64,000 nt of DNA, from the NCBI GenBank assembly GCA_017694845.1, contig JADIMI010000011.1, positions 39,308-103,307 on the forward strand. Direction: 5' to 3'. The position numbers were made by a program, and so were the translations under genes. The notes under the pieces were generated by a model, which worked only from the letters and a program-made list of their open reading frames with translations, was not told where the DNA came from and ran no database searches. Below, one piece after another: positions 1-64,000 of this stretch. The DNA is from Candidatus Cryptobacteroides intestinavium. GTDB lineage: Bacteria > Bacteroidota > Bacteroidia > Bacteroidales > UBA932. The number at the start of each line of letters is the position of its first letter. The stretch's first letter is position 1.

Positions 1-303
1 GACAGGGGAGTGGTGCAGATTTCACCGAGCAATTTTGCATTCGGCCCTAACGGGGTCGGAGGGATCACTGTGGATGGGACAGTCTCCAACTACACGGTGA
101 CCACGGACAGGAAGGGAGCGCTGCATATATCGATGAACATTACAGGTGCTGTGATCAACGCCACGGTCGATATCTCCATATATCCGGGGACCGGCAATGC
201 GTATGCCACGGTATCGCCGAATTTCAATTCACAGAATGTCAGGCTCGAGGGCACTGTGGTGCCTTACAGCTCGTCCAGAATCGTGGAAGGGATGTCTATC
301 TGA
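1..303 (+). CDS. DUF4251-like protein, 3' part only (gene enters from the left edge)
   Basis: The reading frame is open to base 1, so this is the C-terminal part of a longer gene; the GTG at base 10 is probably not its start. About 100 residues are visible. They form alternating beta-strands with a central V-x-N-Y segment, a G-N-A-Y-A stretch and a terminal P-Y-S-S-S-R motif. This resembles DUF4251, a small exported beta-sandwich family of Bacteroidota with no assigned function. The next gene starts 40 bases downstream on the same strand and also encodes an envelope protein, so the two may share a transcript. Family assignment is by remembered pattern only and could be wrong. Confidence 0.6.
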   Translation, partial: DRGVVQISPSNFAFGPNGVGGITVDGTVSNYTVTTDRKGALHISMNITGAVINATVDISIYPGTGNAYATVSPNFNSQNVRLEGTVVPYSSSRIVEGMSI

Positions 304-343
304 AACGGCATCCGATATTGTAAACATTTAAAGTCAATGGAAT

Positions 344-1012
344 ATGAAAAAGATTATGATACTGGCCATACTTGTGGCAGCGGCTGTCTCCTGCCGCAAG
401 GAGCCATCCTCTTCGCAGTTCGATGGGGAATTCCTTGTGTATACGGCCCGCAGCGACAAGGCTGATTTTTCAGGATACAGTACCTTTACCGTTGCGGACA
501 GTCTCCTGTATGTCGAGGGAAACAAAGGCCGGATGGCCCTGGATTCCTGGTGCAGGAATGTGCGCGAGCAGTATATAAGCGCTATGGAGGATCTCGGATA
601 TACATATGTGGATACCGGTAAGCTTGACAGCGACCAGACAACGGATGCTCCGGAAGAGAATTCCGCGGATCTCGGTATCCAGATATCGTATGTGGTCTCT
701 ACAGACTATTTCACCGCGCATATGCCGTACGATCCGTACTGGTGGTACGGCTATCCTGGGTACTGGTATCCTGGGTACTGGGGCAACTGGGGCGGATGGT
801 ATTATTCCTTCCCTGTCACATACAGCTATTCGACCCAGTCCCTGCTTACGGAGATGGTCGACCTTACGGCTGAAGAGGGGGCTGACAAGAACCTGCCGGT
901 CGTATGGAACAGCTACATTGATGGACATATCGGCAATTCTCGCAATGATATGGCGCGTTTCAGCAGAGGAATCGCCCAGTCGTTTGCGCAGTCTGAATAT
1001 CTCAGGAAATAG
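344..1012 (+). CDS. DUF4136-like lipoprotein
   Basis: The 222-residue protein begins with a lipoprotein signal (MKKIMILAILVAAAVSC), with the lipidated Cys at about residue 17. The mature N-terminus has the F-S-G-Y-S-T-F-x-V-A-D pattern seen in DUF4136 proteins, which are envelope lipoproteins of unknown function. Residues about 125-155 are very rich in Tyr, Trp, Gly and Pro and contain a tandem YPGYW-YPGYW. The DNA there is a short direct repeat, so this loop may vary in length between strains. The C-terminus reads R-x-S-R-G-I-A-Q-S-F, typical of the family end. It lies 14 bases before the beta-barrel gene, so co-expression is likely. Function is unknown. Confidence 0.75.
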   Translation: MKKIMILAILVAAAVSCRKEPSSSQFDGEFLVYTARSDKADFSGYSTFTVADSLLYVEGNKGRMALDSWCRNVREQYISAMEDLGYTYVDTGKLDSDQTTDAPEENSADLGIQISYVVSTDYFTAHMPYDPYWWYGYPGYWYPGYWGNWGGWYYSFPVTYSYSTQSLLTEMVDLTAEEGADKNLPVVWNSYIDGHIGNSRNDMARFSRGIAQSFAQSEYLRK

Positions 1013-1026
1013 AGGAGGAGAGTGCA

Positions 1027-1641
1027 ATGAAAACATTCATAAAGACAATGGTATTGGCAGCGTTGCTGTCCGTATTTGCAGCTGCATCTGCTGATGCACA
1101 GCCGGGAAGGCGTTTCTATGTTGATGCCGGATGGCAGTTCAACGGGACTGTCGGAAATGATTTCGCGGCGAGCGGAAATGGATGGGGAGCCTATCTTGAG
1201 GGAGGATATTATGTGCTTCCACGTATCGCGGTAGGGCTTTTCGGCAGTTTCAACACCAACAATGAATACATCCCGCGTCATACATATACCGCAGCGGATG
1301 GAGCGGCCCTGACAACTGACAAGGTCAATTCAATATATCAGATACCTTTCGGTGCTACGTTGAGGTACAGGTTCAGCTACAAGATCTTCCAGCCGTATAT
1401 ACAGGCAAAGCTCGGGGCGAACTATGCCGAAGAGTATTCATATATGTCGACTATGGCCGCTGTGGATGACCAGTGGGGATTCTATGTGTCACCGGAGATC
1501 GGTTTCACGTGGCATCCGTTCCGCAGGAGTAATTTCGGATTCCAGTTTGCCGCATATTACAGCTATGCCACAAACCGGAGCGAGGCTTTCGGGGTGAACG
1601 GCATCAACAATGCAGGGTTCAAGCTCGGAGTGTCATTCTGA
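1027..1641 (+). CDS. outer-membrane beta-barrel protein (OmpA/PorT-like porin family)
   Basis: This is a 204-residue protein with a cleavable signal peptide ending A-S-A-D-A-Q. The rest is amphipathic strands with many aromatic residues and a terminal Phe (G-V-S-F), the usual Bam-recognised end of an eight-stranded barrel. A short GGAGGAGAG stretch lies just upstream of the ATG at 1027. It follows the DUF4136-like gene closely and probably ends this envelope operon. Oddly, the last codons GTG TCA TTC TGA lie inside a copy of the dispersed repeat TGTCATTCTGAGC, so the repeat supplies the terminal Phe and the stop. No specific function can be assigned. Confidence 0.8.
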   Translation: MKTFIKTMVLAALLSVFAAASADAQPGRRFYVDAGWQFNGTVGNDFAASGNGWGAYLEGGYYVLPRIAVGLFGSFNTNNEYIPRHTYTAADGAALTTDKVNSIYQIPFGATLRYRFSYKIFQPYIQAKLGANYAEEYSYMSTMAAVDDQWGFYVSPEIGFTWHPFRRSNFGFQFAAYYSYATNRSEAFGVNGINNAGFKLGVSF

Positions 1642-1659
1642 GCGTCAGCGAAGAATCTG
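1631..1659 (+). repeat. dispersed repeat, TGTCATTCTGAGC...GAAGAATCTG family
   Basis: One forward copy, with a small TCAGC variation in the middle. It overlaps the 3' end of the barrel gene. Other copies in both orientations are near 2.05, 2.1, 7.36, 18.05-18.26, 18.81-18.98, 29.69-29.75 and 30.0-30.11 kb. Such short repeats are common between genes in many Bacteroidota genomes. Confidence 0.85.
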
Positions 1660-1714
1660 TTCTGAAGACCGTCCGAAACTGCATCCGGCCAGACAGAGGA
1701 TGAGGGTCGACGGA

Positions 1715-1846
1715 AGATATGCACCGCTGACCCTCAATATACGCTCCCTGCGGCATCATCGGGGAGCATATCTCTATACAAATGTCGAGATATGCGCGGC
1801 CGACCCTCGGTATATGCTTTCTACGGCATCATCCCTGTGCATATCT
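1715..1846. repeat. pair of 59-bp units with inverted-repeat ends, 14 bp apart
   Basis: Two similar units occupy 1715-1773 and 1788-1846. Each starts AGATATGC and ends GCATATCT. The 14-bp spacer lets the right end of unit 1 pair with the left end of unit 2 (GCATATCTC with GAGATATGC, 12-nt loop). Internal sequence is shared (CGACCCTC/TGACCCTC and CGGCATCATC). No ORF explains it. Confidence 0.75.
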
Positions 1847-1878
1847 CCTTTGGATTCCCCGGCGGCTGTCCGATTTGC

Positions 1879-2034
1879 GGACCGCGAACACGAGATTTTT
1901 GTATCTTTCTGAATGACAGGATGTTATGAAAAATGAATGTTCGCGGTCCCTGCTTTTTTGAGGGGACCGCGAACAAGGGAATTTTGTATTGTGTTGTGCC
2001 TCAATGAATTATGAAAAGTTGATGTTCGCGGTCC
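1879..2034. repeat. 156-bp paired-hairpin element, copy A
   Basis: Two 71-bp units (1879-1949, 1964-2034) are separated by 14 bp. Each begins GGACCGCGAACA and ends TGTTCGCGGTCC. Inside are shared words such as ATTTTGTAT/TTTTTGTAT and TATGAAAA. The junction forms a 13-bp perfect stem (1938-1950 with 1963-1975) around a 12-nt loop containing TTTTTT. A second copy with the same layout is at 29765-29920. Confidence 0.85.
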
Positions 2035-2048
2035 CCCTGCTGGTACAC

Positions 2049-2180
2049 TGTCATTCGTCAGCGGAGAATCTGGAGAGGAAGATGAAAAGGGTACTTCAGA
2101 TCCTTCACTTCGTTCAGGATGACAGGCTCGTTCAGGATGACAGTGATCGTTCAGGATGACAGGCTCGTTCAGGATGACAG
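2049..2180. repeat. degenerate forward copy plus inverted copies of the TGTCATTCTGAGC family
   Basis: A degenerate forward copy lies at 2049-2072. An inverted copy at 2097-2125 reads CAGATCCTTCACTTCGTTCAG... and is followed by three partial copies of CGTTCAGGATGACAG at 2129, 2148 and 2166. The two orientations could fold into one long hairpin. The 654-bp gap 1642-2295 thus holds only repeats and a terminator-like hairpin; I see no gene in it. Confidence 0.8.
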
Positions 2181-2225
2181 AAACCGGCTGTGTCTATGGT
2201 GACAGAAAATGAATCTGTATAGAGA

Positions 2226-2262
2226 AGGGTGACCCGAAGTCAAAGACTTTAAGGGCCACCCT
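2226..2262 (-). terminator. hairpin downstream of the GH92 gene
   Basis: AGGGTG...CACCCT forms the outer stem, with CCC/GGG and AAGTC/GACTT continuing inward. It lies 33 bases past the GH92 stop on the minus strand. There is no long T-run, as is common in this phylum, so this is a candidate terminator. Confidence 0.6.
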
Positions 2263-2295
2263 CATCTTCAATATGATCTGATTATGTTTCCGGTG

Positions 2296-4575
2296 CTATC
2301 TGGCTGTGGAGAAGGAGTACGGTCTGTCCGCCTTCTTCTTGCCTCTGCCGGTGTCCGGGGTGTCTGACATCGAGAAGCTGATTTCTGCCCCTTCTGTCAG
2401 GTCGTTGTGCTCCAGATAGGTCTTTCCGTATTTTCTGCCGTTGACTTCAATGCCTTCTATATAGATGTTCTCGTCCGAATTGCCCGGAGCATCTATCCTT
2501 ATCTTCTTCCCATCCGGGAGGTTGATTGTCGCGGTATTGAACAGAGGCGATCCTATGATATATTCATCGGTCCCGGGACATACCGGATAGAATCCGAGGG
2601 CGGAGAATACATACCAGGCTGATGTCTGGCCGTTGTCTTCGTCTCCGCAGTATCCGTCAGGCGTGGCGCTGTACAGCCTGTCCATAATCTCTCTGACACG
2701 CATCTGGGTCTTCCACGGCTGTCCGCTCCAGTTGTACATATATACCATATGCTGTATCGGCTGGTTGCCATGGGCGTACTGTCCCATATCCATTACCTGC
2801 ATCTCCCTCATCTCGTGTATCATACCGCGGCTTTCCATTCCCATATAGCTCGGGATTACAAATGTGGAGTCCATCATTTCGTTGAAGGAATCCTCTCCTC
2901 CCATAAGGTCTATGAGCCCGGCAGGATCGTGGAATACACAGAAGCTCCAGTGCCAGCTGTTCCCCTCGCAGAAGTCCCAGCTCCAGTCGGTGCCCTTGAA
3001 GTCAGGCCTGAAACCGCCCTTGTCATCCCTGCCGCACATAAGCCGGAATTCCGGATTGTATACATTCCTGTAGTTCATCGCGTTCTTCCTGTACTGCTCC
3101 AGTTCGGACTCCGGCTTGCCGAGCTTTTTACCGAGTGCATAGATGCACCAGTCATTGTATGCATATTCAAGGGTGCGTGCCACATTCTTCTCTATCCCTG
3201 TATTGTAAGGGATGTATCCGAGGCGGTTGTATTCTTCGAAACCTCTTCTTCCTGCATCTGTCCCTGCAAGTTCTGCATTCGCACCGTGAGTGACGGCCTT
3301 CCACAGGGTTTCGATGTCATAGCCCTCGAGCCCCTTGATGTATGCATCCGCCACGACGGATGCGGAGTTGTTGCCTATCATACAGCTCCTGTGTCCTGGA
3401 CTTGCCCATTCCGGCAGGAACCCGCTTTCAAGATAGGCGTTGACGAGCCCCTCCTGCATTTTTTCGTTCATATCCGGATATACGAGGTTCAGCAGAGGGA
3501 ACAGGCAGCGGAATGTATCCCAGAATCCTGTATCCGTGAACATATATCCGGGAAGCACCTTCCCGTTGTACGGGCTGTAGTGCACACGCTTCCCTGAAGC
3601 ATCGATTTCGGACAGGTCGCGCGGGAACAGTACGGATCTGTAGAGACATGAGTAGAATGTCCTGATATCGTCGATACTGCCTCCGTCTACCTCTATCCTG
3701 CCCAGCACTTCGTTCCATCTGTCACGCCCTTCCCTGCACAGCCTGTCGAAGTCTCCGTCTCCGAGTTCTTTCAGGTTGAGGACAGCCTGGTCTGCACTGA
3801 TGAACGAGGATGCCACTTCAATCCCTACGGTCAGGCCATCGGAGGTGTCGAAGCCGATGACCGCTCCTGCGTGTCCGGCCTTTGCTTCCACTGTCCCGCC
3901 TGCATTCTGTTCTGTCATCTTCCCGTCAGCGACAGTGGCGACGTAGTTGATTTTTGCATCAGGACGGATGACAAACCAGTTCCTGAAATTGTCCGGGACT
4001 CCTCCGGTATTCTTTGTCGTATATCCGATGACAAGATTCTCTTCAGGGATGACCTTGACATACGATCCGTTGTCGAAGGCATCGATGACCAGATATGCCT
4101 TGCCAGGTTCGGAATATGTGATCCTGAATCCGGCAGCCCTTTCTGTAGGGGTCAGCTCGACAGATATGTCGTGGTCTGCAAGATACACGCTGTAATAGTA
4201 CGGAGTGGCGGTCTCGGCCTTGTGGGAGAACCAGCTCGCGCGGCTGTCCTGGTCGAATACAGGGGAGCCGACAGGCATAATGGCAAACTGTCCGTAGTCG
4301 TTCATCCACGGGCTTGGCTGATGTGTCTGCTTGAAGCCTCTTATCTTGTCGGCAGTGTATGTATACGTCCAGCCATCCCCCATCGTGCCGGTCTGGGGAG
4401 TCCAGAAATTCATACCCCACGGGCGTGCGATGGCGGGATACGTGTTGCCTGTGGAGAGTTCGAATTTCGACATTGTGCCCATGAGCACATTCACATAGTC
4501 GACATAGCTCTGCTGCCCCATCGAGGAGATGGAACACAGCGCCAGAGCCATAAGTAATGTAAGGATTCTTTTCAT
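2296..4575 (-). CDS. GH92 family alpha-mannosidase
   Basis: This is a 759-residue exported glycosidase with a signal peptide ending near S-M-G-Q. The N-terminal beta-sandwich begins with Y-V-D-Y-V-N-V-L-M-G-T and the (alpha/alpha)6 domain follows. The family's catalytic signatures are present: E-G-N-S-W-H-W-S-F, which holds the general-acid Glu, and D-E-D-N-G-Q-T-S-A-W, which holds the base Asp residues. GH92 enzymes are calcium-dependent exo-mannosidases that trim alpha-mannosides from yeast mannan or N-glycans. Length and order are normal. It is the last gene of a minus-strand cluster with a DUF4965 lipoprotein and a GH32-like relic. No SusC/D lies in the cluster itself. The exact linkage (1,2, 1,3 or other) cannot be read from sequence. 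Confidence 0.95.
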   Translation of the reverse strand: MKRILTLLMALALCSISSMGQQSYVDYVNVLMGTMSKFELSTGNTYPAIARPWGMNFWTPQTGTMGDGWTYTYTADKIRGFKQTHQPSPWMNDYGQFAIMPVGSPVFDQDSRASWFSHKAETATPYYYSVYLADHDISVELTPTERAAGFRITYSEPGKAYLVIDAFDNGSYVKVIPEENLVIGYTTKNTGGVPDNFRNWFVIRPDAKINYVATVADGKMTEQNAGGTVEAKAGHAGAVIGFDTSDGLTVGIEVASSFISADQAVLNLKELGDGDFDRLCREGRDRWNEVLGRIEVDGGSIDDIRTFYSCLYRSVLFPRDLSEIDASGKRVHYSPYNGKVLPGYMFTDTGFWDTFRCLFPLLNLVYPDMNEKMQEGLVNAYLESGFLPEWASPGHRSCMIGNNSASVVADAYIKGLEGYDIETLWKAVTHGANAELAGTDAGRRGFEEYNRLGYIPYNTGIEKNVARTLEYAYNDWCIYALGKKLGKPESELEQYRKNAMNYRNVYNPEFRLMCGRDDKGGFRPDFKGTDWSWDFCEGNSWHWSFCVFHDPAGLIDLMGGEDSFNEMMDSTFVIPSYMGMESRGMIHEMREMQVMDMGQYAHGNQPIQHMVYMYNWSGQPWKTQMRVREIMDRLYSATPDGYCGDEDNGQTSAWYVFSALGFYPVCPGTDEYIIGSPLFNTATINLPDGKKIRIDAPGNSDENIYIEGIEVNGRKYGKTYLEHNDLTEGAEISFSMSDTPDTGRGKKKADRPYSFSTAR

Positions 4576-4608
4576 TTTGGTAACAATGATGATGTGTTCG
4601 GTTATATG

Positions 4609-4824
4609 TTATTCAATGCATTCCCATATATGATCGATGGTGTATATTTCCAATGACCTGACAGCATGCCCCCAGTGCATATTGTCCCATTCCTTTTCAA
4701 AAGGATTGTGCTGATAGAAAAGATGATATTCCCCGTTGCCGCCTTTGTTTTCACAGCTGCATATGCAGAGTCCCGTAATGCATACCGTGACTGCGGATGC
4801 AAGGAATATTGTTATCTTTTTCAT
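4609..4824 (-). pseudogene. truncated GH32-like lipoprotein relic
   Basis: The small ORF keeps a lipoprotein signal (ITGLCICSC) followed by about 20 residues that match the start of a GH32-type five-bladed propeller: [10 protein letters not shown] then N-M-H-W-G-H-A-V. After that the sequence diverges and stops, so the remaining 400 or more residues expected of such an enzyme are missing. I place the start at MKKITIF (4824), not at 4839, which overlaps the upstream gene. It sits between the DUF4965 gene and GH92. A deletion is the simplest explanation. It might still be translated as a 71-residue lipopeptide. Confidence 0.65.
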
Positions 4825-4828
4825 AATG

Positions 4829-7327
4829 TCATTTTTCATTGAGTCTGTCTTCCAGCATCTTGATCCAGTAGCCTCCGACTACTGAACGGGCCTTGAATCC
4901 TCTGTGGTGAGGCTTGTCTGTCCATATCCAGTCGGACATCGGGACACGGTCGGCGGTCTCGTCATAGAATCTGTACAGCGGATCTATGAATGCGTCGAAT
5001 GTGTCCTGGTCGTCTGCTGTCATAGTGGCTGTCCACATTATCCAGTCGCTCTTGGTATATGTCTCCCTGCAGTCAAGCGGCAGTCCGTATTCATTCTGCC
5101 GGCCGAGGTAGTATGCAAGTTCGGTGTCATATACTTCTTTCGGGAACAGCCCGAATCCCAGCAGTCTGTCCCATACCAGGTTGTACTTCTGGCTCCATGT
5201 CCCCGGCCTGTCGAATGTAAGCCTGTAATGGTCTCCATCTGCTGCCATCTCCATCCAGCTGGAGGCATAGTCTTCCGCGATGGCATTGTATTTTTCCGCC
5301 ACATCGGGCTTCCCGAGCATGTCAGCCATCAGAGCGTATGATGCAATGGCCATTATCGCCTTGGCGGAAAGGTTTACATTGTGGGCGAAATGACCGGCGA
5401 AGTCATCCGTACAGAGCTGTTCAGCAGGATCCAGACCGTATTCGACAAGGTAGTCTGTCCAGGTTGTCAGCGTCTCCCAGTGTCTGGCGGCATAGGCCGT
5501 GTCTCCGGACAGGACTGCAGCGGCAGCGGTGATGATTATCATATTGCCTCCTTCCTCTACAGGCATGTCCCCTCCGTATGTCTGGCCGTTGGCTATAGGG
5601 TATGTTCCCACATCATGTGCGGGGAACGGTTTCGTCCATCTGCCGCTTTCGGAATAATAGTAGATATGGTTCATCAGCGCCTCTGCCAGACCGGTATTGT
5701 AATACAGGAAGAACGGGGCGGACGGATATGTGATGTCCACTGTCCCTATGGAGCCGTTGCTGTTGTTCTCTTTCGAAAGCATCATCAGTTCTCCTTCCGG
5801 GGACTTCACAAGCTTGTGGGCTGCGATTATCTGCCTGTATGCGAGAGCGCAGAGTTCTGCGTATTTCCTCCCTCCTGCCTCTGTGGCCTCTTTCATAAGC
5901 TGCCTGTCGAAGGCGGAGCATTTTTTTATCAGTTCCGCGTACTGGTCATCGGCTTCGTGGAATATGTCTATGATATCGGTGCTGCCGTCAGAGTTCCAGT
6001 ATGGCCTGAGTCTCTGTCCGAAATATTCTATAGAATAGATGTCGTCATATCCTATCAGCAGTTTCCCTTCTTTCTTTGCTACAGTCCCGAGATCCTGGAT
6101 GAATGCCATCCGTCCGTCGCTGTTTTCCCCGGTGCTGCATTCAGGAAGACTGTCTCCGGAGGCGAAAGCCTGACGCAGAGTCTCTGCCTCTCCGACAGCG
6201 GCCTGGGTGCCTGCCTTGTCGGCTGCAAGGTAGAAGTATCCCCAGTCGATCCTCAGATCATCTCCCTTCTTGGCGAGGATGTCCTGCTCCTTGCTGCCCG
6301 ATCTGAAGAAGACGAGATCTCCATCTGTGAATGTCTCGCTGACGGATGCCTGGTACGGCTGGTCGAGAGCCCATCTCGGTGATGCCTCGAAATACAGGCG
6401 TACGTTGTGGGCCTTCCCGTCCTTGGATTCGACCTTGTAGGAGATATAGTTGACAGGACGGCTCAGAAGGTATATGTCATCCATAAGCAGAGGAGCAGTG
6501 AATGTCAGTGCGAGGCTGACAGGGCCGCAGTCGAACGTGTAGTATGTCTGTGTCGCCTGGACATTGACCGAAGTCTGTACCGCGGTCTGCTCCAGGGCGG
6601 TGTGCAGGTCTTTCTGCATCAGTATTCCGAAATCCAGGAGTCCGTTGGCTACAGGGTTCGTGCACTCTGCCGCGATGACGTTCCTGCCGGGCTTCAGTGC
6701 GGCTGCCGCCTCATCCGGAATTCTCACGATCTCGTTCTTGTGGCATACGGAACCGGTATTGTGCATCTCGACTCCGTTTATATAGAATATCGCATCGTCA
6801 TCGTTGCAGAACTCGAGGTAGAGGGGCCTTCCTCCGATGTCCTCTTTCAGGTCGAACTCCCTTCTTACAAAGATATTGAGTTCAGACCAGTCTGTCCGTG
6901 CCGTAGGCTCGTTGACCGTGGTGCCGAATGCACCGATGCCGGAAGTCCATCCGGAATCATCATAGTCCGGAGACTGCCAGCTTCCGGCCGGCCTGGAGGT
7001 GACATATCTGCCTTCCCAGCCTCCCTGCTGTGAAGTCGGGACTATCGGGAGCATCTCCACATCTTCCGTCCCCATGAATCTGTATGTCTGCCCATCCACT
7101 TCGATCGCTCCGATCAGCGGGAAGTCTTTCCCCGTCCAGTGTCTGATGCTGCCATCGTATAGGTTGTCGTACATCGACCAGGCGCTGGTGTACGGGTCGA
7201 TTGTCACTAACGGATATGCCGGAGCCCTCAGTTCGTTTATCTCCGGCTGTACGGTGCCCTGTCCGCAGCCGGAGATCAGAGCACCGGCCAGAGGAAGGGC
7301 AGCTTTTAGTATAGGTTTTGTAATCAT
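4829..7327 (-). CDS. DUF4965/GtaA-type glutaminase-family lipoprotein
   Basis: The protein has 832 residues from the ATG at 7327; the ORF track's longer start is rejected because MITKPILK... leads straight into a lipoprotein signal ending A-L-I-S-G-C. The order looks like DUF4964 ([12 protein letters not shown]), DUF5127, DUF4965 and a C-terminal DUF1793-like alpha-toroid ([12 protein letters not shown]). The family is named after a fungal glutaminase, but many bacterial members lie beside glycosidases and may act on carbohydrates. It is upstream of the GH32-like relic and GH92 on the same strand, probably one transcript. A substrate cannot be assigned. A TAACTTTG box, within a dispersed repeat about 110 bases upstream, could serve as its promoter. 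Confidence 0.85.
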
Positions 7328-7360
7328 TATGTTTGGTTTTTGTTGTCGTGTTTTTTGTCG

Positions 7361-7398
7361 CAGATCCTTCACTTCGCCTTCGGCTCAGTTCAGGACGG
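7361..7398. repeat. inverted copy of the TGTCATTCTGAGC family
   Basis: CAGATCCTTCACTTCG then CCTTCGGCTCAGTTCAGGA: an inverted copy interrupted by the CCTTCGGCT insert that recurs in other copies (18.18, 18.83 and 30.03 kb). Confidence 0.75.
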
Positions 7399-7417
7399 TC
7401 CCTCCCTGCCGGTGCGT

Positions 7418-7470
7418 GGCATCAATCCGTCAGCGGCAACAAAGTTAAAAACACTTGCTTTTCCAGGTGA
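7418..7470. repeat. 53-bp dispersed repeat (GGCATCAATCCGTC...), copy 1
   Basis: By eye it matches 29942-29994 at 46 of 53 positions with no gap. On the minus strand it carries TAACTTTG, a -7-like box, upstream of the DUF4965 gene. The second copy has TGACTTTG, so the box is not conserved. Confidence 0.8.
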
Positions 7471-7483
7471 AGTTGTATATGGA

Positions 7484-7524
7484 ATACACAAAAGCGGACC
7501 CTGAAAAGGCCCGCTTTTGTGTAT
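7484..7524 (-). terminator. strong hairpin after the 95-residue gene
   Basis: ATACACAAAAGCGG (7484-7497) pairs perfectly with CCGCTTTTGTGTAT (7511-7524), 14 bp, with a further CC/GG inside. It starts 14 bases past the stop of the small gene on the minus strand. Confidence 0.8.
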
Positions 7525-7537
7525 ACTGCATATCAGA

Positions 7538-7825
7538 TTATTTATCTTCTGAAGTGAGTCTTGTGATGGTTTCGCTGAGCCTCTCGCTGAGGGAGTCGAG
7601 CTTGTCGAACATTTCCTGGCGGATGGCGTTGTAGTAGGACCTTTTCGTTCCTTCCGGGTGATTGATCTTGTTCTTGAGATCATTGTAGAGGTCGACTGCT
7701 TCATCGATTATCTTGTTGATTTCGTCTGAATTCTTTTCAGGATTGAGACCGATGAAGAGTGCGCAGTCATCAAGAAATTCCTCAATGAAGAATTCGATGT
7801 CTTTTTTGATATCTCTAAGGTTCAT
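7538..7825 (-). CDS. small conserved cytoplasmic protein, function unknown
   Basis: The protein has 95 residues from the ATG at 7825 (MNLRDIKKDIEFF). The ORF track extends it to 7912, but that ATG lies in the promoter: a perfect -7 box TATCTTTG sits on the minus strand at 7917-7910, so the longer start would precede the transcript. The protein is charged, mostly helical and has no signal peptide or membrane segment. An early acidic helix (I-E-E-F-L-D-D-C) and a C-terminal amphipathic helix suggest a small oligomer or binding partner. I recall similar proteins in other Bacteroidales without a known role. It is monocistronic, with its own promoter and terminator. Confidence 0.75.
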   Translation of the reverse strand: MNLRDIKKDIEFFIEEFLDDCALFIGLNPEKNSDEINKIIDEAVDLYNDLKNKINHPEGTKRSYYNAIRQEMFDKLDSLSERLSETITRLTSEDK

Positions 7826-7909
7826 AGTATAAATAAGATTTGTTTGTTTTCGTTGCCTTGCAGCGTGCCTGTCACGGCAGTCGGGTGTGCCATAAGGGCA
7901 TTTGCGCTG

Positions 7910-7917
7910 CAAAGATA
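7910..7917 (-). promoter_or_regulatory. -7 box of the 95-residue gene
   Basis: On the minus strand it reads TATCTTTG, the exact TAnnTTTG consensus. The predicted transcript start is near 7904, giving a leader of about 80 nt. No clear -33 TTTG at the usual distance. Confidence 0.6.
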
Positions 7918-7942
7918 GTAATTTTCTGCAAAACAGGGACAG

Positions 7943-8956
7943 TCAGTCGGCCTTCAGTATCCTTCTTGCCCTGAGGAGCCTGTCTGCGCCATCGTAATAG
8001 TCCGGCCGGCCCGGTATCAGGGAGTTTATCCTGACAAGGTGTGAGGAATGGATCATTCTCCCGTCACCTATATATATACCGACGTGGGAGATCCTGTCCT
8101 TGGAGCCATCCTGGCCGCGGGTCCCGAAAAAGAGCAGGTCTCCCGGGAGGAGCGCCTCTGTCAGGCCGGCTGCGTCATCGCTGTCTCCCGGAGCGTCAGG
8201 TGCCAGGTAGAGCCACGGGCTCTCGGGAATCTCCACTTCGGATCCGGACAGGGCCTGCTGCGAGGCATTGCGGGGCAGGAGTATCCCGTTCATCCGATAT
8301 ACGTGGCGTACCAGTCCGCTGCAGTCGACCCCGTCCGGGGATGTCCCTCCCCATAGGTAAGGCACCCCGACAAATTTCATAGCTTCCGCGATAATGTTCT
8401 CGGAGGAAGGGTCGCGTCCGGCTTCCCATCTGCCGTAGTCCGTGACATCCTTCCGGGGAACATAGCCTGTCCTGCCATCCGGTATGATTATCTCGGCGAA
8501 TCCGCGTCTTGTCACAGGGCGGAGGTGTCGCCGTGTCTTTATGGACTGCCGCATGATATCCCCCTCGACAAGATCGCATATTTTCATCGATCCGGCTGAC
8601 GGGGAGGAATATACGGTGCTTTTCCAGGCTGTGCATATATATTTGGGGGCTGCCCGGTATTCTTCCAGCTCCGATGCATCCAGTTCGACAAGTCCCAGGT
8701 CCGTGCACCAGGCTGTATAAGGCTCTTCCGTGATGACCTGCCTCCAGTATCCATCTTCTCCAATAATTCTGACGACATCTCCCATAAGGGCCTGTGTCCC
8801 GAGCTCTGCGGTGTAGTCCGGACCTTCCCTCAGGAAGTTGACGGAAAGGTTGACTATCGCGTACCGGTGCCTGCCGTCATCTGTCTGACGTGCGTATATG
8901 GAGGGGATTGCGGCTGTCAGTAAGAGGGCCGCGACCATAATGTTCTGCAGTTTCAT
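7943..8956 (-). CDS. NlpC/P60 cysteine peptidase with SH3-type domains
   Basis: This is an exported cell-wall hydrolase of 337 residues from MKLQNIMV; an ATG two codons upstream is also possible. A signal peptide ends near I-Y-A-R. Residues about 40-190 hold two SH3-like modules (N-F-L-R-E-G-P-D-Y and Y-S-S-P-S-A-G). The C-terminal NlpC/P60 domain carries the catalytic Cys in V-D-C-S-G-L, a His in I-S-H-V-G-I-Y-I-G and a third polar residue in M-I-H-S-S. Such enzymes cut gamma-D-Glu-diaminopimelate bonds in peptidoglycan stem peptides and often recycle muropeptides. It is divergently transcribed from the radical SAM gene; their -7 boxes lie within 30 bases of each other. Confidence 0.9.
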   Translation of the reverse strand: MKLQNIMVAALLLTAAIPSIYARQTDDGRHRYAIVNLSVNFLREGPDYTAELGTQALMGDVVRIIGEDGYWRQVITEEPYTAWCTDLGLVELDASELEEYRAAPKYICTAWKSTVYSSPSAGSMKICDLVEGDIMRQSIKTRRHLRPVTRRGFAEIIIPDGRTGYVPRKDVTDYGRWEAGRDPSSENIIAEAMKFVGVPYLWGGTSPDGVDCSGLVRHVYRMNGILLPRNASQQALSGSEVEIPESPWLYLAPDAPGDSDDAAGLTEALLPGDLLFFGTRGQDGSKDRISHVGIYIGDGRMIHSSHLVRINSLIPGRPDYYDGADRLLRARRILKAD

Positions 8957-8986
8957 ATACATAAAGCAGCTTCTGTTACCGGGAGA

Positions 8987-8994
8987 CAAAAATA
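8987..8994 (-). promoter_or_regulatory. -7 box of the NlpC/P60 gene
   Basis: The minus strand reads TATTTTTG, matching TAnnTTTG, about 30 bases before the start codon. Confidence 0.5.
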
Positions 8995-9007
8995 TTCAAA
9001 TATTCCG

Positions 9008-9015
9008 TAATTTTG
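9008..9015 (+). promoter_or_regulatory. -7 box of the radical SAM gene
   Basis: TAATTTTG matches TAnnTTTG and lies about 29 bases before the ATG at 9044. It is back-to-back with the NlpC/P60 promoter. Confidence 0.5.
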
Positions 9016-9043
9016 CACAGCAGTCACAGAAATTACCGGGTCT

Positions 9044-10030
9044 ATGCAGAGATACAGCAGCTTTACAGGATATTACAGGGGGAAATACGGGGAGCGTCTC
9101 CAGAAAGTGGTGATAGATGCAGGGTTCACCTGTCCCAACAGGGATGGGACTGTCGGGCGCGGAGGCTGTACCTACTGTGACAACGCCGCCTTCCACCCGT
9201 CCTACAGCACAGCCGGAAAGCCTCTGCATCTCCAGATTGATGAAGGGATAGAGTTTCACCGTGTCAGATATCGCAATACAAGGTCGTATCTTGCTTATTT
9301 CCAGTCATATTCCAATACGTACGCACCGCTGGACAGGCTGAAGCGGGTCTATGAGGAGGCTCTTTCCCACCCGTCCATAGTGGGGATCGTCATAGGGACG
9401 AGGCCGGACTGCGTGGACGGAGAGAAGCTGGATTATCTGGCGGCTCTGAAGGGCGGGATGGTGCTGGATGGCTGGGAGCGCTATGTGGGAGGCTGCAGAT
9501 GGACAGCCCCTCTGGTGACGGTTGAATACGGCATAGAATCATGCTATGACACGACACTGGAAAGGATAAACAGGGGGCACGGTTTTGCAGTGGCGCGAAA
9601 GGCCGTGGAGGAGACGGCGTCCAGGGGACTTGATACCGGGGCGCATTTCATTCTCGGCCTTCCGAGTGAGACAAGGGAGATGATGCTTGATGAATGCGCG
9701 GCTATCAACAGCCTGCCGCTGCTTTCTGCAAAATTCCATCAGCTGCAGATAGTCAGGGGTACGGCGATGGAACGTGAGTTCGCGGCCCGGCCCGGGGATT
9801 TCGTCTCGTTCGCTCTGGATGAGTATGTCGATTTCTTTGTGGATATGCTTGAAAGGCTGAGACCGGACCTTTATATAGAAAGGTTTGCCGGGGAGGTCCC
9901 TCCGCGCTTTGTAGACAGCACGCCCTGGGGGCTTGTCCGCAATGTGGAGCTGCTCCGCATGCTGGAGAGGCGTCTTGAGGAAAGGGACACTTTCCAGGGA
10001 GCTCTCATTGATCCTGTCACAAAACATTAA
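9044..10030 (+). CDS. TIGR01212-family radical SAM protein (YhcC-like)
   Basis: A 328-residue cytoplasmic protein. The cluster-binding motif is C-P-N-R-D-G-T-V-G-R-G-G-C-T-Y-C, where the long first spacing and the final CxxC are characteristic of the TIGR01212 group. G-T-R-P-D-C-V, E-Y-G-I-E-S and F-I-L-G-L-P are the usual barrel signatures. Family members bind a 4Fe-4S cluster and S-adenosylmethionine, but their substrate is unknown as far as I recall. Length fits the family. It stands alone between the NlpC gene (divergent) and the SusC operon, with its own -7 box. Confidence 0.9.
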   Translation: MQRYSSFTGYYRGKYGERLQKVVIDAGFTCPNRDGTVGRGGCTYCDNAAFHPSYSTAGKPLHLQIDEGIEFHRVRYRNTRSYLAYFQSYSNTYAPLDRLKRVYEEALSHPSIVGIVIGTRPDCVDGEKLDYLAALKGGMVLDGWERYVGGCRWTAPLVTVEYGIESCYDTTLERINRGHGFAVARKAVEETASRGLDTGAHFILGLPSETREMMLDECAAINSLPLLSAKFHQLQIVRGTAMEREFAARPGDFVSFALDEYVDFFVDMLERLRPDLYIERFAGEVPPRFVDSTPWGLVRNVELLRMLERRLEERDTFQGALIDPVTKH

Positions 10031-10074
10031 CGTGTCTTATGACGGTTGATGCCGATTTTTTGAAAAAAAGTTTG

Positions 10075-10082
10075 TATTTTTG
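10075..10082 (+). promoter_or_regulatory. candidate -7 box of the first SusCD operon
   Basis: TATTTTTG matches TAnnTTTG, 75 bases before the SusC start. A TTTG lies upstream but only 12 bases away, so the -33 element is unclear. Confidence 0.4.
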
Positions 10083-10157
10083 GAAAATATTAATGGTCCG
10101 CTTATAGAACTGCCGATTTTACCGCTTTTATCTCAATATTATTAACATTACTAAATC

Positions 10158-13100
10158 ATGAGACTGAAGATTTTCATTATGTGCTTTATCCTGTCTCTGG
10201 TCTCTCTGTGCGCTTTCGCGCAGGACAGCGGCAGGACCATTACCGGAACCGTGCAGGATGCCAAGGGCAATCCTCTGGTCGGTGCAGTCGTTATGCAGCC
10301 TGGTTCCAGCAACGGAGCCGTGACAGATGCTGACGGTGCTTTCTCCATCGAAGTTTCAGGGGGGGGTACAGTCACACTGGAAGTCTCTATTCTCGGCTAT
10401 GTAACAAAGTCTTTCTCCCTGCCTGAAAAGCAGGATGTATTGAAGGCATTTCTTTCTGAGGATGCCCTCCTTATGGATGAAGCCGTAGTCGTCGGATACG
10501 GTACTCAGAAAAAAGTCAATCTCACGGGAGCCATTTCTACAGTCGAGGCTTCCGAACTTGCCAACAGGGCGACATCCACCCTCGGGCATATGCTTCAGGG
10601 AAGCGTACCCGGCCTCAATGTCACGATGTCATCCGGACGCCCGGGCAACTCTCCGTCAGTGAATATCCGAGGCATGAACTCCATCAACGGGGGTAGCCCC
10701 CTTATTCTCATTGATGGTGTGGAAGGCTCTCTCGACAGGGTGAACCCGAACGATGTGGAGTCCATTTCCGTCATCAAGGATGCCTCTTCTTCAGCGGTCT
10801 ACGGTGCGCGTGCCTCCTTCGGTGTCATCCTTGTCACCACCAAGACAGGAAACAATACGGATGGCAAGGCGAAGCTCAGCTACAGCGGAAAGTTCGGTTT
10901 CACGGCGCCGACCACCTCCACCGATTACGAGACGAGGGGTTATTATTCCGTATATGTCAACGACCTGTTCATGTACAATTTCAACGGGTCGAAATATTCC
11001 CATTATACGGATGCCGATATGGAACAGCTCTGGGCCAGACGCAACGACAAGGTCGAGGACCCTTCCAGACCTTGGGTGATCATCGACCAGAGGAACGGCA
11101 GGGACGAATATGTCTATTATGCCAACACCGACTGGTACCACTATCTTTTCCAGGACATAAAGCCTACCCAGACCCACAATATCTCTTTCAGCGGCGGTAA
11201 TGACAGAGTGAAATACTATGTGTCCGGGAGCTATTATGATGAGGAAGGCCAGTTCCGGGAAAATACGGACAAGTTCACAAGGATAGATTTCCGTTCCAAG
11301 ATATCTTTCGATGTGACAGACTGGCTCAACGTCAGCAACAACACCAGCTATTTTAAGTCGTGGTACAGCTATCCGGGTTCTTCTGGAGTTGATACGGCGT
11401 TCAGCCTTATGACGGTGCATGCCCTTGCAAGCTACCCTACCCGCAACCCTGACGGCTCGAGCCTGTACATTACTTCCGGGTCCTCTTCCGGAAATGTAAT
11501 GGACGGTATGCTCACCGCCCTGGACAAGGGACTTCACAAGAACAATGATGACCGTGACCAGATATCGACCACTACCGAGGTGACTGTCACTCCTTTCAAA
11601 GGGCTTGAGATAAAGGGCAATTTCACGTACACATTCTATGACTACAGGGCGTACAACAGGTTCGTGAATACTACGTATTCGACTTATCCTGGTGTCATAG
11701 AGGAACTTACAACCGGATCCCGCTTCACTGACAAGCTGCAGGAGATATCCAATACCCATACCTTTATGCAGACCAATGTCTATGCTACCTATTCTAAGAC
11801 ATTTGCGGAGAAGCACAATCTCAAGGTCATGGCGGGATTCAACTGGGAGACCAAGCGGCTGAAAGATATCAGGTCGGAAGGATACTATCTCCTTTCGGAG
11901 ACTCTGAACGACCTGAATCTTGTAGGTGTCGATGCTGAAGGCAACAAGAGGATGGAAGTGTCCGGAGGCCAGAACGAATATGCCATTGCAGGCGTATTCG
12001 CACGAGTGAACTATGACTATATGGGCAAGTATCTGTTCGAGGCCAGCGGCCGTTATGACGGCACATCGAGATTTGCCAGAGCAAGCCGCTGGGGATTCTT
12101 CCCTTCCGCATCCGTGGGCTGGAAAATCTCAGAGGAGAACTTCTTCTCTCCTGTCAAGGACTGGTTCAACTATCTGAAGCTCCGTTATTCGTTCGGACGT
12201 CTCGGCAACCAGCAGGTCGGCTATTACGACTATATCCGCGAGGTCAACATCTCTGACCAGACATACCTTTTCGGAGGGTCAAGTCTGCCTATCGTGGCCA
12301 ATATCAGCGCCCCTGTGGCAGGTGACCTGACCTGGGAGGTGGCGCAGCACCAGAATGTAGGTGTCGATATGGCATTCTTCAACAACAGGCTGGCATTCAC
12401 CGCCGAGGCCTATATCAGGGATACCAAGGATATGCTTACGGATGGAATCGCTCTTCCTTCAGTCTACGGGGCATCTTCTCCTAAGATGAACACCGCGGAC
12501 CTCAGGACTTCAGGATATGAACTTTCTCTCTCGTGGAAGGATATGTTCATGCTGGCAGGAAGGCCGTTCCAGTATAATGTGGGCTTCAATTTCTCGGATT
12601 ACACCACAGTTATCACCAAATATGACAATCCGGAGTATTCATTCGCGATGGATTACTATGAGGGGATGAGGGTCGGTGAGATATGGGGATACAGGACCGG
12701 GGGCCTGTTCGCATCGGATGCCGAGGCGGCTGCGTATGATGTAGACCAGTCCAGTGTAAACGGAGGACAGAAGGACGGACCTCTCGGAGGTGACCTGAAA
12801 TTCCTGGATCTTGATGGAAACAAGATCATCTCCATTGGATCGAATTCGGTCGATGATCCCGGAGACAGGGAGATCATAGGAAACAGCGAACCGAGATTCA
12901 ACTACGGTATCAACCTCGGGTTCTCGTGGTGCAATTTCGATGTCAGCATCTTCATCCAGGGAATCGGAAGGATGGACTGGTATCCGCCTTCAAACTGTAT
13001 GGCTTTCTGGGGTCCTTACGCAAGGCCGTATGCCTCCCTGATACCGAAGGATTTCCATACAATGTACTGGACCGAGGACAATCCGGACGCATACTATCCG

Positions 13101-13403
13101 AGACCGAGAGGATATATCGCCCTCGGCGACAACAGGGCGCTCACGGTCGCGAATGACAGATATCTCCAGAATATCGGCTACTGCCGTCTGAAGAATGTGA
13201 CGATCGGCTATTCGCTTCCTCAGAAATGGATGAAGAAGATCAAGGCTGATGGTATCAGGATATATTTCACGGGAGAGAATCTTGCCTATCTTTCCGGGCT
13301 CAAGTCTGACTATATAGATCCGGAGCTTGCAATGACAGGAGGAGAGCTTCGCGTATATCCTTGGCAGAAGACATTCATTTTCGGTATAGACATCAATTTC
13401 TAA
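10158..13403 (+). CDS. SusC/RagA-type TonB-dependent transporter (locus 1)
   Basis: A 1081-residue outer-membrane transporter. A signal peptide ends C-A-F-A-Q and is followed by a carboxypeptidase-regulatory-like beta-sandwich (T-I-T-G-T-V-Q-D-A-K-G-N-P-L). The plug begins after V-V-V-G-Y-G-T-Q-K-K-V-N-L-T-G-A and includes S-A-V-Y-G-A-R-A. The 22-strand barrel fills the rest and ends F-I-F-G-I-D-I-N-F. It has no N-terminal STN domain, so it does not signal to an ECF sigma/FecR pair in the usual way. It pairs with the SusD 29 bases downstream. The operon continues with two EEP hydrolases and a discoidin-type lipoprotein, which points to a substrate other than a plain polysaccharide. Confidence 0.95.
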   Translation: MRLKIFIMCFILSLVSLCAFAQDSGRTITGTVQDAKGNPLVGAVVMQPGSSNGAVTDADGAFSIEVSGGGTVTLEVSILGYVTKSFSLPEKQDVLKAFLSEDALLMDEAVVVGYGTQKKVNLTGAISTVEASELANRATSTLGHMLQGSVPGLNVTMSSGRPGNSPSVNIRGMNSINGGSPLILIDGVEGSLDRVNPNDVESISVIKDASSSAVYGARASFGVILVTTKTGNNTDGKAKLSYSGKFGFTAPTTSTDYETRGYYSVYVNDLFMYNFNGSKYSHYTDADMEQLWARRNDKVEDPSRPWVIIDQRNGRDEYVYYANTDWYHYLFQDIKPTQTHNISFSGGNDRVKYYVSGSYYDEEGQFRENTDKFTRIDFRSKISFDVTDWLNVSNNTSYFKSWYSYPGSSGVDTAFSLMTVHALASYPTRNPDGSSLYITSGSSSGNVMDGMLTALDKGLHKNNDDRDQISTTTEVTVTPFKGLEIKGNFTYTFYDYRAYNRFVNTTYSTYPGVIEELTTGSRFTDKLQEISNTHTFMQTNVYATYSKTFAEKHNLKVMAGFNWETKRLKDIRSEGYYLLSETLNDLNLVGVDAEGNKRMEVSGGQNEYAIAGVFARVNYDYMGKYLFEASGRYDGTSRFARASRWGFFPSASVGWKISEENFFSPVKDWFNYLKLRYSFGRLGNQQVGYYDYIREVNISDQTYLFGGSSLPIVANISAPVAGDLTWEVAQHQNVGVDMAFFNNRLAFTAEAYIRDTKDMLTDGIALPSVYGASSPKMNTADLRTSGYELSLSWKDMFMLAGRPFQYNVGFNFSDYTTVITKYDNPEYSFAMDYYEGMRVGEIWGYRTGGLFASDAEAAAYDVDQSSVNGGQKDGPLGGDLKFLDLDGNKIISIGSNSVDDPGDREIIGNSEPRFNYGINLGFSWCNFDVSIFIQGIGRMDWYPPSNCMAFWGPYARPYASLIPKDFHTMYWTEDNPDAYYPRPRGYIALGDNRALTVANDRYLQNIGYCRLKNVTIGYSLPQKWMKKIKADGIRIYFTGENLAYLSGLKSDYIDPELAMTGGELRVYPWQKTFIFGIDINF

Positions 13404-13432
13404 CGGACGGGATAATCTCTTAAACCAGTATT

Positions 13433-15208
13433 ATGATGAAAAAATCATTGATATATTATATGCTTTCGGTGATTTGTCTGGCTTCTTGCAGCCTCGACAA
13501 ATTCCCGCTGGACTCGATATCGCCGGAGTCGTTCTTCTCGAATGAAGAGGAGCTCCAGGCGTTCAGCAACGGGTTCTACACTATGCTGCCGGCATCGTCT
13601 CTGTATACGGACAATGCAGACACCTACACCCAGAACCAGCTTCCTGACGAGATCTCCGGACTGAGGGTGATTCCTGATGAGGGAGGCGGATGGACCTGGA
13701 CAGACCTGAGGAAGGTGAATACCCTGATCGAGTATTCGGTTAACTGCGAGGATGAGGATGTAAGGATCAAGTATAACGCGCTTGCGAGATTCTTCAGGGC
13801 ATATTTCTACTATGACAAAGTAAGAAGGTTCGGTGATGTGCCTTGGTATGACAAGCAGCTCGATTCCGATTCTCCCGAGCTCAAGAAGCCGCGTGACAGC
13901 AGGGAATACGTGATGCAGAAGATGATAGAGGACATCGACTATGCGATCGAAAACCTCGGTATCGGAAAGGAGCTTTACCGGATCACAAGATGGTCGGCCC
14001 TTGCCCTCAAGTCAAGATTCTGCCTTTTCGAGGGAACTTTCAGAAAATACCACGATATCAATCTTGAGGGACACGACTGGAAGTGGTATCTCGAGCAGGC
14101 CGCAGCCGCTTCCGAGACTCTGATGAACGAGAGCGGATACAGCCTCTATACGGCGGATGGCCCCGACAAGAGCTATCTCAACCTGTTCGCTGCAGAGAAT
14201 GCCATTGATACCGAAGTCATCCTCGCCAGGGACTACAACCAGGCTCTCGGCGTGTTCCACAACAGCAACTATTTCGCCATAGGGCAGACGAACGGCCAGC
14301 CTGGTATGACCAGAAAGCTCGTGGCTTCATATCTGATGAGCGATGGAAGCAGGTTCACAGACAAGGAAGGATGGCAGGAGATGCAGTTCTACGATGAGTG
14401 CCAGGACAGGGACCCTCGTCTTGCGCAGTCCATCCGTACCCCTGGTTATATGAGGATAGGCGGTTCGACTCCTGTGCTGCCTGATTTTTCCGGCAGTGTG
14501 ACAGGTTACCAGCAGATCAAATATGTGACCACGACTGACTGCGATTCGTACAATATATCCTACAACGACCTGATCATTTTCAGGATGGGAGAAGTGTATC
14601 TCAACTTTGCAGAGGCGAAGGCCGAGCTCGGCACTCTGACCCAGGATGATCTTGACCGGTCTGTAAACCTGCTCAGGGACCGTGTCGGGATGCCTCATCT
14701 TGATCTTGCCGAGGCCAACGCTGATCCGGATCCATATCTGATGAGCGAGGAGACCGGCTATCCGGGAGTCAGCGCCAAGAATTCCAGCAACGTGGGTGTC
14801 ATCCTCGAGATCCGCCGTGAAAGGACTATAGAGCTTGCCCAGGAAGGCTTCAGGTACTATGACATCATCAGGTGGAAGGAAGGACAGGCGTTCAACAAGC
14901 AGTTCTACGGAATGTATTTCCCTGGACCGGGTGAATATGATCTGGATGGGGATGGAAACGCTGACATTTATCTGTGGTCAGGTACGAAGGGTGACTCTGA
15001 TGCAGCCGTGCAGCTCGAGATAGGCGGAGCCATCGATCTTTCCGAAGGGACAAGCGGATATGTCACCCCTCATCCTGAGAAAGAGGAGAAATGGGTCGAG
15101 GAAAGGGACTATTATTATCCGATCCCTATCAATGACCGGTCGCTTACCGGCGGTGCTCTTACCCAGAACCCGGGATGGAATGACGGCCTTGATTTTGAAG
15201 AGGATTAG
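13433..15208 (+). CDS. SusD/RagB-type substrate-binding lipoprotein (locus 1)
   Basis: A 591-residue surface lipoprotein; the start is one of two adjacent ATGs. The lipoprotein signal ends V-I-C-L-A-S-C. The family N-terminus D-K-F-P-L-D-S-I-S-P-E-S-F-F is clear, followed by TPR-like helices (Y-F-Y-Y-D-K-V-R-R-F-G-D-V-P-W) and the C-terminal R-R-E-R-T-I-E-L-A-Q-E-G-F-R-Y-Y-D-I motif. It forms the lid of the SusC barrel. It sits 29 bases after SusC and 34 before the first EEP gene, consistent with one transcript. The ligand cannot be predicted. Confidence 0.95.
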   Translation: MMKKSLIYYMLSVICLASCSLDKFPLDSISPESFFSNEEELQAFSNGFYTMLPASSLYTDNADTYTQNQLPDEISGLRVIPDEGGGWTWTDLRKVNTLIEYSVNCEDEDVRIKYNALARFFRAYFYYDKVRRFGDVPWYDKQLDSDSPELKKPRDSREYVMQKMIEDIDYAIENLGIGKELYRITRWSALALKSRFCLFEGTFRKYHDINLEGHDWKWYLEQAAAASETLMNESGYSLYTADGPDKSYLNLFAAENAIDTEVILARDYNQALGVFHNSNYFAIGQTNGQPGMTRKLVASYLMSDGSRFTDKEGWQEMQFYDECQDRDPRLAQSIRTPGYMRIGGSTPVLPDFSGSVTGYQQIKYVTTTDCDSYNISYNDLIIFRMGEVYLNFAEAKAELGTLTQDDLDRSVNLLRDRVGMPHLDLAEANADPDPYLMSEETGYPGVSAKNSSNVGVILEIRRERTIELAQEGFRYYDIIRWKEGQAFNKQFYGMYFPGPGEYDLDGDGNADIYLWSGTKGDSDAAVQLEIGGAIDLSEGTSGYVTPHPEKEEKWVEERDYYYPIPINDRSLTGGALTQNPGWNDGLDFEED

Positions 15209-15242
15209 TTGTTGTCTGAGTTTTTAATTTGATTGTGATAAA

Positions 15243-16109
15243 ATGAAAAAGGTTTTGTATCTACTGACTCTGCCTGTCTTTGCGCTGGCTCTGTCCTGTT
15301 CCTGTGACCGCAGTGCTGCTGCAGATGACGAACGGCTGCCTTCGATAACCGGCGAGGACAATGACAAGGAGGTCATATATGAAAAGGATGAGTCCTCCTA
15401 CAGGATTGTTTCATACAATGTCGGGGCGTTCAGCAAATATATGACGAACAGCACTTCCACTGTGGCTGCAATGATGAAGGAGATAGAGGCGGATGCCATG
15501 GTCCTGAACGAACTGGACCGGAACAACGGCAGGCACGATACCGACCAGCTGGCCGACTTCGCCAAGGAAATGGACTGGGACTGCTATTATGCCAAGGCAA
15601 TGGACTACAGGAACGGTGAATATGGCAACGGAGCGGCGTGGAGCAGGGATCTCGATGTCGTCAGCAAGTCTGTGATTGCATTGCCGAAGCAGACCGGTTC
15701 CGAGGACAGGTGCTGTGTGGTGATCGAGTTCAGCGACTTTGTCCTGGCCGGGACACATCTCGATGTCGGTACAGAAGATGACAGGGTCAGGGGTGTCCAG
15801 ACCATTACCAGGGAGCTGATGGAGAAATACGGGGAAGGCGACAAGCCGGTGTTCGTGTGCGGTGATATGAATGCGGAGCCGTCCAGCGAGACGGTGAAGG
15901 AGTTCAAGAAGAACTGGACACAGCTGACCCCGGCCAAAAGCACCCATTCATCGCAGAATCCGACAAAGTGCATAGATTATGTCTTTGCTCTGAAGGATGT
16001 CGGCAGCTATGAAGTCACAGCATCCGATGTGCTCACAAGTTTCAAGTCAGGGAGTGTAAAGCAGGCATCTGACCACCTTCCTGTATATGTAGATGTAACA
16101 ATAAAATAA
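15243..16109 (+). CDS. EEP-superfamily phosphodiesterase/phosphatase lipoprotein, paralogue 1
   Basis: A 288-residue protein of the endonuclease/exonuclease/phosphatase fold. A lipoprotein signal ends A-L-A-L-S-C. The metal and catalytic motifs are in order: Y-N-V-G (Asn), V-L-N-E-L-D (metal Glu), A-G-T-H-L-D (His), C-G-D-M-N-A (Asp/Asn), C-I-D-Y-V (Asp) and S-D-H-L-P-V (Asp-His). Superfamily members cleave phosphodiester or phosphomonoester bonds in DNA, sphingomyelin or inositol phosphates; which applies here is not evident. It lies in a SusCD operon and has a close paralogue two genes downstream. Placement suggests it processes the imported substrate at the surface or in the periplasm. Confidence 0.9.
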   Translation: MKKVLYLLTLPVFALALSCSCDRSAAADDERLPSITGEDNDKEVIYEKDESSYRIVSYNVGAFSKYMTNSTSTVAAMMKEIEADAMVLNELDRNNGRHDTDQLADFAKEMDWDCYYAKAMDYRNGEYGNGAAWSRDLDVVSKSVIALPKQTGSEDRCCVVIEFSDFVLAGTHLDVGTEDDRVRGVQTITRELMEKYGEGDKPVFVCGDMNAEPSSETVKEFKKNWTQLTPAKSTHSSQNPTKCIDYVFALKDVGSYEVTASDVLTSFKSGSVKQASDHLPVYVDVTIK

Positions 16110-16116
16110 TGACGAT

Positions 16117-17199
16117 ATGAAATTCAGTTTATACAGATATGTGTTTCTCGCGGGAGTCGCGCTTATGCTTCTCTCTTGCGAAGAAAAGCAGCAGGTCACA
16201 CAGCTGACCGAGCCTGCGCGTATCGCAATGCAGGATGCCGGAGGGGAGCCGAAGTCGATAGAGCTCTATGATTCCGGAACCACTTCCACTGCGACGGCGG
16301 AATTCAGGGTTGTAGCCGAGCTCATTTCCGGCAACACTATCAATGTCACCTTCAAGGCGGATCCGACAAAGGTGGATGAATACAACGCTGAGAACGGGAC
16401 AGACTATGAAATGGCTCCGGCGGAGTGCTATGACCTTTCTGCCGCAACAGTGATGCTTCCACGCTACAACACTGTCTCATCCACGGCAAAGGTCACCGTC
16501 TCCACTGACGGTATCCCTGATGCACAGACATATCTTCTGCCGATCGTGATCGACCGGATCGAAGGAGATGATGCCGCGCGGATAGACGAGGAGAAGAATG
16601 TGGTGTACGTGCTGATCAAGAAGTATGTTCTCAAGGAGCCGGTGCTGCTGGACAGGAGCGACTGGGAGGTGATCTACTGCAATTCTGAGGCGAATGAGTC
16701 AATGTATAACGGATATCCGTACGGGCCGGTGGATCTTATGCTCGACAATGAGCCTAATACCTGGTGGAATTACGGAAGTGTATCTGCCCCGTTCTATATC
16801 GTGATCGACCTGAAAAAGCAGATGTATGTCAAGAAGATAATCTTCACGCCCAGACACGATACTGGAGAAAGCAGCCATCTGTCCAGAGGGGCTCCTAAGA
16901 ATGTAGACTTCGCGTTTGCGACTACGGTGAACGGGACAGGAGAGGCGGCAATGGAAGGTGACTATTCCGACTTCGAGGTCTTCACCAACCTTGAGCAGTT
17001 CCGCAGCCGTCTGGTTTTCAGGGAGGAGATTACTCTTGGAGGTCTGTATAACTGCAGATATATCAAGATAAGGTATAATGGAGCCTGGACCAGGGACAAT
17101 TCCGGAGCACCGGACTATCTCTCTACGAACGGTACGTATAATGTGGGGATGGTAGCCGAGTTCGAGGCGGCAGGATATACTGATTCTCCTTATGAATAG
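16117..17199 (+). CDS. DUF1735 plus discoidin-like surface-binding lipoprotein
   Basis: A 360-residue protein with a lipoprotein signal ending M-L-L-S-C. Residues about 35-165 resemble the DUF1735 (BT_3987-like N-terminal) beta-sandwich, with a typical Y-N-A-E-N-G-T-D-Y segment and T-Y-L-L-P-I-V-I. Residues about 180-350 look like an F5/8 type C (discoidin) domain: L-M-L-D-N-E-P-N-T-W-W-N followed by F-Y-I-V-I-D-L. This architecture is common in surface glycan-binding proteins of SusCD loci. It begins 7 bases after EEP 1, and its stop overlaps the EEP 2 start by 8 bases (ATGAATAG), so the three are translationally linked. It probably binds the substrate at the cell surface. Confidence 0.8.
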   Translation: MKFSLYRYVFLAGVALMLLSCEEKQQVTQLTEPARIAMQDAGGEPKSIELYDSGTTSTATAEFRVVAELISGNTINVTFKADPTKVDEYNAENGTDYEMAPAECYDLSAATVMLPRYNTVSSTAKVTVSTDGIPDAQTYLLPIVIDRIEGDDAARIDEEKNVVYVLIKKYVLKEPVLLDRSDWEVIYCNSEANESMYNGYPYGPVDLMLDNEPNTWWNYGSVSAPFYIVIDLKKQMYVKKIIFTPRHDTGESSHLSRGAPKNVDFAFATTVNGTGEAAMEGDYSDFEVFTNLEQFRSRLVFREEITLGGLYNCRYIKIRYNGAWTRDNSGAPDYLSTNGTYNVGMVAEFEAAGYTDSPYE

Positions 17200-18040
17200 G
17201 ATATTTATCGGATTGATGCTTATAATGCCGGTACTGTCGTGCAGCGACGGTACCGGCAATTCCAATGAGAGGGATCCCGGACAGACGGGCAATCCCGAGA
17301 CTGTGTATGTCAAGGAGGAGGGATCGATAAGGCTTGTGGCGTATAATGTCGGGGCGTTCAGCAAGGAGATGACGGACAGCGCTCCGGTCATAGCCTCAAT
17401 GATGAAGGAGATATATGCCGATGCTATGGTGCTGAACGAACTTGACAGGAACAACGAAAGACATGATTACGACCAGCTTGCAAGGTTTGCCGGCTATATG
17501 GACTGGGACTGCTGGTTCGGAAAGGCAATGGACTACCGAGGCGGGGAGTACGGTAACGGTGCCGCATACAGCAAGGACCTGAAGGTTGTCGACAGATTCG
17601 TGATCAGTATGCCTAAGGACACCGGCTCTGAAGACAGGAGCTGCGTGGTTGTGGAGTTTGAAGATTTTGTGTTTGCCGGGACTCATCTTGAGGTCAGGAG
17701 TGTGAATGACAGGATTCTCGGAGTGCAGAAGATCAGCCGGGAACTCAGGGAGCGTTATGCGGGCGGATCGAAGCCGGTGTTTCTGGGAGGGGATATGAAT
17801 TCATTCCCGGACAGTGAAGTCATCTCCGAGATAAGGAAGGACTGGGATATGCTGACACCGAAATATCCTACCTATCCCTCAGAGTCTCCCGTCAACTGCG
17901 CGGATTACATATTCGCCCTGAAGGGTACCGGTTCCTACGAAGTGAGCTCCTCGGGAGTATGTTCGAAATTCTACGCGGGAAATGCAGCCGTCACTTCCGA
18001 CCATCTCCCCGTCTATGCCGACATCCTCCTCGACCGGTGA
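17192..18040 (+). CDS. EEP-superfamily phosphodiesterase/phosphatase lipoprotein, paralogue 2
   Basis: A 282-residue lipoprotein (signal ending M-P-V-L-S-C). It carries the same EEP motifs as paralogue 1: Y-N-V-G, V-L-N-E-L-D, A-G-T-H-L-E, G-G-D-M-N-S, C-A-D-Y-I and S-D-H-L-P-V. Well over half of the aligned residues are identical, including the long run M-V-L-N-E-L-D-R-N-N, so this is an old tandem duplication. All catalytic positions are kept in both copies, arguing for two working enzymes with different specificity. The start overlaps the previous gene by 8 bases. It is the last gene of the operon; repeats follow at once. Confidence 0.9.
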   Translation: MNRIFIGLMLIMPVLSCSDGTGNSNERDPGQTGNPETVYVKEEGSIRLVAYNVGAFSKEMTDSAPVIASMMKEIYADAMVLNELDRNNERHDYDQLARFAGYMDWDCWFGKAMDYRGGEYGNGAAYSKDLKVVDRFVISMPKDTGSEDRSCVVVEFEDFVFAGTHLEVRSVNDRILGVQKISRELRERYAGGSKPVFLGGDMNSFPDSEVISEIRKDWDMLTPKYPTYPSESPVNCADYIFALKGTGSYEVSSSGVCSKFYAGNAAVTSDHLPVYADILLDR

Positions 18041-18049
18041 TGTCCGCCG

Positions 18050-18262
18050 CCCTGTCATTATGAGCGTTCTTTGTCATTCTGAGCCTCTCTCTGTCATTCT
18101 GAGCCTCTCTCTGTCATTCTGAGCGAAGCGAAGAATCTGATGCAGAAGTACTGTGTGGTACTCCAGATCCTTCACTCCGCCTGCGGCTCCGTTCAGGAAG
18201 ACAATGAATGCCCTTCAGAACGTCCCTTCCTGTCATTCTGAGCGAAGCGAAGAATCTGATAC
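18050..18262. repeat. cluster of TGTCATTCTGAGC-family repeats, both orientations
   Basis: Four forward heads TGTCATT(C/A)TGAGC occur in tandem at 18053-18130, the last continuing into the full GAAGCGAAGAATCTG tail. An inverted copy with the GCCTGCGGCTCCG insert is near 18167-18200, and a full forward copy is at 18231-18260. They fill the gap 18041-18299 between the SusCD operon and the next gene. Confidence 0.85.
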
Positions 18263-18299
18263 AACAACTAAACAACAGTAAACTAAAACGATAAAAACT

Positions 18300-18728
18300 A
18301 TGAAACAGATATTGATATGCCTTATAATGGCGGCAATGTGCCTGTCTTCCTGTAAGCCTGAAATAAAAGATGGCGGCTGTACATACGAAGGCGTCTATAT
18401 AGAGACGGTCACGGGGCTGGTCAATGCGCATAACTATCAGATAACGCTTCCTGGGAGCGGCGGGGAGTTCGACTTCTATCTTGACTGTGTCCGGCCATTT
18501 TACGATTATTACTTTGAAGAAGGGGCACTGTCCATATACTTTGCAGATGAAGTCAGAATGACGGAAATCGAGGGGCGGACTGATGAAGGTTATTACAGGG
18601 CACGGCTCCATCTGTCGGTTCCGGAGAACCGGACTGGGGAGGAACGCTCGGACGTATTTAGACTCGACGATGTCGCGGCGCTTCATTGTGCGATAATAAC
18701 AGTCCGGCAGGACATTATCCCTTATTGA
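18300..18728 (+). CDS. small lipoprotein, function unknown
   Basis: A 142-residue protein with a lipoprotein signal ending C-L-S-S-C. The mature part appears beta-rich and acidic, with segments such as Y-Q-I-T-L-P-G-S-G-G-E-F-D-F-Y and a final H-C-A-I-I-T-V-R-Q-D. This last pattern resembles the edge of Ig-like or BACON-type domains, but I cannot assign it. It is flanked by repeat clusters on both sides and has no operon partner. Confidence 0.6.
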   Translation: MKQILICLIMAAMCLSSCKPEIKDGGCTYEGVYIETVTGLVNAHNYQITLPGSGGEFDFYLDCVRPFYDYYFEEGALSIYFADEVRMTEIEGRTDEGYYRARLHLSVPENRTGEERSDVFRLDDVAALHCAIITVRQDIIPY

Positions 18729-18811
18729 CGAAAAATCTATGTTGTTCGTTATCTTGACGGCATAGCATAATAAGGTATGCCACGACACCTTCGGACATAT
18801 GCCTGTCCGGT

Positions 18812-18975
18812 GCTCCAGATCCTTCACTCAGCCTCCGGCTGCGTCTATGGTGACAACAGAAGACGTTCTGTTACAGATTCTTCACTTCGTTCAGAATGAC
18901 AATGTGATACTGTTCAGAATGACAATGTAACACTGTTCAGGATGACAATGTAACACTGTTCAGGATGACAATGTA
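18812..18975. repeat. inverted TGTCATTCTGAGC-family copies with tandem tails
   Basis: One inverted copy with the CCTCCGGCTGCG insert (from about 18814), one clean inverted copy (AGATTCTTCACTTCGTTCAGAATGACA, about 18876-18902) and three tails of the form ACTGTTCAG(A/G)ATGACAATGT follow each other. They fill most of the gap 18729-19152; the remainder shows no gene that I recognise. Confidence 0.8.
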
Positions 18976-19118
18976 CCGCGCTTCCGACACGTGTTGTCCC
19001 GATGATCCGGATCGTGGCAACCGGAATTTGCCGCCGGGCCATCATTCCTTGTTATGCGTATATTGCCGGCCGATAGCTACAAATCCGGACTGATATTATG
19101 CAGTTCGGATTTTTTGTT

Positions 19119-19126
19119 TAACTTTG
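19119..19126 (+). promoter_or_regulatory. -7 box of the 124-residue gene
   Basis: TAACTTTG matches TAnnTTTG. It lies 26 bases before the ATG at 19153 and downstream of the ORF-track start at 19054, so it favours the shorter protein. It may also drive the nuo operon. Confidence 0.5.
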
Positions 19127-19152
19127 CGGCGCTTTTCAGTCGGGTGCAGGGA

Positions 19153-19527
19153 ATGTACGGATTAAAGAAGATAATATGTATAGTCGCTGCTGTTTTGCTT
19201 GTAGGGCTTGCAGCATTCATTCCATCTTATGATGGGATGGAGGAGTGTCCGTCTGCGGAGGCTGCCGCGGCCGTCTTCACCGTACCGTCTTTCAATGCGT
19301 CCTTCCCGGCTGTGGAGGGGTATATGGAACTGTCAACCTTCAGCAATGCGGTCTCTTCCGCATCCGCTGCCGGTTACAGGCCGGTTCAGGCTTGCCGTAT
19401 ATGGTGCTGCCCTGTGTCCGGTCAGCCGGACGGGGAGTCGGGACATATAAGTTTCAGTTGCCAGGATCCTGTCCCTTGCAGGATGGCTGACTATTTTGTC
19501 TTTGCACTGGAACGGATAATCATTTAG
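19153..19527 (+). CDS. small exported or membrane-anchored Cys-rich protein, function unknown
   Basis: The protein has 124 residues from the ATG at 19153. I prefer this to the 19054 start because of the -7 box between them and because MYGLKKIICIVAAVLLVG then forms a proper signal or membrane helix. The remainder is Ala/Ser/Pro-rich and holds several Cys residues (E-E-C-P, A-C-R-I-W-C-C, S-C-Q-D-P-V-P-C). I recognise no family. It precedes nuoA by 137 bases on the same strand. It could be a species-specific protein or even a chance ORF; the signal-like N-terminus and promoter support a real gene. Confidence 0.5.
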   Translation: MYGLKKIICIVAAVLLVGLAAFIPSYDGMEECPSAEAAAAVFTVPSFNASFPAVEGYMELSTFSNAVSSASAAGYRPVQACRIWCCPVSGQPDGESGHISFSCQDPVPCRMADYFVFALERIII

Positions 19528-19664
19528 TCATCTCTGCCATCCGGGCGGTATATGTCCCGGAACGGTATGCCCCTGATAACCCTTCAGTTTCAGGGCATTG
19601 TCACCGGTCTGCCTGCAGGCCACTGACATGGTCATTTCCCATAACAGACAATAATTTTACTGAT

Positions 19665-20018
19665 ATGAATAATTTCGTATTACTGGTTGTCGTGATCATT
19701 ATCGCCATCCTCATCGTGGCGGCCGCTATCGGGATTGCAAAACTGATTGCCCCGAGGTCATACAACCCTCAGAAAGGAGAGGCTTACGAGTGCGGTATCC
19801 CTACCAGGGGCAAGTCCTGGATGCAGTTCAAGGTGGGCTACTATCTTTTCGCCATCCTGTTCCTGATGTTTGATGTAGAGACCGTGTTTCTGTTCGCCTG
19901 GGCCGTGGTTGTCCAGGATCTCGGCATTTACGGCCTGCTGAGCGTGCTGTTCTTCCTGCTCATTCTTGTACTCGGGCTTGCGTACGCCTGGAGGAAGGGG
20001 GCGCTGGAATGGAAATAG
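19665..20018 (+). CDS. nuoA: NADH-quinone oxidoreductase subunit A
   Basis: A 117-residue membrane subunit with three transmembrane helices. The conserved loop Y-E-C-G-I-P-T between helices 1 and 2 and F-D-V-E-T-V-F-L-F-A-W in helix 2 are diagnostic. It starts the ten-gene nuo operon and sits at the junction of the peripheral arm (B, CD) and the membrane arm (H), near the quinone site. Length is normal. Confidence 0.97.
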   Translation: MNNFVLLVVVIIIAILIVAAAIGIAKLIAPRSYNPQKGEAYECGIPTRGKSWMQFKVGYYLFAILFLMFDVETVFLFAWAVVVQDLGIYGLLSVLFFLLILVLGLAYAWRKGALEWK

Positions 20019-20069
20019 TCTCTGCCTGTGAGGATACGTGGTTGAAAGAATAAATTAATTACGGCAAAT

Positions 20070-20720
20070 ATGAAGCGTAATGTCAATATAAAGTCGATGA
20101 AATACGAAGATTTCAACGACAACGAATATATAGAGCAGATGCTGAAGGAGCTCAATGACAACGGGGCGAATGTCATTGTAGGCTGTCTTGACAATGTGAT
20201 CGAGTGGGGAAGGAGCAACAGCCTGTGGCCGCTTACCTTTGCAACCAGCTGCTGCGGAATTGAATTTATGGCCATCGGAGCCGCAAGATATGATTTTGCA
20301 CGATTCGGCTTTGAAGTGGCGAGGGCTTCGCCTCGTCAGGCGGACTTCATAATGGTGGCCGGGACGATTACGTATAAGATGGCTCCTGTGCTGAAACGTC
20401 TCTATGATCAGATGGCGGATCCGAAATATGTCGTAGCCACGGGCGGATGCGCAATCAGCGGCGGGCCGTTCAAGAAATCCTATCACGTTGTGTGCGGGGT
20501 GGACAAGATCCTGCCGGTGGATGTGTATATCCCGGGATGTCCGCCGAGACCGGAGGCAATGCTCTACGGTCTGATGCAGCTTCAGCGCAAGGTGAAGGCG
20601 CAGCGTTTCCTCGGAGGTATCAACAAAGGTATCAGCGAGAAGGAATACGAGCGACGGATGACCGAGGACATCAACAAGGCAAAAGGCGGTGATGACTATG
20701 ATGAATCGGGACTGGCTTAA
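20070..20720 (+). CDS. nuoB: NADH-quinone oxidoreductase subunit B
   Basis: A 216-residue peripheral subunit holding the terminal 4Fe-4S cluster N2. The four cysteines are visible in [16 protein letters not shown] and [10 protein letters not shown]. It passes electrons to quinone. There is an N-terminal extension of about 30 charged residues, as in other Bacteroidales. NuoCD follows after 11 bases. Confidence 0.97.
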
Positions 20721-20731
20721 CAGAATGCATT

Positions 20732-22360
20732 ATGGAGAACAATAACAGCATAAAAGACAAGATAACGGCTCTCGGGACAACGGTACTGTGTTCTGATGCC
20801 GGGGATGGGATGTTGACGGTCCCTGTGCAGTCGTTCAGGAAGGTGGCGGAAATGCTTGCGAAAGACGAGGGTTTCGATTTTCTCAGGAGCCTTACCGGTG
20901 CGGACTGGGGGGAAGAAGGGCTCGGATGTGTCTATCACCTCGAGAATACGTCCACCGGAGAGAATGTGGTGCTCCGGACTGTCGACCATAACAGGGACAA
21001 TGCCGCAATCCCTTCCGTATGTGACATATGGAAGGCGGCCGACCTTAATGAACGTGAAGCGTATGACTATCTCGGCATCAAGTTCATCGGGCATCCTGAC
21101 CTGCGCCGTCTCTATCTCAGGGATGACTGGAAAGGCTATCCGCTGAGGAAGGACTATGATCCGGCATTGAACGGGATTCCGGAGGACAACGAGGAGACAA
21201 ACGATGATGCACCGAGCTATGAGGTGACAAAGGATGGAAGTTTCATCCTGAAACGCCATCCGTTGTTTGAGAACGATGAATATGTGATCAACATCGGCCC
21301 TCAGCATCCGGCGACGCACGGTGTGCTCAGGTTCCGTGTGTCCCTTGAAGGTGAGATCATCAGAAAACTCGATGTGCACTGCGGCTATATCCACAGGGGT
21401 ATAGAGAAGATGTGCGAGTCGATGACCTATCCGCAGACCCTCGGCCTGACTGACAGGCTTGACTATCTCGGTGCGATGCAGAACCGTCACGCGCTCTGTA
21501 TGTGCATAGAGAAGGCTATGGGCCTGGAGGTGTCCGACAGGATAAAATATATCAGGACAATAATGGATGAGCTGCAGAGGATCGATTCCCATCTTCTGTT
21601 CGCCTCATGTCTTGCACAGGATATGGGTGCGCTCGAGGTGTTCTTCCTCGGGTTCAGGGACAGGGAGAAGGTTCTCGATATACTCGAACAGACTACAGGA
21701 GGGAGGCTTATCCAGACCTACAATACAATAGGAGGTGTCCAGGCGGATATCCATCCCGATTTCGTCAGGAAGACAAAGGAGTTCATCGCCTATATGCGGC
21801 CGAAGCTCGAGGAATATCATGAGATATTCACCGGCAATGTGATAGCGCGGACGAGGCTGAAAGGCACCGGCGTGCTCTCGCGCGAGGACGCCATATCTTT
21901 CGGTGCGACCGGAGGTACAGGCAGGGCATCCGGCTGGGCGTGCGATGTCCGCAAGAGACATCCGTACGGGGTCTACGATAAAGTGGACTTCAAGGAGATA
22001 ACCTTTACGGAAGGCGACTGCTTCGCCCGTTATATGGTCAGGATGAAGGAGATAGAGGAGAGTATGAACATTATAGAGCAGCTCATCGACAACATTCCGG
22101 AAGGGGATTATCAGATGAAGGTCCGTCCTGTCATCAAGCTCCCTGAAGGCAGCTGGTATTCCGCTGTCGAGGGCAGCAGGGGCGAGTTCGGGGTATATCT
22201 CGAGAGCAGGGGGGACAAGTCTCCGTACAGGCTGAAGTTCCGTTCCACCGGCCTTCCTCTCGTGTCCTGCATTGACACTATCACAAGAGGGGCGAAGATC
22301 GCCGACCTGATAGCGATAGGCGGTACCCTCGACTATGTTGTTCCTGACATTGACAGATAA
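20732..22360 (+). CDS. nuoCD: NADH-quinone oxidoreductase fused subunits C and D
   Basis: A 542-residue natural fusion. Residues 1 to about 150 are the NuoC (30 kDa) part, with E-R-E-A-Y-D-Y-L-G-I-K-F and R-R-L-Y-L-R-D-D-W. A linker is followed by the NuoD (49 kDa) part beginning I-G-P-Q-H-P-A-T-H-G-V-L, with the quinone-site His of that motif and R-G-I-E-K-M. The C/D fusion also occurs in enterobacteria. It lies between nuoB and nuoH with 11-12 base gaps. Confidence 0.97.
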   Translation: MENNNSIKDKITALGTTVLCSDAGDGMLTVPVQSFRKVAEMLAKDEGFDFLRSLTGADWGEEGLGCVYHLENTSTGENVVLRTVDHNRDNAAIPSVCDIWKAADLNEREAYDYLGIKFIGHPDLRRLYLRDDWKGYPLRKDYDPALNGIPEDNEETNDDAPSYEVTKDGSFILKRHPLFENDEYVINIGPQHPATHGVLRFRVSLEGEIIRKLDVHCGYIHRGIEKMCESMTYPQTLGLTDRLDYLGAMQNRHALCMCIEKAMGLEVSDRIKYIRTIMDELQRIDSHLLFASCLAQDMGALEVFFLGFRDREKVLDILEQTTGGRLIQTYNTIGGVQADIHPDFVRKTKEFIAYMRPKLEEYHEIFTGNVIARTRLKGTGVLSREDAISFGATGGTGRASGWACDVRKRHPYGVYDKVDFKEITFTEGDCFARYMVRMKEIEESMNIIEQLIDNIPEGDYQMKVRPVIKLPEGSWYSAVEGSRGEFGVYLESRGDKSPYRLKFRSTGLPLVSCIDTITRGAKIADLIAIGGTLDYVVPDIDR

Positions 22361-22372
22361 AAGCAGAGAGAT

Positions 22373-23449
22373 ATGTTTGATTTCGGTGTAGTTACAAGCT
22401 GGATACATACGCAGCTGACATCGGTGATGCCGGAAGGCCTTGCCGTATTTCTCGAATGTGTAGTGATAGGAGTATGCCTCCTGCTGCTGTATGTAGTGAT
22501 AGCAATCATTATGATATATATGGAGCGTAAGGTCTGCGCCGCGTTCCAGTGCCGTCTCGGACCGCAGAGGGTAGGCCCCTGGGGAACAGTGCAGGTCATC
22601 TGCGATGTGTTCAAGATGCTGACCAAGGAGATCATCATTATCAGGCATTCGGACAAGTTCCTGTATAATCTGGCGCCATATATTGTCATCCTTGCATCGG
22701 TTATGGCGTTTGCCTGTATCCCGATAAACAAAGGGATGGAGATACTGGACTTCAATGTCGGCATACTGTTCTTTATGGCCGCTTCATCCATCGGAGTGGT
22801 CGGGATTCTGCTTGCAGGCTGGAGCTCCAACAACAAGTTCTCCCTTATCGGGGCGATGCGAAGCGGTGCCCAGATGATAAGCTACGAACTTTCCATAGGC
22901 CTGTCCATTCTTACCATTGTAGTGCTGACTGATACGATGCAGTTCTCCGAGATCGTGATGAGGCAGGCGGATGGGTGGTTTATTTTCAAGGGACATATTC
23001 CTGCCCTGATAGCGTTTGTCATCTATCTCATAGCCGGTAATGCCGAAGTCAACAGGGGGCCGTTCGATCTTCCTGAAGCGGAGTCTGAGCTGACGGCCGG
23101 ATACCATACCGAGTATTCGGGTATGCATTTCGGACTTTTCTATGTGGCCGAGTTCGTCAACCTTTTCATTGTCTCCAGTATAGCGGCTACCGTATTCCTC
23201 GGTGGCTGGATGCCTCTGCATATTCCTGGTCTGGACGGGTTCAATGCGGTGATGGATGCTATTCCGGGATTCATATGGTTCTTCGCCAAGGCATTTTTCG
23301 TGGTGTGGCTGCTGATGTGGATCAAATGGACTTTCCCGAGGCTGAGGATTGACCAGATTCTGACCCTTGAATGGAAGTATCTGGTGCCTATAGGGCTTCT
23401 CAATCTGCTGCTGATGGTCATTGTGGTCGTATTCGGGCTGCATTTCTGA
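22373..23449 (+). CDS. nuoH: NADH-quinone oxidoreductase subunit H
   Basis: A 358-residue membrane subunit with about eight helices. It contains the family's E-R-K-V-C-A-A-F-Q-C-R-L-G-P and the acidic quinone-loop segment F-D-L-P-E-A-E-S-E-L-T-A-G-Y-H-T-E-Y-S. It couples quinone reduction to the proton-pumping arm. Confidence 0.97.
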   Translation: MFDFGVVTSWIHTQLTSVMPEGLAVFLECVVIGVCLLLLYVVIAIIMIYMERKVCAAFQCRLGPQRVGPWGTVQVICDVFKMLTKEIIIIRHSDKFLYNLAPYIVILASVMAFACIPINKGMEILDFNVGILFFMAASSIGVVGILLAGWSSNNKFSLIGAMRSGAQMISYELSIGLSILTIVVLTDTMQFSEIVMRQADGWFIFKGHIPALIAFVIYLIAGNAEVNRGPFDLPEAESELTAGYHTEYSGMHFGLFYVAEFVNLFIVSSIAATVFLGGWMPLHIPGLDGFNAVMDAIPGFIWFFAKAFFVVWLLMWIKWTFPRLRIDQILTLEWKYLVPIGLLNLLLMVIVVVFGLHF

Positions 23450-23505
23450 TTCCGGATAATGGAGTGGAAAGATTTAATTTCATCAGATAAATTGTATTCA
23501 TAGAT

Positions 23506-23946
23506 ATGGCTGGATATATAAAAGGAATCTTTACGGGTCTGGGCTCTCTTATGACGGGGCTGAAGGTGACCTTCAAGGAATTCTTTACAAAGAAGATAAC
23601 CGAGCAGTACCCGGAGAACAGGGCCGTGCTCAAGATGAACGACCGGTTCTGCGGAGAACTGGTCATGCCGGTGGATGAAAACGGGAATAACAGGTGTATT
23701 GCCTGCGGACTATGCCAGATTGCGTGCCCTAACGGAACAATACATATCACTTCCGAGATGGTCACCGATCCGGAGACTGGCAGACCGAAGAAGAAGCTGG
23801 TGAAATATGAGTACGACCTCGGGTCCTGTATGTTCTGCCACCTGTGCGTGAATGCCTGTCCCCATGATGCCATCAGATTTTCTACGGCATTCGAACACGC
23901 TGTGTTCACAAGGGAGAAACTTGTAAAAACTCTGAACAAACAATAG
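23506..23946 (+). CDS. nuoI: NADH-quinone oxidoreductase subunit I
   Basis: A 146-residue ferredoxin-like subunit with two 4Fe-4S motifs: C-I-A-C-G-L-C-Q-I-A-C-P and C-M-F-C-H-L-C-V-N-A-C-P. These bind clusters N6a and N6b, which feed NuoB. With nuoE, F and G missing, NuoI is probably the electron entry side of this complex and may accept electrons from ferredoxin or another unknown input module. It is 1 base from nuoJ. Confidence 0.96.
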   Translation: MAGYIKGIFTGLGSLMTGLKVTFKEFFTKKITEQYPENRAVLKMNDRFCGELVMPVDENGNNRCIACGLCQIACPNGTIHITSEMVTDPETGRPKKKLVKYEYDLGSCMFCHLCVNACPHDAIRFSTAFEHAVFTREKLVKTLNKQ

Positions 23947-23947
23947 T

Positions 23948-24457
23948 ATGGAAATAACTCTCGATCTCATTGTCTTTATCGTTCTCGCCATCTTCATTGT
24001 GGTGAGTGCGGTCCTTGCCGTGACGACAAAGCGTATACTGAGGGCTGCGACATATCTGCTTTTTGTACTTTTCGGGACGGCAGGGATATATTTCCTGCTC
24101 AATTATTCGTTCCTCGGGGCGGTGCAGCTGCTGGTCTATGCCGGAGGTATGACGGTGCTCTATGTATTCTCCATCCTGCTCACATCGAGCGAAGGAGACC
24201 AGGCCGAGAAACTCAAGCCCGGCAAGATGGTGGCAGGTCTTGTGACGGCTCTTGCCGCTCTGGGAATCTGTCTGGCGGTGATGCTCAGGCATCAGTTCCT
24301 GCCATCCAGCTTCGAGCACGGGGAGCTGGCAATGCGGACAATCGGCCACGCGCTGATGTCGACGGGCAAGGATGGTTATGTCCTTCCTTTCGAGGTGATA
24401 AGCATTCTGCTGCTCGCCTGCATCGTGGGAGGTCTTATGATAGCGAGGAAACGATAG
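23948..24457 (+). CDS. nuoJ: NADH-quinone oxidoreductase subunit J
   Basis: A 169-residue membrane subunit with five helices. The conserved third helix is L-L-V-Y-A-G-G-M-T-V-L-Y-V-F. It links the quinone region to the antiporter-like subunits. The start ATG follows the nuoI stop by one base. Confidence 0.95.
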   Translation: MEITLDLIVFIVLAIFIVVSAVLAVTTKRILRAATYLLFVLFGTAGIYFLLNYSFLGAVQLLVYAGGMTVLYVFSILLTSSEGDQAEKLKPGKMVAGLVTALAALGICLAVMLRHQFLPSSFEHGELAMRTIGHALMSTGKDGYVLPFEVISILLLACIVGGLMIARKR

Positions 24458-24474
24458 TAAAAAAAGGAGCTGAT

Positions 24475-24783
24475 ATGATACCGATGGAATATTATCTCAT
24501 AGTCTCGACGATAATGATGTTTGTAGGAGTCTACGGATTCCTGACACGCCGCAACCTGCTGGCGATGCTTATATCCGTCGAGCTGATTCTCAATTCTGTG
24601 GACATCAACTTTGTCGTGTTCAACCGCTTCCTCTTCCCCGGACAGCTGGAGGGATTCTTCTTCTCTCTCTTCGCGATAGGGATCAGTGCTGCCGAGACGG
24701 CGGTGGCTATTGCCATTATCATAAACATCTACCGCAATATCAGGAATATCCAGGTGAAGAACCTGGACAAGATGAAGTGGTAA
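24475..24783 (+). CDS. nuoK: NADH-quinone oxidoreductase subunit K
   Basis: A 102-residue subunit with three helices. The two conserved membrane Glu residues are in S-V-E-L-I-L-N-S-V and S-A-A-E-T-A-V-A-I-A, the expected MrpC-like pattern for proton translocation. Confidence 0.96.
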   Translation: MIPMEYYLIVSTIMMFVGVYGFLTRRNLLAMLISVELILNSVDINFVVFNRFLFPGQLEGFFFSLFAIGISAAETAVAIAIIINIYRNIRNIQVKNLDKMKW

Positions 24784-24807
24784 AACATTAAGGAAAACAG
24801 GAAATTT

Positions 24808-26697
24808 ATGGAATATACGATTCTCATACTCTTGCTTCCGTTCCTGAGCTTCATACTTATCGGTCTGCTCGGGACAAGGCTGCGTCCGGTAGTGGCGGGA
24901 GCGGCCGGGACAGCGGTGACAGGACTGGTGGCTGTACTGAGCTACTGGACAGCGTTCTCCTATTTCGGCGCCGGCAGGGATGCCTCCGGAGTGTTCCCGG
25001 CACAGATGCCATGGAACTTCGAATGGCTTCCGTTCGGCGGCAGCCTCCAGATTGACATAGGGATATTGCTGGACCCTATCTCCGTGATGATGCTTGTCGT
25101 CATCTCTACAGTCTCCTTTATGGTCCATATATATTCGTTCGGATATATGAAAGGGGAGAGAGGTTTCCAGAGGTACTACTCTTTCCTTTCTCTCTTCACT
25201 ATGAGCATGCTCGGACTGGTGGTGGCGACCAATATCTTCCAGATGTACATTTTCTGGGAGCTCGTGGGTGTCAGCTCATACCTCCTGATAGGGTTCTACT
25301 ATACGAAGCCTGAGGCGGTAGCGGCATCGAAGAAGGCATTTATCGTTACCAGGTTCGCTGATCTGGGATTCCTTATAGGCATACTTATATACGGCTTCTA
25401 CACGGGTACGTTCTCGTTCAGCCCGGATGCGCCTGCACTCGGTGCTGCGAAGGCGATGCTTCCTCTGGCCCTTGGCCTGATGTTCATAGGCGGTGCCGGA
25501 AAAAGTGCAATGTTCCCTCTGCATATCTGGCTGCCGGATGCTATGGAGGGTCCGACGCCTGTGTCCGCCCTTATCCATGCCGCGACGATGGTGGTGGCAG
25601 GAGTCTATCTTGTGGCGCGGATGTTCCCGCTGTTTATCGGATATGCTCCGGGAGCGCTTCATATCATTGCATACGTCGGAGCCTTCACCGCCCTGTATGC
25701 AGCGACTGTGGCGTGTGTCCAGACTGATATCAAGAGGGTGCTGGCTTTCAGTACGATTTCCCAGATAGGGTTTATGATGGTGGCGCTCGGAGTCTGCACA
25801 TCCGCAGACCCTCACAGCGGCGGGCTCGGATATATGGCCTCTATGTTCCATCTGTTCACCCACGCGATGTTCAAGGCCCTTCTTTTCCTGGGTGCCGGCT
25901 GTATTATCCATGCTGTCCATTCCAACGAGATGTCTGCCATGGGCGGACTGAGGAAGTATATGCCGGTCACGCATATCACCTTCCTTGTAGCCTGTCTTGC
26001 CATAGCCGGTATCTGGCCTCTGAGCGGATTCTTCTCCAAGGATGAGATTCTTGCCGCCTGCTTCGGCTTCAGCCCGGTCATGGGCTGGGTCATGACTGCA
26101 ATAGCAGGACTGACGGCATTCTATATGTTCCGTCTCTACTATAATATATTCTGGGGCAGGGAGAACAAGAAACTCCACACGGAACATACTCCTCACGAGG
26201 CTCCTCTGACTATGACCGTCCCTCTGATATTCCTGGCTGCTGTCACCCTGTTCGCAGGCTGGATACCGTTCGGAGAGTTCATCAGCAGCAACGGTCAGGC
26301 ATACCATATCCATATCGACTGGAGCGTGGCAGCGGTGAGCCTCTGTGTAGCCGTGGCCGGTATAGCCCTTGCCACCTGGATGTACCTCAGGGAGGACAGG
26401 AAAGTCGCTGACAGTCTTGCTGTGAGGTTCAGCGGCCTTCACAAGGCGGCTTACCACAGATTCTATATAGATGAGATATACCAGTTCATAACCCACAGGA
26501 TAATATTTGCCTGCATATCCACTCCTGTCGCGTGGTTCGACAGGCACGTTGTCGACGGGTTTATGAACCTTCTTGCAAAGGGGACGGAAGCGTCTTCCCG
26601 GGCGATCAGGTATATGCAGAGCGGCAATGTCCAGAAATACTGTATATGGTTCCTTGGAGGAGCCCTCTGCCTTGCTGCAGTGCTTCTGCTGGCGTAA
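24808..26697 (+). CDS. nuoL: NADH-quinone oxidoreductase subunit L
   Basis: A 629-residue antiporter-like subunit with about 16 helices. Signatures include W-E-L-V-G-V-S-S-Y-L-L-I-G-F, the lysine in G-G-A-G-K-S-A-M-F-P-L-H-I-W-L-P-D-A and the His in T-H-A-M-F-K-A-L-L-F. The C-terminal part carries the long lateral helix that lies along NuoM and NuoN. Normal length. Confidence 0.97.
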   Translation: MEYTILILLLPFLSFILIGLLGTRLRPVVAGAAGTAVTGLVAVLSYWTAFSYFGAGRDASGVFPAQMPWNFEWLPFGGSLQIDIGILLDPISVMMLVVISTVSFMVHIYSFGYMKGERGFQRYYSFLSLFTMSMLGLVVATNIFQMYIFWELVGVSSYLLIGFYYTKPEAVAASKKAFIVTRFADLGFLIGILIYGFYTGTFSFSPDAPALGAAKAMLPLALGLMFIGGAGKSAMFPLHIWLPDAMEGPTPVSALIHAATMVVAGVYLVARMFPLFIGYAPGALHIIAYVGAFTALYAATVACVQTDIKRVLAFSTISQIGFMMVALGVCTSADPHSGGLGYMASMFHLFTHAMFKALLFLGAGCIIHAVHSNEMSAMGGLRKYMPVTHITFLVACLAIAGIWPLSGFFSKDEILAACFGFSPVMGWVMTAIAGLTAFYMFRLYYNIFWGRENKKLHTEHTPHEAPLTMTVPLIFLAAVTLFAGWIPFGEFISSNGQAYHIHIDWSVAAVSLCVAVAGIALATWMYLREDRKVADSLAVRFSGLHKAAYHRFYIDEIYQFITHRIIFACISTPVAWFDRHVVDGFMNLLAKGTEASSRAIRYMQSGNVQKYCIWFLGGALCLAAVLLLA

Positions 26698-26734
26698 TGT
26701 TGAATTATTGAATTTTAGAAACTGACATTAAATT

Positions 26735-28219
26735 ATGAATATTCTGTCACTTTTTCCGGCCATTCCGCTGCTGATGATGCTCGGACTGTGGATCTCCAGG
26801 AACACTAGGCAGATACATGCTGTCATGGTGGCCGGATCCTCAGCCCTGCTGGCACTGTCGGTATATCTTGTCTTCGCCTTCCTCGGGATGAGGGCGGCGG
26901 GGAATACGGCCGAGATGCTCTTTACAGACAGCCTTGTATGGTATGCCCCTCTGAATATCCATTATTCGGTCGGGGTGGATGGCATCTCCGTGGCGATGCT
27001 GCTCCTGTCATCCATTATAGTGTTCACCGGTACATTCGCTTCCTGGCAGATGAAGAATGATGTAAAGGAGTTCTTTATGTGGTTCTGTCTGCTGAGCGTC
27101 GGGGTCTTCGGATTCTTCATATCTGTCGACCTGTTTACAATGTTTATGTTCTACGAGGTCGCGCTCATACCGATGTACCTTCTTATCGGAGTATGGGGGA
27201 CGGGCCGCAAGGAATATTCGGCGATGAAGCTGACTCTGATGCTGATGGGCGGTTCGGCCTTGATACTCATAGGTATCCTCGGCATTTATTTCGGGTCAGG
27301 AGCGACCACGATGAATATTCTCGAGATTGCACAGCTGCACAATATCCCTGTCGAGATGCAGAGGGTATGGTTCCCTATAGTGTTTGTCGGGTTCGGAGTG
27401 CTCGGCGCCCTGTTCCCGTTCCATACGTGGAGCCCGGATGGCCACGCATCCGCCCCTACCGCCGTATCGATGCTGCACGCCGGTGTACTTATGAAGCTCG
27501 GCGGCTACGGCTGCTTCAGGATAGCGATGTTCCTCCTTCCGGATGCGGCCCAGGAGCTCAGCTGGATATTCATTGTCCTCACGACCATATCGGTTGTCTA
27601 CGGAGCCTTCTCCGCCTGCGTCCAGACAGACCTTAAATATATCAATGCCTATTCTTCCGTCTCGCACTGCGGACTTGTGCTCTTCGCCATACTGATGATG
27701 AATGTCACGGCGGCTACGGGAGCTGTCCTCCAGATGCTCAGCCACGGCCTTATGACAGCGCTTTTCTTCGCCCTTATCGGTATGATATACGGAAGGACCC
27801 ATACCAGGGACATCAGGGAGCTCAGCGGCCTTATGAAGATAATGCCTTTCCTTTCTGTCTGCTATGTCATTGCCGGACTTGCCAACCTCGGTCTTCCGGG
27901 ACTGAGCGGCTTTGTGGCAGAGATGACGATATTCAACGGCGCCTTTATGGACAATGACACCTTCCACCGCGTCGTCACCATTGTGGCCTGTACCTCGATA
28001 GTGATCACGGCTGTGTATATACTGCGTCTTGTCGGGAAGATTCTCTACGGTACCTGCACCAATCCTGAACATCTCAAGCTAACGGATGCGACCTGGGATG
28101 AAAAACTGGCCGTAGTCGTGCTCATAGTCGCCATTGCAGGTCTCGGACTGGCTCCTATGTGGGTCAGCGATATGATAAGCGACAGCGTGTTACCTATAAT
28201 ATCACACATTTTGAACTAA
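26735..28219 (+). CDS. nuoM: NADH-quinone oxidoreductase subunit M
   Basis: A 494-residue antiporter-like proton-pumping subunit. It has F-Y-E-V-A-L-I-P-M-Y-L-L-I-G-V-W-G, F-P-F-H-T-W-S-P-D-G-H and L-S-H-G-L-M-T-A-L-F-F, which hold the conserved membrane Glu, the His/Asp region and the channel His. Between nuoL and nuoN as usual. Confidence 0.97.
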   Translation: MNILSLFPAIPLLMMLGLWISRNTRQIHAVMVAGSSALLALSVYLVFAFLGMRAAGNTAEMLFTDSLVWYAPLNIHYSVGVDGISVAMLLLSSIIVFTGTFASWQMKNDVKEFFMWFCLLSVGVFGFFISVDLFTMFMFYEVALIPMYLLIGVWGTGRKEYSAMKLTLMLMGGSALILIGILGIYFGSGATTMNILEIAQLHNIPVEMQRVWFPIVFVGFGVLGALFPFHTWSPDGHASAPTAVSMLHAGVLMKLGGYGCFRIAMFLLPDAAQELSWIFIVLTTISVVYGAFSACVQTDLKYINAYSSVSHCGLVLFAILMMNVTAATGAVLQMLSHGLMTALFFALIGMIYGRTHTRDIRELSGLMKIMPFLSVCYVIAGLANLGLPGLSGFVAEMTIFNGAFMDNDTFHRVVTIVACTSIVITAVYILRLVGKILYGTCTNPEHLKLTDATWDEKLAVVVLIVAIAGLGLAPMWVSDMISDSVLPIISHILN

Positions 28220-28225
28220 ACGGAT

Positions 28226-29665
28226 ATGGAAATCGATTTTTCTGGAGTATTCACTTATATGCACACCGAGATATCGCTGGTGGCGGTCATTGTGATAGCT
28301 TTCCTCTATGACCTGGCGGCAGGCAGCAGGGGCAGGCAGATTTTCCATCCGCTTATGTGCATACTGATGCTGCTGTTCATAGCGGCCAACATTGTCCCTT
28401 TCCCTGAGGAGGAGGGTGAGATTTTCGGAGGAATGTTCATCTATTCTCCTGTCTACGGCATAGTGAAGAGCATACTTGCCATAGGGACGCTGATAGTCTT
28501 CCTGCAGTCAGACAGCTGGCTGAGCCGGGCTGACACCTCGTTCAAGAGAGGGGAGTTCTATGTCCTGACCCTGTCGACCCTTCTCGGAATGTATTTTATG
28601 ATAAGTGCAGGGCATTTCCTGATGTTCTTCATAGGAATGGAGCTTGCCACTGTCCCGATGGCCTGCCTGGTGGCTCTGGACAAGTACAGGAACAATGCTG
28701 CCGAGGCGGGAGCCAAGTTTATTCTGAGCGCCCTGTTCTCGAGCGGACTGATGCTGTATGGAATATCGTTCTTCTACGGTACGACAGGTACGCTTTATTT
28801 CAATGATATGGCTTCAAGGATCGATGGAAGCGCTCTTCAGATTCTGTCTCTGGTGTTCTTCTTCGCCGGCCTCGGGTTCAAGATCTCTCTGGTGCCGTTC
28901 CACCTCTGGACTGCAGATACATATCAGGGGGCCCCTACAAATGTGACATCCTATCTGTCGGTCATATCCAAGGGCGCGGCTGCCTTCACTCTTATGGTCG
29001 TCCTGTTCAAGGTGTTCGCAGAGATAGCCGAGCAGTGGCAGCTCCTGCTGTACATCATTATCATATTGAGTATCACTGTGGCGAACCTGTTTGCCATCAG
29101 GCAGAAGGATATCAAGCGCTTCTTCGCGTTCTCATCCATCTCCCAGGCAGGCTACATAATGCTGGCTGTGATCAGCGGTACTCAGTACGGAATGACCTCC
29201 CTTATCTTCTATGTGCTGATATATATGGCGGCCAATCTTGCCGCTTTCGGAGTCATATCCTCAATCGAGCAGCATAGCGGAGGAAAGGTCGGGATAGATG
29301 ACTACAACGGACTTTACAGGACGAACCCGAAGCTGGCCATAACAATGACCCTCGCCCTGTTCTCCCTTGGAGGCATACCTCCTTTTGCGGGTTTCTTCTC
29401 CAAGTTCTTCATCTTCGCCTCCGCATTCGAGGCCGGATTCCACGTGCTGGTGCTCATAGCATTGCTCAACACGATTATAGCCCTCTACTACTATCTGCTT
29501 ATCGTCAAGGCGATGTTCATCATCCCTAACGATACACCGATAGCCGCATTCAGAAGCGATACCGGTACACGTATCAGCCTGGTGCTGTGCCTCGCCGGAG
29601 TGCTTGTCATCGGACTGGTAAGCTCGGTGTTCGACAGCATCAACCTGTTCACCTTCGGAATGTAG
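28226..29665 (+). CDS. nuoN: NADH-quinone oxidoreductase subunit N
   Basis: A 479-residue antiporter-like subunit. [12 protein letters not shown] and [16 protein letters not shown] are diagnostic, as is the S-S-I-S-Q-A-G-Y segment. It is the last gene of the operon; no nuoE, F or G follows within the window. Repeats start about 25 bases after the stop. Confidence 0.97.
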
Positions 29666-29689
29666 TCCGGGTCCTGTCGAAACTCCGTC

Positions 29690-29746
29690 TCTCTGTCATT
29701 CCGAGCTCCCTTTCGTTGTCATTCCGAGCGCAGCGAGGAATCTGGA
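29690..29746. repeat. TGTCATTCCGAGC-type repeats (forward)
   Basis: A head-only copy (TGTCATTCCGAGC) is followed by a full copy with the variant tail GCAGCGAGGAATCTGG. They come directly after nuoN. Confidence 0.75.
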
Positions 29747-29764
29747 GAAGAAGGACGAGACAAC

Positions 29765-29920
29765 GGACCACAAACAAGCGAAATTTGTATCTTCTTGAAT
29801 AGCAGCACGATATGAAAAGTCGTTGTTCGTGGTCCGTACTTTTTTGAGGGGACCGCGAACAAGGTTATTTTGCATTGTGCTGTATCTCAGTGGATTACAA
29901 AAAGTTGATGTTCGCGGTCC
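29765..29920. repeat. 156-bp paired-hairpin element, copy B
   Basis: Units are 29765-29835 and 29850-29920, 71 bp each with a 14-bp spacer, the same dimensions as copy A at 1879-2034. Unit 1 has GGACCACAAACA and TGTTCGTGGTCC: relative to copy A a G-C pair has become A-T on both arms. Unit 2 keeps GGACCGCGAACA/TGTTCGCGGTCC. The spacer GTACTTTTTTGAGG resembles copy A's CTGCTTTTTTGAGG. Confidence 0.85.
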
Positions 29921-29941
29921 GTAGAGCGTCTCTGCGTACGG

Positions 29942-29994
29942 GGCATCAATCCGTCCGAGGCAACAAAGTCAAGAACACATACTTTTCCCGGTGA
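29942..29994. repeat. 53-bp dispersed repeat (GGCATCAATCCGTC...), copy 2
   Basis: It matches 7418-7470 at 46 of 53 positions without gaps and lies 21 bases after the 156-bp element. Confidence 0.8.
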
Positions 29995-30013
29995 TCCCGA
30001 AGAATCTGATGCT

Positions 30014-30112
30014 CCAGATCCTTCACTTCGCCTTCGGCTCCGTTCAGGATGACAAAATCGGCTCCGTTCAGGATGACACAGGATGACAAAATCGGCTTCG
30101 TTCAGGATGACG
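30014..30112. repeat. inverted TGTCATTCTGAGC-family copies
   Basis: One inverted copy with the GCCTTCGGCTCC insert and several tails of the form GTTCAGGATGAC separated by AAAATCGGCT(C/T)C. With the neighbouring entries they account for the gap 29666-30129, which holds no gene. Confidence 0.8.
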
Positions 30113-30129
30113 ATGTAATAAGGATATAC

Positions 30130-30159
30130 AAAAAAACATCACAGAAGATTCTGTGATGT
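30130..30159 (-). terminator. rho-independent terminator of the tRNA pair
   Basis: On the minus strand ACATCACAGAA pairs with TTCTGTGATGT (11 bp), followed by a T-run. It lies 11 bases after tRNA-Met. Confidence 0.85.
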
Positions 30160-30169
30160 CGTTTTCTTG

Positions 30170-30243
30170 TAGCGGGTCGCAGGATTGAACTGCGGACCTC
30201 ATGATTATGAATCATGCGCTCTAACCAGCTGAGCTAACCCGCC
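30170..30243 (-). tRNA. tRNA-Met (CAT anticodon), elongator type
   Basis: On the minus strand a cloverleaf starts GGCGGGTTAGCTCAG and ends ACCCGCT plus discriminator A; no CCA is encoded. The anticodon arm is CATGA-TTCATAA-TCATG, so the anticodon is CAT. The anticodon stem lacks the GGG/CCC pairs of initiator tRNA. A CAT tRNA could also be lysidine-modified tRNA-Ile2; the body looks more like elongator Met. Confidence 0.85.
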
Positions 30244-30294
30244 ATCGAGTTGTCGTTAGACTTCCCGCCGATATGACGGTGCTGTCTGGATTTG

Positions 30295-30365
30295 TTGAGA
30301 TAGAAGGACTCGAACCCTCACTGACAGAGCCAGAATCTGTAGTGCTACCATTACACCATATCTCA
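30295..30365 (-). tRNA. tRNA-Gln (CTG anticodon)
   Basis: On the minus strand the acceptor arm TGAGATA pairs with TATCTCA. The anticodon arm is ACAGA-TTCTGGC-TCTGT, giving CTG, which reads CAG. The T-arm contains GGTTCGAGTCC. It is 51 bases upstream of tRNA-Met in the same transcript; no CCA is encoded. Confidence 0.88.
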
Positions 30366-30394
30366 ATATCTGTCCCTCTTTATTTTTGGGACTG

Positions 30395-30425
30395 CAAATG
30401 TACGAAGGTTTTTTGAAAAAACAAT
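30395..30425 (-). promoter_or_regulatory. promoter of the tRNA-Gln/tRNA-Met pair
   Basis: On the minus strand ATTG, 19 bases, then TACATTTG: close to the TTTG-N19-TAnnTTTG consensus. It starts transcription about 20-25 bases before tRNA-Gln. Confidence 0.7.
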
Positions 30426-30440
30426 GCGTTTTTCAAAAAA
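30409..30440 (-). terminator. A/T-rich hairpin after ispF
   Basis: TTTTTTGAAAAA and TTTTTCAAAAAA form a perfect 12-bp stem with an 8-nt loop. It starts 9 bases after the ispF stop and overlaps the tRNA promoter region. Confidence 0.55.
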
Positions 30441-30449
30441 TCATTGAAA

Positions 30450-30935
30450 TCAGCTGATTTTGTATAGCAGGGCGACTGCATAGACCTCACATCCCTCCCC
30501 TCGTCCCACAAAGCCAAGACGTTCGGTGGTGGTCGCCTTGACTGAGATGGATGACACGGGCACTTCCATAATTCCTGCAAGAGTCTCCCTCATCTGCATT
30601 ATGTACGGTGCCAGTTTCGGTGACTGCATTGCTATTGTGATATCTGCATTCCCGACAGCATAGCCATGGCCTTTTACCAGTTCCATTGTCCTTGACAGCA
30701 GGATCTTGCTGTCGATGCCCTTGAATTCTTCCGAACTGTCCGGGAAATGCTTCCCGATATCCCCGAGGGCAAGTGCCCCGAGCAGGGCATCGCACAGGGC
30801 GTGTATCGCCACATCTCCGTCCGAATGGGCCACGCAGCCTACCGGGCTGTCGATTCTGACTCCTCCAAGCATCAATGGCAGTCCCGCGGCGAGGGCGTGG
30901 ACATCATATCCGTTGCCTATCCTGAAATTTTCCAT
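30450..30935 (-). CDS. ispF: 2-C-methyl-D-erythritol 2,4-cyclodiphosphate synthase
   Basis: A 161-residue cytoplasmic enzyme of the non-mevalonate isoprenoid pathway. It converts CDP-methylerythritol 2-phosphate to the cyclic diphosphate with release of CMP. Motifs: G-N-G-Y-D-V-H (metal Asp and His), H-S-D-G-D-V-A-I-H-A-L-C-D-A-L-L-G-A and A-T-T-T-E-R-L-G-F-V-G-R-G-E-G near the C-terminus. Length is normal for the trimer-forming family. It is divergent from the mutL cluster. Confidence 0.97.
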   Translation of the reverse strand: MENFRIGNGYDVHALAAGLPLMLGGVRIDSPVGCVAHSDGDVAIHALCDALLGALALGDIGKHFPDSSEEFKGIDSKILLSRTMELVKGHGYAVGNADITIAMQSPKLAPYIMQMRETLAGIMEVPVSSISVKATTTERLGFVGRGEGCEVYAVALLYKIS

Positions 30936-30959
30936 ACGGTAAAAATAGCAAAAAATTAG

Positions 30960-30967
30960 TAAATTTG
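30960..30967 (+). promoter_or_regulatory. -7 box upstream of the mutL cluster
   Basis: TAAATTTG matches TAnnTTTG, 29 bases before the ATG at 30997. No convincing -33 element. Confidence 0.5.
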
Positions 30968-30996
30968 CAGATTGACACTAAAAGTAGGTGAATTCT

Positions 30997-31287
30997 ATGG
31001 GATTTAATTTCGGATTCTTCGGTACGCCCGAACACAGGGTTTTCCGTTACAGGCCGCGCTACTATGATGAGGAGAAGGAGGCGCTGAAGGAGAAGTTCGG
31101 TCACGTTGATGGTTCAAGGAAGGATGAGACATACGTGCCAGGCAGCTATATCAAGGGCAGTCTGCGCAACGGCAACTATCAGCGTACCCGTGCGACAGGA
31201 AAGGCACAGAAGATTATCAGTATAGTCGGGCTTGTGCTGTTCTTTGTCGTGCTCATTATGATAGCGAAATATTTCTCACTGCTTTGA
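30997..31287 (+). CDS. small C-tail-anchored membrane protein upstream of mutL
   Basis: The protein has 96 residues from ATG 30997; the GTG at 30988 lies in the leader, next to an AGGTGA sequence that fits a ribosome site. The N-terminal 65 residues are basic and hydrophilic (M-G-F-N-F-G-F-F-G-T-P-E-H-R-V-F-R-Y). A single C-terminal membrane helix (I-I-S-I-V-G-L-V-L-F-F-V-V-L-I-M-I) follows. I recall similar small proteins next to mutL in other Bacteroidales, but no function is known. It lies 13 bases before mutL and is probably co-transcribed with it. Confidence 0.75.
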   Translation: MGFNFGFFGTPEHRVFRYRPRYYDEEKEALKEKFGHVDGSRKDETYVPGSYIKGSLRNGNYQRTRATGKAQKIISIVGLVLFFVVLIMIAKYFSLL

Positions 31288-31300
31288 TGTGCGCTGAAAG

Positions 31301-33154
31301 ATGGATATAAGGATATTACCGTCAAGTATAGCAAATGTCATCGCTGCAGGGGAGGTGGTCGAGAGACCATCTTCTGTTGTCAAGGAGCTTATGGAGAATG
31401 CCGTCGATGCCGGAGCGGACAATATAGCTGTCGTCATATCCGATGCCGGCCGTACGCTGGTGCAGGTGATAGATAACGGCTGCGGGATGTCGCCGGACGA
31501 GGCCGTGCTGTGTTTCGAGCGGCACGCTACCTCCAAGATAGCGACAGCCGAGGATCTTATGGATATCCATACTTTCGGGTTCAGGGGGGAGGCCCTGGCG
31601 GCCATTGCAGCTGTATCGGAGGTCACCCTCAGGACAAGGAGGGAGGAGGATGAGGCAGGGTGCGAGGTGTTCTTCTCTGACTCGGTGCACCGGTCTACCG
31701 AGATGGTCTCTTCTCCGAAAGGGACAAATGTGGCTGTGCGCAACTTGTTCTACAATGTCCCGGCCAGGCGCAAGTTTCTCAAGTCGGACAATGTGGAACT
31801 GAAGCATATCATATCCGAATTCACCAGAATAGCCCTCACGAGACCTGAAATCGGGCTCTCTCTCACTCACAACGGGAAGGACCTGTTTGTCCTGAAACCG
31901 GCTATGTCCTTGAAGTTCAGGATACAGGATGTTCTGGGAACAGGGGTGACAAATGCAGTGGTCGACATAAAGGCGGAGACATCCGTCGTGAAGCTGTCAG
32001 GCTTCATCTGCCGTCCGGACCTTGCAAGGAAGGGCAAGGGAAACCAGTATTTCTTTGTCAACGGCCGTTATTTCTACAGCAGATATCTGCATCAGGCTGT
32101 GATGAAAGGGTATGACAACCTGATCACGGACGGGGTCATACCGTCATATTTCATATATCTGGAGATGGATCCCCGTTTCGTGGATGTGAATGTGAGCCCG
32201 CGGAAGACTGAAGTCAAGTTCGAGGATGACAGCGTCATATTCCAGATCATATATGCCTGCATCAGAGAGACTCTCGGCAGGAATTCGTTCGGGGACAGCA
32301 TAGATTTCGACAGGGAGGGCGTGCCGGACATCCCTGTCATCGGAAAGCATTTTGATGAGTACAGGCCGGTAGCCGAGCCTGTCGTGTCTGTGGATCCGGG
32401 TTACAATCCGTTTGCGGTGGAGACCGGGACGGACGGACAGTATGCGCAGCCATTGTTCCTCCGCAGTGACGGGAATGACGGGCAGATGTCTGCCGGCAGG
32501 AGCGGAGGTGCGGGATGGAGCCAGCCGTTCCCCGGGCTGGTGGACAGGAACGAGAACTATGGCAGGCTGTTCGAGGAAAAGTCGATGCCGTCCCGTCCTG
32601 TGATAATACTGCAGAACAAGTATATCATAACGGCTGTAAAGTCGGGGCTTCTCGTGATCAATATAAGAAGGGCAAAGGAAAGGGTTCTGTATGAACGGTT
32701 TCTGAAAGCGATTTCCGCCAATGCCCATATTACGCAGACAGCTCTTTTCCCGGTATCCGTGGCCGTAGGCGTGGAGAACATGCCGCTTTTCGAGGAGTAT
32801 TCATCTCTGCTGTCATCAATAGGGTTCGACATATCACCGTTCGGCAGGGACACGATAGTGGTGAACGGGGTTCCTGAAGGGTACTCTGTCGAGGAAGGCA
32901 AGGTCCGGACCGTCATATCAGACATAATCCTTGCTCTGTCGGACGGACATCCCGACCTTCCGGAAATGATGGCGTCCTCGATGGCGGAGAAATTTGCCAG
33001 GATAGGGGCCGCCGAGGGGGATGCGATGACATCTGCGATCGAGGCACAGAGATTGATAGACACGCTCTTCGCCTGTTCGAATGCGGAATTCACAAGTTCC
33101 GGGCACAGGACTATGACGATGCTTCCGGTGGAGGATCTGGACAGGAAGTTCTGA
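31301..33154 (+). CDS. mutL: DNA mismatch repair protein MutL
   Basis: A 617-residue protein. The N-terminal GHKL ATPase has all motifs: E-L-M-E-N-A-V-D-A-G-A, D-N-G-C-G-M, H-A-T-S-K-I, G-F-R-G-E-A-L and K-G-T-N-V. The ribosomal S5-like transducer domain includes F-V-N-G-R and V-D-V-N-V-S-P-R-K-T-E-V. The C-terminal dimerisation domain starts near Q-N-K-Y-I-I-T. Where nicking MutL proteins have D-Q-H-A-x-x-E-R (often D-Q-H-R-A-H in this phylum), this one reads I-N-I-R-R-A-K-E-R, so the metal-binding Asp and His are absent. ATPase and MutS-coupling roles should remain; intrinsic endonuclease activity is doubtful. Confidence 0.95.
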   Translation: MDIRILPSSIANVIAAGEVVERPSSVVKELMENAVDAGADNIAVVISDAGRTLVQVIDNGCGMSPDEAVLCFERHATSKIATAEDLMDIHTFGFRGEALAAIAAVSEVTLRTRREEDEAGCEVFFSDSVHRSTEMVSSPKGTNVAVRNLFYNVPARRKFLKSDNVELKHIISEFTRIALTRPEIGLSLTHNGKDLFVLKPAMSLKFRIQDVLGTGVTNAVVDIKAETSVVKLSGFICRPDLARKGKGNQYFFVNGRYFYSRYLHQAVMKGYDNLITDGVIPSYFIYLEMDPRFVDVNVSPRKTEVKFEDDSVIFQIIYACIRETLGRNSFGDSIDFDREGVPDIPVIGKHFDEYRPVAEPVVSVDPGYNPFAVETGTDGQYAQPLFLRSDGNDGQMSAGRSGGAGWSQPFPGLVDRNENYGRLFEEKSMPSRPVIILQNKYIITAVKSGLLVINIRRAKERVLYERFLKAISANAHITQTALFPVSVAVGVENMPLFEEYSSLLSSIGFDISPFGRDTIVVNGVPEGYSVEEGKVRTVISDIILALSDGHPDLPEMMASSMAEKFARIGAAEGDAMTSAIEAQRLIDTLFACSNAEFTSSGHRTMTMLPVEDLDRKF

Positions 33155-33201
33155 TCCGCGGCCGTGACGGATAAGATTTGATCATTAAACAGAATTTATC
33201 G

Positions 33202-33897
33202 ATGAATTACAGTTACAACAGGGGAGGAGGCTTCCTGAGTTCATGGCCTCCTGCGACCAAGAGTATCATAATAATAAATGTCCTGATATTCATCATGACG
33301 GAGCTGAACCGGGAGTTCATGATTGCCAATTTCGCGCTTTTCTACCCGGCATCTCCGCTGTTCAGACCGTGGCAGGTGGTCACGCATATGTTCATGCACG
33401 GCGGGTTCTGGCATATCTTCTTCAATATGTACACCCTGTTCATTTTCGGAAGTGTTCTGGAAAGGGTATGGGGAACGAAGAAGTATCTGCTTTTCTATTT
33501 TGTCACCGGACTGGGTGCAGCGGCCCTGCATACCGGAGTCCAGTGGATCGAGGCGCAGCATTATATGGCGCAGCTGGCAGGAGGTGACAATGCGGCTGCA
33601 GCGGCCTTACACGCGTTGAAAGTCACTCCTACGGTAGGGGCATCCGGTGCGATCTACGGACTTCTGCTGGGGTACGGAATGCTTTTCCCGGATGCCGTGC
33701 TTGCCCTGATATTCCCTCCGGTGGCGTTGAAGGCCAAATGGTTCGTGATAATATTCGCTGTCATTGAACTCCTGACCGGTATAACTGGAACCGGTGGAAG
33801 TGTCGCTCATTTCGCTCATCTTGGCGGCATGCTGTTCGGCTGGCTGCTCATAGTATACTGGAAGAGACGTAACAGACTGTATCAGAGATACGACTGA
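33202..33897 (+). CDS. rhomboid-family intramembrane serine protease
   Basis: The protein has 231 residues from ATG 33202 (MNYSYNRGGG); the track's start at 33178 is a TTG upstream. It has six membrane helices. The catalytic Ser is in V-G-A-S-G-A-I-Y-G and the His in A-H-F-A-H-L-G-G-M-L-F-G; H-M-F-M-H-G-G-F-W-H-I-F-F-N-M is the conserved second helix. Rhomboids cut membrane proteins within or next to their helices; the substrate here is unknown. The stop is one base from the next start, so the two are probably coupled. Confidence 0.93.
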   Translation: MNYSYNRGGGFLSSWPPATKSIIIINVLIFIMTELNREFMIANFALFYPASPLFRPWQVVTHMFMHGGFWHIFFNMYTLFIFGSVLERVWGTKKYLLFYFVTGLGAAALHTGVQWIEAQHYMAQLAGGDNAAAAALHALKVTPTVGASGAIYGLLLGYGMLFPDAVLALIFPPVALKAKWFVIIFAVIELLTGITGTGGSVAHFAHLGGMLFGWLLIVYWKRRNRLYQRYD

Positions 33898-33898
33898 T

Positions 33899-35059
33899 AT
33901 GCGTAAGCGCAGAAGGAAAAACAGAAGAAGACCGTCCCTGCTTGCGGCCTGGAAGAGACCGGTGACATTCGGGGGAGTCTCGGCGCGCATAGTGATGACT
34001 GTGCTGGCAGGGCTTCAGGTGCTGTCGTTCCTGTCGATGGTGGTGAATCCTGCAAAGGCGTGGATCTTCAATGTCTTCGGGCTTATGTTCCTTCCTCTGT
34101 TCACAGTCAATCTGCTGCTGTTCCTGTGGGCGTTGAAGCGCAGATCCCGCTCCTGTCTGATACCTCTCGTCGCCCTGTTCCCGTCTGTATTCTTTATCGG
34201 AGGCTATTTCCAGATCCCTTCAGGGAACAGGCCGGCCGTGCCGGATCCGGATGACAGCACTGTCAAGGTGGTCTCGTACAATGTAGGCCGCTTCCTGCAG
34301 GCCAGTCCGAAGAAGGTCACCGGCGGCAGGCGCGCCTGCACTGATTCCGTAAGGAACTTCCTCGCGGTTCAGGATGCTGACATAATATGTCTGCAGGAGT
34401 TCTATACCACTGATGTGGGCAGGGTGAAGTCATTCCTGTCCAGATGGCTGCCTGGATACAAGGCGGAATATTATTTCTACAGGAGCAGATACGGGTATTA
34501 CGGCAATGTCACGCTCAGCCGTATGAAGGCGAAGGACAAGGGCGTGATCAAGTTCGACAACAGCGCAAATCTCGCCCTGTATACTGATTATTCGGCAGGA
34601 GGCGAATCGTTCAGGGTCTATAACTGCCATTTCGAGAGTTACAACATATCCCTTTCCGGCCTGCTGAGGGCGGTCAGGGGAAAGGACAGGGATGCCTTCA
34701 GGGAGACGGAATATAAAATGCGCAGAGGGATCTCGCAGCGTCCGAGGCAGGTCAACCAGGTGCTCGGGCATATATCCGACAGTCCTGTCGAGGCATTCGT
34801 GTGCGGTGATTTCAACGACACTCCTATGTCCTATACATATTACAAACTGTCGCGGGGCAGGGATGACAGTTTCCGCAAGGCGGGAGAATGGTTCGGTGCC
34901 ACATTCTCGTTTTTCTGGCCTCTTCTCAGGATCGACTATGTCCTATGTCCGGAAAAATTCAGGGCGCTTTCGCACCGTACTCCGCACAAGCCGTATTCGG
35001 ACCATTATCCGGTAGTGACCGAGATATCCCTGACGGCGGCGGATGATGACGGTGACTGA
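33899..35059 (+). CDS. membrane-anchored EEP-superfamily protein
   Basis: A 386-residue protein. A basic N-terminus is followed by three membrane helices (about residues 22-110) and then an EEP domain: S-Y-N-V-G-R-F, C-L-Q-E-F, N-C-H-F-E-S, G-D-F-N-D-T-P, I-D-Y-V-L and Y-S-D-H-Y-P-V. All catalytic positions of the fold are present. Related proteins follow rhomboid genes in other Bacteroidales; they are often labelled endonuclease, though the substrate is not known. It is distinct from the two SusCD-linked EEP lipoproteins in architecture. Confidence 0.88.
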   Translation: MRKRRRKNRRRPSLLAAWKRPVTFGGVSARIVMTVLAGLQVLSFLSMVVNPAKAWIFNVFGLMFLPLFTVNLLLFLWALKRRSRSCLIPLVALFPSVFFIGGYFQIPSGNRPAVPDPDDSTVKVVSYNVGRFLQASPKKVTGGRRACTDSVRNFLAVQDADIICLQEFYTTDVGRVKSFLSRWLPGYKAEYYFYRSRYGYYGNVTLSRMKAKDKGVIKFDNSANLALYTDYSAGGESFRVYNCHFESYNISLSGLLRAVRGKDRDAFRETEYKMRRGISQRPRQVNQVLGHISDSPVEAFVCGDFNDTPMSYTYYKLSRGRDDSFRKAGEWFGATFSFFWPLLRIDYVLCPEKFRALSHRTPHKPYSDHYPVVTEISLTAADDDGD

Positions 35060-35073
35060 CTGTCACCGGGACA

Positions 35074-35703
35074 ATGAGAACCGATAAAAACGAAACAGAT
35101 ATGATGAAGGAAAGTAAGACAGATATGAATGTCTATTCAGATGCCCTGGAGGCTCTCCGCAATGGCGGGGTGCTTCTGTATCCGACCGATACCGTGTGGG
35201 GGCTCGGGTGCGATGCCACCAATCCCGAGGCGGTGCGGAAAGTCTACGGGATCAAGAGACGCCCTGACAGCAAGTCGCTTGTGCTCCTTGCGAGCGATCT
35301 CGATATGGTGGCAAGATATATCAGGGAGATCCCGGAGATGGCAGTCCAGCTTGTAGAGGTGAATGACAGGCCGATGACCATCATCTATCCAGATGCTTTG
35401 ACCGGACCGGACTGCAGGGGGCTGGCGGACAATGTCGTCGCCGAGGATGGCAGCGTAGGCATAAGGATTCCGATGGCGGATTTCTGCAGGGATCTCGTGC
35501 GCCGTTTCGGACGTCCGATAGTGTCCACTTCGGCGAACATATCGGGAGAGCCGACACCTAAGAGGTTCGCGGATATACCGCAGACGATAAAGGATTCCGT
35601 AGACTGCATACTTGACCCATCTCTGGAGAGGCAGTCCTCCGGGAAGGCATCATCGATAATAAAGGTAGGTATAGATGGCACTATAGACATTATCCGTAAA
35701 TGA
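35074..35703 (+). CDS. L-threonylcarbamoyladenylate synthase (Sua5/YrdC family)
   Basis: A 209-residue cytoplasmic enzyme that makes threonylcarbamoyl-AMP from Thr, bicarbonate and ATP for t6A37 modification of tRNA. The YrdC domain shows Y-P-T-D-T-V-W-G-L-G-C-D and K-x-R-x-x-x-K-S-L motifs (I-K-R-R-P-D-S-K-S-L) and S-T-S-A-N-I-S-G-E near the end. It is of TsaC/YwlC size; the extra Sua5 domain is missing. The exact start is uncertain; ATGs at 35074, 35101 and 35128 are all possible. Confidence 0.93.
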   Translation: MRTDKNETDMMKESKTDMNVYSDALEALRNGGVLLYPTDTVWGLGCDATNPEAVRKVYGIKRRPDSKSLVLLASDLDMVARYIREIPEMAVQLVEVNDRPMTIIYPDALTGPDCRGLADNVVAEDGSVGIRIPMADFCRDLVRRFGRPIVSTSANISGEPTPKRFADIPQTIKDSVDCILDPSLERQSSGKASSIIKVGIDGTIDIIRK

Positions 35704-35751
35704 CTTGTGCCGGAAAGGGCATCCGTCCTGATCTGCGTACAGCGTCCGGGG

Positions 35752-36510
35752 TCACATATACCGGAAATAGACTGCCTCTGCCGCAGTGACAGCCGCTGTC
35801 TCGGTGCGGAGACGTGATGGCCCGAGATGGACGGGAATGAAGCCGTGCTTGAATGCGAGTGCGGCTTCTTCCTTTGAGAAATCGCCTTCCGGGCCTATCA
35901 TAACGTATATCTCCGGTATGGCTGTGTCTCCGGGGATATACCGTGACAGCGCTTCCTTGATCGACACTCTCGGGTGTGAATCGTCTTCAAAGCAGTATGC
36001 GATCAGCCTGAGCGCTGTATCCTCTTCCGGAGCGGTCCCGTGTTGGCCGTATCCTGTGATGAAATCCCGTACCGGTATCGGCGCGGTGACTGCAGGTACG
36101 GCACCTTTCAGAGACTGTTTCGCCGCAGAGACAAGAATCTTCTCGAGCCTGCCTGTCTTGAACACCTTCCTTTCAGAGTGCTCCCCGATTGTCGGTATTA
36201 TCGTATCGACCCCGATTTCGCAGGCCTTCTCCGCAAACCATTCGTAACGGTCGATGTTCTTGGTCGGACATACGGCAAGGTGCAGCCTGTACGGGTGCCC
36301 TCCCCAGTCCGGGACAGTCTCCAGTATCTCGGCCTCGGCGCCTCTGGGAGAATCTGTCACCAGCCTGCATTCCATCATATTGCCTTTCCCGTCGATGACC
36401 GAGATCCTGTCCCCTCTGCGGTGTCTCAGCACTTTGATGCAGTGCGCGGATTCGGTCTCGTCCAGACGGCACAGTCTTCCATCTATATTCTGAGTGTAGA
36501 AAATTTCCAT
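35752..36510 (-). CDS. rsmE: 16S rRNA (uracil1498-N3)-methyltransferase
   Basis: The protein has 252 residues from ATG 36510 (MEIFYTQN). The track's start at 36699 is rejected because a perfect -7 box lies at 36538-36531 in between. It has the N-terminal PUA-like domain (H-C-I-K-V-L-R-H-R-R-G-D) and a SPOUT knot with I-G-P-E-G-D-F-S-K-E-E and L-G-P-S-R-L-R-T-E-T-A, which bind S-adenosylmethionine. Length is normal. It is convergent with the tsaC-type gene. Confidence 0.95.
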   Translation of the reverse strand: MEIFYTQNIDGRLCRLDETESAHCIKVLRHRRGDRISVIDGKGNMMECRLVTDSPRGAEAEILETVPDWGGHPYRLHLAVCPTKNIDRYEWFAEKACEIGVDTIIPTIGEHSERKVFKTGRLEKILVSAAKQSLKGAVPAVTAPIPVRDFITGYGQHGTAPEEDTALRLIAYCFEDDSHPRVSIKEALSRYIPGDTAIPEIYVMIGPEGDFSKEEAALAFKHGFIPVHLGPSRLRTETAAVTAAEAVYFRYM

Positions 36511-36530
36511 TGTCCCCGTAATGTTGGGTC

Positions 36531-36538
36531 CAAAGATA
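36531..36538 (-). promoter_or_regulatory. -7 box of rsmE
   Basis: The minus strand reads TATCTTTG, 20 bases before the ATG at 36510; the leader would be very short (about 15 nt). Confidence 0.6.
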
Positions 36539-36621
36539 CGTAAACTCGCCCACATACGGATGGATTTCGTTGAATCAGTTGAAGCGGCAGGCTGTTTCCC
36601 GGTTTGCGGCAGGACACGGAA

Positions 36622-36654
36622 GACCCCCGGAGTAAGGCAGAACATCCGGGGGTC
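36622..36654 (-). terminator. hairpin after the metallophosphatase operon
   Basis: GACCCCCGGA (36622-36631) pairs perfectly with TCCGGGGGTC (36645-36654), 13-nt loop. It lies 63 bases past the metallophosphatase stop. No T-run follows, so the terminator role is inferred. Confidence 0.6.
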
Positions 36655-36716
36655 AATGAGTCCGTATTCAGAGGTACGGCTCTGGATCTGCCGCATCACG
36701 CGTCAGATTGTATGTG

Positions 36717-37682
36717 CTATCTTGTCCGTGTCACGGTGTGAAGGATGTGCCCATCCTTGTCAAGCATATGCAGATCAAGCTCGTTCTCATCGGCGGTTAT
36801 GAGGGAATATCCTGACTTGTTGCTGCAGAATACCGTCCCATCCACAGGCTGGACATCATCGCGGCTGAGAGAACCGGAAGAGTTCACTACATAGTCTATC
36901 CCGTTTTTCCGTATATGCTGGAAGGTATGGATGTGCCCGCAGAGGTACATATCCACGTTGCCGTATTTCCTGATGACAGTGTCGAGCCGTTCCTGAAGAT
37001 CCGTCCTTTCGCTTTCGCTCTTGTCGGTATATGCATAGATAGGATGGTGTCCGACTACGAGCACCCAGTCCTCATCTGCTTCTGAAAGGACCTTGTCGAG
37101 CCATTCAAGCTGTTTCACGTAATCTTCTTTTGATGCATCTCCGTATTTTTCCGTGTCTTCACGGTACTTGTCGATTATCGGACAGGTATCCGTCATCACG
37201 ATCCTGACGGTGACTCCATCCTCTTCCTTGACGAAAGTGTAGTATTTGGATGGCATATTCCACCTTGCACTGACCTTGCTGTAGTCGACAGGAGCCTGGG
37301 TATTCCCCCTGTACTCGTGGTTTCCGCAGATGGTGTACCAGGGAATCATCAGGTCAGGGTGTGAATATATGAGTTCATAGTTCGTCATCCACAGAGGGTC
37401 TGATACGCTGCGCACTCCTTCAAAATGGTGTATGTCACCTGCTCCTACAATGAATTCTATGTCGATGGTCTCGGCCATCTGCCCCATTGTCGCGGCGATG
37501 GGTTTCTGGTCGTAGTATCCGTTGCGTCCGGTATCGTTGACCAGATAGAAATTCAGCGGTTTCTCGAGTGCCGCCCACTCTGCCGTGAGGTCTTCTGTCT
37601 TCTGTACCCCATCCCCGCAGCAGGAGGCTGCAAGCAGAGGTGCGGCAAGAAACAGAAGGATTGTCTTTTTCAATGATATCAT
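36717..37682 (-). CDS. calcineurin-like metallophosphatase lipoprotein
   Basis: The protein has 321 residues from ATG 37682 (MISLKKTIL); the signal ends L-L-A-A-S-C. Metal-site motifs run in order: N-D-T-G, G-A-G-D-I-H-H, G-N-H-E-Y, G-H-H-P-I and G-H-I-H-T-F. This is the two-metal metallophosphoesterase arrangement, closest to the purple acid phosphatase/TRAP-like group. It would release phosphate from esters in the periplasm or at the surface. It is the third gene of an operon with a TonB receptor and a beta-helix lipoprotein (13 base gap), which suggests uptake of the substrate or its product. Confidence 0.9.
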   Translation of the reverse strand: MISLKKTILLFLAAPLLAASCCGDGVQKTEDLTAEWAALEKPLNFYLVNDTGRNGYYDQKPIAATMGQMAETIDIEFIVGAGDIHHFEGVRSVSDPLWMTNYELIYSHPDLMIPWYTICGNHEYRGNTQAPVDYSKVSARWNMPSKYYTFVKEEDGVTVRIVMTDTCPIIDKYREDTEKYGDASKEDYVKQLEWLDKVLSEADEDWVLVVGHHPIYAYTDKSESERTDLQERLDTVIRKYGNVDMYLCGHIHTFQHIRKNGIDYVVNSSGSLSRDDVQPVDGTVFCSNKSGYSLITADENELDLHMLDKDGHILHTVTRTR

Positions 37683-37695
37683 AATAATCCGAATG

Positions 37696-39105
37696 TTATC
37701 TTGTACCGAATGCACCGAACCGGTTCTGGACTGCAGGCGACCTGTATTCGATGCCGTTTACTGTAAGTCCGCTGGCAGCGAAGAACGGCTGTCTGTCCCC
37801 GGCAGAGTATGCTCCCGAGAGAACAGGGGAACCTGCATTCACGTGGAAATCCCAGCTGCTGTCGTACGCTGTGAGCGATGGGTCGGCATTGATGTCATAG
37901 TTGACGAAATCAGGATCAAGATCTGCAGCCTTGCTCTCGCTGTCGGCAATGATGCTGTTTACATCCACTACTCCTTCATAGTATTCCTCGTGGTCGAAGG
38001 AATAGCCCTGGTAAGGATACTTGACGCCTGAATACATCAGCATATCTCCGTCATCCTCGTATTCCCCTTCCCAGACAATGGAGCTTTCTACATTTCCGGA
38101 TGCGTAGAAATTGTAGTCTATCATTGAATTCTGGGCATCGTATCCGCCGTCAGGGTTGCCGAGCTGGTCGAGTGCAGGTGTGATAGCCCTGAACTTGCAG
38201 TTGACGAGCAGGTTATTGAATACGCTCACGCGGGCGTTCTCCTCGACATAGATGCTGCCGCCTTTTTCTCCATCCCTTCTCCATCCTGAATTGATGATAG
38301 TGTTGTTGTAGGCCTGGATAAGTGCCTGGAGACGGACTTCGCTCTGGTCTGAACTTGAAAGCTTGAGACCGTTGGTGTTAGGGCTGAACATAATGTTCTG
38401 CGCGACATCTACCTTGCAGCCTGATTTCACGTTCACTGCTTCCGCGCCATCGAATCCGGTGCAGCTGAATGTGTTGTTGGCGATGATGGCGTTTCCTCCC
38501 ATCATATAGATACCATCTGACCAGCCGTTGCGGATGATGCTGTTGGTGATGACATATTTCCCATCCACATTGTTTGTGGTGATCTGCGGGTAGGCATCAT
38601 CACCGGCGGTGTAGTATCCGTTTTCTGCTGCAGGGGAGCCTTCGATCACCTGTCCGCCCGTATACTCGATGATGGTGTGGTCGATCAGCATTTCACCGCA
38701 GGTCGCACCTGCCACGATTCCTCCCCAGTATCCGTCCATCTTGTCCTCTTCACTGATGGTCTCCGCCCCATCGACGGTAAGTGTCACAGGGGAAGCTTCT
38801 GTCCCGAGACAGTAGAGGTTGCCATCCACGGAGAATTCAATGGCTACATGGTTGACACCTACACCGGCCCTGTTGAATATCACGGTTACGCCTTCTTCGA
38901 TTGTCAGGCTTTTCCCTTCAGGTACGGTAATGTGTCCATCGACATAGACAGTCGAGTTGGCCTCCCAGACACCTTCTACTTCTCCGGAAATCCCTTCCGT
39001 AGGTTCAGTGTTGATTTCTTCACCGTTTTCCGTGCCGGTCTTGCTGCACGCCGCGATAGCGAATGTCGCAGCGATTGTCAGCATAATAAAGTTCTTGAGT
39101 TTCAT
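37696..39105 (-). CDS. right-handed beta-helix lipoprotein
   Basis: A 469-residue protein with a lipoprotein signal ending A-I-A-A-C. It begins with a T-V-Y-V-D-G-H-I-T-V-P-E-G-K-S-L-T-I-E-E-G-V-T-V-I-F stretch typical of the first turn of a parallel beta-helix. Repeated turns of the I-x-N-N-x-F type follow (I-I-A-N-N-T-F, V-F-N-N-L-L-V-N). Similar proteins lie next to TonB receptors and may bind or cleave polymers at the surface. I see no clear catalytic signature. Gaps of 20 and 13 bases to its neighbours indicate one operon. Confidence 0.8.
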   Translation of the reverse strand: MKLKNFIMLTIAATFAIAACSKTGTENGEEINTEPTEGISGEVEGVWEANSTVYVDGHITVPEGKSLTIEEGVTVIFNRAGVGVNHVAIEFSVDGNLYCLGTEASPVTLTVDGAETISEEDKMDGYWGGIVAGATCGEMLIDHTIIEYTGGQVIEGSPAAENGYYTAGDDAYPQITTNNVDGKYVITNSIIRNGWSDGIYMMGGNAIIANNTFSCTGFDGAEAVNVKSGCKVDVAQNIMFSPNTNGLKLSSSDQSEVRLQALIQAYNNTIINSGWRRDGEKGGSIYVEENARVSVFNNLLVNCKFRAITPALDQLGNPDGGYDAQNSMIDYNFYASGNVESSIVWEGEYEDDGDMLMYSGVKYPYQGYSFDHEEYYEGVVDVNSIIADSESKAADLDPDFVNYDINADPSLTAYDSSWDFHVNAGSPVLSGAYSAGDRQPFFAASGLTVNGIEYRSPAVQNRFGAFGTR

Positions 39106-39125
39106 AATAAGTTTATTGTTGGTAT

Positions 39126-41861
39126 TTATTTCTCAGAGAATCTGTATCTGATGCCTATCATTACGGTCTGTGCATGCCATTCCCTCCTTTCGATAACTCC
39201 TCCGTTGTGCCTTTCGTATGATGTGAGTGTCCCTGTATGCGGTCCCGGGTTGATGAACCGTATTGTAGGAGTATCCAGCAGATTGGTCGCCTTGGCGAAT
39301 ATCGCTATCCCGTTTCTGAACCCTTTCTCTATGGATGCATCCAGCTGTACATATCCGGCCTCCCAGATGTCATCATTGAACCAAAGGGATACATCGCTGA
39401 GCCTCTTGCCGGTATATGAACCGGATACCTGGGCTTCCACTCCGGCCTTGGCGAACTTGAAGAGCAGTGACAGATTGGCCACGTGTGCGGCCTGTCCGTA
39501 CAGAGGCCTTGTCTGTGAGACTGTCCTTACCTGTGAATCCTCCATAATGTTCTTGGTGGTCGTTATGGCTGAATGCGTGTATGTGTAGTTGGCCTTGATC
39601 CCGAACCAGTTGAAATATTTCATTATGTCGATTTCGACTCCAAGGTTCGTGGCATCTCCGAAATTCATAGGAGTGAGGAACGTGGCCTGCCCTTCCGTGA
39701 TGAGTCCGTATTCTATAGGATCCTGCAGTTTCTTCCAGAAGAGACCGACCATGAACTGCTCTGACGATTTCGGGAAGAATTCGTATCTGAGGTCGATGTT
39801 GTCTGCCACCGTATGCTCGAGGTCAGGATTTCCCTGCTCGTCATAGTCTTCGTTAAGTATAGTATAAGGGACGATCTCGAAGAATCCGGGTCTGTTGATG
39901 GAGCGGCCGTATGAGAGCCTCAGGTTGGCGTCTTTGTGTATATTGTATTTCAGGTGGAGGCTCGGCAGTATGTCTGTGTATTTCTGATGCCCCTCCGAAT
40001 CGGTCTTTCTCGGGAAATCAAGCACGTAGCCCTGGTCCGTATGTTCGGCTCGGACTCCGGCGATCACTTCCAGTTTGTCCCTCGTGTATTTTACCATTAT
40101 GTATCCGGCCCCTACCTTTTCAGATGCATCGTAGTTGAGCGGGTCGCCGATGTTGCCGTATGGCCTCGGTTCCAGAAGCAGTTCGTCGAAATTCGTCCAG
40201 TCTTCCCCGTAATACTGGGGATCGCGTATTCCTGTCGTGGAGTCGAATGTATATTCATTGAAGAAACTGTCCCGGAACTTGTCCCTGTACATCCCTCCCG
40301 TCTGGAGCAGGAGGCTGGATCCGTTGCCTGTGATGTCGAATCTGTACGAAAGGTTGATGTACCCAGCGAAATCCCTGTCAGAGTTGTGCTCCCATCTCCT
40401 GTCGGCGGAATCGGTGTTGTAGAGGTGGTTGCCGTTGAGGTAGATATGGGCATTGTCCGGAGTGGTGCTGTATGCTTTAGAGAAGACCCCTGTCCAGTTG
40501 AGTTTCAGTCTGTTGTCTTCCAGGAACGAATGCTCTCCCTTCAACGTCGTGTTCAGGATGTACTGTCTGTTCCATTTCATCCTTACGGTCCTTTCCTTGT
40601 CATCTGCAGCATCCCTCACTTCGGTCTCCCTGAGATCCATATATCCTGCATAGAGCATCATCTTGTGTCTGCCGTTGAACCTGTAGTCGAGCTTGAGATG
40701 AGACCCCATCCGGTTCTGTTCCTCTGAATATGTTCTGACTTCTGTCCCGTTTACAGTGGATCCCGGCTTGTAGTACAGGTCGCTGTCCTTTCCTCTGAAA
40801 AGGTTCTGGTAGCTGAATGCCGCCATCAGCCCGAGCTTTCCTCCGAAATATCTGTCCCCGAATGAAAATCCTCCTGTGATATCAGGCCTCGGACGGCTCC
40901 ATTTCATCCTCAGGTTGTCCATTGTGAAATCATCGGCTGTGACAGCATAGCTCTCTGGACGCCCCATCCTTTCGTACGGGGACTGTTTCTGTATGGCTTT
41001 GCGGTTGAATGACTGAAAATCCCTGCCGAGAAACAGTGCGTTGTAGCCGGTAGAGACGTTGGCGGTCACCTCCAACTTTTCAGGTGCATCTTTCATAACG
41101 AGGTTGACAGCCCCTCCTATGCCGTCCCCTTCCATATCAGCGGTAAGAGACTTGGTTACTTCCAGACGGTCCAGCATTTCTGACGGGAAGATGTCGAGAG
41201 GGACGAACCTGTTCTTGTTGTCGGGACTCGGGATCTTGACCCCGTTGACAAGAGTGTAGTTGTACCTCTTGTCCATTCCCCGCAGGATGGCGTACTGTCC
41301 TTCACCGCTGCTGTTCCTCTCTACGGTGACTCCGGACATCCTCTGGATCACATTGGCGACGGTCATATCGGGGGAAAGTTCTATAGCCTTGGCGCTCATA
41401 ACGTTGACGACATTGAGCGATGCCCTCTCTATACCTCTTGCCCCTGCTTCTGTCTTGCCGTGGTTTTCGGCCATCACAGTGGCTCCATCCAGCATAATGC
41501 TGTCTTTTTCGAGTCTGATGATGCAGTCTTCTGCGGGTGCGGAGAAATTGAATTCAGCCTGTCTGTATCCGATTATCGAACAGACAAGGGTGCCGGTGCC
41601 GTCTGAAACATCCAATGTAACGGAGAAACTTCCATCGAGCCCTGAAACGGCCCATCTGTCAGGATTGTCCTTGACCATTACGGCAGCTCCAATGATTTCT
41701 TCGCCCGTCTGGGCGTCGAGTATCTTTCCCCGGACAGTCCAGGTCGTAGAACCGGCCGTCGCAACGGTCTCTTTGCCTTCTTCGTTGTCCGCTGCAGGCC
41801 TGTCTCCGGAAAGGAGAGATGCCGCAGAAAGAATTGCGGACAAGAGTAGTTCTATATACAT
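39126..41861 (-). CDS. TonB-dependent receptor (TIGR01782-like)
   Basis: A 911-residue outer-membrane receptor. A short signal-like start (M-Y-I-E-L-L-L-S-A-I-L-S) is followed by a carboxypeptidase-regulatory-like domain (V-R-G-K-I-L-D-A-Q-T-G-E-E). The plug contains L-R-G-M-D-K-R-Y-N and P-S-E-M-L-D-R-L-E-V-T-K-S-L-T-A-D-M-E-G-D-G-I-G-G, the pattern of the TIGR01782 group. The barrel ends I-G-I-R-Y-R-F-S-E-K. It is not a SusC and no SusD accompanies it. It leads an operon with a beta-helix lipoprotein and a metallophosphatase, pointing to a phosphorylated ligand, although this is inference. Confidence 0.92.
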   Translation of the reverse strand: MYIELLLSAILSAASLLSGDRPAADNEEGKETVATAGSTTWTVRGKILDAQTGEEIIGAAVMVKDNPDRWAVSGLDGSFSVTLDVSDGTGTLVCSIIGYRQAEFNFSAPAEDCIIRLEKDSIMLDGATVMAENHGKTEAGARGIERASLNVVNVMSAKAIELSPDMTVANVIQRMSGVTVERNSSGEGQYAILRGMDKRYNYTLVNGVKIPSPDNKNRFVPLDIFPSEMLDRLEVTKSLTADMEGDGIGGAVNLVMKDAPEKLEVTANVSTGYNALFLGRDFQSFNRKAIQKQSPYERMGRPESYAVTADDFTMDNLRMKWSRPRPDITGGFSFGDRYFGGKLGLMAAFSYQNLFRGKDSDLYYKPGSTVNGTEVRTYSEEQNRMGSHLKLDYRFNGRHKMMLYAGYMDLRETEVRDAADDKERTVRMKWNRQYILNTTLKGEHSFLEDNRLKLNWTGVFSKAYSTTPDNAHIYLNGNHLYNTDSADRRWEHNSDRDFAGYINLSYRFDITGNGSSLLLQTGGMYRDKFRDSFFNEYTFDSTTGIRDPQYYGEDWTNFDELLLEPRPYGNIGDPLNYDASEKVGAGYIMVKYTRDKLEVIAGVRAEHTDQGYVLDFPRKTDSEGHQKYTDILPSLHLKYNIHKDANLRLSYGRSINRPGFFEIVPYTILNEDYDEQGNPDLEHTVADNIDLRYEFFPKSSEQFMVGLFWKKLQDPIEYGLITEGQATFLTPMNFGDATNLGVEIDIMKYFNWFGIKANYTYTHSAITTTKNIMEDSQVRTVSQTRPLYGQAAHVANLSLLFKFAKAGVEAQVSGSYTGKRLSDVSLWFNDDIWEAGYVQLDASIEKGFRNGIAIFAKATNLLDTPTIRFINPGPHTGTLTSYERHNGGVIERREWHAQTVMIGIRYRFSEK

Positions 41862-41922
41862 ATCTGCCTTATTCGAACTTACTTATGCGATCCGGGCCTT
41901 CCCCGGCCTCTGAAATCCGCGG

Positions 41923-41930
41923 CAAAAGTA
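41923..41930 (-). promoter_or_regulatory. -7 box of the TonB receptor operon
   Basis: The minus strand reads TACTTTTG (TAnnTTTG), about 62 bases before the start codon; the -33 position is not convincing. Confidence 0.45.
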
Positions 41931-42079
41931 TTTCCAAAAGATTTACAGAAAATGTACAAATGATTAAGATTCTGTGAACGCGGTTACGGTATTGTTAAGC
42001 AGAAGCCTGCAGTATGCCGGAACAGCTGCCGTGGCCGGATGGCGTTCGGATCCCGCATATACATATTCATATAAGAATT

Positions 42080-42112
42080 TTTGAGAATATTCAAAACAAC
42101 TTCGTATATTTG
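42080..42112 (+). promoter_or_regulatory. guaB promoter
   Basis: TTTG (42080-42083), 21 bases, then TATATTTG (42105-42112). The transcript would start near 42119, 12 bases before the ATG, leaving no room for a purine riboswitch. Confidence 0.7.
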
Positions 42113-42130
42113 CAGACAAAATTTTAACTG

Positions 42131-43597
42131 ATGCAGACTATTAATTCTCAGATTCCCGAAGGTCTCACCTTCGATGATGTATTGCTTGTTCCTGCACGCT
42201 CTGAGGTTCTGCCCAGAGATGTAGATGTCACTACGGAATTTTCAAGAAACATCAGACTTCACACTCCGATCGTGTCCGCTGCAATGGATACTGTCACCGA
42301 GTCTGAACTGGCCATCGCGATCGCCCGTTCCGGCGGTATCGGTGTCATTCACAAGAATATGACCATCGAGCAGCAGGTCGCCCAGGTGCGCAGGGTGAAG
42401 AGGGCTGAGAACGGGATGATATATGATCCTATCACGATCAGGCCGGATGCCACGGTGGGAGCGGCTCTCGGAATGATGGCCCAGCACCATATCGGAGGCA
42501 TACCGGTAGTGGACAGCAACAACTATCTTATCGGTATAGTCACCAACAGGGATCTCCGGTTCCAGGACAATATGGGGCTGCCTGTATCGGAGGTAATGAC
42601 TTCCGAGAACCTTGTGACCGCCCCTCAGGGAATCGGTCTCGAGGAGGCTACCGCCATAATAAAGAACCACAAGTTCGAGAAGCTGCCGGTGGTGGACAGG
42701 GATGGCAAGCTCGTCGGGCTGATCACCTACAAGGACCTTATGAAGATAAAGGACAACCCTATTGCATCCAAGGATTCAAAGGGCCGTCTGCTTGTGGCGG
42801 CTGCGGTAGGCGTGAAGTCAGACACTATAGAAAGGATCGAAATGCTGACTGCCGCAGGGGCGGATGCCGTAGTGGTCGATACGGCTCACGGGCATTCTGT
42901 CTATGTGCTTGAAGTCATCAAGAAGGCCTGCAAGGCATTGCCGGGCATCGAGATAGTTGCAGGAAACGTGGCTACCGGCGAGGCGGCCAAGGCTCTTGCG
43001 GATGCCGGTGTGAGCGGAGTCAAGGTCGGCATCGGACCAGGCTCGATCTGCACCACCAGGGTGATAGCCGGTGTGGGAATGCCTCAGCTCACTGCAGTGA
43101 TGCTGGCGGCGGAGGCTCTGAAGGGCACCGGTATACCGATCATAGCGGATGGAGGTATAAGATATTCCGGAGATATTGTCAAGGCTCTTGCAGCCGGAGC
43201 TAGCACGGTGATGGCAGGCTCTCTCTTTGCAGGTGTCGAGGAGTCGCCGGGAGACACGATCATCCTCAACGGAAGGAAATTCAAGTCCTACCGCGGCATG
43301 GGCTCTCTCGAGGCTATGCAGCAGGGCTCCAAGGACAGGTATTTCCAGGATATGGAGGATGATGTCAAGAAACTTGTTCCGGAAGGCATAGTCGCCCAGG
43401 TTCCGTATAAGGGAACGCTTTCGGAGGTGGTATACCAGCTCGTCGGTGGTCTCCGCGCAGGTATGGGCTATGTCGGGGCGAAGGATATCAAGTCTCTGCG
43501 TTCAGCCAGGTTTGTACGTATCACCAATGCCGGATATATCGAGAGCCATCCGCACGATGTGACGATCACTCGTGAGTCTCCGAACTATTCAAGATAG
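42131..43597 (+). CDS. guaB: inosine-5'-monophosphate dehydrogenase
   Basis: A 488-residue cytoplasmic enzyme that oxidises IMP to XMP with NAD, the committed step of GMP synthesis. Two CBS domains interrupt the barrel (about residues 95-205: [10 protein letters not shown] and G-L-I-T-Y-K-D-L). The catalytic Cys is in G-P-G-S-I-C-T-T-R and the phosphate loop in [11 protein letters not shown]. Length is standard. A chain of folding-factor genes follows: the next ATG lies 2 bases beyond its stop. Confidence 0.98.
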
Positions 43598-43599
43598 TG

Positions 43600-44451
43600 A
43601 TGGGGAGAACGGCGGCATCTGTTCTTGTTTCCCTGCTTTCTGTCATATGCTTCAGTTCGTGCAAACTGATAAATTCTATCCTGCACGATGAGGAGGTTGT
43701 GGCGAAGGCGGGGAACAGTATGTTGTACAAAAGCGATGTGACAAGGCTGATCCCTTCCGGAATATCGGCTGATGACAGTCTGAGACTTGCAATGCAGTAC
43801 ATCAATTCGTGGGCATCGGATATGATCTATCTCGATGTCGCGGAAAAGGAACTGTCGAAAGAGCAGAAGGATGTATCCAGGGAGCTTGAGACGTACCGCC
43901 GGTCTCTGCTCAAATACCGCTATGAACAGCTGTATGTCAACGAGAGACTGGATACGGCGGTGACTGCGGATGAGGTGGAGGAGTATTTCCGGGAACATCA
44001 GGAAGATTTCCGGCTCGAACGGCCAGTAGTCAAGGCGAGGATGATGAAGATCCTGCCTGAATCGCCTGATTTCCGGCAGCTCAAGGATATGCTTGCATCC
44101 GATGGGGAATGGCAGGTGGATATCCAGTCATACTCTTCGGCGGACAGGTTCAGGGACTGTTCCGGGTACTGGATAGATTCCCGGATGCTGGCCGATGAAC
44201 TGGAGACGGATGTAGAGTCTGTCTTCCCTCTGAATGCCGGAGAGTTCAAGGAGACTGTCAGTTCGGATGGGAGGCACAATGTCGCATATATAATAGATGT
44301 GATAGATGCCGGGGAGATCCCGCCCGTCGAATTCTGCACGCAGAGGATAGAAGATATAATCATAAGTGCGAGGAAACATCGTCTCACCGCATCTCTGGAA
44401 CAGGAATTGCTCAAGGATGCGCGCGACAGAGGAAAATTTGTAATATACTGA
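43600..44451 (+). CDS. SurA/PpiC-like lipoprotein, probable periplasmic folding factor
   Basis: The protein has 283 residues from ATG 43600; the track's GTG overlaps the guaB stop. The lipoprotein signal ends V-I-C-F-S-S-C. The N-terminal part is a SurA-like helical chaperone region (L-R-L-A-M-Q-Y-I-N-S-W). The following segment has the spacing of a parvulin domain but lacks its clear signature. It is 4 bases ahead of the surA-like gene, so a role in outer-membrane protein folding is likely; isomerase activity is uncertain. Confidence 0.75.
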   Translation: MGRTAASVLVSLLSVICFSSCKLINSILHDEEVVAKAGNSMLYKSDVTRLIPSGISADDSLRLAMQYINSWASDMIYLDVAEKELSKEQKDVSRELETYRRSLLKYRYEQLYVNERLDTAVTADEVEEYFREHQEDFRLERPVVKARMMKILPESPDFRQLKDMLASDGEWQVDIQSYSSADRFRDCSGYWIDSRMLADELETDVESVFPLNAGEFKETVSSDGRHNVAYIIDVIDAGEIPPVEFCTQRIEDIIISARKHRLTASLEQELLKDARDRGKFVIY

Positions 44452-44455
44452 TATA

Positions 44456-45853
44456 ATGAAATATATTAAGACCGTTCTTGTAATGGCGCTTGCAGGCCTT
44501 TCATTTGCCGCATCTGCCCAGAGATATTCCAACGGACTCATAGACAAGTCTGTGGCTGTGGTAGGTAATGAGATGATAATGCTGTCGCAGATAGAGCAGG
44601 AAGTCCAGATGCTCAGGGCGCAGGGTATGGCATCCGACAGGAATGTAAGGTGCGAGATACTGGAGCAGATGCTGGAATCGAAACTGTTCCTGATGCAGGC
44701 GAGGGTAGACTCCCTCTCTGTGAACTATGATATGGTGGAGGGAGATCTCAGCAGCAGGATAGACCAGATCAGGACACAGCTCGGCGGAGATGAGGAAGTG
44801 GAGAAATATTTCGGCAAGCCGCTCTACAAGCTTCGTGATGAGTGGAGAAGATCGCTTGAGGATCAGAACCTGACGATGATGATGCAGCAGGAGATTGTCA
44901 AGAATGTATCTGATCTGACGCCTTACGATGTCGAGAAATATATAGAGAAGACGGATCCGGAGGATCTGCCTGTTGTCCCGATCAAGTATCAGCTCAGCCA
45001 GATATGCGTATATCCTGACAGGGAGGCGGCGAACAGCGCCGTAAAGGAGAGACTTCTTGCGTTGAGGGAACGTATTATCAACGGGGAGAAGTTCTCGACG
45101 CTGGCAAGGATCTACTCCCAGGATCCCGGTAGCGCGCGCAGAGGAGGTGAGCTCGGTATGGCTTCCAAGTCGATTTTCTGGCCGGCTTTCGCTGATGCGG
45201 CGATGGCCCTCAAGCCTGGTGTCGTGTCGCAGATAGTGGAGACCCCGGATGGTTTCCATATCATCGAGGTTCTCGAGAAGAAAGGCGATATGTTCAATGC
45301 AAGACATATTCTGCTCAAGCCTGAATATACTTCGGACGACAGGGAGAAGGCATTCAATGTGCTGGACAGCCTGAAAACCGAGATACAGGACAACAATATA
45401 CCTTTTGAACTCGCTGCAAGGTTCTACTCCGAGGATGCGGCTACAAAGACCAACGGAGGGCAGATGGCAGACCCTAACACAGGTTCAGCATATTTCGAGA
45501 TCGACCAGCTCAAGCCTCAGGACTACAACGCCATCAAGGACCTGAAGGAAGGCGAGATCTCCGCCCCGTTCGAGTCAAAGGACAATGAAGGCAGGGGAGC
45601 TTCCGATCCTGAGGGAGGAAGTACCGTGTACAAGATAATCAAGGTCGACAAGATCATCCCTGCTCACGCTGCATCTTTCGAGAATGACTATGACCTTCTT
45701 CTCTCCCAGGCGGAACAGGAGAAGCAGATGGAGGCGATAGATGATTTCATCGAATCCAAGATTGCAGTGACATATATCGTCATCGACCCGATGTTCAAGG
45801 ACTGTCCTTTCGAGAGAGACGGATGGTACGGGAAGTTCCGTGAAGCAGAGTGA
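44456..45853 (+). CDS. SurA-like periplasmic peptidyl-prolyl isomerase
   Basis: A 465-residue protein with a signal peptide ending A-A-S-A-Q. A SurA N-terminal helical domain is followed by two parvulin-type modules. The first (residues about 175-280) has F-S-T-L-A-R-I-Y-S-Q-D-P-G-S-A-R-R-G-G-E-L-G and E-T-P-D-G-F-H-I-I-E-V; the second begins A-R-H-I-L-L-K-P and has F-Y-S-E-D-A-A-T-K-T-N-G-G-Q. Such proteins escort barrels to the Bam complex. Four bases separate it from the upstream gene, and the downstream gene's possible GTG overlaps its stop. Confidence 0.92.
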   Translation: MKYIKTVLVMALAGLSFAASAQRYSNGLIDKSVAVVGNEMIMLSQIEQEVQMLRAQGMASDRNVRCEILEQMLESKLFLMQARVDSLSVNYDMVEGDLSSRIDQIRTQLGGDEEVEKYFGKPLYKLRDEWRRSLEDQNLTMMMQQEIVKNVSDLTPYDVEKYIEKTDPEDLPVVPIKYQLSQICVYPDREAANSAVKERLLALRERIINGEKFSTLARIYSQDPGSARRGGELGMASKSIFWPAFADAAMALKPGVVSQIVETPDGFHIIEVLEKKGDMFNARHILLKPEYTSDDREKAFNVLDSLKTEIQDNNIPFELAARFYSEDAATKTNGGQMADPNTGSAYFEIDQLKPQDYNAIKDLKEGEISAPFESKDNEGRGASDPEGGSTVYKIIKVDKIIPAHAASFENDYDLLLSQAEQEKQMEAIDDFIESKIAVTYIVIDPMFKDCPFERDGWYGKFREAE

Positions 45854-45864
45854 TTCAGATTCAG

Positions 45865-48537
45865 ATGCAGATACGCAGGATTCTCATAGCCCTGGCCTTT
45901 ATACTGCCTGTCCTCAATCCTGGCAGCGTCCTTTATGCCCAGGAACAGCAGGAGGACAGCCTTGTGCGTCTTGACTATGGAGAATCAGCGGAACTGCTGG
46001 AAATCAACGGGCAGAATATAAGGAAGGTGATCGGCGAGGCCCGGTTTTTCCATAACAATACATATCTTCTGTGCGATACCGCAATGTGGAACATCGACAC
46101 GAAGATTATAGATGCTGTCGGCAATGTGAGCATCATCCAGGATGGGACGGTGCTTACGAGCGACAGGCTGGTCTATAAGATCGATCTCAATCTCGCTGAA
46201 TTCAGGGGAAATGTGGTGCAGCTGGAGGACAGTGATCACAATACGTTGAGGACCAGGCATCTGGATTATAACACAAAGGACAGTGTCGCGGTGTTTGACA
46301 ACGGAGGCTCTATGCGGGACAAGGATGGCCAGATCATAGAGAGCCTGAAAGGGACGTATGATGCCAAGATCAAGACTTTCACGTTCCGTGAAGATGTGAA
46401 TATGTTCACGGATTCCATATTTGTCAAGACGACTTCCCTGAAATATGAATCCGACCTCAGCCTTGCCACATTCGGGAAGGGGACGGATGCCTGGCAGGAG
46501 GACAATATGCTTTCGGCGGATGCAGGCTGGTATGACAGAGGCAGGGAGATATTCTTTTTCAGGAACAATGTGCACGTGATGACAGATACCCAGGAGGGCT
46601 GGAGCGATTCCCTGTATTTCTACCGGAATACGATGGATGTGGTGATGCTCGGCAGGGCGCAGGTATCTGACACGACGAGAAATGTGACGGGTCTGGCCGG
46701 CCGGATAGAATATATCGATTCATTGTCCCGGGTGACGATGACCAGAAAGCCGGCGGTGATTTCGGAAGTTGCGGAAGAAGACCAGGTCGATACAGTGTAT
46801 TTCGGTGCGGATACGCTTGTCTATATGACAATACGCAAATGCGATATCGATTCTCTTGAACTGGCTGCATCGGCAGAAAGACTCGCGTATTTCGATGCGG
46901 ATCCGGTGGGGAATTACAGGAAGAAGGCTGCGGAAGAAGCCGCCAAGGCTGCAGCGGAAGCAGCGAAGAATGACCCTAACCGTCCGCCGCAGCCTCCTAA
47001 ATCTTCGCCATCGGCATCCTCGGAGCAGTCTGCTTCGGCTATGTCAGGAAAGCAGGACGAGGGAGTGGGAGTGGAGATTCCCGCTCAAAATTCCATATCT
47101 GATGTTCCCGGTCTGCGGAAAGCTGATGCGGATTCACTGGCTACCGGCCTGGATTCACTGTCCCCCGGTCTGGACTCCTTGTCTGTCGGTGCGGACTCAC
47201 TGTCCACCGGACTGGATTCGCTTGCGGCCGGTGCCGATTCGCTGGCAGCGGCGGACACTGTGCTGGCTCCGGTACCGGATACCACGGATATCGGTTATGT
47301 CACGGCCCTTCGCAACGTCAAGGTCTACAGAAAGAATCTCCAGATAGTATGTGATTCCCTGGAATATACTGATCTCGACTCGCTTGCGAGACTGTTCAAG
47401 TCTCCTGTCATCTGGAACGAGGTGACACAGCAGTTTGCGGCCGACAGCATCACGGCTGTCATAAGGAACAACGCGATGGAGAAGGCTGCACTGATGTCCA
47501 ATGCCTTCATTCATATCCAGGTCGAGGATACTCTGTACTATAACCAGATCAAGGCGACAGAGATGCTTGCATATTTCAGCAAGGAGGGCGAACTGTCGAG
47601 ATTCGATGCTCTCGGAGGGGCTTCCGCCCTGTTCTTCCTCGAAGAGAATGATGCAATTGCCACAGTCAACAAGAAGGATTCAAAGATGCTTTCCGCCACA
47701 TTCAAGGACGGGGATATCGAGAGAGTATACTATTATGATGAAGCCAAGAGCGATGCATATCCTGTGGTCCAGCTTGCAAAAGAGGACCAGATATTGAAAG
47801 GCTTCAACTGGCAGCCCGGTCTGAGGCCGGCTGACAGGACGGCGGTCACCCCTCTGACGCCCCGTCCTCCCGAGAGGTCTGAATATCTTTCCCATCCGAG
47901 GGCTGCATACAGGCAGACGGATATCTATTTCCCGGGTTATATCTCGGACATATACAGACAGATTGCAGTGAGAGACTCTCTTGACCGGCTTCGAGCAAGA
48001 GAGAGGCGTCTTGCCGAGGCTGAAGCTGAAAGGCTGGGGGAACAGGCAAGGCTCGACTCCCTGGCAAGGGTGGACTCTCTTGCTGTAGTTGACAGCATAG
48101 CCAGAGCCGACAGTATTGCTGTGGCTGATTCTGTCGCATCCGTGCTCAAGAAAATGGAGGCTGACAGTATTGCCAGGGCTGACAGCATCAGAGCTGCGCA
48201 GGAGGCTCTTTCTATGAGTGACAGGCAGTTGCAGAAACAGAAGGCGAAAGAGGAGCGTAAAGCCGCCAGAGAGCAGCGCAGAAAGGACAAGGAGGCAAGA
48301 TGGGCCGAACTTGACAAGAGAGATGCCGAGAAAGCGGAAGCGAAAGAGGAGCGGAAAAAGGCGCGTCTGAGGGAGAAGAAACGAAAACTGCTTATAAAGC
48401 AGATCGAGCAGGAGAAAGAGGATGCCGCTGTGCTTGAAAGGTATATCCGACGTCTGGAAGAACGCCAGGCGAAAAAGATGGAGCGCCAGTCGAAAAAAGA
48501 AGGGCGGCAATCTGTGAAGAGCCGCCCGGTGAAGTAA
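45865..48537 (+). CDS. OstA/LptA-like protein with Ser/Asp repeats and a long charged tail
   Basis: The protein has 890 residues from ATG 45865; a GTG at 45850 overlapping the surA stop is the alternative. The signal peptide ends S-V-L-Y-A-Q. Residues about 30-330 are OstA/LptA-type beta-jellyroll repeats (A-R-F-F-H-N-N-T-Y-L-L-C-D-T-A, G-N-V-S-I-I-Q-D-G-T). A low-complexity stretch follows with repeated D-S-L motifs about ten residues apart, then a second OstA-like part. The last 180 residues repeat A-D-S-I-A/V-D-S-L units and end in a Lys/Arg/Glu-rich coiled coil. It may handle lipopolysaccharide transport, as for the OstA family. It is larger than the family norm because of the repeats. 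Confidence 0.82.
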   Translation: MQIRRILIALAFILPVLNPGSVLYAQEQQEDSLVRLDYGESAELLEINGQNIRKVIGEARFFHNNTYLLCDTAMWNIDTKIIDAVGNVSIIQDGTVLTSDRLVYKIDLNLAEFRGNVVQLEDSDHNTLRTRHLDYNTKDSVAVFDNGGSMRDKDGQIIESLKGTYDAKIKTFTFREDVNMFTDSIFVKTTSLKYESDLSLATFGKGTDAWQEDNMLSADAGWYDRGREIFFFRNNVHVMTDTQEGWSDSLYFYRNTMDVVMLGRAQVSDTTRNVTGLAGRIEYIDSLSRVTMTRKPAVISEVAEEDQVDTVYFGADTLVYMTIRKCDIDSLELAASAERLAYFDADPVGNYRKKAAEEAAKAAAEAAKNDPNRPPQPPKSSPSASSEQSASAMSGKQDEGVGVEIPAQNSISDVPGLRKADADSLATGLDSLSPGLDSLSVGADSLSTGLDSLAAGADSLAAADTVLAPVPDTTDIGYVTALRNVKVYRKNLQIVCDSLEYTDLDSLARLFKSPVIWNEVTQQFAADSITAVIRNNAMEKAALMSNAFIHIQVEDTLYYNQIKATEMLAYFSKEGELSRFDALGGASALFFLEENDAIATVNKKDSKMLSATFKDGDIERVYYYDEAKSDAYPVVQLAKEDQILKGFNWQPGLRPADRTAVTPLTPRPPERSEYLSHPRAAYRQTDIYFPGYISDIYRQIAVRDSLDRLRARERRLAEAEAERLGEQARLDSLARVDSLAVVDSIARADSIAVADSVASVLKKMEADSIARADSIRAAQEALSMSDRQLQKQKAKEERKAAREQRRKDKEARWAELDKRDAEKAEAKEERKKARLREKKRKLLIKQIEQEKEDAAVLERYIRRLEERQAKKMERQSKKEGRQSVKSRPVK

Positions 48538-48563
48538 GGGTGTTCACCATCCCTCGGGATGGT
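48502..48563 (+). terminator. two hairpins at the convergent end of the OstA-like and pepT genes
   Basis: GGGCGGC (48502-48508) pairs with GCCGCCC (48521-48527) inside the last codons. ACCATCC (48546-48552) pairs with GGATGGT (48557-48563) just after the stop. The second could act for both convergent genes. Confidence 0.55.
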
Positions 48564-48571
48564 ATCTATGC

Positions 48572-49789
48572 TCATTCTTCGGCAAACAATGATATGATAT
48601 TGAGTATCACCTTGCTGGCCTTTTCCATACTTTCGAGCGGCACGAATTCCAGTTTTCCGTGGAAATTATGTCCGCCTGCGAATATGTTCGGACAAGGCAT
48701 CCCCATAAATGAAAGATTCGCTCCGTCAGTGCCTCCCCGGATAGGCTGGATATGCGGTGTGATCCCTTCCATTTCCATAGCCTTTACAGCCTTTTCTATT
48801 ATGTGATAATGAGGCTCTACCTCTTTTCTCATATTGTAGTATTGCTGACGGATCTCCACTGTGGCTGTCCCCTCTCCGTATTTCGCATTGATGAAACTGG
48901 CACATTTATGAAGCATATCCTGTTTCTGTCTGAACAGGTCCATATCGTGGTCCCTTATTATATATGAGAATGTGGACTCCTCTACTGTCCCGTTGAATCC
49001 TATGATGTGCAGGAAGCCTTCGTATCCTTCCGTATATTCCGGCCTCTGCTCGACAGGCAGCATTGCGTTCAGCTCCATCCCGATCAGAATTGAGTTGATC
49101 ATTTTCCCTTTTGCGTATCCCGGATGGATGTTGCGTCCCTGGATGTGGACAGTGGCTGCAGCGGCGTTGAAATTCTCGTACTCAAGCTCCCCGATGGCGC
49201 CTCCATCCATTGTGTAACCGTATTCCGCCCCGAATTTCTTTACATCGAACTTCGCTGTCCCGCGACCGATTTCTTCGTCAGGAGTGAATGCGATCTTTAT
49301 CTCTCCGTGTCTGAATTCAGGATGCTCCACCATATACTGGACGGCATCCATTATCTCCGCCACTCCTGCCTTGTCATCGGCTCCGAGAAGCGTGGTCCCA
49401 TCAGTAGTGATTATTGTCTGCCTCTTATACTGCAGCAGTTCCGGGAACTCGCTCACCTTGAGGCTCAGCCTGTCATTGAGCCTGATGTCGTTGCCGTCGT
49501 AGTCGTGGATTATCTGAGGATGTATATCCTTTCCCGATGCATCGGGCGATGTATCCACGTGGGCGATGAATCCCACAGACGGTATGTCTTTCCCGCAATT
49601 TGACGGGATGGCAGCCATTACGTAACCGTATTCATCGAGCTCTGCCGCTATTCCCATTGCTTCAAGTTCATCCCGGAGGATCTTCAGCAGGTCCAGCTGC
49701 TTCGCTGTGCTCGGCTGGCTCCCTGAATCAGGATCGGACTGCGTATCCACAGCCACATATCTCAAAAATCTGTCAAGTATCTTTTCCAT
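48572..49789 (-). CDS. pepT: peptidase T (tripeptide aminopeptidase)
   Basis: A 405-residue cytoplasmic M20 metallopeptidase that removes N-terminal residues from tripeptides. The zinc motifs H-V-D-T-S-P-D, G-A-D-D-K-A-G and P-D-E-E-I-G-R-G are in order; R-G-G-T-D-G-A-N-L-S and P-N-I-F-A-G-G-H-N complete the site. Length matches the family. It is 34 bases downstream of the OPT transporter gene, which would supply its substrates. Confidence 0.97.
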   Translation of the reverse strand: MEKILDRFLRYVAVDTQSDPDSGSQPSTAKQLDLLKILRDELEAMGIAAELDEYGYVMAAIPSNCGKDIPSVGFIAHVDTSPDASGKDIHPQIIHDYDGNDIRLNDRLSLKVSEFPELLQYKRQTIITTDGTTLLGADDKAGVAEIMDAVQYMVEHPEFRHGEIKIAFTPDEEIGRGTAKFDVKKFGAEYGYTMDGGAIGELEYENFNAAAATVHIQGRNIHPGYAKGKMINSILIGMELNAMLPVEQRPEYTEGYEGFLHIIGFNGTVEESTFSYIIRDHDMDLFRQKQDMLHKCASFINAKYGEGTATVEIRQQYYNMRKEVEPHYHIIEKAVKAMEMEGITPHIQPIRGGTDGANLSFMGMPCPNIFAGGHNFHGKLEFVPLESMEKASKVILNIISLFAEE

Positions 49790-49823
49790 AGCTGTATATT
49801 ACACTGATAATCAGTATATCATA

Positions 49824-51803
49824 TTATTTCCTGGCTTTCATTGCAGATGCGGCTATAAATATGATGATAGCTGCATACGGTATTATCGCCACAGGCTCGG
49901 TCCAGGCGGATGGCTCCATATAGAGGTCTACCTTTGCGAATTTCAGTATGGCGCTGACCACTCCCATAAGTGCTCCTCCGGCGATGAATCCGGATGCTAT
50001 CAGTGTGCCCTTTTCCTGCCGTGCACTGTTCAGCTCCTTATCCTTGCTGCGTGAGCCTACAAACCAGGATATCGCTCCTCCCACGAGAAGAGGCAGGTTC
50101 AGTTCAATAGGAATGAACATTCCCAGGGCGAATGCCAGTGCCGGGACCTTGAATACGGTCAGTATGATTGCAATGGCGGCACCTATGCCGTACAGCAGCC
50201 ACGGAGCGCCTCCTCCGTTCATCATCGGCTCGATCACGGCGGCCATCGCATTGGCCTGAGGAGCCACGAGTGCGCCTTCCCCAGTGAATCCGTATGCCTC
50301 GTTGAGCACCATCATCACACCGCCCACAGTCGCCGCCGCGACAAGGGTGCCCAGGAATTTCCAGCTTTCCTGCTTCCTTGGCGTGCTCCCGATCCAGTAT
50401 CCTATCTTGAGGTCTGTCACAAAGGCTCCGGCTACAGACAGTGCCGTGCAGACGACTCCTCCTATTATCAGGGCGGCGGTCATTCCGGCCGTGCCGTTCA
50501 GCCCGCAGGCTACCATCACTATCGATGCAAGAATGAGTGTCATAAGCGTCATCCCGCTGACAGGGTTGGTGCCTACTATGGCTATGGCATTGGCCGCCAC
50601 TGTCGTGAACAGGAATGCAATTATGCCCACTACGAGAAGACCGATGACTGCGTGCCAGAGATTGTCCACGACACCGAAAAGGAAGAACAGGAATACGGCC
50701 ACCAGTGTAATTGCGATCCCGACAACAACTATCTTCATAGATATGTCTTTCTGCGTCCTTACGGTCTCTGCCTCTTCAGAGCTTTTCTTTCTGCGGAATT
50801 CTCCGGCAGCAAGACCTACAGCAGACTTTATCACCCCGAATGATTTCACAATGCCGATGATTCCTGCTGTCGCTATTCCTCCGATGCCGATATGCCTTGC
50901 ATATTCGGTGAATATCTGCTCAGGGGACATTTCCCCGATTGTCATGGTTATTCCCGTACCCATCATATCGATGACGCTGCCTCCCCATATTATGTTCATA
51001 AGAGGGATTATGACGAACCATACGAGGAAACTGCCGCAGCAGATGATGAAGGCATATTTCAGCCCCACGATATAGCCGAGCCCGAGGACGGCTGCTCCCG
51101 TGTTGAGCTTCACGACGAACTTCGCCTTGTCTGCGACGACGGCCCCCCAGTGCATGACTGTAGTGGAGATGGTCTCGCCCCACAGTCCGAACGTAGAGAC
51201 TATGAAATCATATAGCCCGCCAATGAGTCCGCTGATCATCAGAGTTTTGGCTCCCTTGCCTCCGCTTTCTCCGCTCACCAGGACCTGAGTCGTGGCAGTC
51301 GCTTCAGGGAAAGGGTATTTCCCGTGCATGTCCTTTACGAAATATTTCCTGAACGGTATCAGGAACAGGATGCCGAGTATGCCTCCGAGGAGTGAGGAGA
51401 AGAATACCTGGGTAAAATTCACGGCCAGTTCCGGATATCTTGCCTGCAGGATGTACAGGGCCGGCAGGGTGAATATGGCGCCTGCCACGATAGCTCCCGA
51501 GCATGATCCGATAGACTGTATCATCACATTCTCTCCGAGGGAATTCTTCCTTCCGAGTGCGCTGCTCAGGCCGACGGCAAGTATCGCAATCGGGATGGCC
51601 GCTTCAAATACCTGTCCGACCTTCAGCCCGAGATAGGCTGCGGCAGCCGAGAATATTATGGTCATCAGAAGTCCGACGGCCACCGACCATGGCGTGACTT
51701 CCGGATAATTCTTTTCCGGAGACATTATCGGCCTGTACTCTTCTCCCGGCTGCAGCTCCCTGTGGGCATTCTCCGGCAGTGATGTCTGTCTTTTTTCTTC
51801 CAT
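49824..51803 (-). CDS. OPT-family oligopeptide transporter
   Basis: The protein has 659 residues from the ATG at 51803, with about 15 membrane helices. The N-terminus Y-P-E-V-T-P-W-S-V and G-L-K-V-G-Q-V-F-E-A-A-I-P-I-A are typical of the bacterial OPT group, proton-coupled importers of small peptides. Its pairing with pepT on the same strand supports peptide rather than metal-siderophore import. The upstream region shared with the ECF sigma gene carries a repeated element. Confidence 0.93.
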   Translation of the reverse strand: MEEKRQTSLPENAHRELQPGEEYRPIMSPEKNYPEVTPWSVAVGLLMTIIFSAAAAYLGLKVGQVFEAAIPIAILAVGLSSALGRKNSLGENVMIQSIGSCSGAIVAGAIFTLPALYILQARYPELAVNFTQVFFSSLLGGILGILFLIPFRKYFVKDMHGKYPFPEATATTQVLVSGESGGKGAKTLMISGLIGGLYDFIVSTFGLWGETISTTVMHWGAVVADKAKFVVKLNTGAAVLGLGYIVGLKYAFIICCGSFLVWFVIIPLMNIIWGGSVIDMMGTGITMTIGEMSPEQIFTEYARHIGIGGIATAGIIGIVKSFGVIKSAVGLAAGEFRRKKSSEEAETVRTQKDISMKIVVVGIAITLVAVFLFFLFGVVDNLWHAVIGLLVVGIIAFLFTTVAANAIAIVGTNPVSGMTLMTLILASIVMVACGLNGTAGMTAALIIGGVVCTALSVAGAFVTDLKIGYWIGSTPRKQESWKFLGTLVAAATVGGVMMVLNEAYGFTGEGALVAPQANAMAAVIEPMMNGGGAPWLLYGIGAAIAIILTVFKVPALAFALGMFIPIELNLPLLVGGAISWFVGSRSKDKELNSARQEKGTLIASGFIAGGALMGVVSAILKFAKVDLYMEPSAWTEPVAIIPYAAIIIFIAASAMKARK

Positions 51804-51896
51804 TGGCAAATCGTTTCAGTTGTTGATATACGGTGTCAGAAGCTGTATTGCTTCCGGGATTGTGCATAGCCGCACATAGGCAAAACAGATGCAAAT

Positions 51897-52020
51897 ATAC
51901 GCAGAAGCCGAGAGCAGAACAAATTTATTTGTTATGCCGAGGCGTGAACCGTATATATGGCGCCAGCCAAATATCGCAGAAGCCGAGAGCAATGCAAGTT
52001 TACTTGTGATTGCCGGGGGC
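51897..52020. repeat. tandem pair of GCAGAAGCCGAGAGC repeats
   Basis: Two copies start at 51901 and 51976 (period 75). Each has GCAGAAGCCGAGAGC followed by a small hairpin with TTTA in the loop (AACAAA/TTTGTT, then CAAG/CTTG) and TGCCG. I recall this word from intergenic regions of other Bacteroidales. It lies between the divergent OPT and sigma genes. Confidence 0.75.
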
Positions 52021-52047
52021 ATCGGCGTCAAAATGCGAAAATATTGC

Positions 52048-52055
52048 TATTTTTG
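52048..52055 (+). promoter_or_regulatory. -7 box of the ECF sigma gene
   Basis: TATTTTTG matches TAnnTTTG and ends 8 bases before the ATG at 52064, so the message would be nearly leaderless. Confidence 0.55.
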
Positions 52056-52063
52056 TCTCCGTT

Positions 52064-52657
52064 ATGGATGACAGCGCACTCATATCACGGATGAAGGAAG
52101 GGGACAGAAAGGCATTCAACATCTTGTATGCCAGACATGTGGACGCATGCAGAGGATATGCCGGCCTGATGGTGGGCAATATGTTTTCCACAGACATCGT
52201 ACAGGATGTATTTCTGAAGGTATGGGACAGACGGGCGACCATCTCAGTGTCGGATTCCCTTCGTCCGTACCTGCTTAGGGCAATATACAACAGGGCACTG
52301 AATTCCATCCGCGAGGCTTCGTACCGCCAGCAGTACCGGAATGAATACGCGGAGCGCATAGAAAGGCTTTCCGCTCAGACGTATGACCCTGATGCCAATG
52401 AAGTGATACGTAAACTGTATCTCAAGGATGACATGGCTGCTATAGAGGATGTCGTCAGGCTTCTGCCCGACCGCTGCTGTCAGATTTTCAGAATGAGCTA
52501 TATAAACGGATTGTCACATAAGGAAATAGCCTTGAGACTGGGTATATCCGTGTCTACGGTGGACAATCATATCTATAAGGCGCTCAAAGTGTTGCGTGAA
52601 AATCTTTCCGACCCGCGCATCTACATGATGATACTCTTTTCATTGTTTTTAAGATAA
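52064..52657 (+). CDS. ECF-type RNA polymerase sigma factor
   Basis: The protein has 197 residues from ATG 52064 (MDDSALISRM); the track's start at 52010 lies upstream of the promoter. Region 2 includes F-N-I-L-Y-A-R-H-V and D-I-V-Q-D-V-F-L-K-V-W-D. Region 4 has L-P-D-R-C-C-Q-I-F-R-M-S-Y-I-N-G-L-S-H-K-E-I-A and a helix-turn-helix L-G-I-S-V-S-T-V-D-N-H. The next genes encode a FecR anti-sigma factor and an STN-type SusC, the classic three-part surface signalling set. It therefore should control the SusCD locus that follows. Confidence 0.95.
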   Translation: MDDSALISRMKEGDRKAFNILYARHVDACRGYAGLMVGNMFSTDIVQDVFLKVWDRRATISVSDSLRPYLLRAIYNRALNSIREASYRQQYRNEYAERIERLSAQTYDPDANEVIRKLYLKDDMAAIEDVVRLLPDRCCQIFRMSYINGLSHKEIALRLGISVSTVDNHIYKALKVLRENLSDPRIYMMILFSLFLR

Positions 52658-52721
52658 ATTCCCGTCAGGAGTAGGTAGTATGTCCCGGTCAAGTGTGTAT
52701 ATAGCATAAAATCCGGGAAAA

Positions 52722-53663
52722 GTGGAAAAAATAGACATGCTCATACTGTCCTGGCTTCGTGGCCGGACAACGGAAGAGGAAGACAGGGAACTCTGTGACT
52801 GGATCGAGTCGGATCCTGACAATCTCGAATATTTCTCGCAGGTCAGAGCCGTGGATTCTTTCCTGAAAAATCGTCAGGGGCGGGCAGCGTTAAATAAATC
52901 CGCAAAGCCGCATGCATGGAAAAGGCTTGTGTGGGTTTCAGCCGCCGCGGCTGCAGCCTTTTCCGGTATTTTCGCCGTTGCGAGGTATGTCGTCTGGCCG
53001 GATTCCGGTCGCGACATGGTCACATGCAGCAATGATTCCGAACCCTCGATTCTCATTGACCTGCCTGACGGCAGCCGGATATGGCTTGCCGAAAATTCTT
53101 CCGTATCATATGCCAGCGAAGGCTTTTCCGATGACAGGACCCTGTTACTTGAAGGCGAGGCCATGTTCGATGTCGCGTCGGATTCCCTGCATCCGTTTGT
53201 GGTACACGGCCCTGATATGGATGTGGAAGTACTCGGCACCGTGTTCAATGTGGTAGACTGCGCCGGTGACGGCACTGCTGAGACGACCCTTGCCGAGGGG
53301 AGAGTGCTCCTGCATGATCCTGACGGTCAGGAACTCATAGTATTGAGGCCGGGACAGAAGGCGGTATACCACTCCGATACGAAAAGGGTGGACATTTCCG
53401 ATGTGCCGACTTCGGGGATGCTGATGTGGAGGGACGGGGTCATATTCATGGAGAATGTCACGATAAGACAGATAAAGGCACGTCTTGAAGAGGATTTCCG
53501 GACAAATCTCAGGATAGCGGGAGGCGGCCCGGAAGGAGGGCTTTTCACCCTGAGTTATGTCAGGACTGCGCGTCTGGATGATGTCCTTGACATGGTGGAG
53601 ACCATATCGGGATATGTTCTGGTTCCGGATGACGGTCCCGTACCGCAGAACGGCATGAAATAA
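52722..53663 (+). CDS. FecR-family anti-sigma factor
   Basis: A 313-residue protein; the start is a GTG at 52722 (ATG 52737 possible). A cytoplasmic anti-sigma part (L-S-W-L-R-G-R-T-T-E-E-E-D) is followed by one membrane helix (about residues 67-90) and a periplasmic FecR domain (L-P-D-G-S-R-I-W-L-A-E-N-S-S-V-S-Y and G-T-V-F-N-V). A C-terminal STN-like region follows. It would hold the sigma factor inactive until SusC reports substrate. It lies 64 bases after the sigma gene and 37 before SusC. Confidence 0.94.
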   Translation: MEKIDMLILSWLRGRTTEEEDRELCDWIESDPDNLEYFSQVRAVDSFLKNRQGRAALNKSAKPHAWKRLVWVSAAAAAAFSGIFAVARYVVWPDSGRDMVTCSNDSEPSILIDLPDGSRIWLAENSSVSYASEGFSDDRTLLLEGEAMFDVASDSLHPFVVHGPDMDVEVLGTVFNVVDCAGDGTAETTLAEGRVLLHDPDGQELIVLRPGQKAVYHSDTKRVDISDVPTSGMLMWRDGVIFMENVTIRQIKARLEEDFRTNLRIAGGGPEGGLFTLSYVRTARLDDVLDMVETISGYVLVPDDGPVPQNGMK

Positions 53664-53700
53664 TCCTTATTACACAATACCATAGGTTAATAATACTAAA

Positions 53701-56700
53701 ATGACCGTTATGAACAACATGAGAAGATTATTGTACGGACTGCTCTGCGCCGTTCTCCTGCCTTCGGCCGTTTTCGTGTCGGAAGCGGATTCGGCAGCAG
53801 CGCAGAGTTATTCGTTGTCTTTGACTGTAGCCAAGGCTCCTGTACGGGATGTTGCGGCAGATGTTACCAGACAGACGGGTCTGGTGTTCTCTTACAGTGC
53901 ATCCACCGGTGACAGGGAGATGTCAGGAGTGGATGTGTCTCTTGAAAATGTCTCGGCCGACCGGCTTCTCGATGCCGTCTTTTCTTCTGAAGGGCTGTCC
54001 TGGACCATACTGGAGAATATGGTCAGCCTGTATCCGTCGTCTCAGGATGGCGGTCCGGAAACGAGGACACTCATAGGTACGGTAACGGATGCCGTTACCG
54101 GAGAGCCGGTACCGGGTGTCGGAGTATATTATTCGGACAATCCTTCATTCGGCGTAGTGACGGATCTGGACGGAAAATACGAGATAGAAGTGCAGGAAAG
54201 GACGGAACTGGAATTCTATTCATTGGGTTACGGGATACAGCGACTTATGGTCGGCGACCTCGGTGTGCTGAATGTGCAGCTCTATCCCGATAACGAGACT
54301 CTTGATGAAGTCGTGGTCGTGGGTGCCGGTACACAGAGAAAGGTCTCGGTGACGGGAGCCATTTCAGCCGTGAAGGGCGATGCCCTCAAGGCTCCGGTGT
54401 CTTCCCTGACCAACAACCTTGCCGGCAAGCTCGCCGGAGTCATTTCCGTCACCAGCAGCGGAGAACCGGGGTCCTCTTCCCAGTTCTATATCCGCGGTAT
54501 CAGTACGTTCGGAGGCAGGACGACTCCGCTGATTCTCCTTGACGGGGTGGAAATCTCGGTCGGAGACCTGAACAACCTTCCTGCGGAGTCCATCGAAGGT
54601 TTCTCCATACTCAAGGATGCGTCCGCAACTGCCATCTACGGTGCAAGGGGAGCCAACGGAGTGATGCTCGTGACGACCAAGAGCGGTACCGAGAATACCA
54701 AGGCGATAGTGAACGTGTCCGTGGACATGTCCGTGCTCCAGCCTGTGAATATAGTGGATTATGCCGACGGTGCCACATATATGGCCGCATACAATGAGGC
54801 CCTTCTGGCCCGCAACCCCTCAGCGTCTCCGCGCTACAGCGAGAAACAGATAGAATATACCAGGTCAGGGGTCAATCCGTACCTCTTCCCTGACGTGGAC
54901 TGGTATGACCTTATGTTCAAGAAGGTGGCCATGAGTCAGAGGGCCAACATCAACATACAGGGAGGAGGTTCCAAGGTCACATACTACATGTCCCTTCAGG
55001 CCAACCATGACAGCGGTCTTCTGGACGTACCGAAGAACTATTCCTTCAACAACAACCATAACCGCTGGCTGTATATCTTCCAGAACAATATCGCCTATCA
55101 GGTGACGCCGACTACGAAGATCGACCTCAGGATGAATGCCCAGATTTCGTCCATGTCTTCCCCGAATACTTCTTCGAATGATATCTTCAACCAGGTGTTC
55201 CTGAACAATCCTGTCTCCTTCCCGGCGATGTTCCCTGAAGAGGAAGGGGTGGAACATATACGTTTCGGATCCGCTGTGATGTCGGCCGGAAGGTTCTATA
55301 CCAACCCTTATGCGAATATGCTCAACAGCTACAGGAAACAGAACGAGAACAAGCTGAACATATCCCTGAACATAGACCAGAAGCTGGATTTCATCACGGA
55401 AGGGCTGTCGGTCACGGCTCTTGTGAATTTCAACAACTGGTCCCAGAAATATTACACCCGCGGACTCGACCCGTTCCTCTATGGAGTGGAGAGCGGAAGC
55501 TGGACGGAAGACAATCCCCAGCAGTACCGTATCACACGCCTCTATACCGGGGATGAATACATGACCCAGTCCGGAGTGACAAGGAACAGTGACAATACAT
55601 TCTATCTGGATGCGAGGCTGAATTACAAGCGGACTTTCGGGGACGGGCACAATGTCACCGGAATGCTGATGTACATGATGCGTGAATACAGCAACGACGT
55701 CCTTCCGAACAGGAACCAGGGTTTCTCCGGCCGTGCCACCTATGATTATAAAAACAGGTATCTCGTCGAATTCAATTTCGGTTACAACGGTACGGAAAGG
55801 CTCGGAAGACAGGACAGGTATGAGTTCTTCCCTGCTATGTCGTTAGGCTGGGTGATAAGCAATGAAGATTTCTGGACGCCCGTACGGGATGCGGTTGACT
55901 TCTTCAAGATAAGGACTTCGTTCGGCCTTGTCGGAAGCGATGAGACCGGCTCGGGAGCAGGGGCGCCGCATTTCCTCTATCTGGACATGGTAAACATGTC
56001 GGGAGGCCCTTCATTCGCATCCGGCTACACCGGCAGTACGGTACACACAGGACCGTATATCACATCATATGCAGTGGAGGGGGCAAGCTGGGAGCGTTCG
56101 ACACAGTTCGATGTGGGAATTGACCTGCACCTGTTCGACCAGCTCAGTCTTACTGTGGACTATTACAATTACATGCGTGACCGTATCCTTATGGAAAGGG
56201 CATCTTTCCCGGACATACTCGGCTACGGGAACACGACCCCGTGGGCGAACGTGGGCAAGGTCAACAGTTATGGGGTTGAGGTCAGCGTCAACTGGAACAG
56301 GGAACTGGCGAAAGACCTTTGGATTGATCTGCGCGGGAACTTCACATATACCAGGAACAAATACGTATATGTCGATGAACCGGACTATCCGTATGTATGG
56401 CAGACAAGGACAGGAAAGCCTCTCGATGCCGTGTACGGCTATATAGCCGACGGTCTGTTCGAAAGTTACGAGGAGATAGAATGCAGTGCGGACCAGAGCT
56501 TTTTCGGCAGCACGGTCATGCCGGGAGACATAAAGTACAGGGATGTGGACGGTAACGGCCGTATCACGGAAGAAGACCAGGTAATGCTCTCTCCTGTGGG
56601 CAATATGCCGCGCATCCAGTACGGGTTCGGCATAAGCCTTTCCTGGAAACGGCTTGATTTCAGTGTGTTTTTCAACGGTTCGGCCCAGCGCAAGGTCATG

Positions 56701-57066
56701 CTCAACAGTTCTGCAATCTATCCTTTCTGCGCCAATGACACCAATGACCATAACCTGATGCAGTGGATAGCGGACAGCCACTGGACTGAGGGGGCGGACA
56801 ACACGGGCGTGGAATATCCGCGGCTCGGAACCCTCGACACCCAGATTTCCAACAACCAGCAGCCGAGCAGCTGGTGGCTCAGGAATGCGGGTTTCCTCCG
56901 GTTCAAGACACTCGAGATAGGTTACAGTTTCCCTCATTGCAGGGTATATCTCAGCGGGGACAATATTGCCGTATGGTCTCCTTTCAGATACTGGGATCCG
57001 GAGCTGCAGTTCTATTCCTATCCTCTCCAGAGGACATTCAACATAGGCGTACAGGTGAATTTCTAA
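53701..57066 (+). CDS. SusC-type TonB-dependent transducer with STN domain (locus 2)
   Basis: A 1121-residue outer-membrane transporter; start 53701 or the ATG three codons later. A signal peptide ends near S-A-A-A-Q-S. Residues about 38-105 are an STN domain (V-R-D-V-A-A-D-V-T-R-Q-T-G-L-V-F-S-Y), which contacts the FecR protein. A carboxypeptidase-regulatory-like domain (T-L-I-G-T-V-T-D-A-V-T-G-E), the plug (V-V-V-G-A-G-T-Q-R-K-V) and the barrel ending V-Q-V-N-F follow. Substrate binding is thus expected to trigger the adjacent sigma/anti-sigma pair. Its codon context differs from the first SusC (GAC ATG, TAC ATG preferred). Confidence 0.96.
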   Translation: MTVMNNMRRLLYGLLCAVLLPSAVFVSEADSAAAQSYSLSLTVAKAPVRDVAADVTRQTGLVFSYSASTGDREMSGVDVSLENVSADRLLDAVFSSEGLSWTILENMVSLYPSSQDGGPETRTLIGTVTDAVTGEPVPGVGVYYSDNPSFGVVTDLDGKYEIEVQERTELEFYSLGYGIQRLMVGDLGVLNVQLYPDNETLDEVVVVGAGTQRKVSVTGAISAVKGDALKAPVSSLTNNLAGKLAGVISVTSSGEPGSSSQFYIRGISTFGGRTTPLILLDGVEISVGDLNNLPAESIEGFSILKDASATAIYGARGANGVMLVTTKSGTENTKAIVNVSVDMSVLQPVNIVDYADGATYMAAYNEALLARNPSASPRYSEKQIEYTRSGVNPYLFPDVDWYDLMFKKVAMSQRANINIQGGGSKVTYYMSLQANHDSGLLDVPKNYSFNNNHNRWLYIFQNNIAYQVTPTTKIDLRMNAQISSMSSPNTSSNDIFNQVFLNNPVSFPAMFPEEEGVEHIRFGSAVMSAGRFYTNPYANMLNSYRKQNENKLNISLNIDQKLDFITEGLSVTALVNFNNWSQKYYTRGLDPFLYGVESGSWTEDNPQQYRITRLYTGDEYMTQSGVTRNSDNTFYLDARLNYKRTFGDGHNVTGMLMYMMREYSNDVLPNRNQGFSGRATYDYKNRYLVEFNFGYNGTERLGRQDRYEFFPAMSLGWVISNEDFWTPVRDAVDFFKIRTSFGLVGSDETGSGAGAPHFLYLDMVNMSGGPSFASGYTGSTVHTGPYITSYAVEGASWERSTQFDVGIDLHLFDQLSLTVDYYNYMRDRILMERASFPDILGYGNTTPWANVGKVNSYGVEVSVNWNRELAKDLWIDLRGNFTYTRNKYVYVDEPDYPYVWQTRTGKPLDAVYGYIADGLFESYEEIECSADQSFFGSTVMPGDIKYRDVDGNGRITEEDQVMLSPVGNMPRIQYGFGISLSWKRLDFSVFFNGSAQRKVMLNSSAIYPFCANDTNDHNLMQWIADSHWTEGADNTGVEYPRLGTLDTQISNNQQPSSWWLRNAGFLRFKTLEIGYSFPHCRVYLSGDNIAVWSPFRYWDPELQFYSYPLQRTFNIGVQVNF

Positions 57067-57077
57067 CGAATAAAACG

Positions 57078-59036
57078 ATGACTGTTATGTTTGTCAGGAC
57101 AATAAAATATATCGCCGCCATTGCGGCAGCTGCCGTATCGGTTTCATGCAGCTATCTTGATGTGATACCTGTCGAGCAGCCGGGTACGGACGACATGATG
57201 ATAGACGATGCATCCACCCAGAATTTCCTGTACAGCTGTTACGGCTATCTTCAGGATTCAGATGCGGGACACAATTTCGACATAGGGATGCTCAACCAGC
57301 CGGATTTCGGCTGTGACGAGATGGTATGTCCCCAGGAATGGGAATCCGCGGCTTCGCGTTCCCAGTGGAATTATTATACCCCGTCCTCCATCGGAAGGGG
57401 GGCGTGGGGCAACTGGTATGACGGCATCGGCTACTGCAATCTTTTCCTCAAGACCATCGAGGAGAGCAATCCTCCTCTCAATCCGAATGACAGGGCGCAG
57501 TATATCGCCGAGGCCAAGTTCCTCAAGGCATATTACCATTTCCGTGTCCTCCAGCTCTACGGCCCATGCCCTGTAATAGACAAGGTATATCCGACCAATA
57601 CTGCCAAGGATGAAATACCCGGACGTTCACATTTCGACTATTGTATCGACTATATTGTCGGGCTTCTCGACGAGGCCGCCCAGTATCTTCCTCCGGAACA
57701 GCAGAACAACAGCGCATATTTCGGGCGTGCGACATCAGTGATATGCAAGGCCTTGAAGGCGCGTGTGCTGCTTCTTGCCGCCTCGCCTCTGTACAACGGG
57801 GAATTCCCTTTCAGAAGCTGGAGAAACGATACGTACGAGACTCCTGGCTACGGGAAGGAACTGGTCAGCCTGACCTATGACCGGGCCAAATGGGAGAGGG
57901 CACGGAAAGCATGCGAGGAGGCTGTCACCCTTGCCGAGTCCAACGGTTTCGAACTCTTTGACGTCGAGGCTTCCGAGACCCTCAGGGCAAATCAGGGCAT
58001 ACCCCTTCCTCAGGTGCCCGGCTCCGTGGATGATACCTTCAGACAGAAGGTCATGATGCTCAGGTATGTCGTAACGGCGAGGCCTGACAACGGCAACAGG
58101 GAGACTCTCTGGGGAGTCGTCCCGAACCGTTCCGGTGGATTCCCTTTCTGGATGGCTTCCATGCCGCACTACATCCTGAAGAACAATACCGGGGTAAATG
58201 TCGGAGGATGGGGAGGAGCGTCCCCGACCCTGTACACGGTGGAGAATTTCTATACTTCAGCGGGGCTGAAGCCGTCGGAAGACGGAAACTTTACCCCTGA
58301 ATCACAATGGTTCCAGTCGGCAGGGCTCGGCAATCCGGACATAATAAACCTCAATGTCGGCCGCGAGCCGAGGTTCTATGCCTGGATATCCTTTGACGGG
58401 GATGAATATTCGCCTGTGCTTGCCAACCGTACCCCTGTTGTCTGCGAGATGCGCAATCCGCAGAAGACAGGCTATGACGCCACGATATGGGGGACGAGAA
58501 ACTACTGCGTAACGGGTTTTCTCAATAAAAAGCATGTCCATCCCAACTACAACTATACAGGGAACAACTGGGACGGCAACTGGGGAGAAGTCAAGACTCC
58601 GGTCCCGCTTATCCGCCTGGCCGAACTGTATCTGATAATGGCCGAGTGCGAAGCCCGGCTCGACCATCCGGGAGAGGCCCTGGACTGGCTCAACAGGATA
58701 AGGAGGCGTGCCGGCGTTCCGGAATGGACCGAGAGTTCATTGGCGGCTGCAGGCAAGACTGCTCTCGATGCTGTCCTTGACGAACGCTTCGTGGAACTTT
58801 ATGCGGAAGGTTTCCGTTACCATGACATAAGGCGTTGTGTCAAAGGAGCCGAATATCTGAGTGCAGACTGTTATATGGGGCTCAATGCAGTGGTATCGGG
58901 ACCTTCCTTTACGGAATTCAACACTCCTGTACAGGTAGCCCAGCCGTTCAGCTGGAAAGATTGCATGTATCTGCTTCCTGTCGACAATGAAGAGTTCTAT
59001 TCCAACCCTCAGATGGTTCAGGCTCCGGGATACTGA
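57078..59036 (+). CDS. SusD-type substrate-binding lipoprotein (locus 2)
   Basis: The protein has 652 residues from ATG 57078; the track's start at 56874 runs inside susC and is rejected. The signal ends V-S-V-S-C. The SusD N-terminus S-Y-L-D-V-I-P-V-E-Q-P-G-T-D-D is followed by the TPR-like helices (A-E-A-K-F-L-K-A-Y-Y-H-F). A long central insertion follows, then the C-terminal R-F-V-E-L-Y-A-E-G-F-R-Y-H-D-I-R-R motif. It starts 11 bases after SusC. It is longer than the locus 1 SusD, suggesting a larger ligand site. Confidence 0.95.
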   Translation: MTVMFVRTIKYIAAIAAAAVSVSCSYLDVIPVEQPGTDDMMIDDASTQNFLYSCYGYLQDSDAGHNFDIGMLNQPDFGCDEMVCPQEWESAASRSQWNYYTPSSIGRGAWGNWYDGIGYCNLFLKTIEESNPPLNPNDRAQYIAEAKFLKAYYHFRVLQLYGPCPVIDKVYPTNTAKDEIPGRSHFDYCIDYIVGLLDEAAQYLPPEQQNNSAYFGRATSVICKALKARVLLLAASPLYNGEFPFRSWRNDTYETPGYGKELVSLTYDRAKWERARKACEEAVTLAESNGFELFDVEASETLRANQGIPLPQVPGSVDDTFRQKVMMLRYVVTARPDNGNRETLWGVVPNRSGGFPFWMASMPHYILKNNTGVNVGGWGGASPTLYTVENFYTSAGLKPSEDGNFTPESQWFQSAGLGNPDIINLNVGREPRFYAWISFDGDEYSPVLANRTPVVCEMRNPQKTGYDATIWGTRNYCVTGFLNKKHVHPNYNYTGNNWDGNWGEVKTPVPLIRLAELYLIMAECEARLDHPGEALDWLNRIRRRAGVPEWTESSLAAAGKTALDAVLDERFVELYAEGFRYHDIRRCVKGAEYLSADCYMGLNAVVSGPSFTEFNTPVQVAQPFSWKDCMYLLPVDNEEFYSNPQMVQAPGY

Positions 59037-59129
59037 CAGACTGCGATTATCGGAAATATATCCGGATAATCTGCAATGATTGGCAATAATTACGAAAATG
59101 ACTGAAATATGCGCATAAAGAATGAAAAT

Positions 59130-60698
59130 ATGAAAAAATATCTGATTATAATGGCAGTGCCTCTCATGATGCTTTCCTCGTGCGAGGAGAATATGGAAGA
59201 CCTGTTCCCGTCCGAGTATCAGAAAGTCCTTTCCATCAAGAATTCGGGCCAGTCATCCCTTGTAATGGCTTCGGCTTCGGAGTCATACGTAGTGGATATC
59301 ATCGTCCTGAAGGGAGGCGGGAATCCTTCCTCGGATTCCGAGATGAGTTTCCGGTTGATGACGGATGACGAAGTATCGGAAGAATGGAACTGGTCTCCGT
59401 CCCAGGTTGAAATCATCGGAGAGGAAGGTTTCGAAATCGAGGGAGGGGACAATATCGTTATCCCTGCCGATGAAAGCTATCGCAGGATATCGCTCACACT
59501 GCACCCTTCTGCCATTGCGGCAATGACGAAACAGGACAGCGAGACCTGGATACTGCCGCTCGTTCTCGAAAGCAGTACCGATAATGTCAACCAGGACATG
59601 AACAAGATGCTGTATACCCTCGATCTCCGGGATCTCACTCTGGAATGGGGTGATTTCCAGGAAGAGACCAGGACAGTGGAGATTACCTATCTTGAGCAGC
59701 AGGTGCCTCTGACTATGGTCATGGCGTATGCTGAGGCCAATGAGTTCACTTTTACCGCAACGCTCGATGACTCCAGGACGGACGAACTCGTGACGGCATT
59801 CAATGCCTCTCATGGGACTGATTATCTCGCGCTTCCTGCATCGGCCCTGTCGGCTCCGGAATTTTCCTTTGCTCCAGGGGTGGAGGAATCGACACAGACA
59901 ATTACACTTAGCAGGAAAGGGCTGGAATCCGACAGGACATACCTCCTTCCTATGGATTTTACGGTGTCTGCCGAAGCCGTCTCCAAGTCGGAAGAAATGA
60001 AATATCTGATTGTCACCAATCCCAAGTATTCCATGGAGGATGTGGACCAGACCACGTTCTCGATTGCTTTCACGAATTCCGAGACCGGGTGGGGATGGCA
60101 GGCCTCCAACCTGATCGACGGAGAGACCAATACATTCGGAGCTTCTGCCTGGTCAAGCAACTATAGCGGAGGCATGGCTTCAGATACGGAGGATGACTGG
60201 GTCTATTCTTTCGAGGCGAAAGACAGGTGGCAGCATCATCTGGATTATTATCCTTTCTGTCATTTACAAAGACCGTTATCCGATGTATACATAGTGATAG
60301 ACATGAAAGAGAAAATCACTCTCGGGGCAGTCGGCTTCGGTAAATGGGCAGATAATTTCGGAGATTATTCCCTGAAGTCATGCAAGGTTGATCTTGCGGA
60401 TGAATTCAGTATCAAGTCATATCAGGATGGAGGCAGCATAGCGGATTATTCCGATGTCTCCAACGGTTCGGTAGGATGGAAGAATGCCTTCGATTGCAAG
60501 GATTTACCTAATGTCAAATTGCAGTGTGCATGGTGTGACATTTCGGATACGGATGGAGCATCCCTTCAGTCCGGTCGTTATATGAGACTCAATCCTTACG
60601 AAACGTACAGGAATGATGAGGCAAACAAGAATAATGTTGCCTTCACGGAAATCTATGTAAAGAAAGTCGTGGCCGTGGACGGTGTCAGGTTAGAATAG
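59130..60698 (+). CDS. DUF1735 plus discoidin-like surface-binding lipoprotein (locus 2)
   Basis: The protein has 522 residues from ATG 59130 (MKKYLIIM); the signal ends M-M-L-S-S-C. There appear to be two tandem DUF1735-type sandwiches (residues about 35-170, then 185-300 with F-N-A-S-H-G-T-D-Y-L-A-L). A discoidin-like domain follows (L-I-D-G-E-T-N-T-F-G with V-Y-I-V-I-D-M-K-E). This is the layout of a surface glycan-binding protein. It follows SusD with a 93-base gap and abuts the GH43-like gene. Confidence 0.82.
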   Translation: MKKYLIIMAVPLMMLSSCEENMEDLFPSEYQKVLSIKNSGQSSLVMASASESYVVDIIVLKGGGNPSSDSEMSFRLMTDDEVSEEWNWSPSQVEIIGEEGFEIEGGDNIVIPADESYRRISLTLHPSAIAAMTKQDSETWILPLVLESSTDNVNQDMNKMLYTLDLRDLTLEWGDFQEETRTVEITYLEQQVPLTMVMAYAEANEFTFTATLDDSRTDELVTAFNASHGTDYLALPASALSAPEFSFAPGVEESTQTITLSRKGLESDRTYLLPMDFTVSAEAVSKSEEMKYLIVTNPKYSMEDVDQTTFSIAFTNSETGWGWQASNLIDGETNTFGASAWSSNYSGGMASDTEDDWVYSFEAKDRWQHHLDYYPFCHLQRPLSDVYIVIDMKEKITLGAVGFGKWADNFGDYSLKSCKVDLADEFSIKSYQDGGSIADYSDVSNGSVGWKNAFDCKDLPNVKLQCAWCDISDTDGASLQSGRYMRLNPYETYRNDEANKNNVAFTEIYVKKVVAVDGVRLE

Positions 60699-60779
60699 AT
60701 GGATCTGCGTTTTAAGAAGCTGTTTGAAAACATTTTCTTAACGCAAAGGAATGCCAAAGGAAGAAATTTTCATGTAAAT

Positions 60780-61793
60780 ATGCGAAAAATGAATTTATTA
60801 TGGATGTTCGCCGCCATGGCGGCAATGTGGGTATCCTGCGGGACGCCTGAAACGGAACAGTCCGGACGGCCAGGAGATGGAGGTGCATCCGTCTCGGGAA
60901 ACGGCGGTTATCTTTTTGTACACATGACGGATCAGAATTATGGCAGGATGTTCTATTCGGTTTCCCGCGACGGTCTTGTATGGGAGACTCTCAATGACGG
61001 CAAAGTCATACTCGAGACATATCTCGGGCATCCGACGCTGACCCGTGGGGGAGACGGGAAATATTATATGATAGGGGTTTCGACCGGCCAGACTCCGCAT
61101 TATCCGGTACTCTGGTTCTCGGATGACCTCGTGGTTTGGGGGCACAGGGACCTGTCTCCCGACATTTTCGATGTTTCGGCATTCAATTATAAGAACGATA
61201 CATATTATTACGGTGCCCCGAAAGTCTGGTACGACTCGGCAAGCGGCCGGTATATCATCACCTGGCATGCCGGGATTACCGGGGTGGACAATGCCCAGGA
61301 GGAGTGGGAGTCCAAACGTACATTCTATATCCTGACAGAGGATTTCGAGACATTCACGCCTGCCGACAGGCTTTTTGATTTTACGGGCGACGATGCGGAC
61401 ATGGCCACTATCGACACCATAATCGAGAAGGAAGGGGATACCTATTATGCCATCATCAAGGATGAGCGGTGGCCGGACAAATGCCCGACAGGCAAGACAA
61501 TCAGAATCGCTTCCTCGTCTTCACTCACCGGGCCGTATACCAATCCGGGTCCTCCGGTGACGCCTGCCTGGAGGGAGGCCCCTTCCATAGTGAGATCGCC
61601 GGACGGTCAGGGTTGGTATCTCTATACGGAGCAGTATCCTACAGCATATGAACTGTACAGATGTTCGTCGCTAGCGGGCAGTATGTGGTCGCAGGTCGCC
61701 TTTACTCCTCCGGTAGCGCGTCACGGATGGGTCATGAGGATAGATGAGACGCAGTATCAGGCGATTGTAGATGCCTATGGGGCTGGAATGTGA
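60780..61793 (+). CDS. GH43-like five-bladed beta-propeller lipoprotein
   Basis: The protein has 337 residues from ATG 60780 (MRKMNLLWMF); the signal ends M-W-V-S-C. The blades show F-Y-S-V-S-R-D-G-L-V-W-E, L-W-F-S-D-D-L-V-V-W and W-R-E-A-P-S-I-V, the last carrying the expected acid Glu. Where GH43 enzymes have a D-P-x-I/V/L motif with the base Asp, this protein reads L-G-H-P-T-L. It could be an atypical or inactive GH43, or belong to a related propeller family. As the last gene of the sigma-controlled SusCD operon it probably acts on, or binds, the imported glycan. Confidence 0.7.
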   Translation: MRKMNLLWMFAAMAAMWVSCGTPETEQSGRPGDGGASVSGNGGYLFVHMTDQNYGRMFYSVSRDGLVWETLNDGKVILETYLGHPTLTRGGDGKYYMIGVSTGQTPHYPVLWFSDDLVVWGHRDLSPDIFDVSAFNYKNDTYYYGAPKVWYDSASGRYIITWHAGITGVDNAQEEWESKRTFYILTEDFETFTPADRLFDFTGDDADMATIDTIIEKEGDTYYAIIKDERWPDKCPTGKTIRIASSSSLTGPYTNPGPPVTPAWREAPSIVRSPDGQGWYLYTEQYPTAYELYRCSSLAGSMWSQVAFTPPVARHGWVMRIDETQYQAIVDAYGAGM

Positions 61794-61856
61794 TGCCTCT
61801 GCTTCCGTCCGGAGTGCGGTACATGAATAATTTTTTCAAATATTTTTCAGAAAAGA

Positions 61857-61887
61857 TTTGGATGTAAAGAAAAAGTCCGTATCTTTG
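61857..61887 (+). promoter_or_regulatory. rrn-type promoter directly upstream of 23S rRNA
   Basis: TTTG (61857-61860), exactly 19 bases, then TATCTTTG (61880-61887): a perfect match to TTTG-N19-TAnnTTTG. Transcription should start near 61894, about 200 bases before the 23S gene. Confidence 0.8.
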
Positions 61888-61893
61888 CAGCCC

Positions 61894-62092
61894 ATTTCGG
61901 AAGAAAGGGTGCTCGAAAGAGCTTCAGATACTCCGGAAAGGACAAGATCATTGACAATATTGGGAAAGATAACGAGGTAAAGCAACAAAAGAGAAGCAAG
62001 AAACGAGTCAGCTATATAAAAAGATATAGCGGGATGCAATTTCAAGAAAGGCGAGAGCGAGAGCTCTTGTGAATTCACTCAGAACAGAGAGA
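61894..62092 (+). other. 23S rRNA leader without 16S rRNA or spacer tRNA
   Basis: The 200-nt leader contains ATCATTGACAATATTGGGAAAG, resembling the TTCTTTGACAT-type spacer sequences that precede 23S in Bacteroidales. It has neither a 16S 3' end (no CCTCCTTT) nor tRNA-Ile or tRNA-Ala. It probably holds half of the processing stem. Confidence 0.65.

Positions 62093-64000
<1,908 letters not shown>

Follow-up and report, generated by a model that had tools for sequence, protein, structure and literature searches.

A dispersed, probably REP/REPIN-type family of paired 71-bp palindromes in a Bacteroidota genome that encodes RAYT-like transposases

Introduction

RAYT/REP systems, in which short palindromic repeats are associated with tyrosine transposases, are best studied in Gammaproteobacteria. 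The REPINs of Pseudomonas fluorescens SBW25 are dispersed extragenic elements with conserved inverted ends, a variable spacer of fixed length and the capacity to form a long hairpin; the repeat distance in the SBW25 group I doublet is 71 bp (Bertels and Rainey 2011, PMC3116915). BIMEs of Escherichia coli, associated with TnpA-REP, consist of alternating palindromes in intergenic mosaics (PMC8266576). Other described arrangements include TIRtrons (TIRYT) and the “atypical secondary structures” that flank RAYTs of subclass 2.6 in Bacteroidetes (PMC3733652, PMC6006769). Here, we describe a family of paired palindromes represented by two copies in a 64-kb stretch of DNA from Candidatus Cryptobacteroides intestinavium (hereafter the window).

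Results

The window contains two copies of a 156-bp element (positions 1879-2034 and 29765-29920), comprising four units of 71 bp, each with 12-bp inverted ends and a 47-bp interior. The units of a pair are separated by 14 bp, and the four arms follow the order arm, 47 bp, arm, 14 bp, arm, 47 bp, arm, with the 12-bp arm GGACCGCGAACA in alternating orientation. On the + strand, copy 1 consists of unit 1 (type A, 1879..1949; GGACCGCGAACA, 47 bp, TGTTCGCGGTCC), the spacer CTGCTTTTTTGAGG (1950..1963) and unit 2 (type B, 1964..2034). Copy 2, on the same strand, consists of unit 1 (type A, 29765..29835; ends GGACCACAAACA and TGTTCGTGGTCC), the spacer GTACTTTTTTGAGG (29836..29849) and unit 2 (type B, 29850..29920). 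The number of matches to the 12-mer ends in the window was reached in none of 100 shuffles. The folding predicted for the 156-bp element is beyond chance because the DNA folding z-scores are strongly negative: -5.6 for the complete 156 bp, between -2.4 and -5.3 for individual units (-5.3 and -4.2 for units 1 and 2 of copy 1) and between -5.5 and -7.9 for the junction. The junction hairpin of copy 1 (1938..1975, + strand; z = -7.9) is formed by the inner arms of the two units around the T-rich spacer, which provides the loop. For the single-stranded 156-nt element, the two-hairpin form and the junction-hairpin form are both predicted to be strong. Thus, the dimensions of the element, its inverted ends and the alternative folds (a long hairpin for each unit or a junction stem with a T-rich loop), all proposed in an earlier sequence-only reading of the window, were borne out, and the ends occur far beyond chance.

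Both window copies lie between convergent genes: a 204-aa and a 759-aa open reading frame (ORF) around the copy at 1.9 kb, and a nuoN-like gene and a tRNA-Met gene around the copy at 29.8 kb. The sequence-only reading had noted no transposase nearby; no RAYT-type gene was found near either copy, and both RAYT-like genes of the genome are on other contigs. The intergenic region at 1.9 kb also contains a cluster of a second palindromic family (1715..1847, no strand assigned; GAGATATGC/GCATATCTC), which is part of the intergenic mosaic and is frequent in the window. A repeated “tail” (GGGCATCAATCCGTCCGAGGCAACAAAGTCAAGAACACAT, 29941..29980, + strand) is present to the right of copy 2, and the right flank of many other copies has the same tail. 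Repeats of the TGTCATTCTGAGCGAAGCGAAGAATCTGGAG / AGATCCTTCACTTCGTTCAGGATGACA type occur at 2098-2180, 18100-18900, 29700-29740 and 30000-30110, often adjoined by units, and the window ends in the start of a 23S rRNA gene (62088-64000). The element matched no Rfam family.

The host genome (G000) is a 2.4-Mb draft in 89 contigs, about 89% complete. Exact 12-mer arms GGACCRCGAACA numbered 100 + 99 genome-wide, compared with 1-2 for the reversed control. Pattern searches and BLAST with the 156-bp element identified about 40 full pairs together with numerous single units. In the part of the genome that was fetched, there were 100 units at 58 loci (42 paired and 16 single), with more units elsewhere, and the genome-wide estimate is at least 100 units, with about 45 pairs and some singles, at about fifty loci. 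In most pairs, a type A unit precedes one of type B, and the 14-bp spacer is commonly CCACTTTTTTGAGG (34 pairs compared). Two loci, C13:339 and C67:487, are near-identical duplicates that include the flanks. Among 92 distinct units, Watson-Crick pairing holds at 11 of the 12 end pairs in 85 or more; positions 13-18 vary widely, and the interiors diverge in most positions while the arms are nearly invariant. This pattern of conservation points to recognition of the arms.

At the 47 loci that could be scored for gene orientation (those with ORFs of 110 aa or more on each side), the neighboring genes were convergent in 33, tandem in 10 and divergent in 4, an excess of convergent pairs (binomial p about 1e-10 against one quarter) compared with a local baseline of 4 convergent among 22 gaps without units. 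The copies are embedded in mosaics with other palindromic repeats. No target-site duplications of 2 to 8 bp were detected beyond those in shuffled flanks, except for one 5-bp case among 58, and pairing between the outer flanks beyond the arm did not exceed that with shuffled partners. Among outward flank tetramers, GTTG and GTAG are the commonest, but they lie on the 3' side of the arm, inside shared flanks; units of this family were not found to carry the 5' GTAG foot described for REP hairpins.

The sequence-only reading had interpreted a double change in unit 1 of copy 2 (pair 6/66, G-C to A-T) as compensatory and, hence, as evidence that pairing is selected. The same unit carries an unpaired G-to-A change at position 8, and because this change is unmatched, its pairing is worse, not preserved. 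Pair 6/66 is the only arm pair that varies much, being G-C in 50 of the 92 distinct units, A-C in 14, G-T in 13, A-T in 9 and other combinations in 6; where the variable base is altered, the change is usually on one side only (27 of the 92). The two sides of this pair in unit 1 were not significantly associated (Fisher p = 0.17, 42 pairs). Changes at the variable base cluster on the two inner arms, with exactly one altered in 27 of the 42 pairs (p = 0.11), and these changes make a junction hairpin with one mismatch frequent among the 42 two-unit loci of G000. Because changes in the inner arms are mostly single and unit 1 shows no significant association between its ends, these data provide no evidence of selected pairing, and we reject the compensatory interpretation. 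The G-C to A-T double change is most simply explained by two hits at a mutable base. The weak trend toward one altered inner arm could mean that a mismatch is tolerated or even preferred; cleavage of E. coli REPs requires an unpaired stem position (PMC8266576).

The host genome encodes two Y1_Tnp proteins of 304 and 371 aa (46% identity), on contigs C8 and C13. The RAYT-like protein matched Pfam Y1_Tnp (E = 4e-10), and the top NCBIfam match of the host proteins was REP_Tyr_transpos (REP-associated tyrosine transposase), under the cut-off. An alignment of 46 sequences from the genus showed that both histidines of the HxH motif, the catalytic-type tyrosine and the following asparagine are invariant. 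AlphaFold2 modeling of the C8 protein (pLDDT 92.6) yielded 4er8, E. coli TnpA-REP with a bound REP hairpin, as the best PDB match (E = 1e-5). The host proteins thus combine the Y1 HUH fold, HxH and catalytic tyrosine that characterize RAYT / TnpA-REP. Of 250 species sampled from the genus, 204 have genes for RAYT-like HUH transposases. The RAYT gene lies between inverted repeats of 13 bp or longer at 18 of 40 loci compared with 1 of 20 controls, and double hairpins of about 106 bp were found near 27 of 52 RAYT genes compared with 2 of 20 controls, one of which was a run of N. Paired palindromes around RAYT genes are thus common in the genus. In two other species (G227 and G106), the repeats beside the RAYT genes are mostly local; the 100 kb of G106 that was fetched contained one further copy. 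Scanning named genomes with the RAYT protein retrieved only distant matches from Verrucomicrobiota. Distant Y1 transposase relatives (L207-L241) are multi-copy within single assemblies of this phylum, some labelled Akkermansia.

The sequence-only reading had suggested a search for a RAYT-type transposase with matching ends, and the result is mixed. A degenerate 71-bp unit is located about 120 bp past the stop codon of the C8 RAYT gene, yet both RAYT genes of the genome are flanked on both sides by other families, GCATATCTC at C8 and GTGCGCAGAGACG at C13. The single unit beside one of two RAYT genes could be due to chance, with a rough estimate of about 6% based on about 60 loci over about 2000 genes. 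Copies of the GAGATATGC/GCATATCTC family lie on both sides of the C8 gene (L046:1225-1325 and 2790-3050), and the C13 gene is flanked by double hairpins of about 106 bp, GTGCGCAGAGACG..CGCCTCTGCGCAC (L047:1138-1244 and 2465-2571). The two flanking families have a common middle resembling ATATACGCTC...GTGGCAT. The middle part ACGCTCTCAGTGGCAT of the C13-flanking hairpins recurs beside the RAYT gene of another species (L120), so it is the spacer, not the arm, that is common to the two species. Because two other families flank the C8 and C13 genes, neither is clearly the partner of the 71-bp family; this partner may be the C8 protein, a RAYT absent from the draft or one lost from the genome.

Among the 250 genomes of the genus, the junction pattern was present only in G000, G053 and G140, and when 100 relatives were searched at the DNA level with the 156-bp element, the only match was one of 35 bp at the junction, in G053. 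In G140, the copies (one pair and one single unit) are confined to a 2.2-kb stretch (L267:73-2284, contig G140:C8) that is 98.5% identical to G000:C58 and is either a recent transfer, which appears probable, or assembly contamination. The family is therefore found in a single species of the 250 sampled, apart from one probable transfer: the search of the genome and its relatives that had been advised from sequence located about fifty loci in the former and almost none in the latter. What the species have in common is related layouts with other arms. G053 has four-arm elements that include the arm sequence GTTCGCGGTCC with different interiors, and its RAYT gene, interrupted by a stop codon, has four-arm elements of 164/165 bp on both sides. 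The latter share the arm order, and nearly the spacing, of the 71-14-71 layout but differ in the arm (CCCTGGCGCAGA), and two further copies are dispersed in the G053 genome.

An IS3-family element (NCBIfam transpos_IS3, E = 2e-74) is inserted at about C23:1812-3356 (L193:1812-3356), within the inner arm of a pair, with ends TGAGCTGTACC../..GGTACACCTCA and GTC on both sides (target duplication GTC/GAC). Two other IS3-family ends, at the end of contig C84 and the start of C9, break the arm at the equivalent base and probably represent one copy split over contigs. Both copies target the arm at the same base, as REP-targeting insertion sequences do; published examples insert likewise, with ISPsy8 (IS3 family) leaving three bases (PMC1525189). 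Because it lies inside the arm, with its own ends and a GTC duplication, this element is a guest and was rejected as the parent transposase.

Discussion

The copy number, the location between convergent genes, the RAYTs of the genus with their flanking repeats and the REP-style targeting by an insertion sequence jointly support the view that the 156-bp element represents a REP/REPIN-type repeat family that resembles BIMEs, and we consider this assignment probable. The family is palindromic, extragenic and of high copy number, with units often paired in mosaics, as in REPs and BIMEs, and it has the two conserved inverted ends, variable interior of fixed length and hairpin potential of REPINs; the units are 71 bp, not the short (20-40 bp) palindromes with a 5' GTAG (or CGTC) tag of classical REPs. 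By analogy with E. coli TnpA-REP and the IS200/IS605 enzymes, we infer that the family is mobilized by a RAYT through a single-strand mechanism. The single-stranded element would fold into either two 71-nt hairpins or a single strong junction hairpin whose loop is T-rich; a RAYT-like HUH (Y1) transposase would recognize the folded arms, and its tyrosine would cut the DNA, with the unit being copied or moved to other intergenic sites.

Several other origins have to be weighed against the REP/REPIN assignment. Duplication of a single 156-bp segment within the window, for which the presence of just two copies there might speak, and which the sequence-only reading had allowed for in the event that no others existed, is refuted by the about fifty loci across the genome and their divergent interiors. 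The same reading had left the choice between REP/BIME-type and MITE-type elements open, and of these likenesses the former is strengthened by the evidence listed above. A MITE, here a non-autonomous element derived from a classical DDE insertion sequence and bounded by 12-bp terminal inverted repeats, would account for the short inverted termini, the high copy number and the lack of an internal transposase; the near-complete absence of target-site duplications weakens this explanation, the sole transposase found between two units is the IS3-family guest, and we regard a MITE as quite improbable. Selection at each site for a role in the host, as a 3'-end RNA stabilizer, a processing signal or a bidirectional terminator between convergent genes, would fit the strong preference for convergent genes and the strong predicted folds. 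Neutral REP insertion gives a convergent location too, however, pairing is often broken at the one variable arm position, and nearly all related species lack the family. With the T-run inside the loop instead of after the stem and a negative terminator scan, an intrinsic terminator was rejected, and a host role in general seems unlikely.

The copies might also be immobile remains of a family whose partner RAYT was lost or is missing from the draft, spreading only by recombination and gene conversion. The other families flanking both RAYT genes, the incompleteness of the assembly and the near-identical duplicates at C13:339 and C67:487 all argue for such a state, which does not conflict with a REP origin; the intact arms and constant dimensions of many copies and the unit adjoining a RAYT gene argue against it. 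We consider this a serious possibility, albeit one that falls short of probable. More tentatively, the family could belong to a new class of RAYT-dependent repeats in Bacteroidota, in which the mobile unit would be the four-arm 71-14-71 element, switching between two long hairpins and one junction hairpin, and the arm and its partner RAYT would have co-diverged between species with the layout fixed (G000 and G053); we hold this proposal to be somewhat doubtful.

The genus carries RAYT-like genes in most sampled species, many surrounded by paired palindromes with arms that differ from gene to gene, and these differences provide a natural series in which to test how the match between a RAYT and its repeat is maintained. 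The arm-targeting IS3-family element implies that the repeat also shapes the landing sites of other mobile DNA.

Compared with the REPINs of SBW25, which the family resembles in all the general features outlined above, the sequence and the phylum differ, the two units are themselves paired across a 14-bp spacer, no RAYT of its own was found with the family on both sides, and the compensatory changes that are common in SBW25 do not reach significance in this family. TIRtrons, TIRYT and the subclass 2.6 structures are similar in having RAYT-like proteins with HxH and Tyr-x-x-x-Asn motifs and long inverted repeats around the gene, with copies elsewhere, as singles and dimers. The RAYT-like proteins here are about 300 aa long, compared with medians of 179 for subclass 2.6 and 238 for subclass 2.1; the TIRYT / TIRtron motif GGGGWSAS is not matched exactly (GGGGACCG at the junction), and repeats across the gene occur at the 18 of 40 genus loci. 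E. coli BIMEs share the alternating palindromes in intergenic mosaics, and their TnpA-REP is the best structural match of the local RAYT, whereas the units here are much longer, without a 5' GTAG foot or a bulge conserved across all copies. The IS3-family element resembles ISPsy8, IS1397 and ISKpn1 (PMC1525189) in interrupting the repeat at one fixed base and generating a 3-bp duplication, in a different host phylum and with only two copies, one split over contig ends. The kind of repeat is known from other bacteria, and the four-arm layout and the host group appear to be undescribed.
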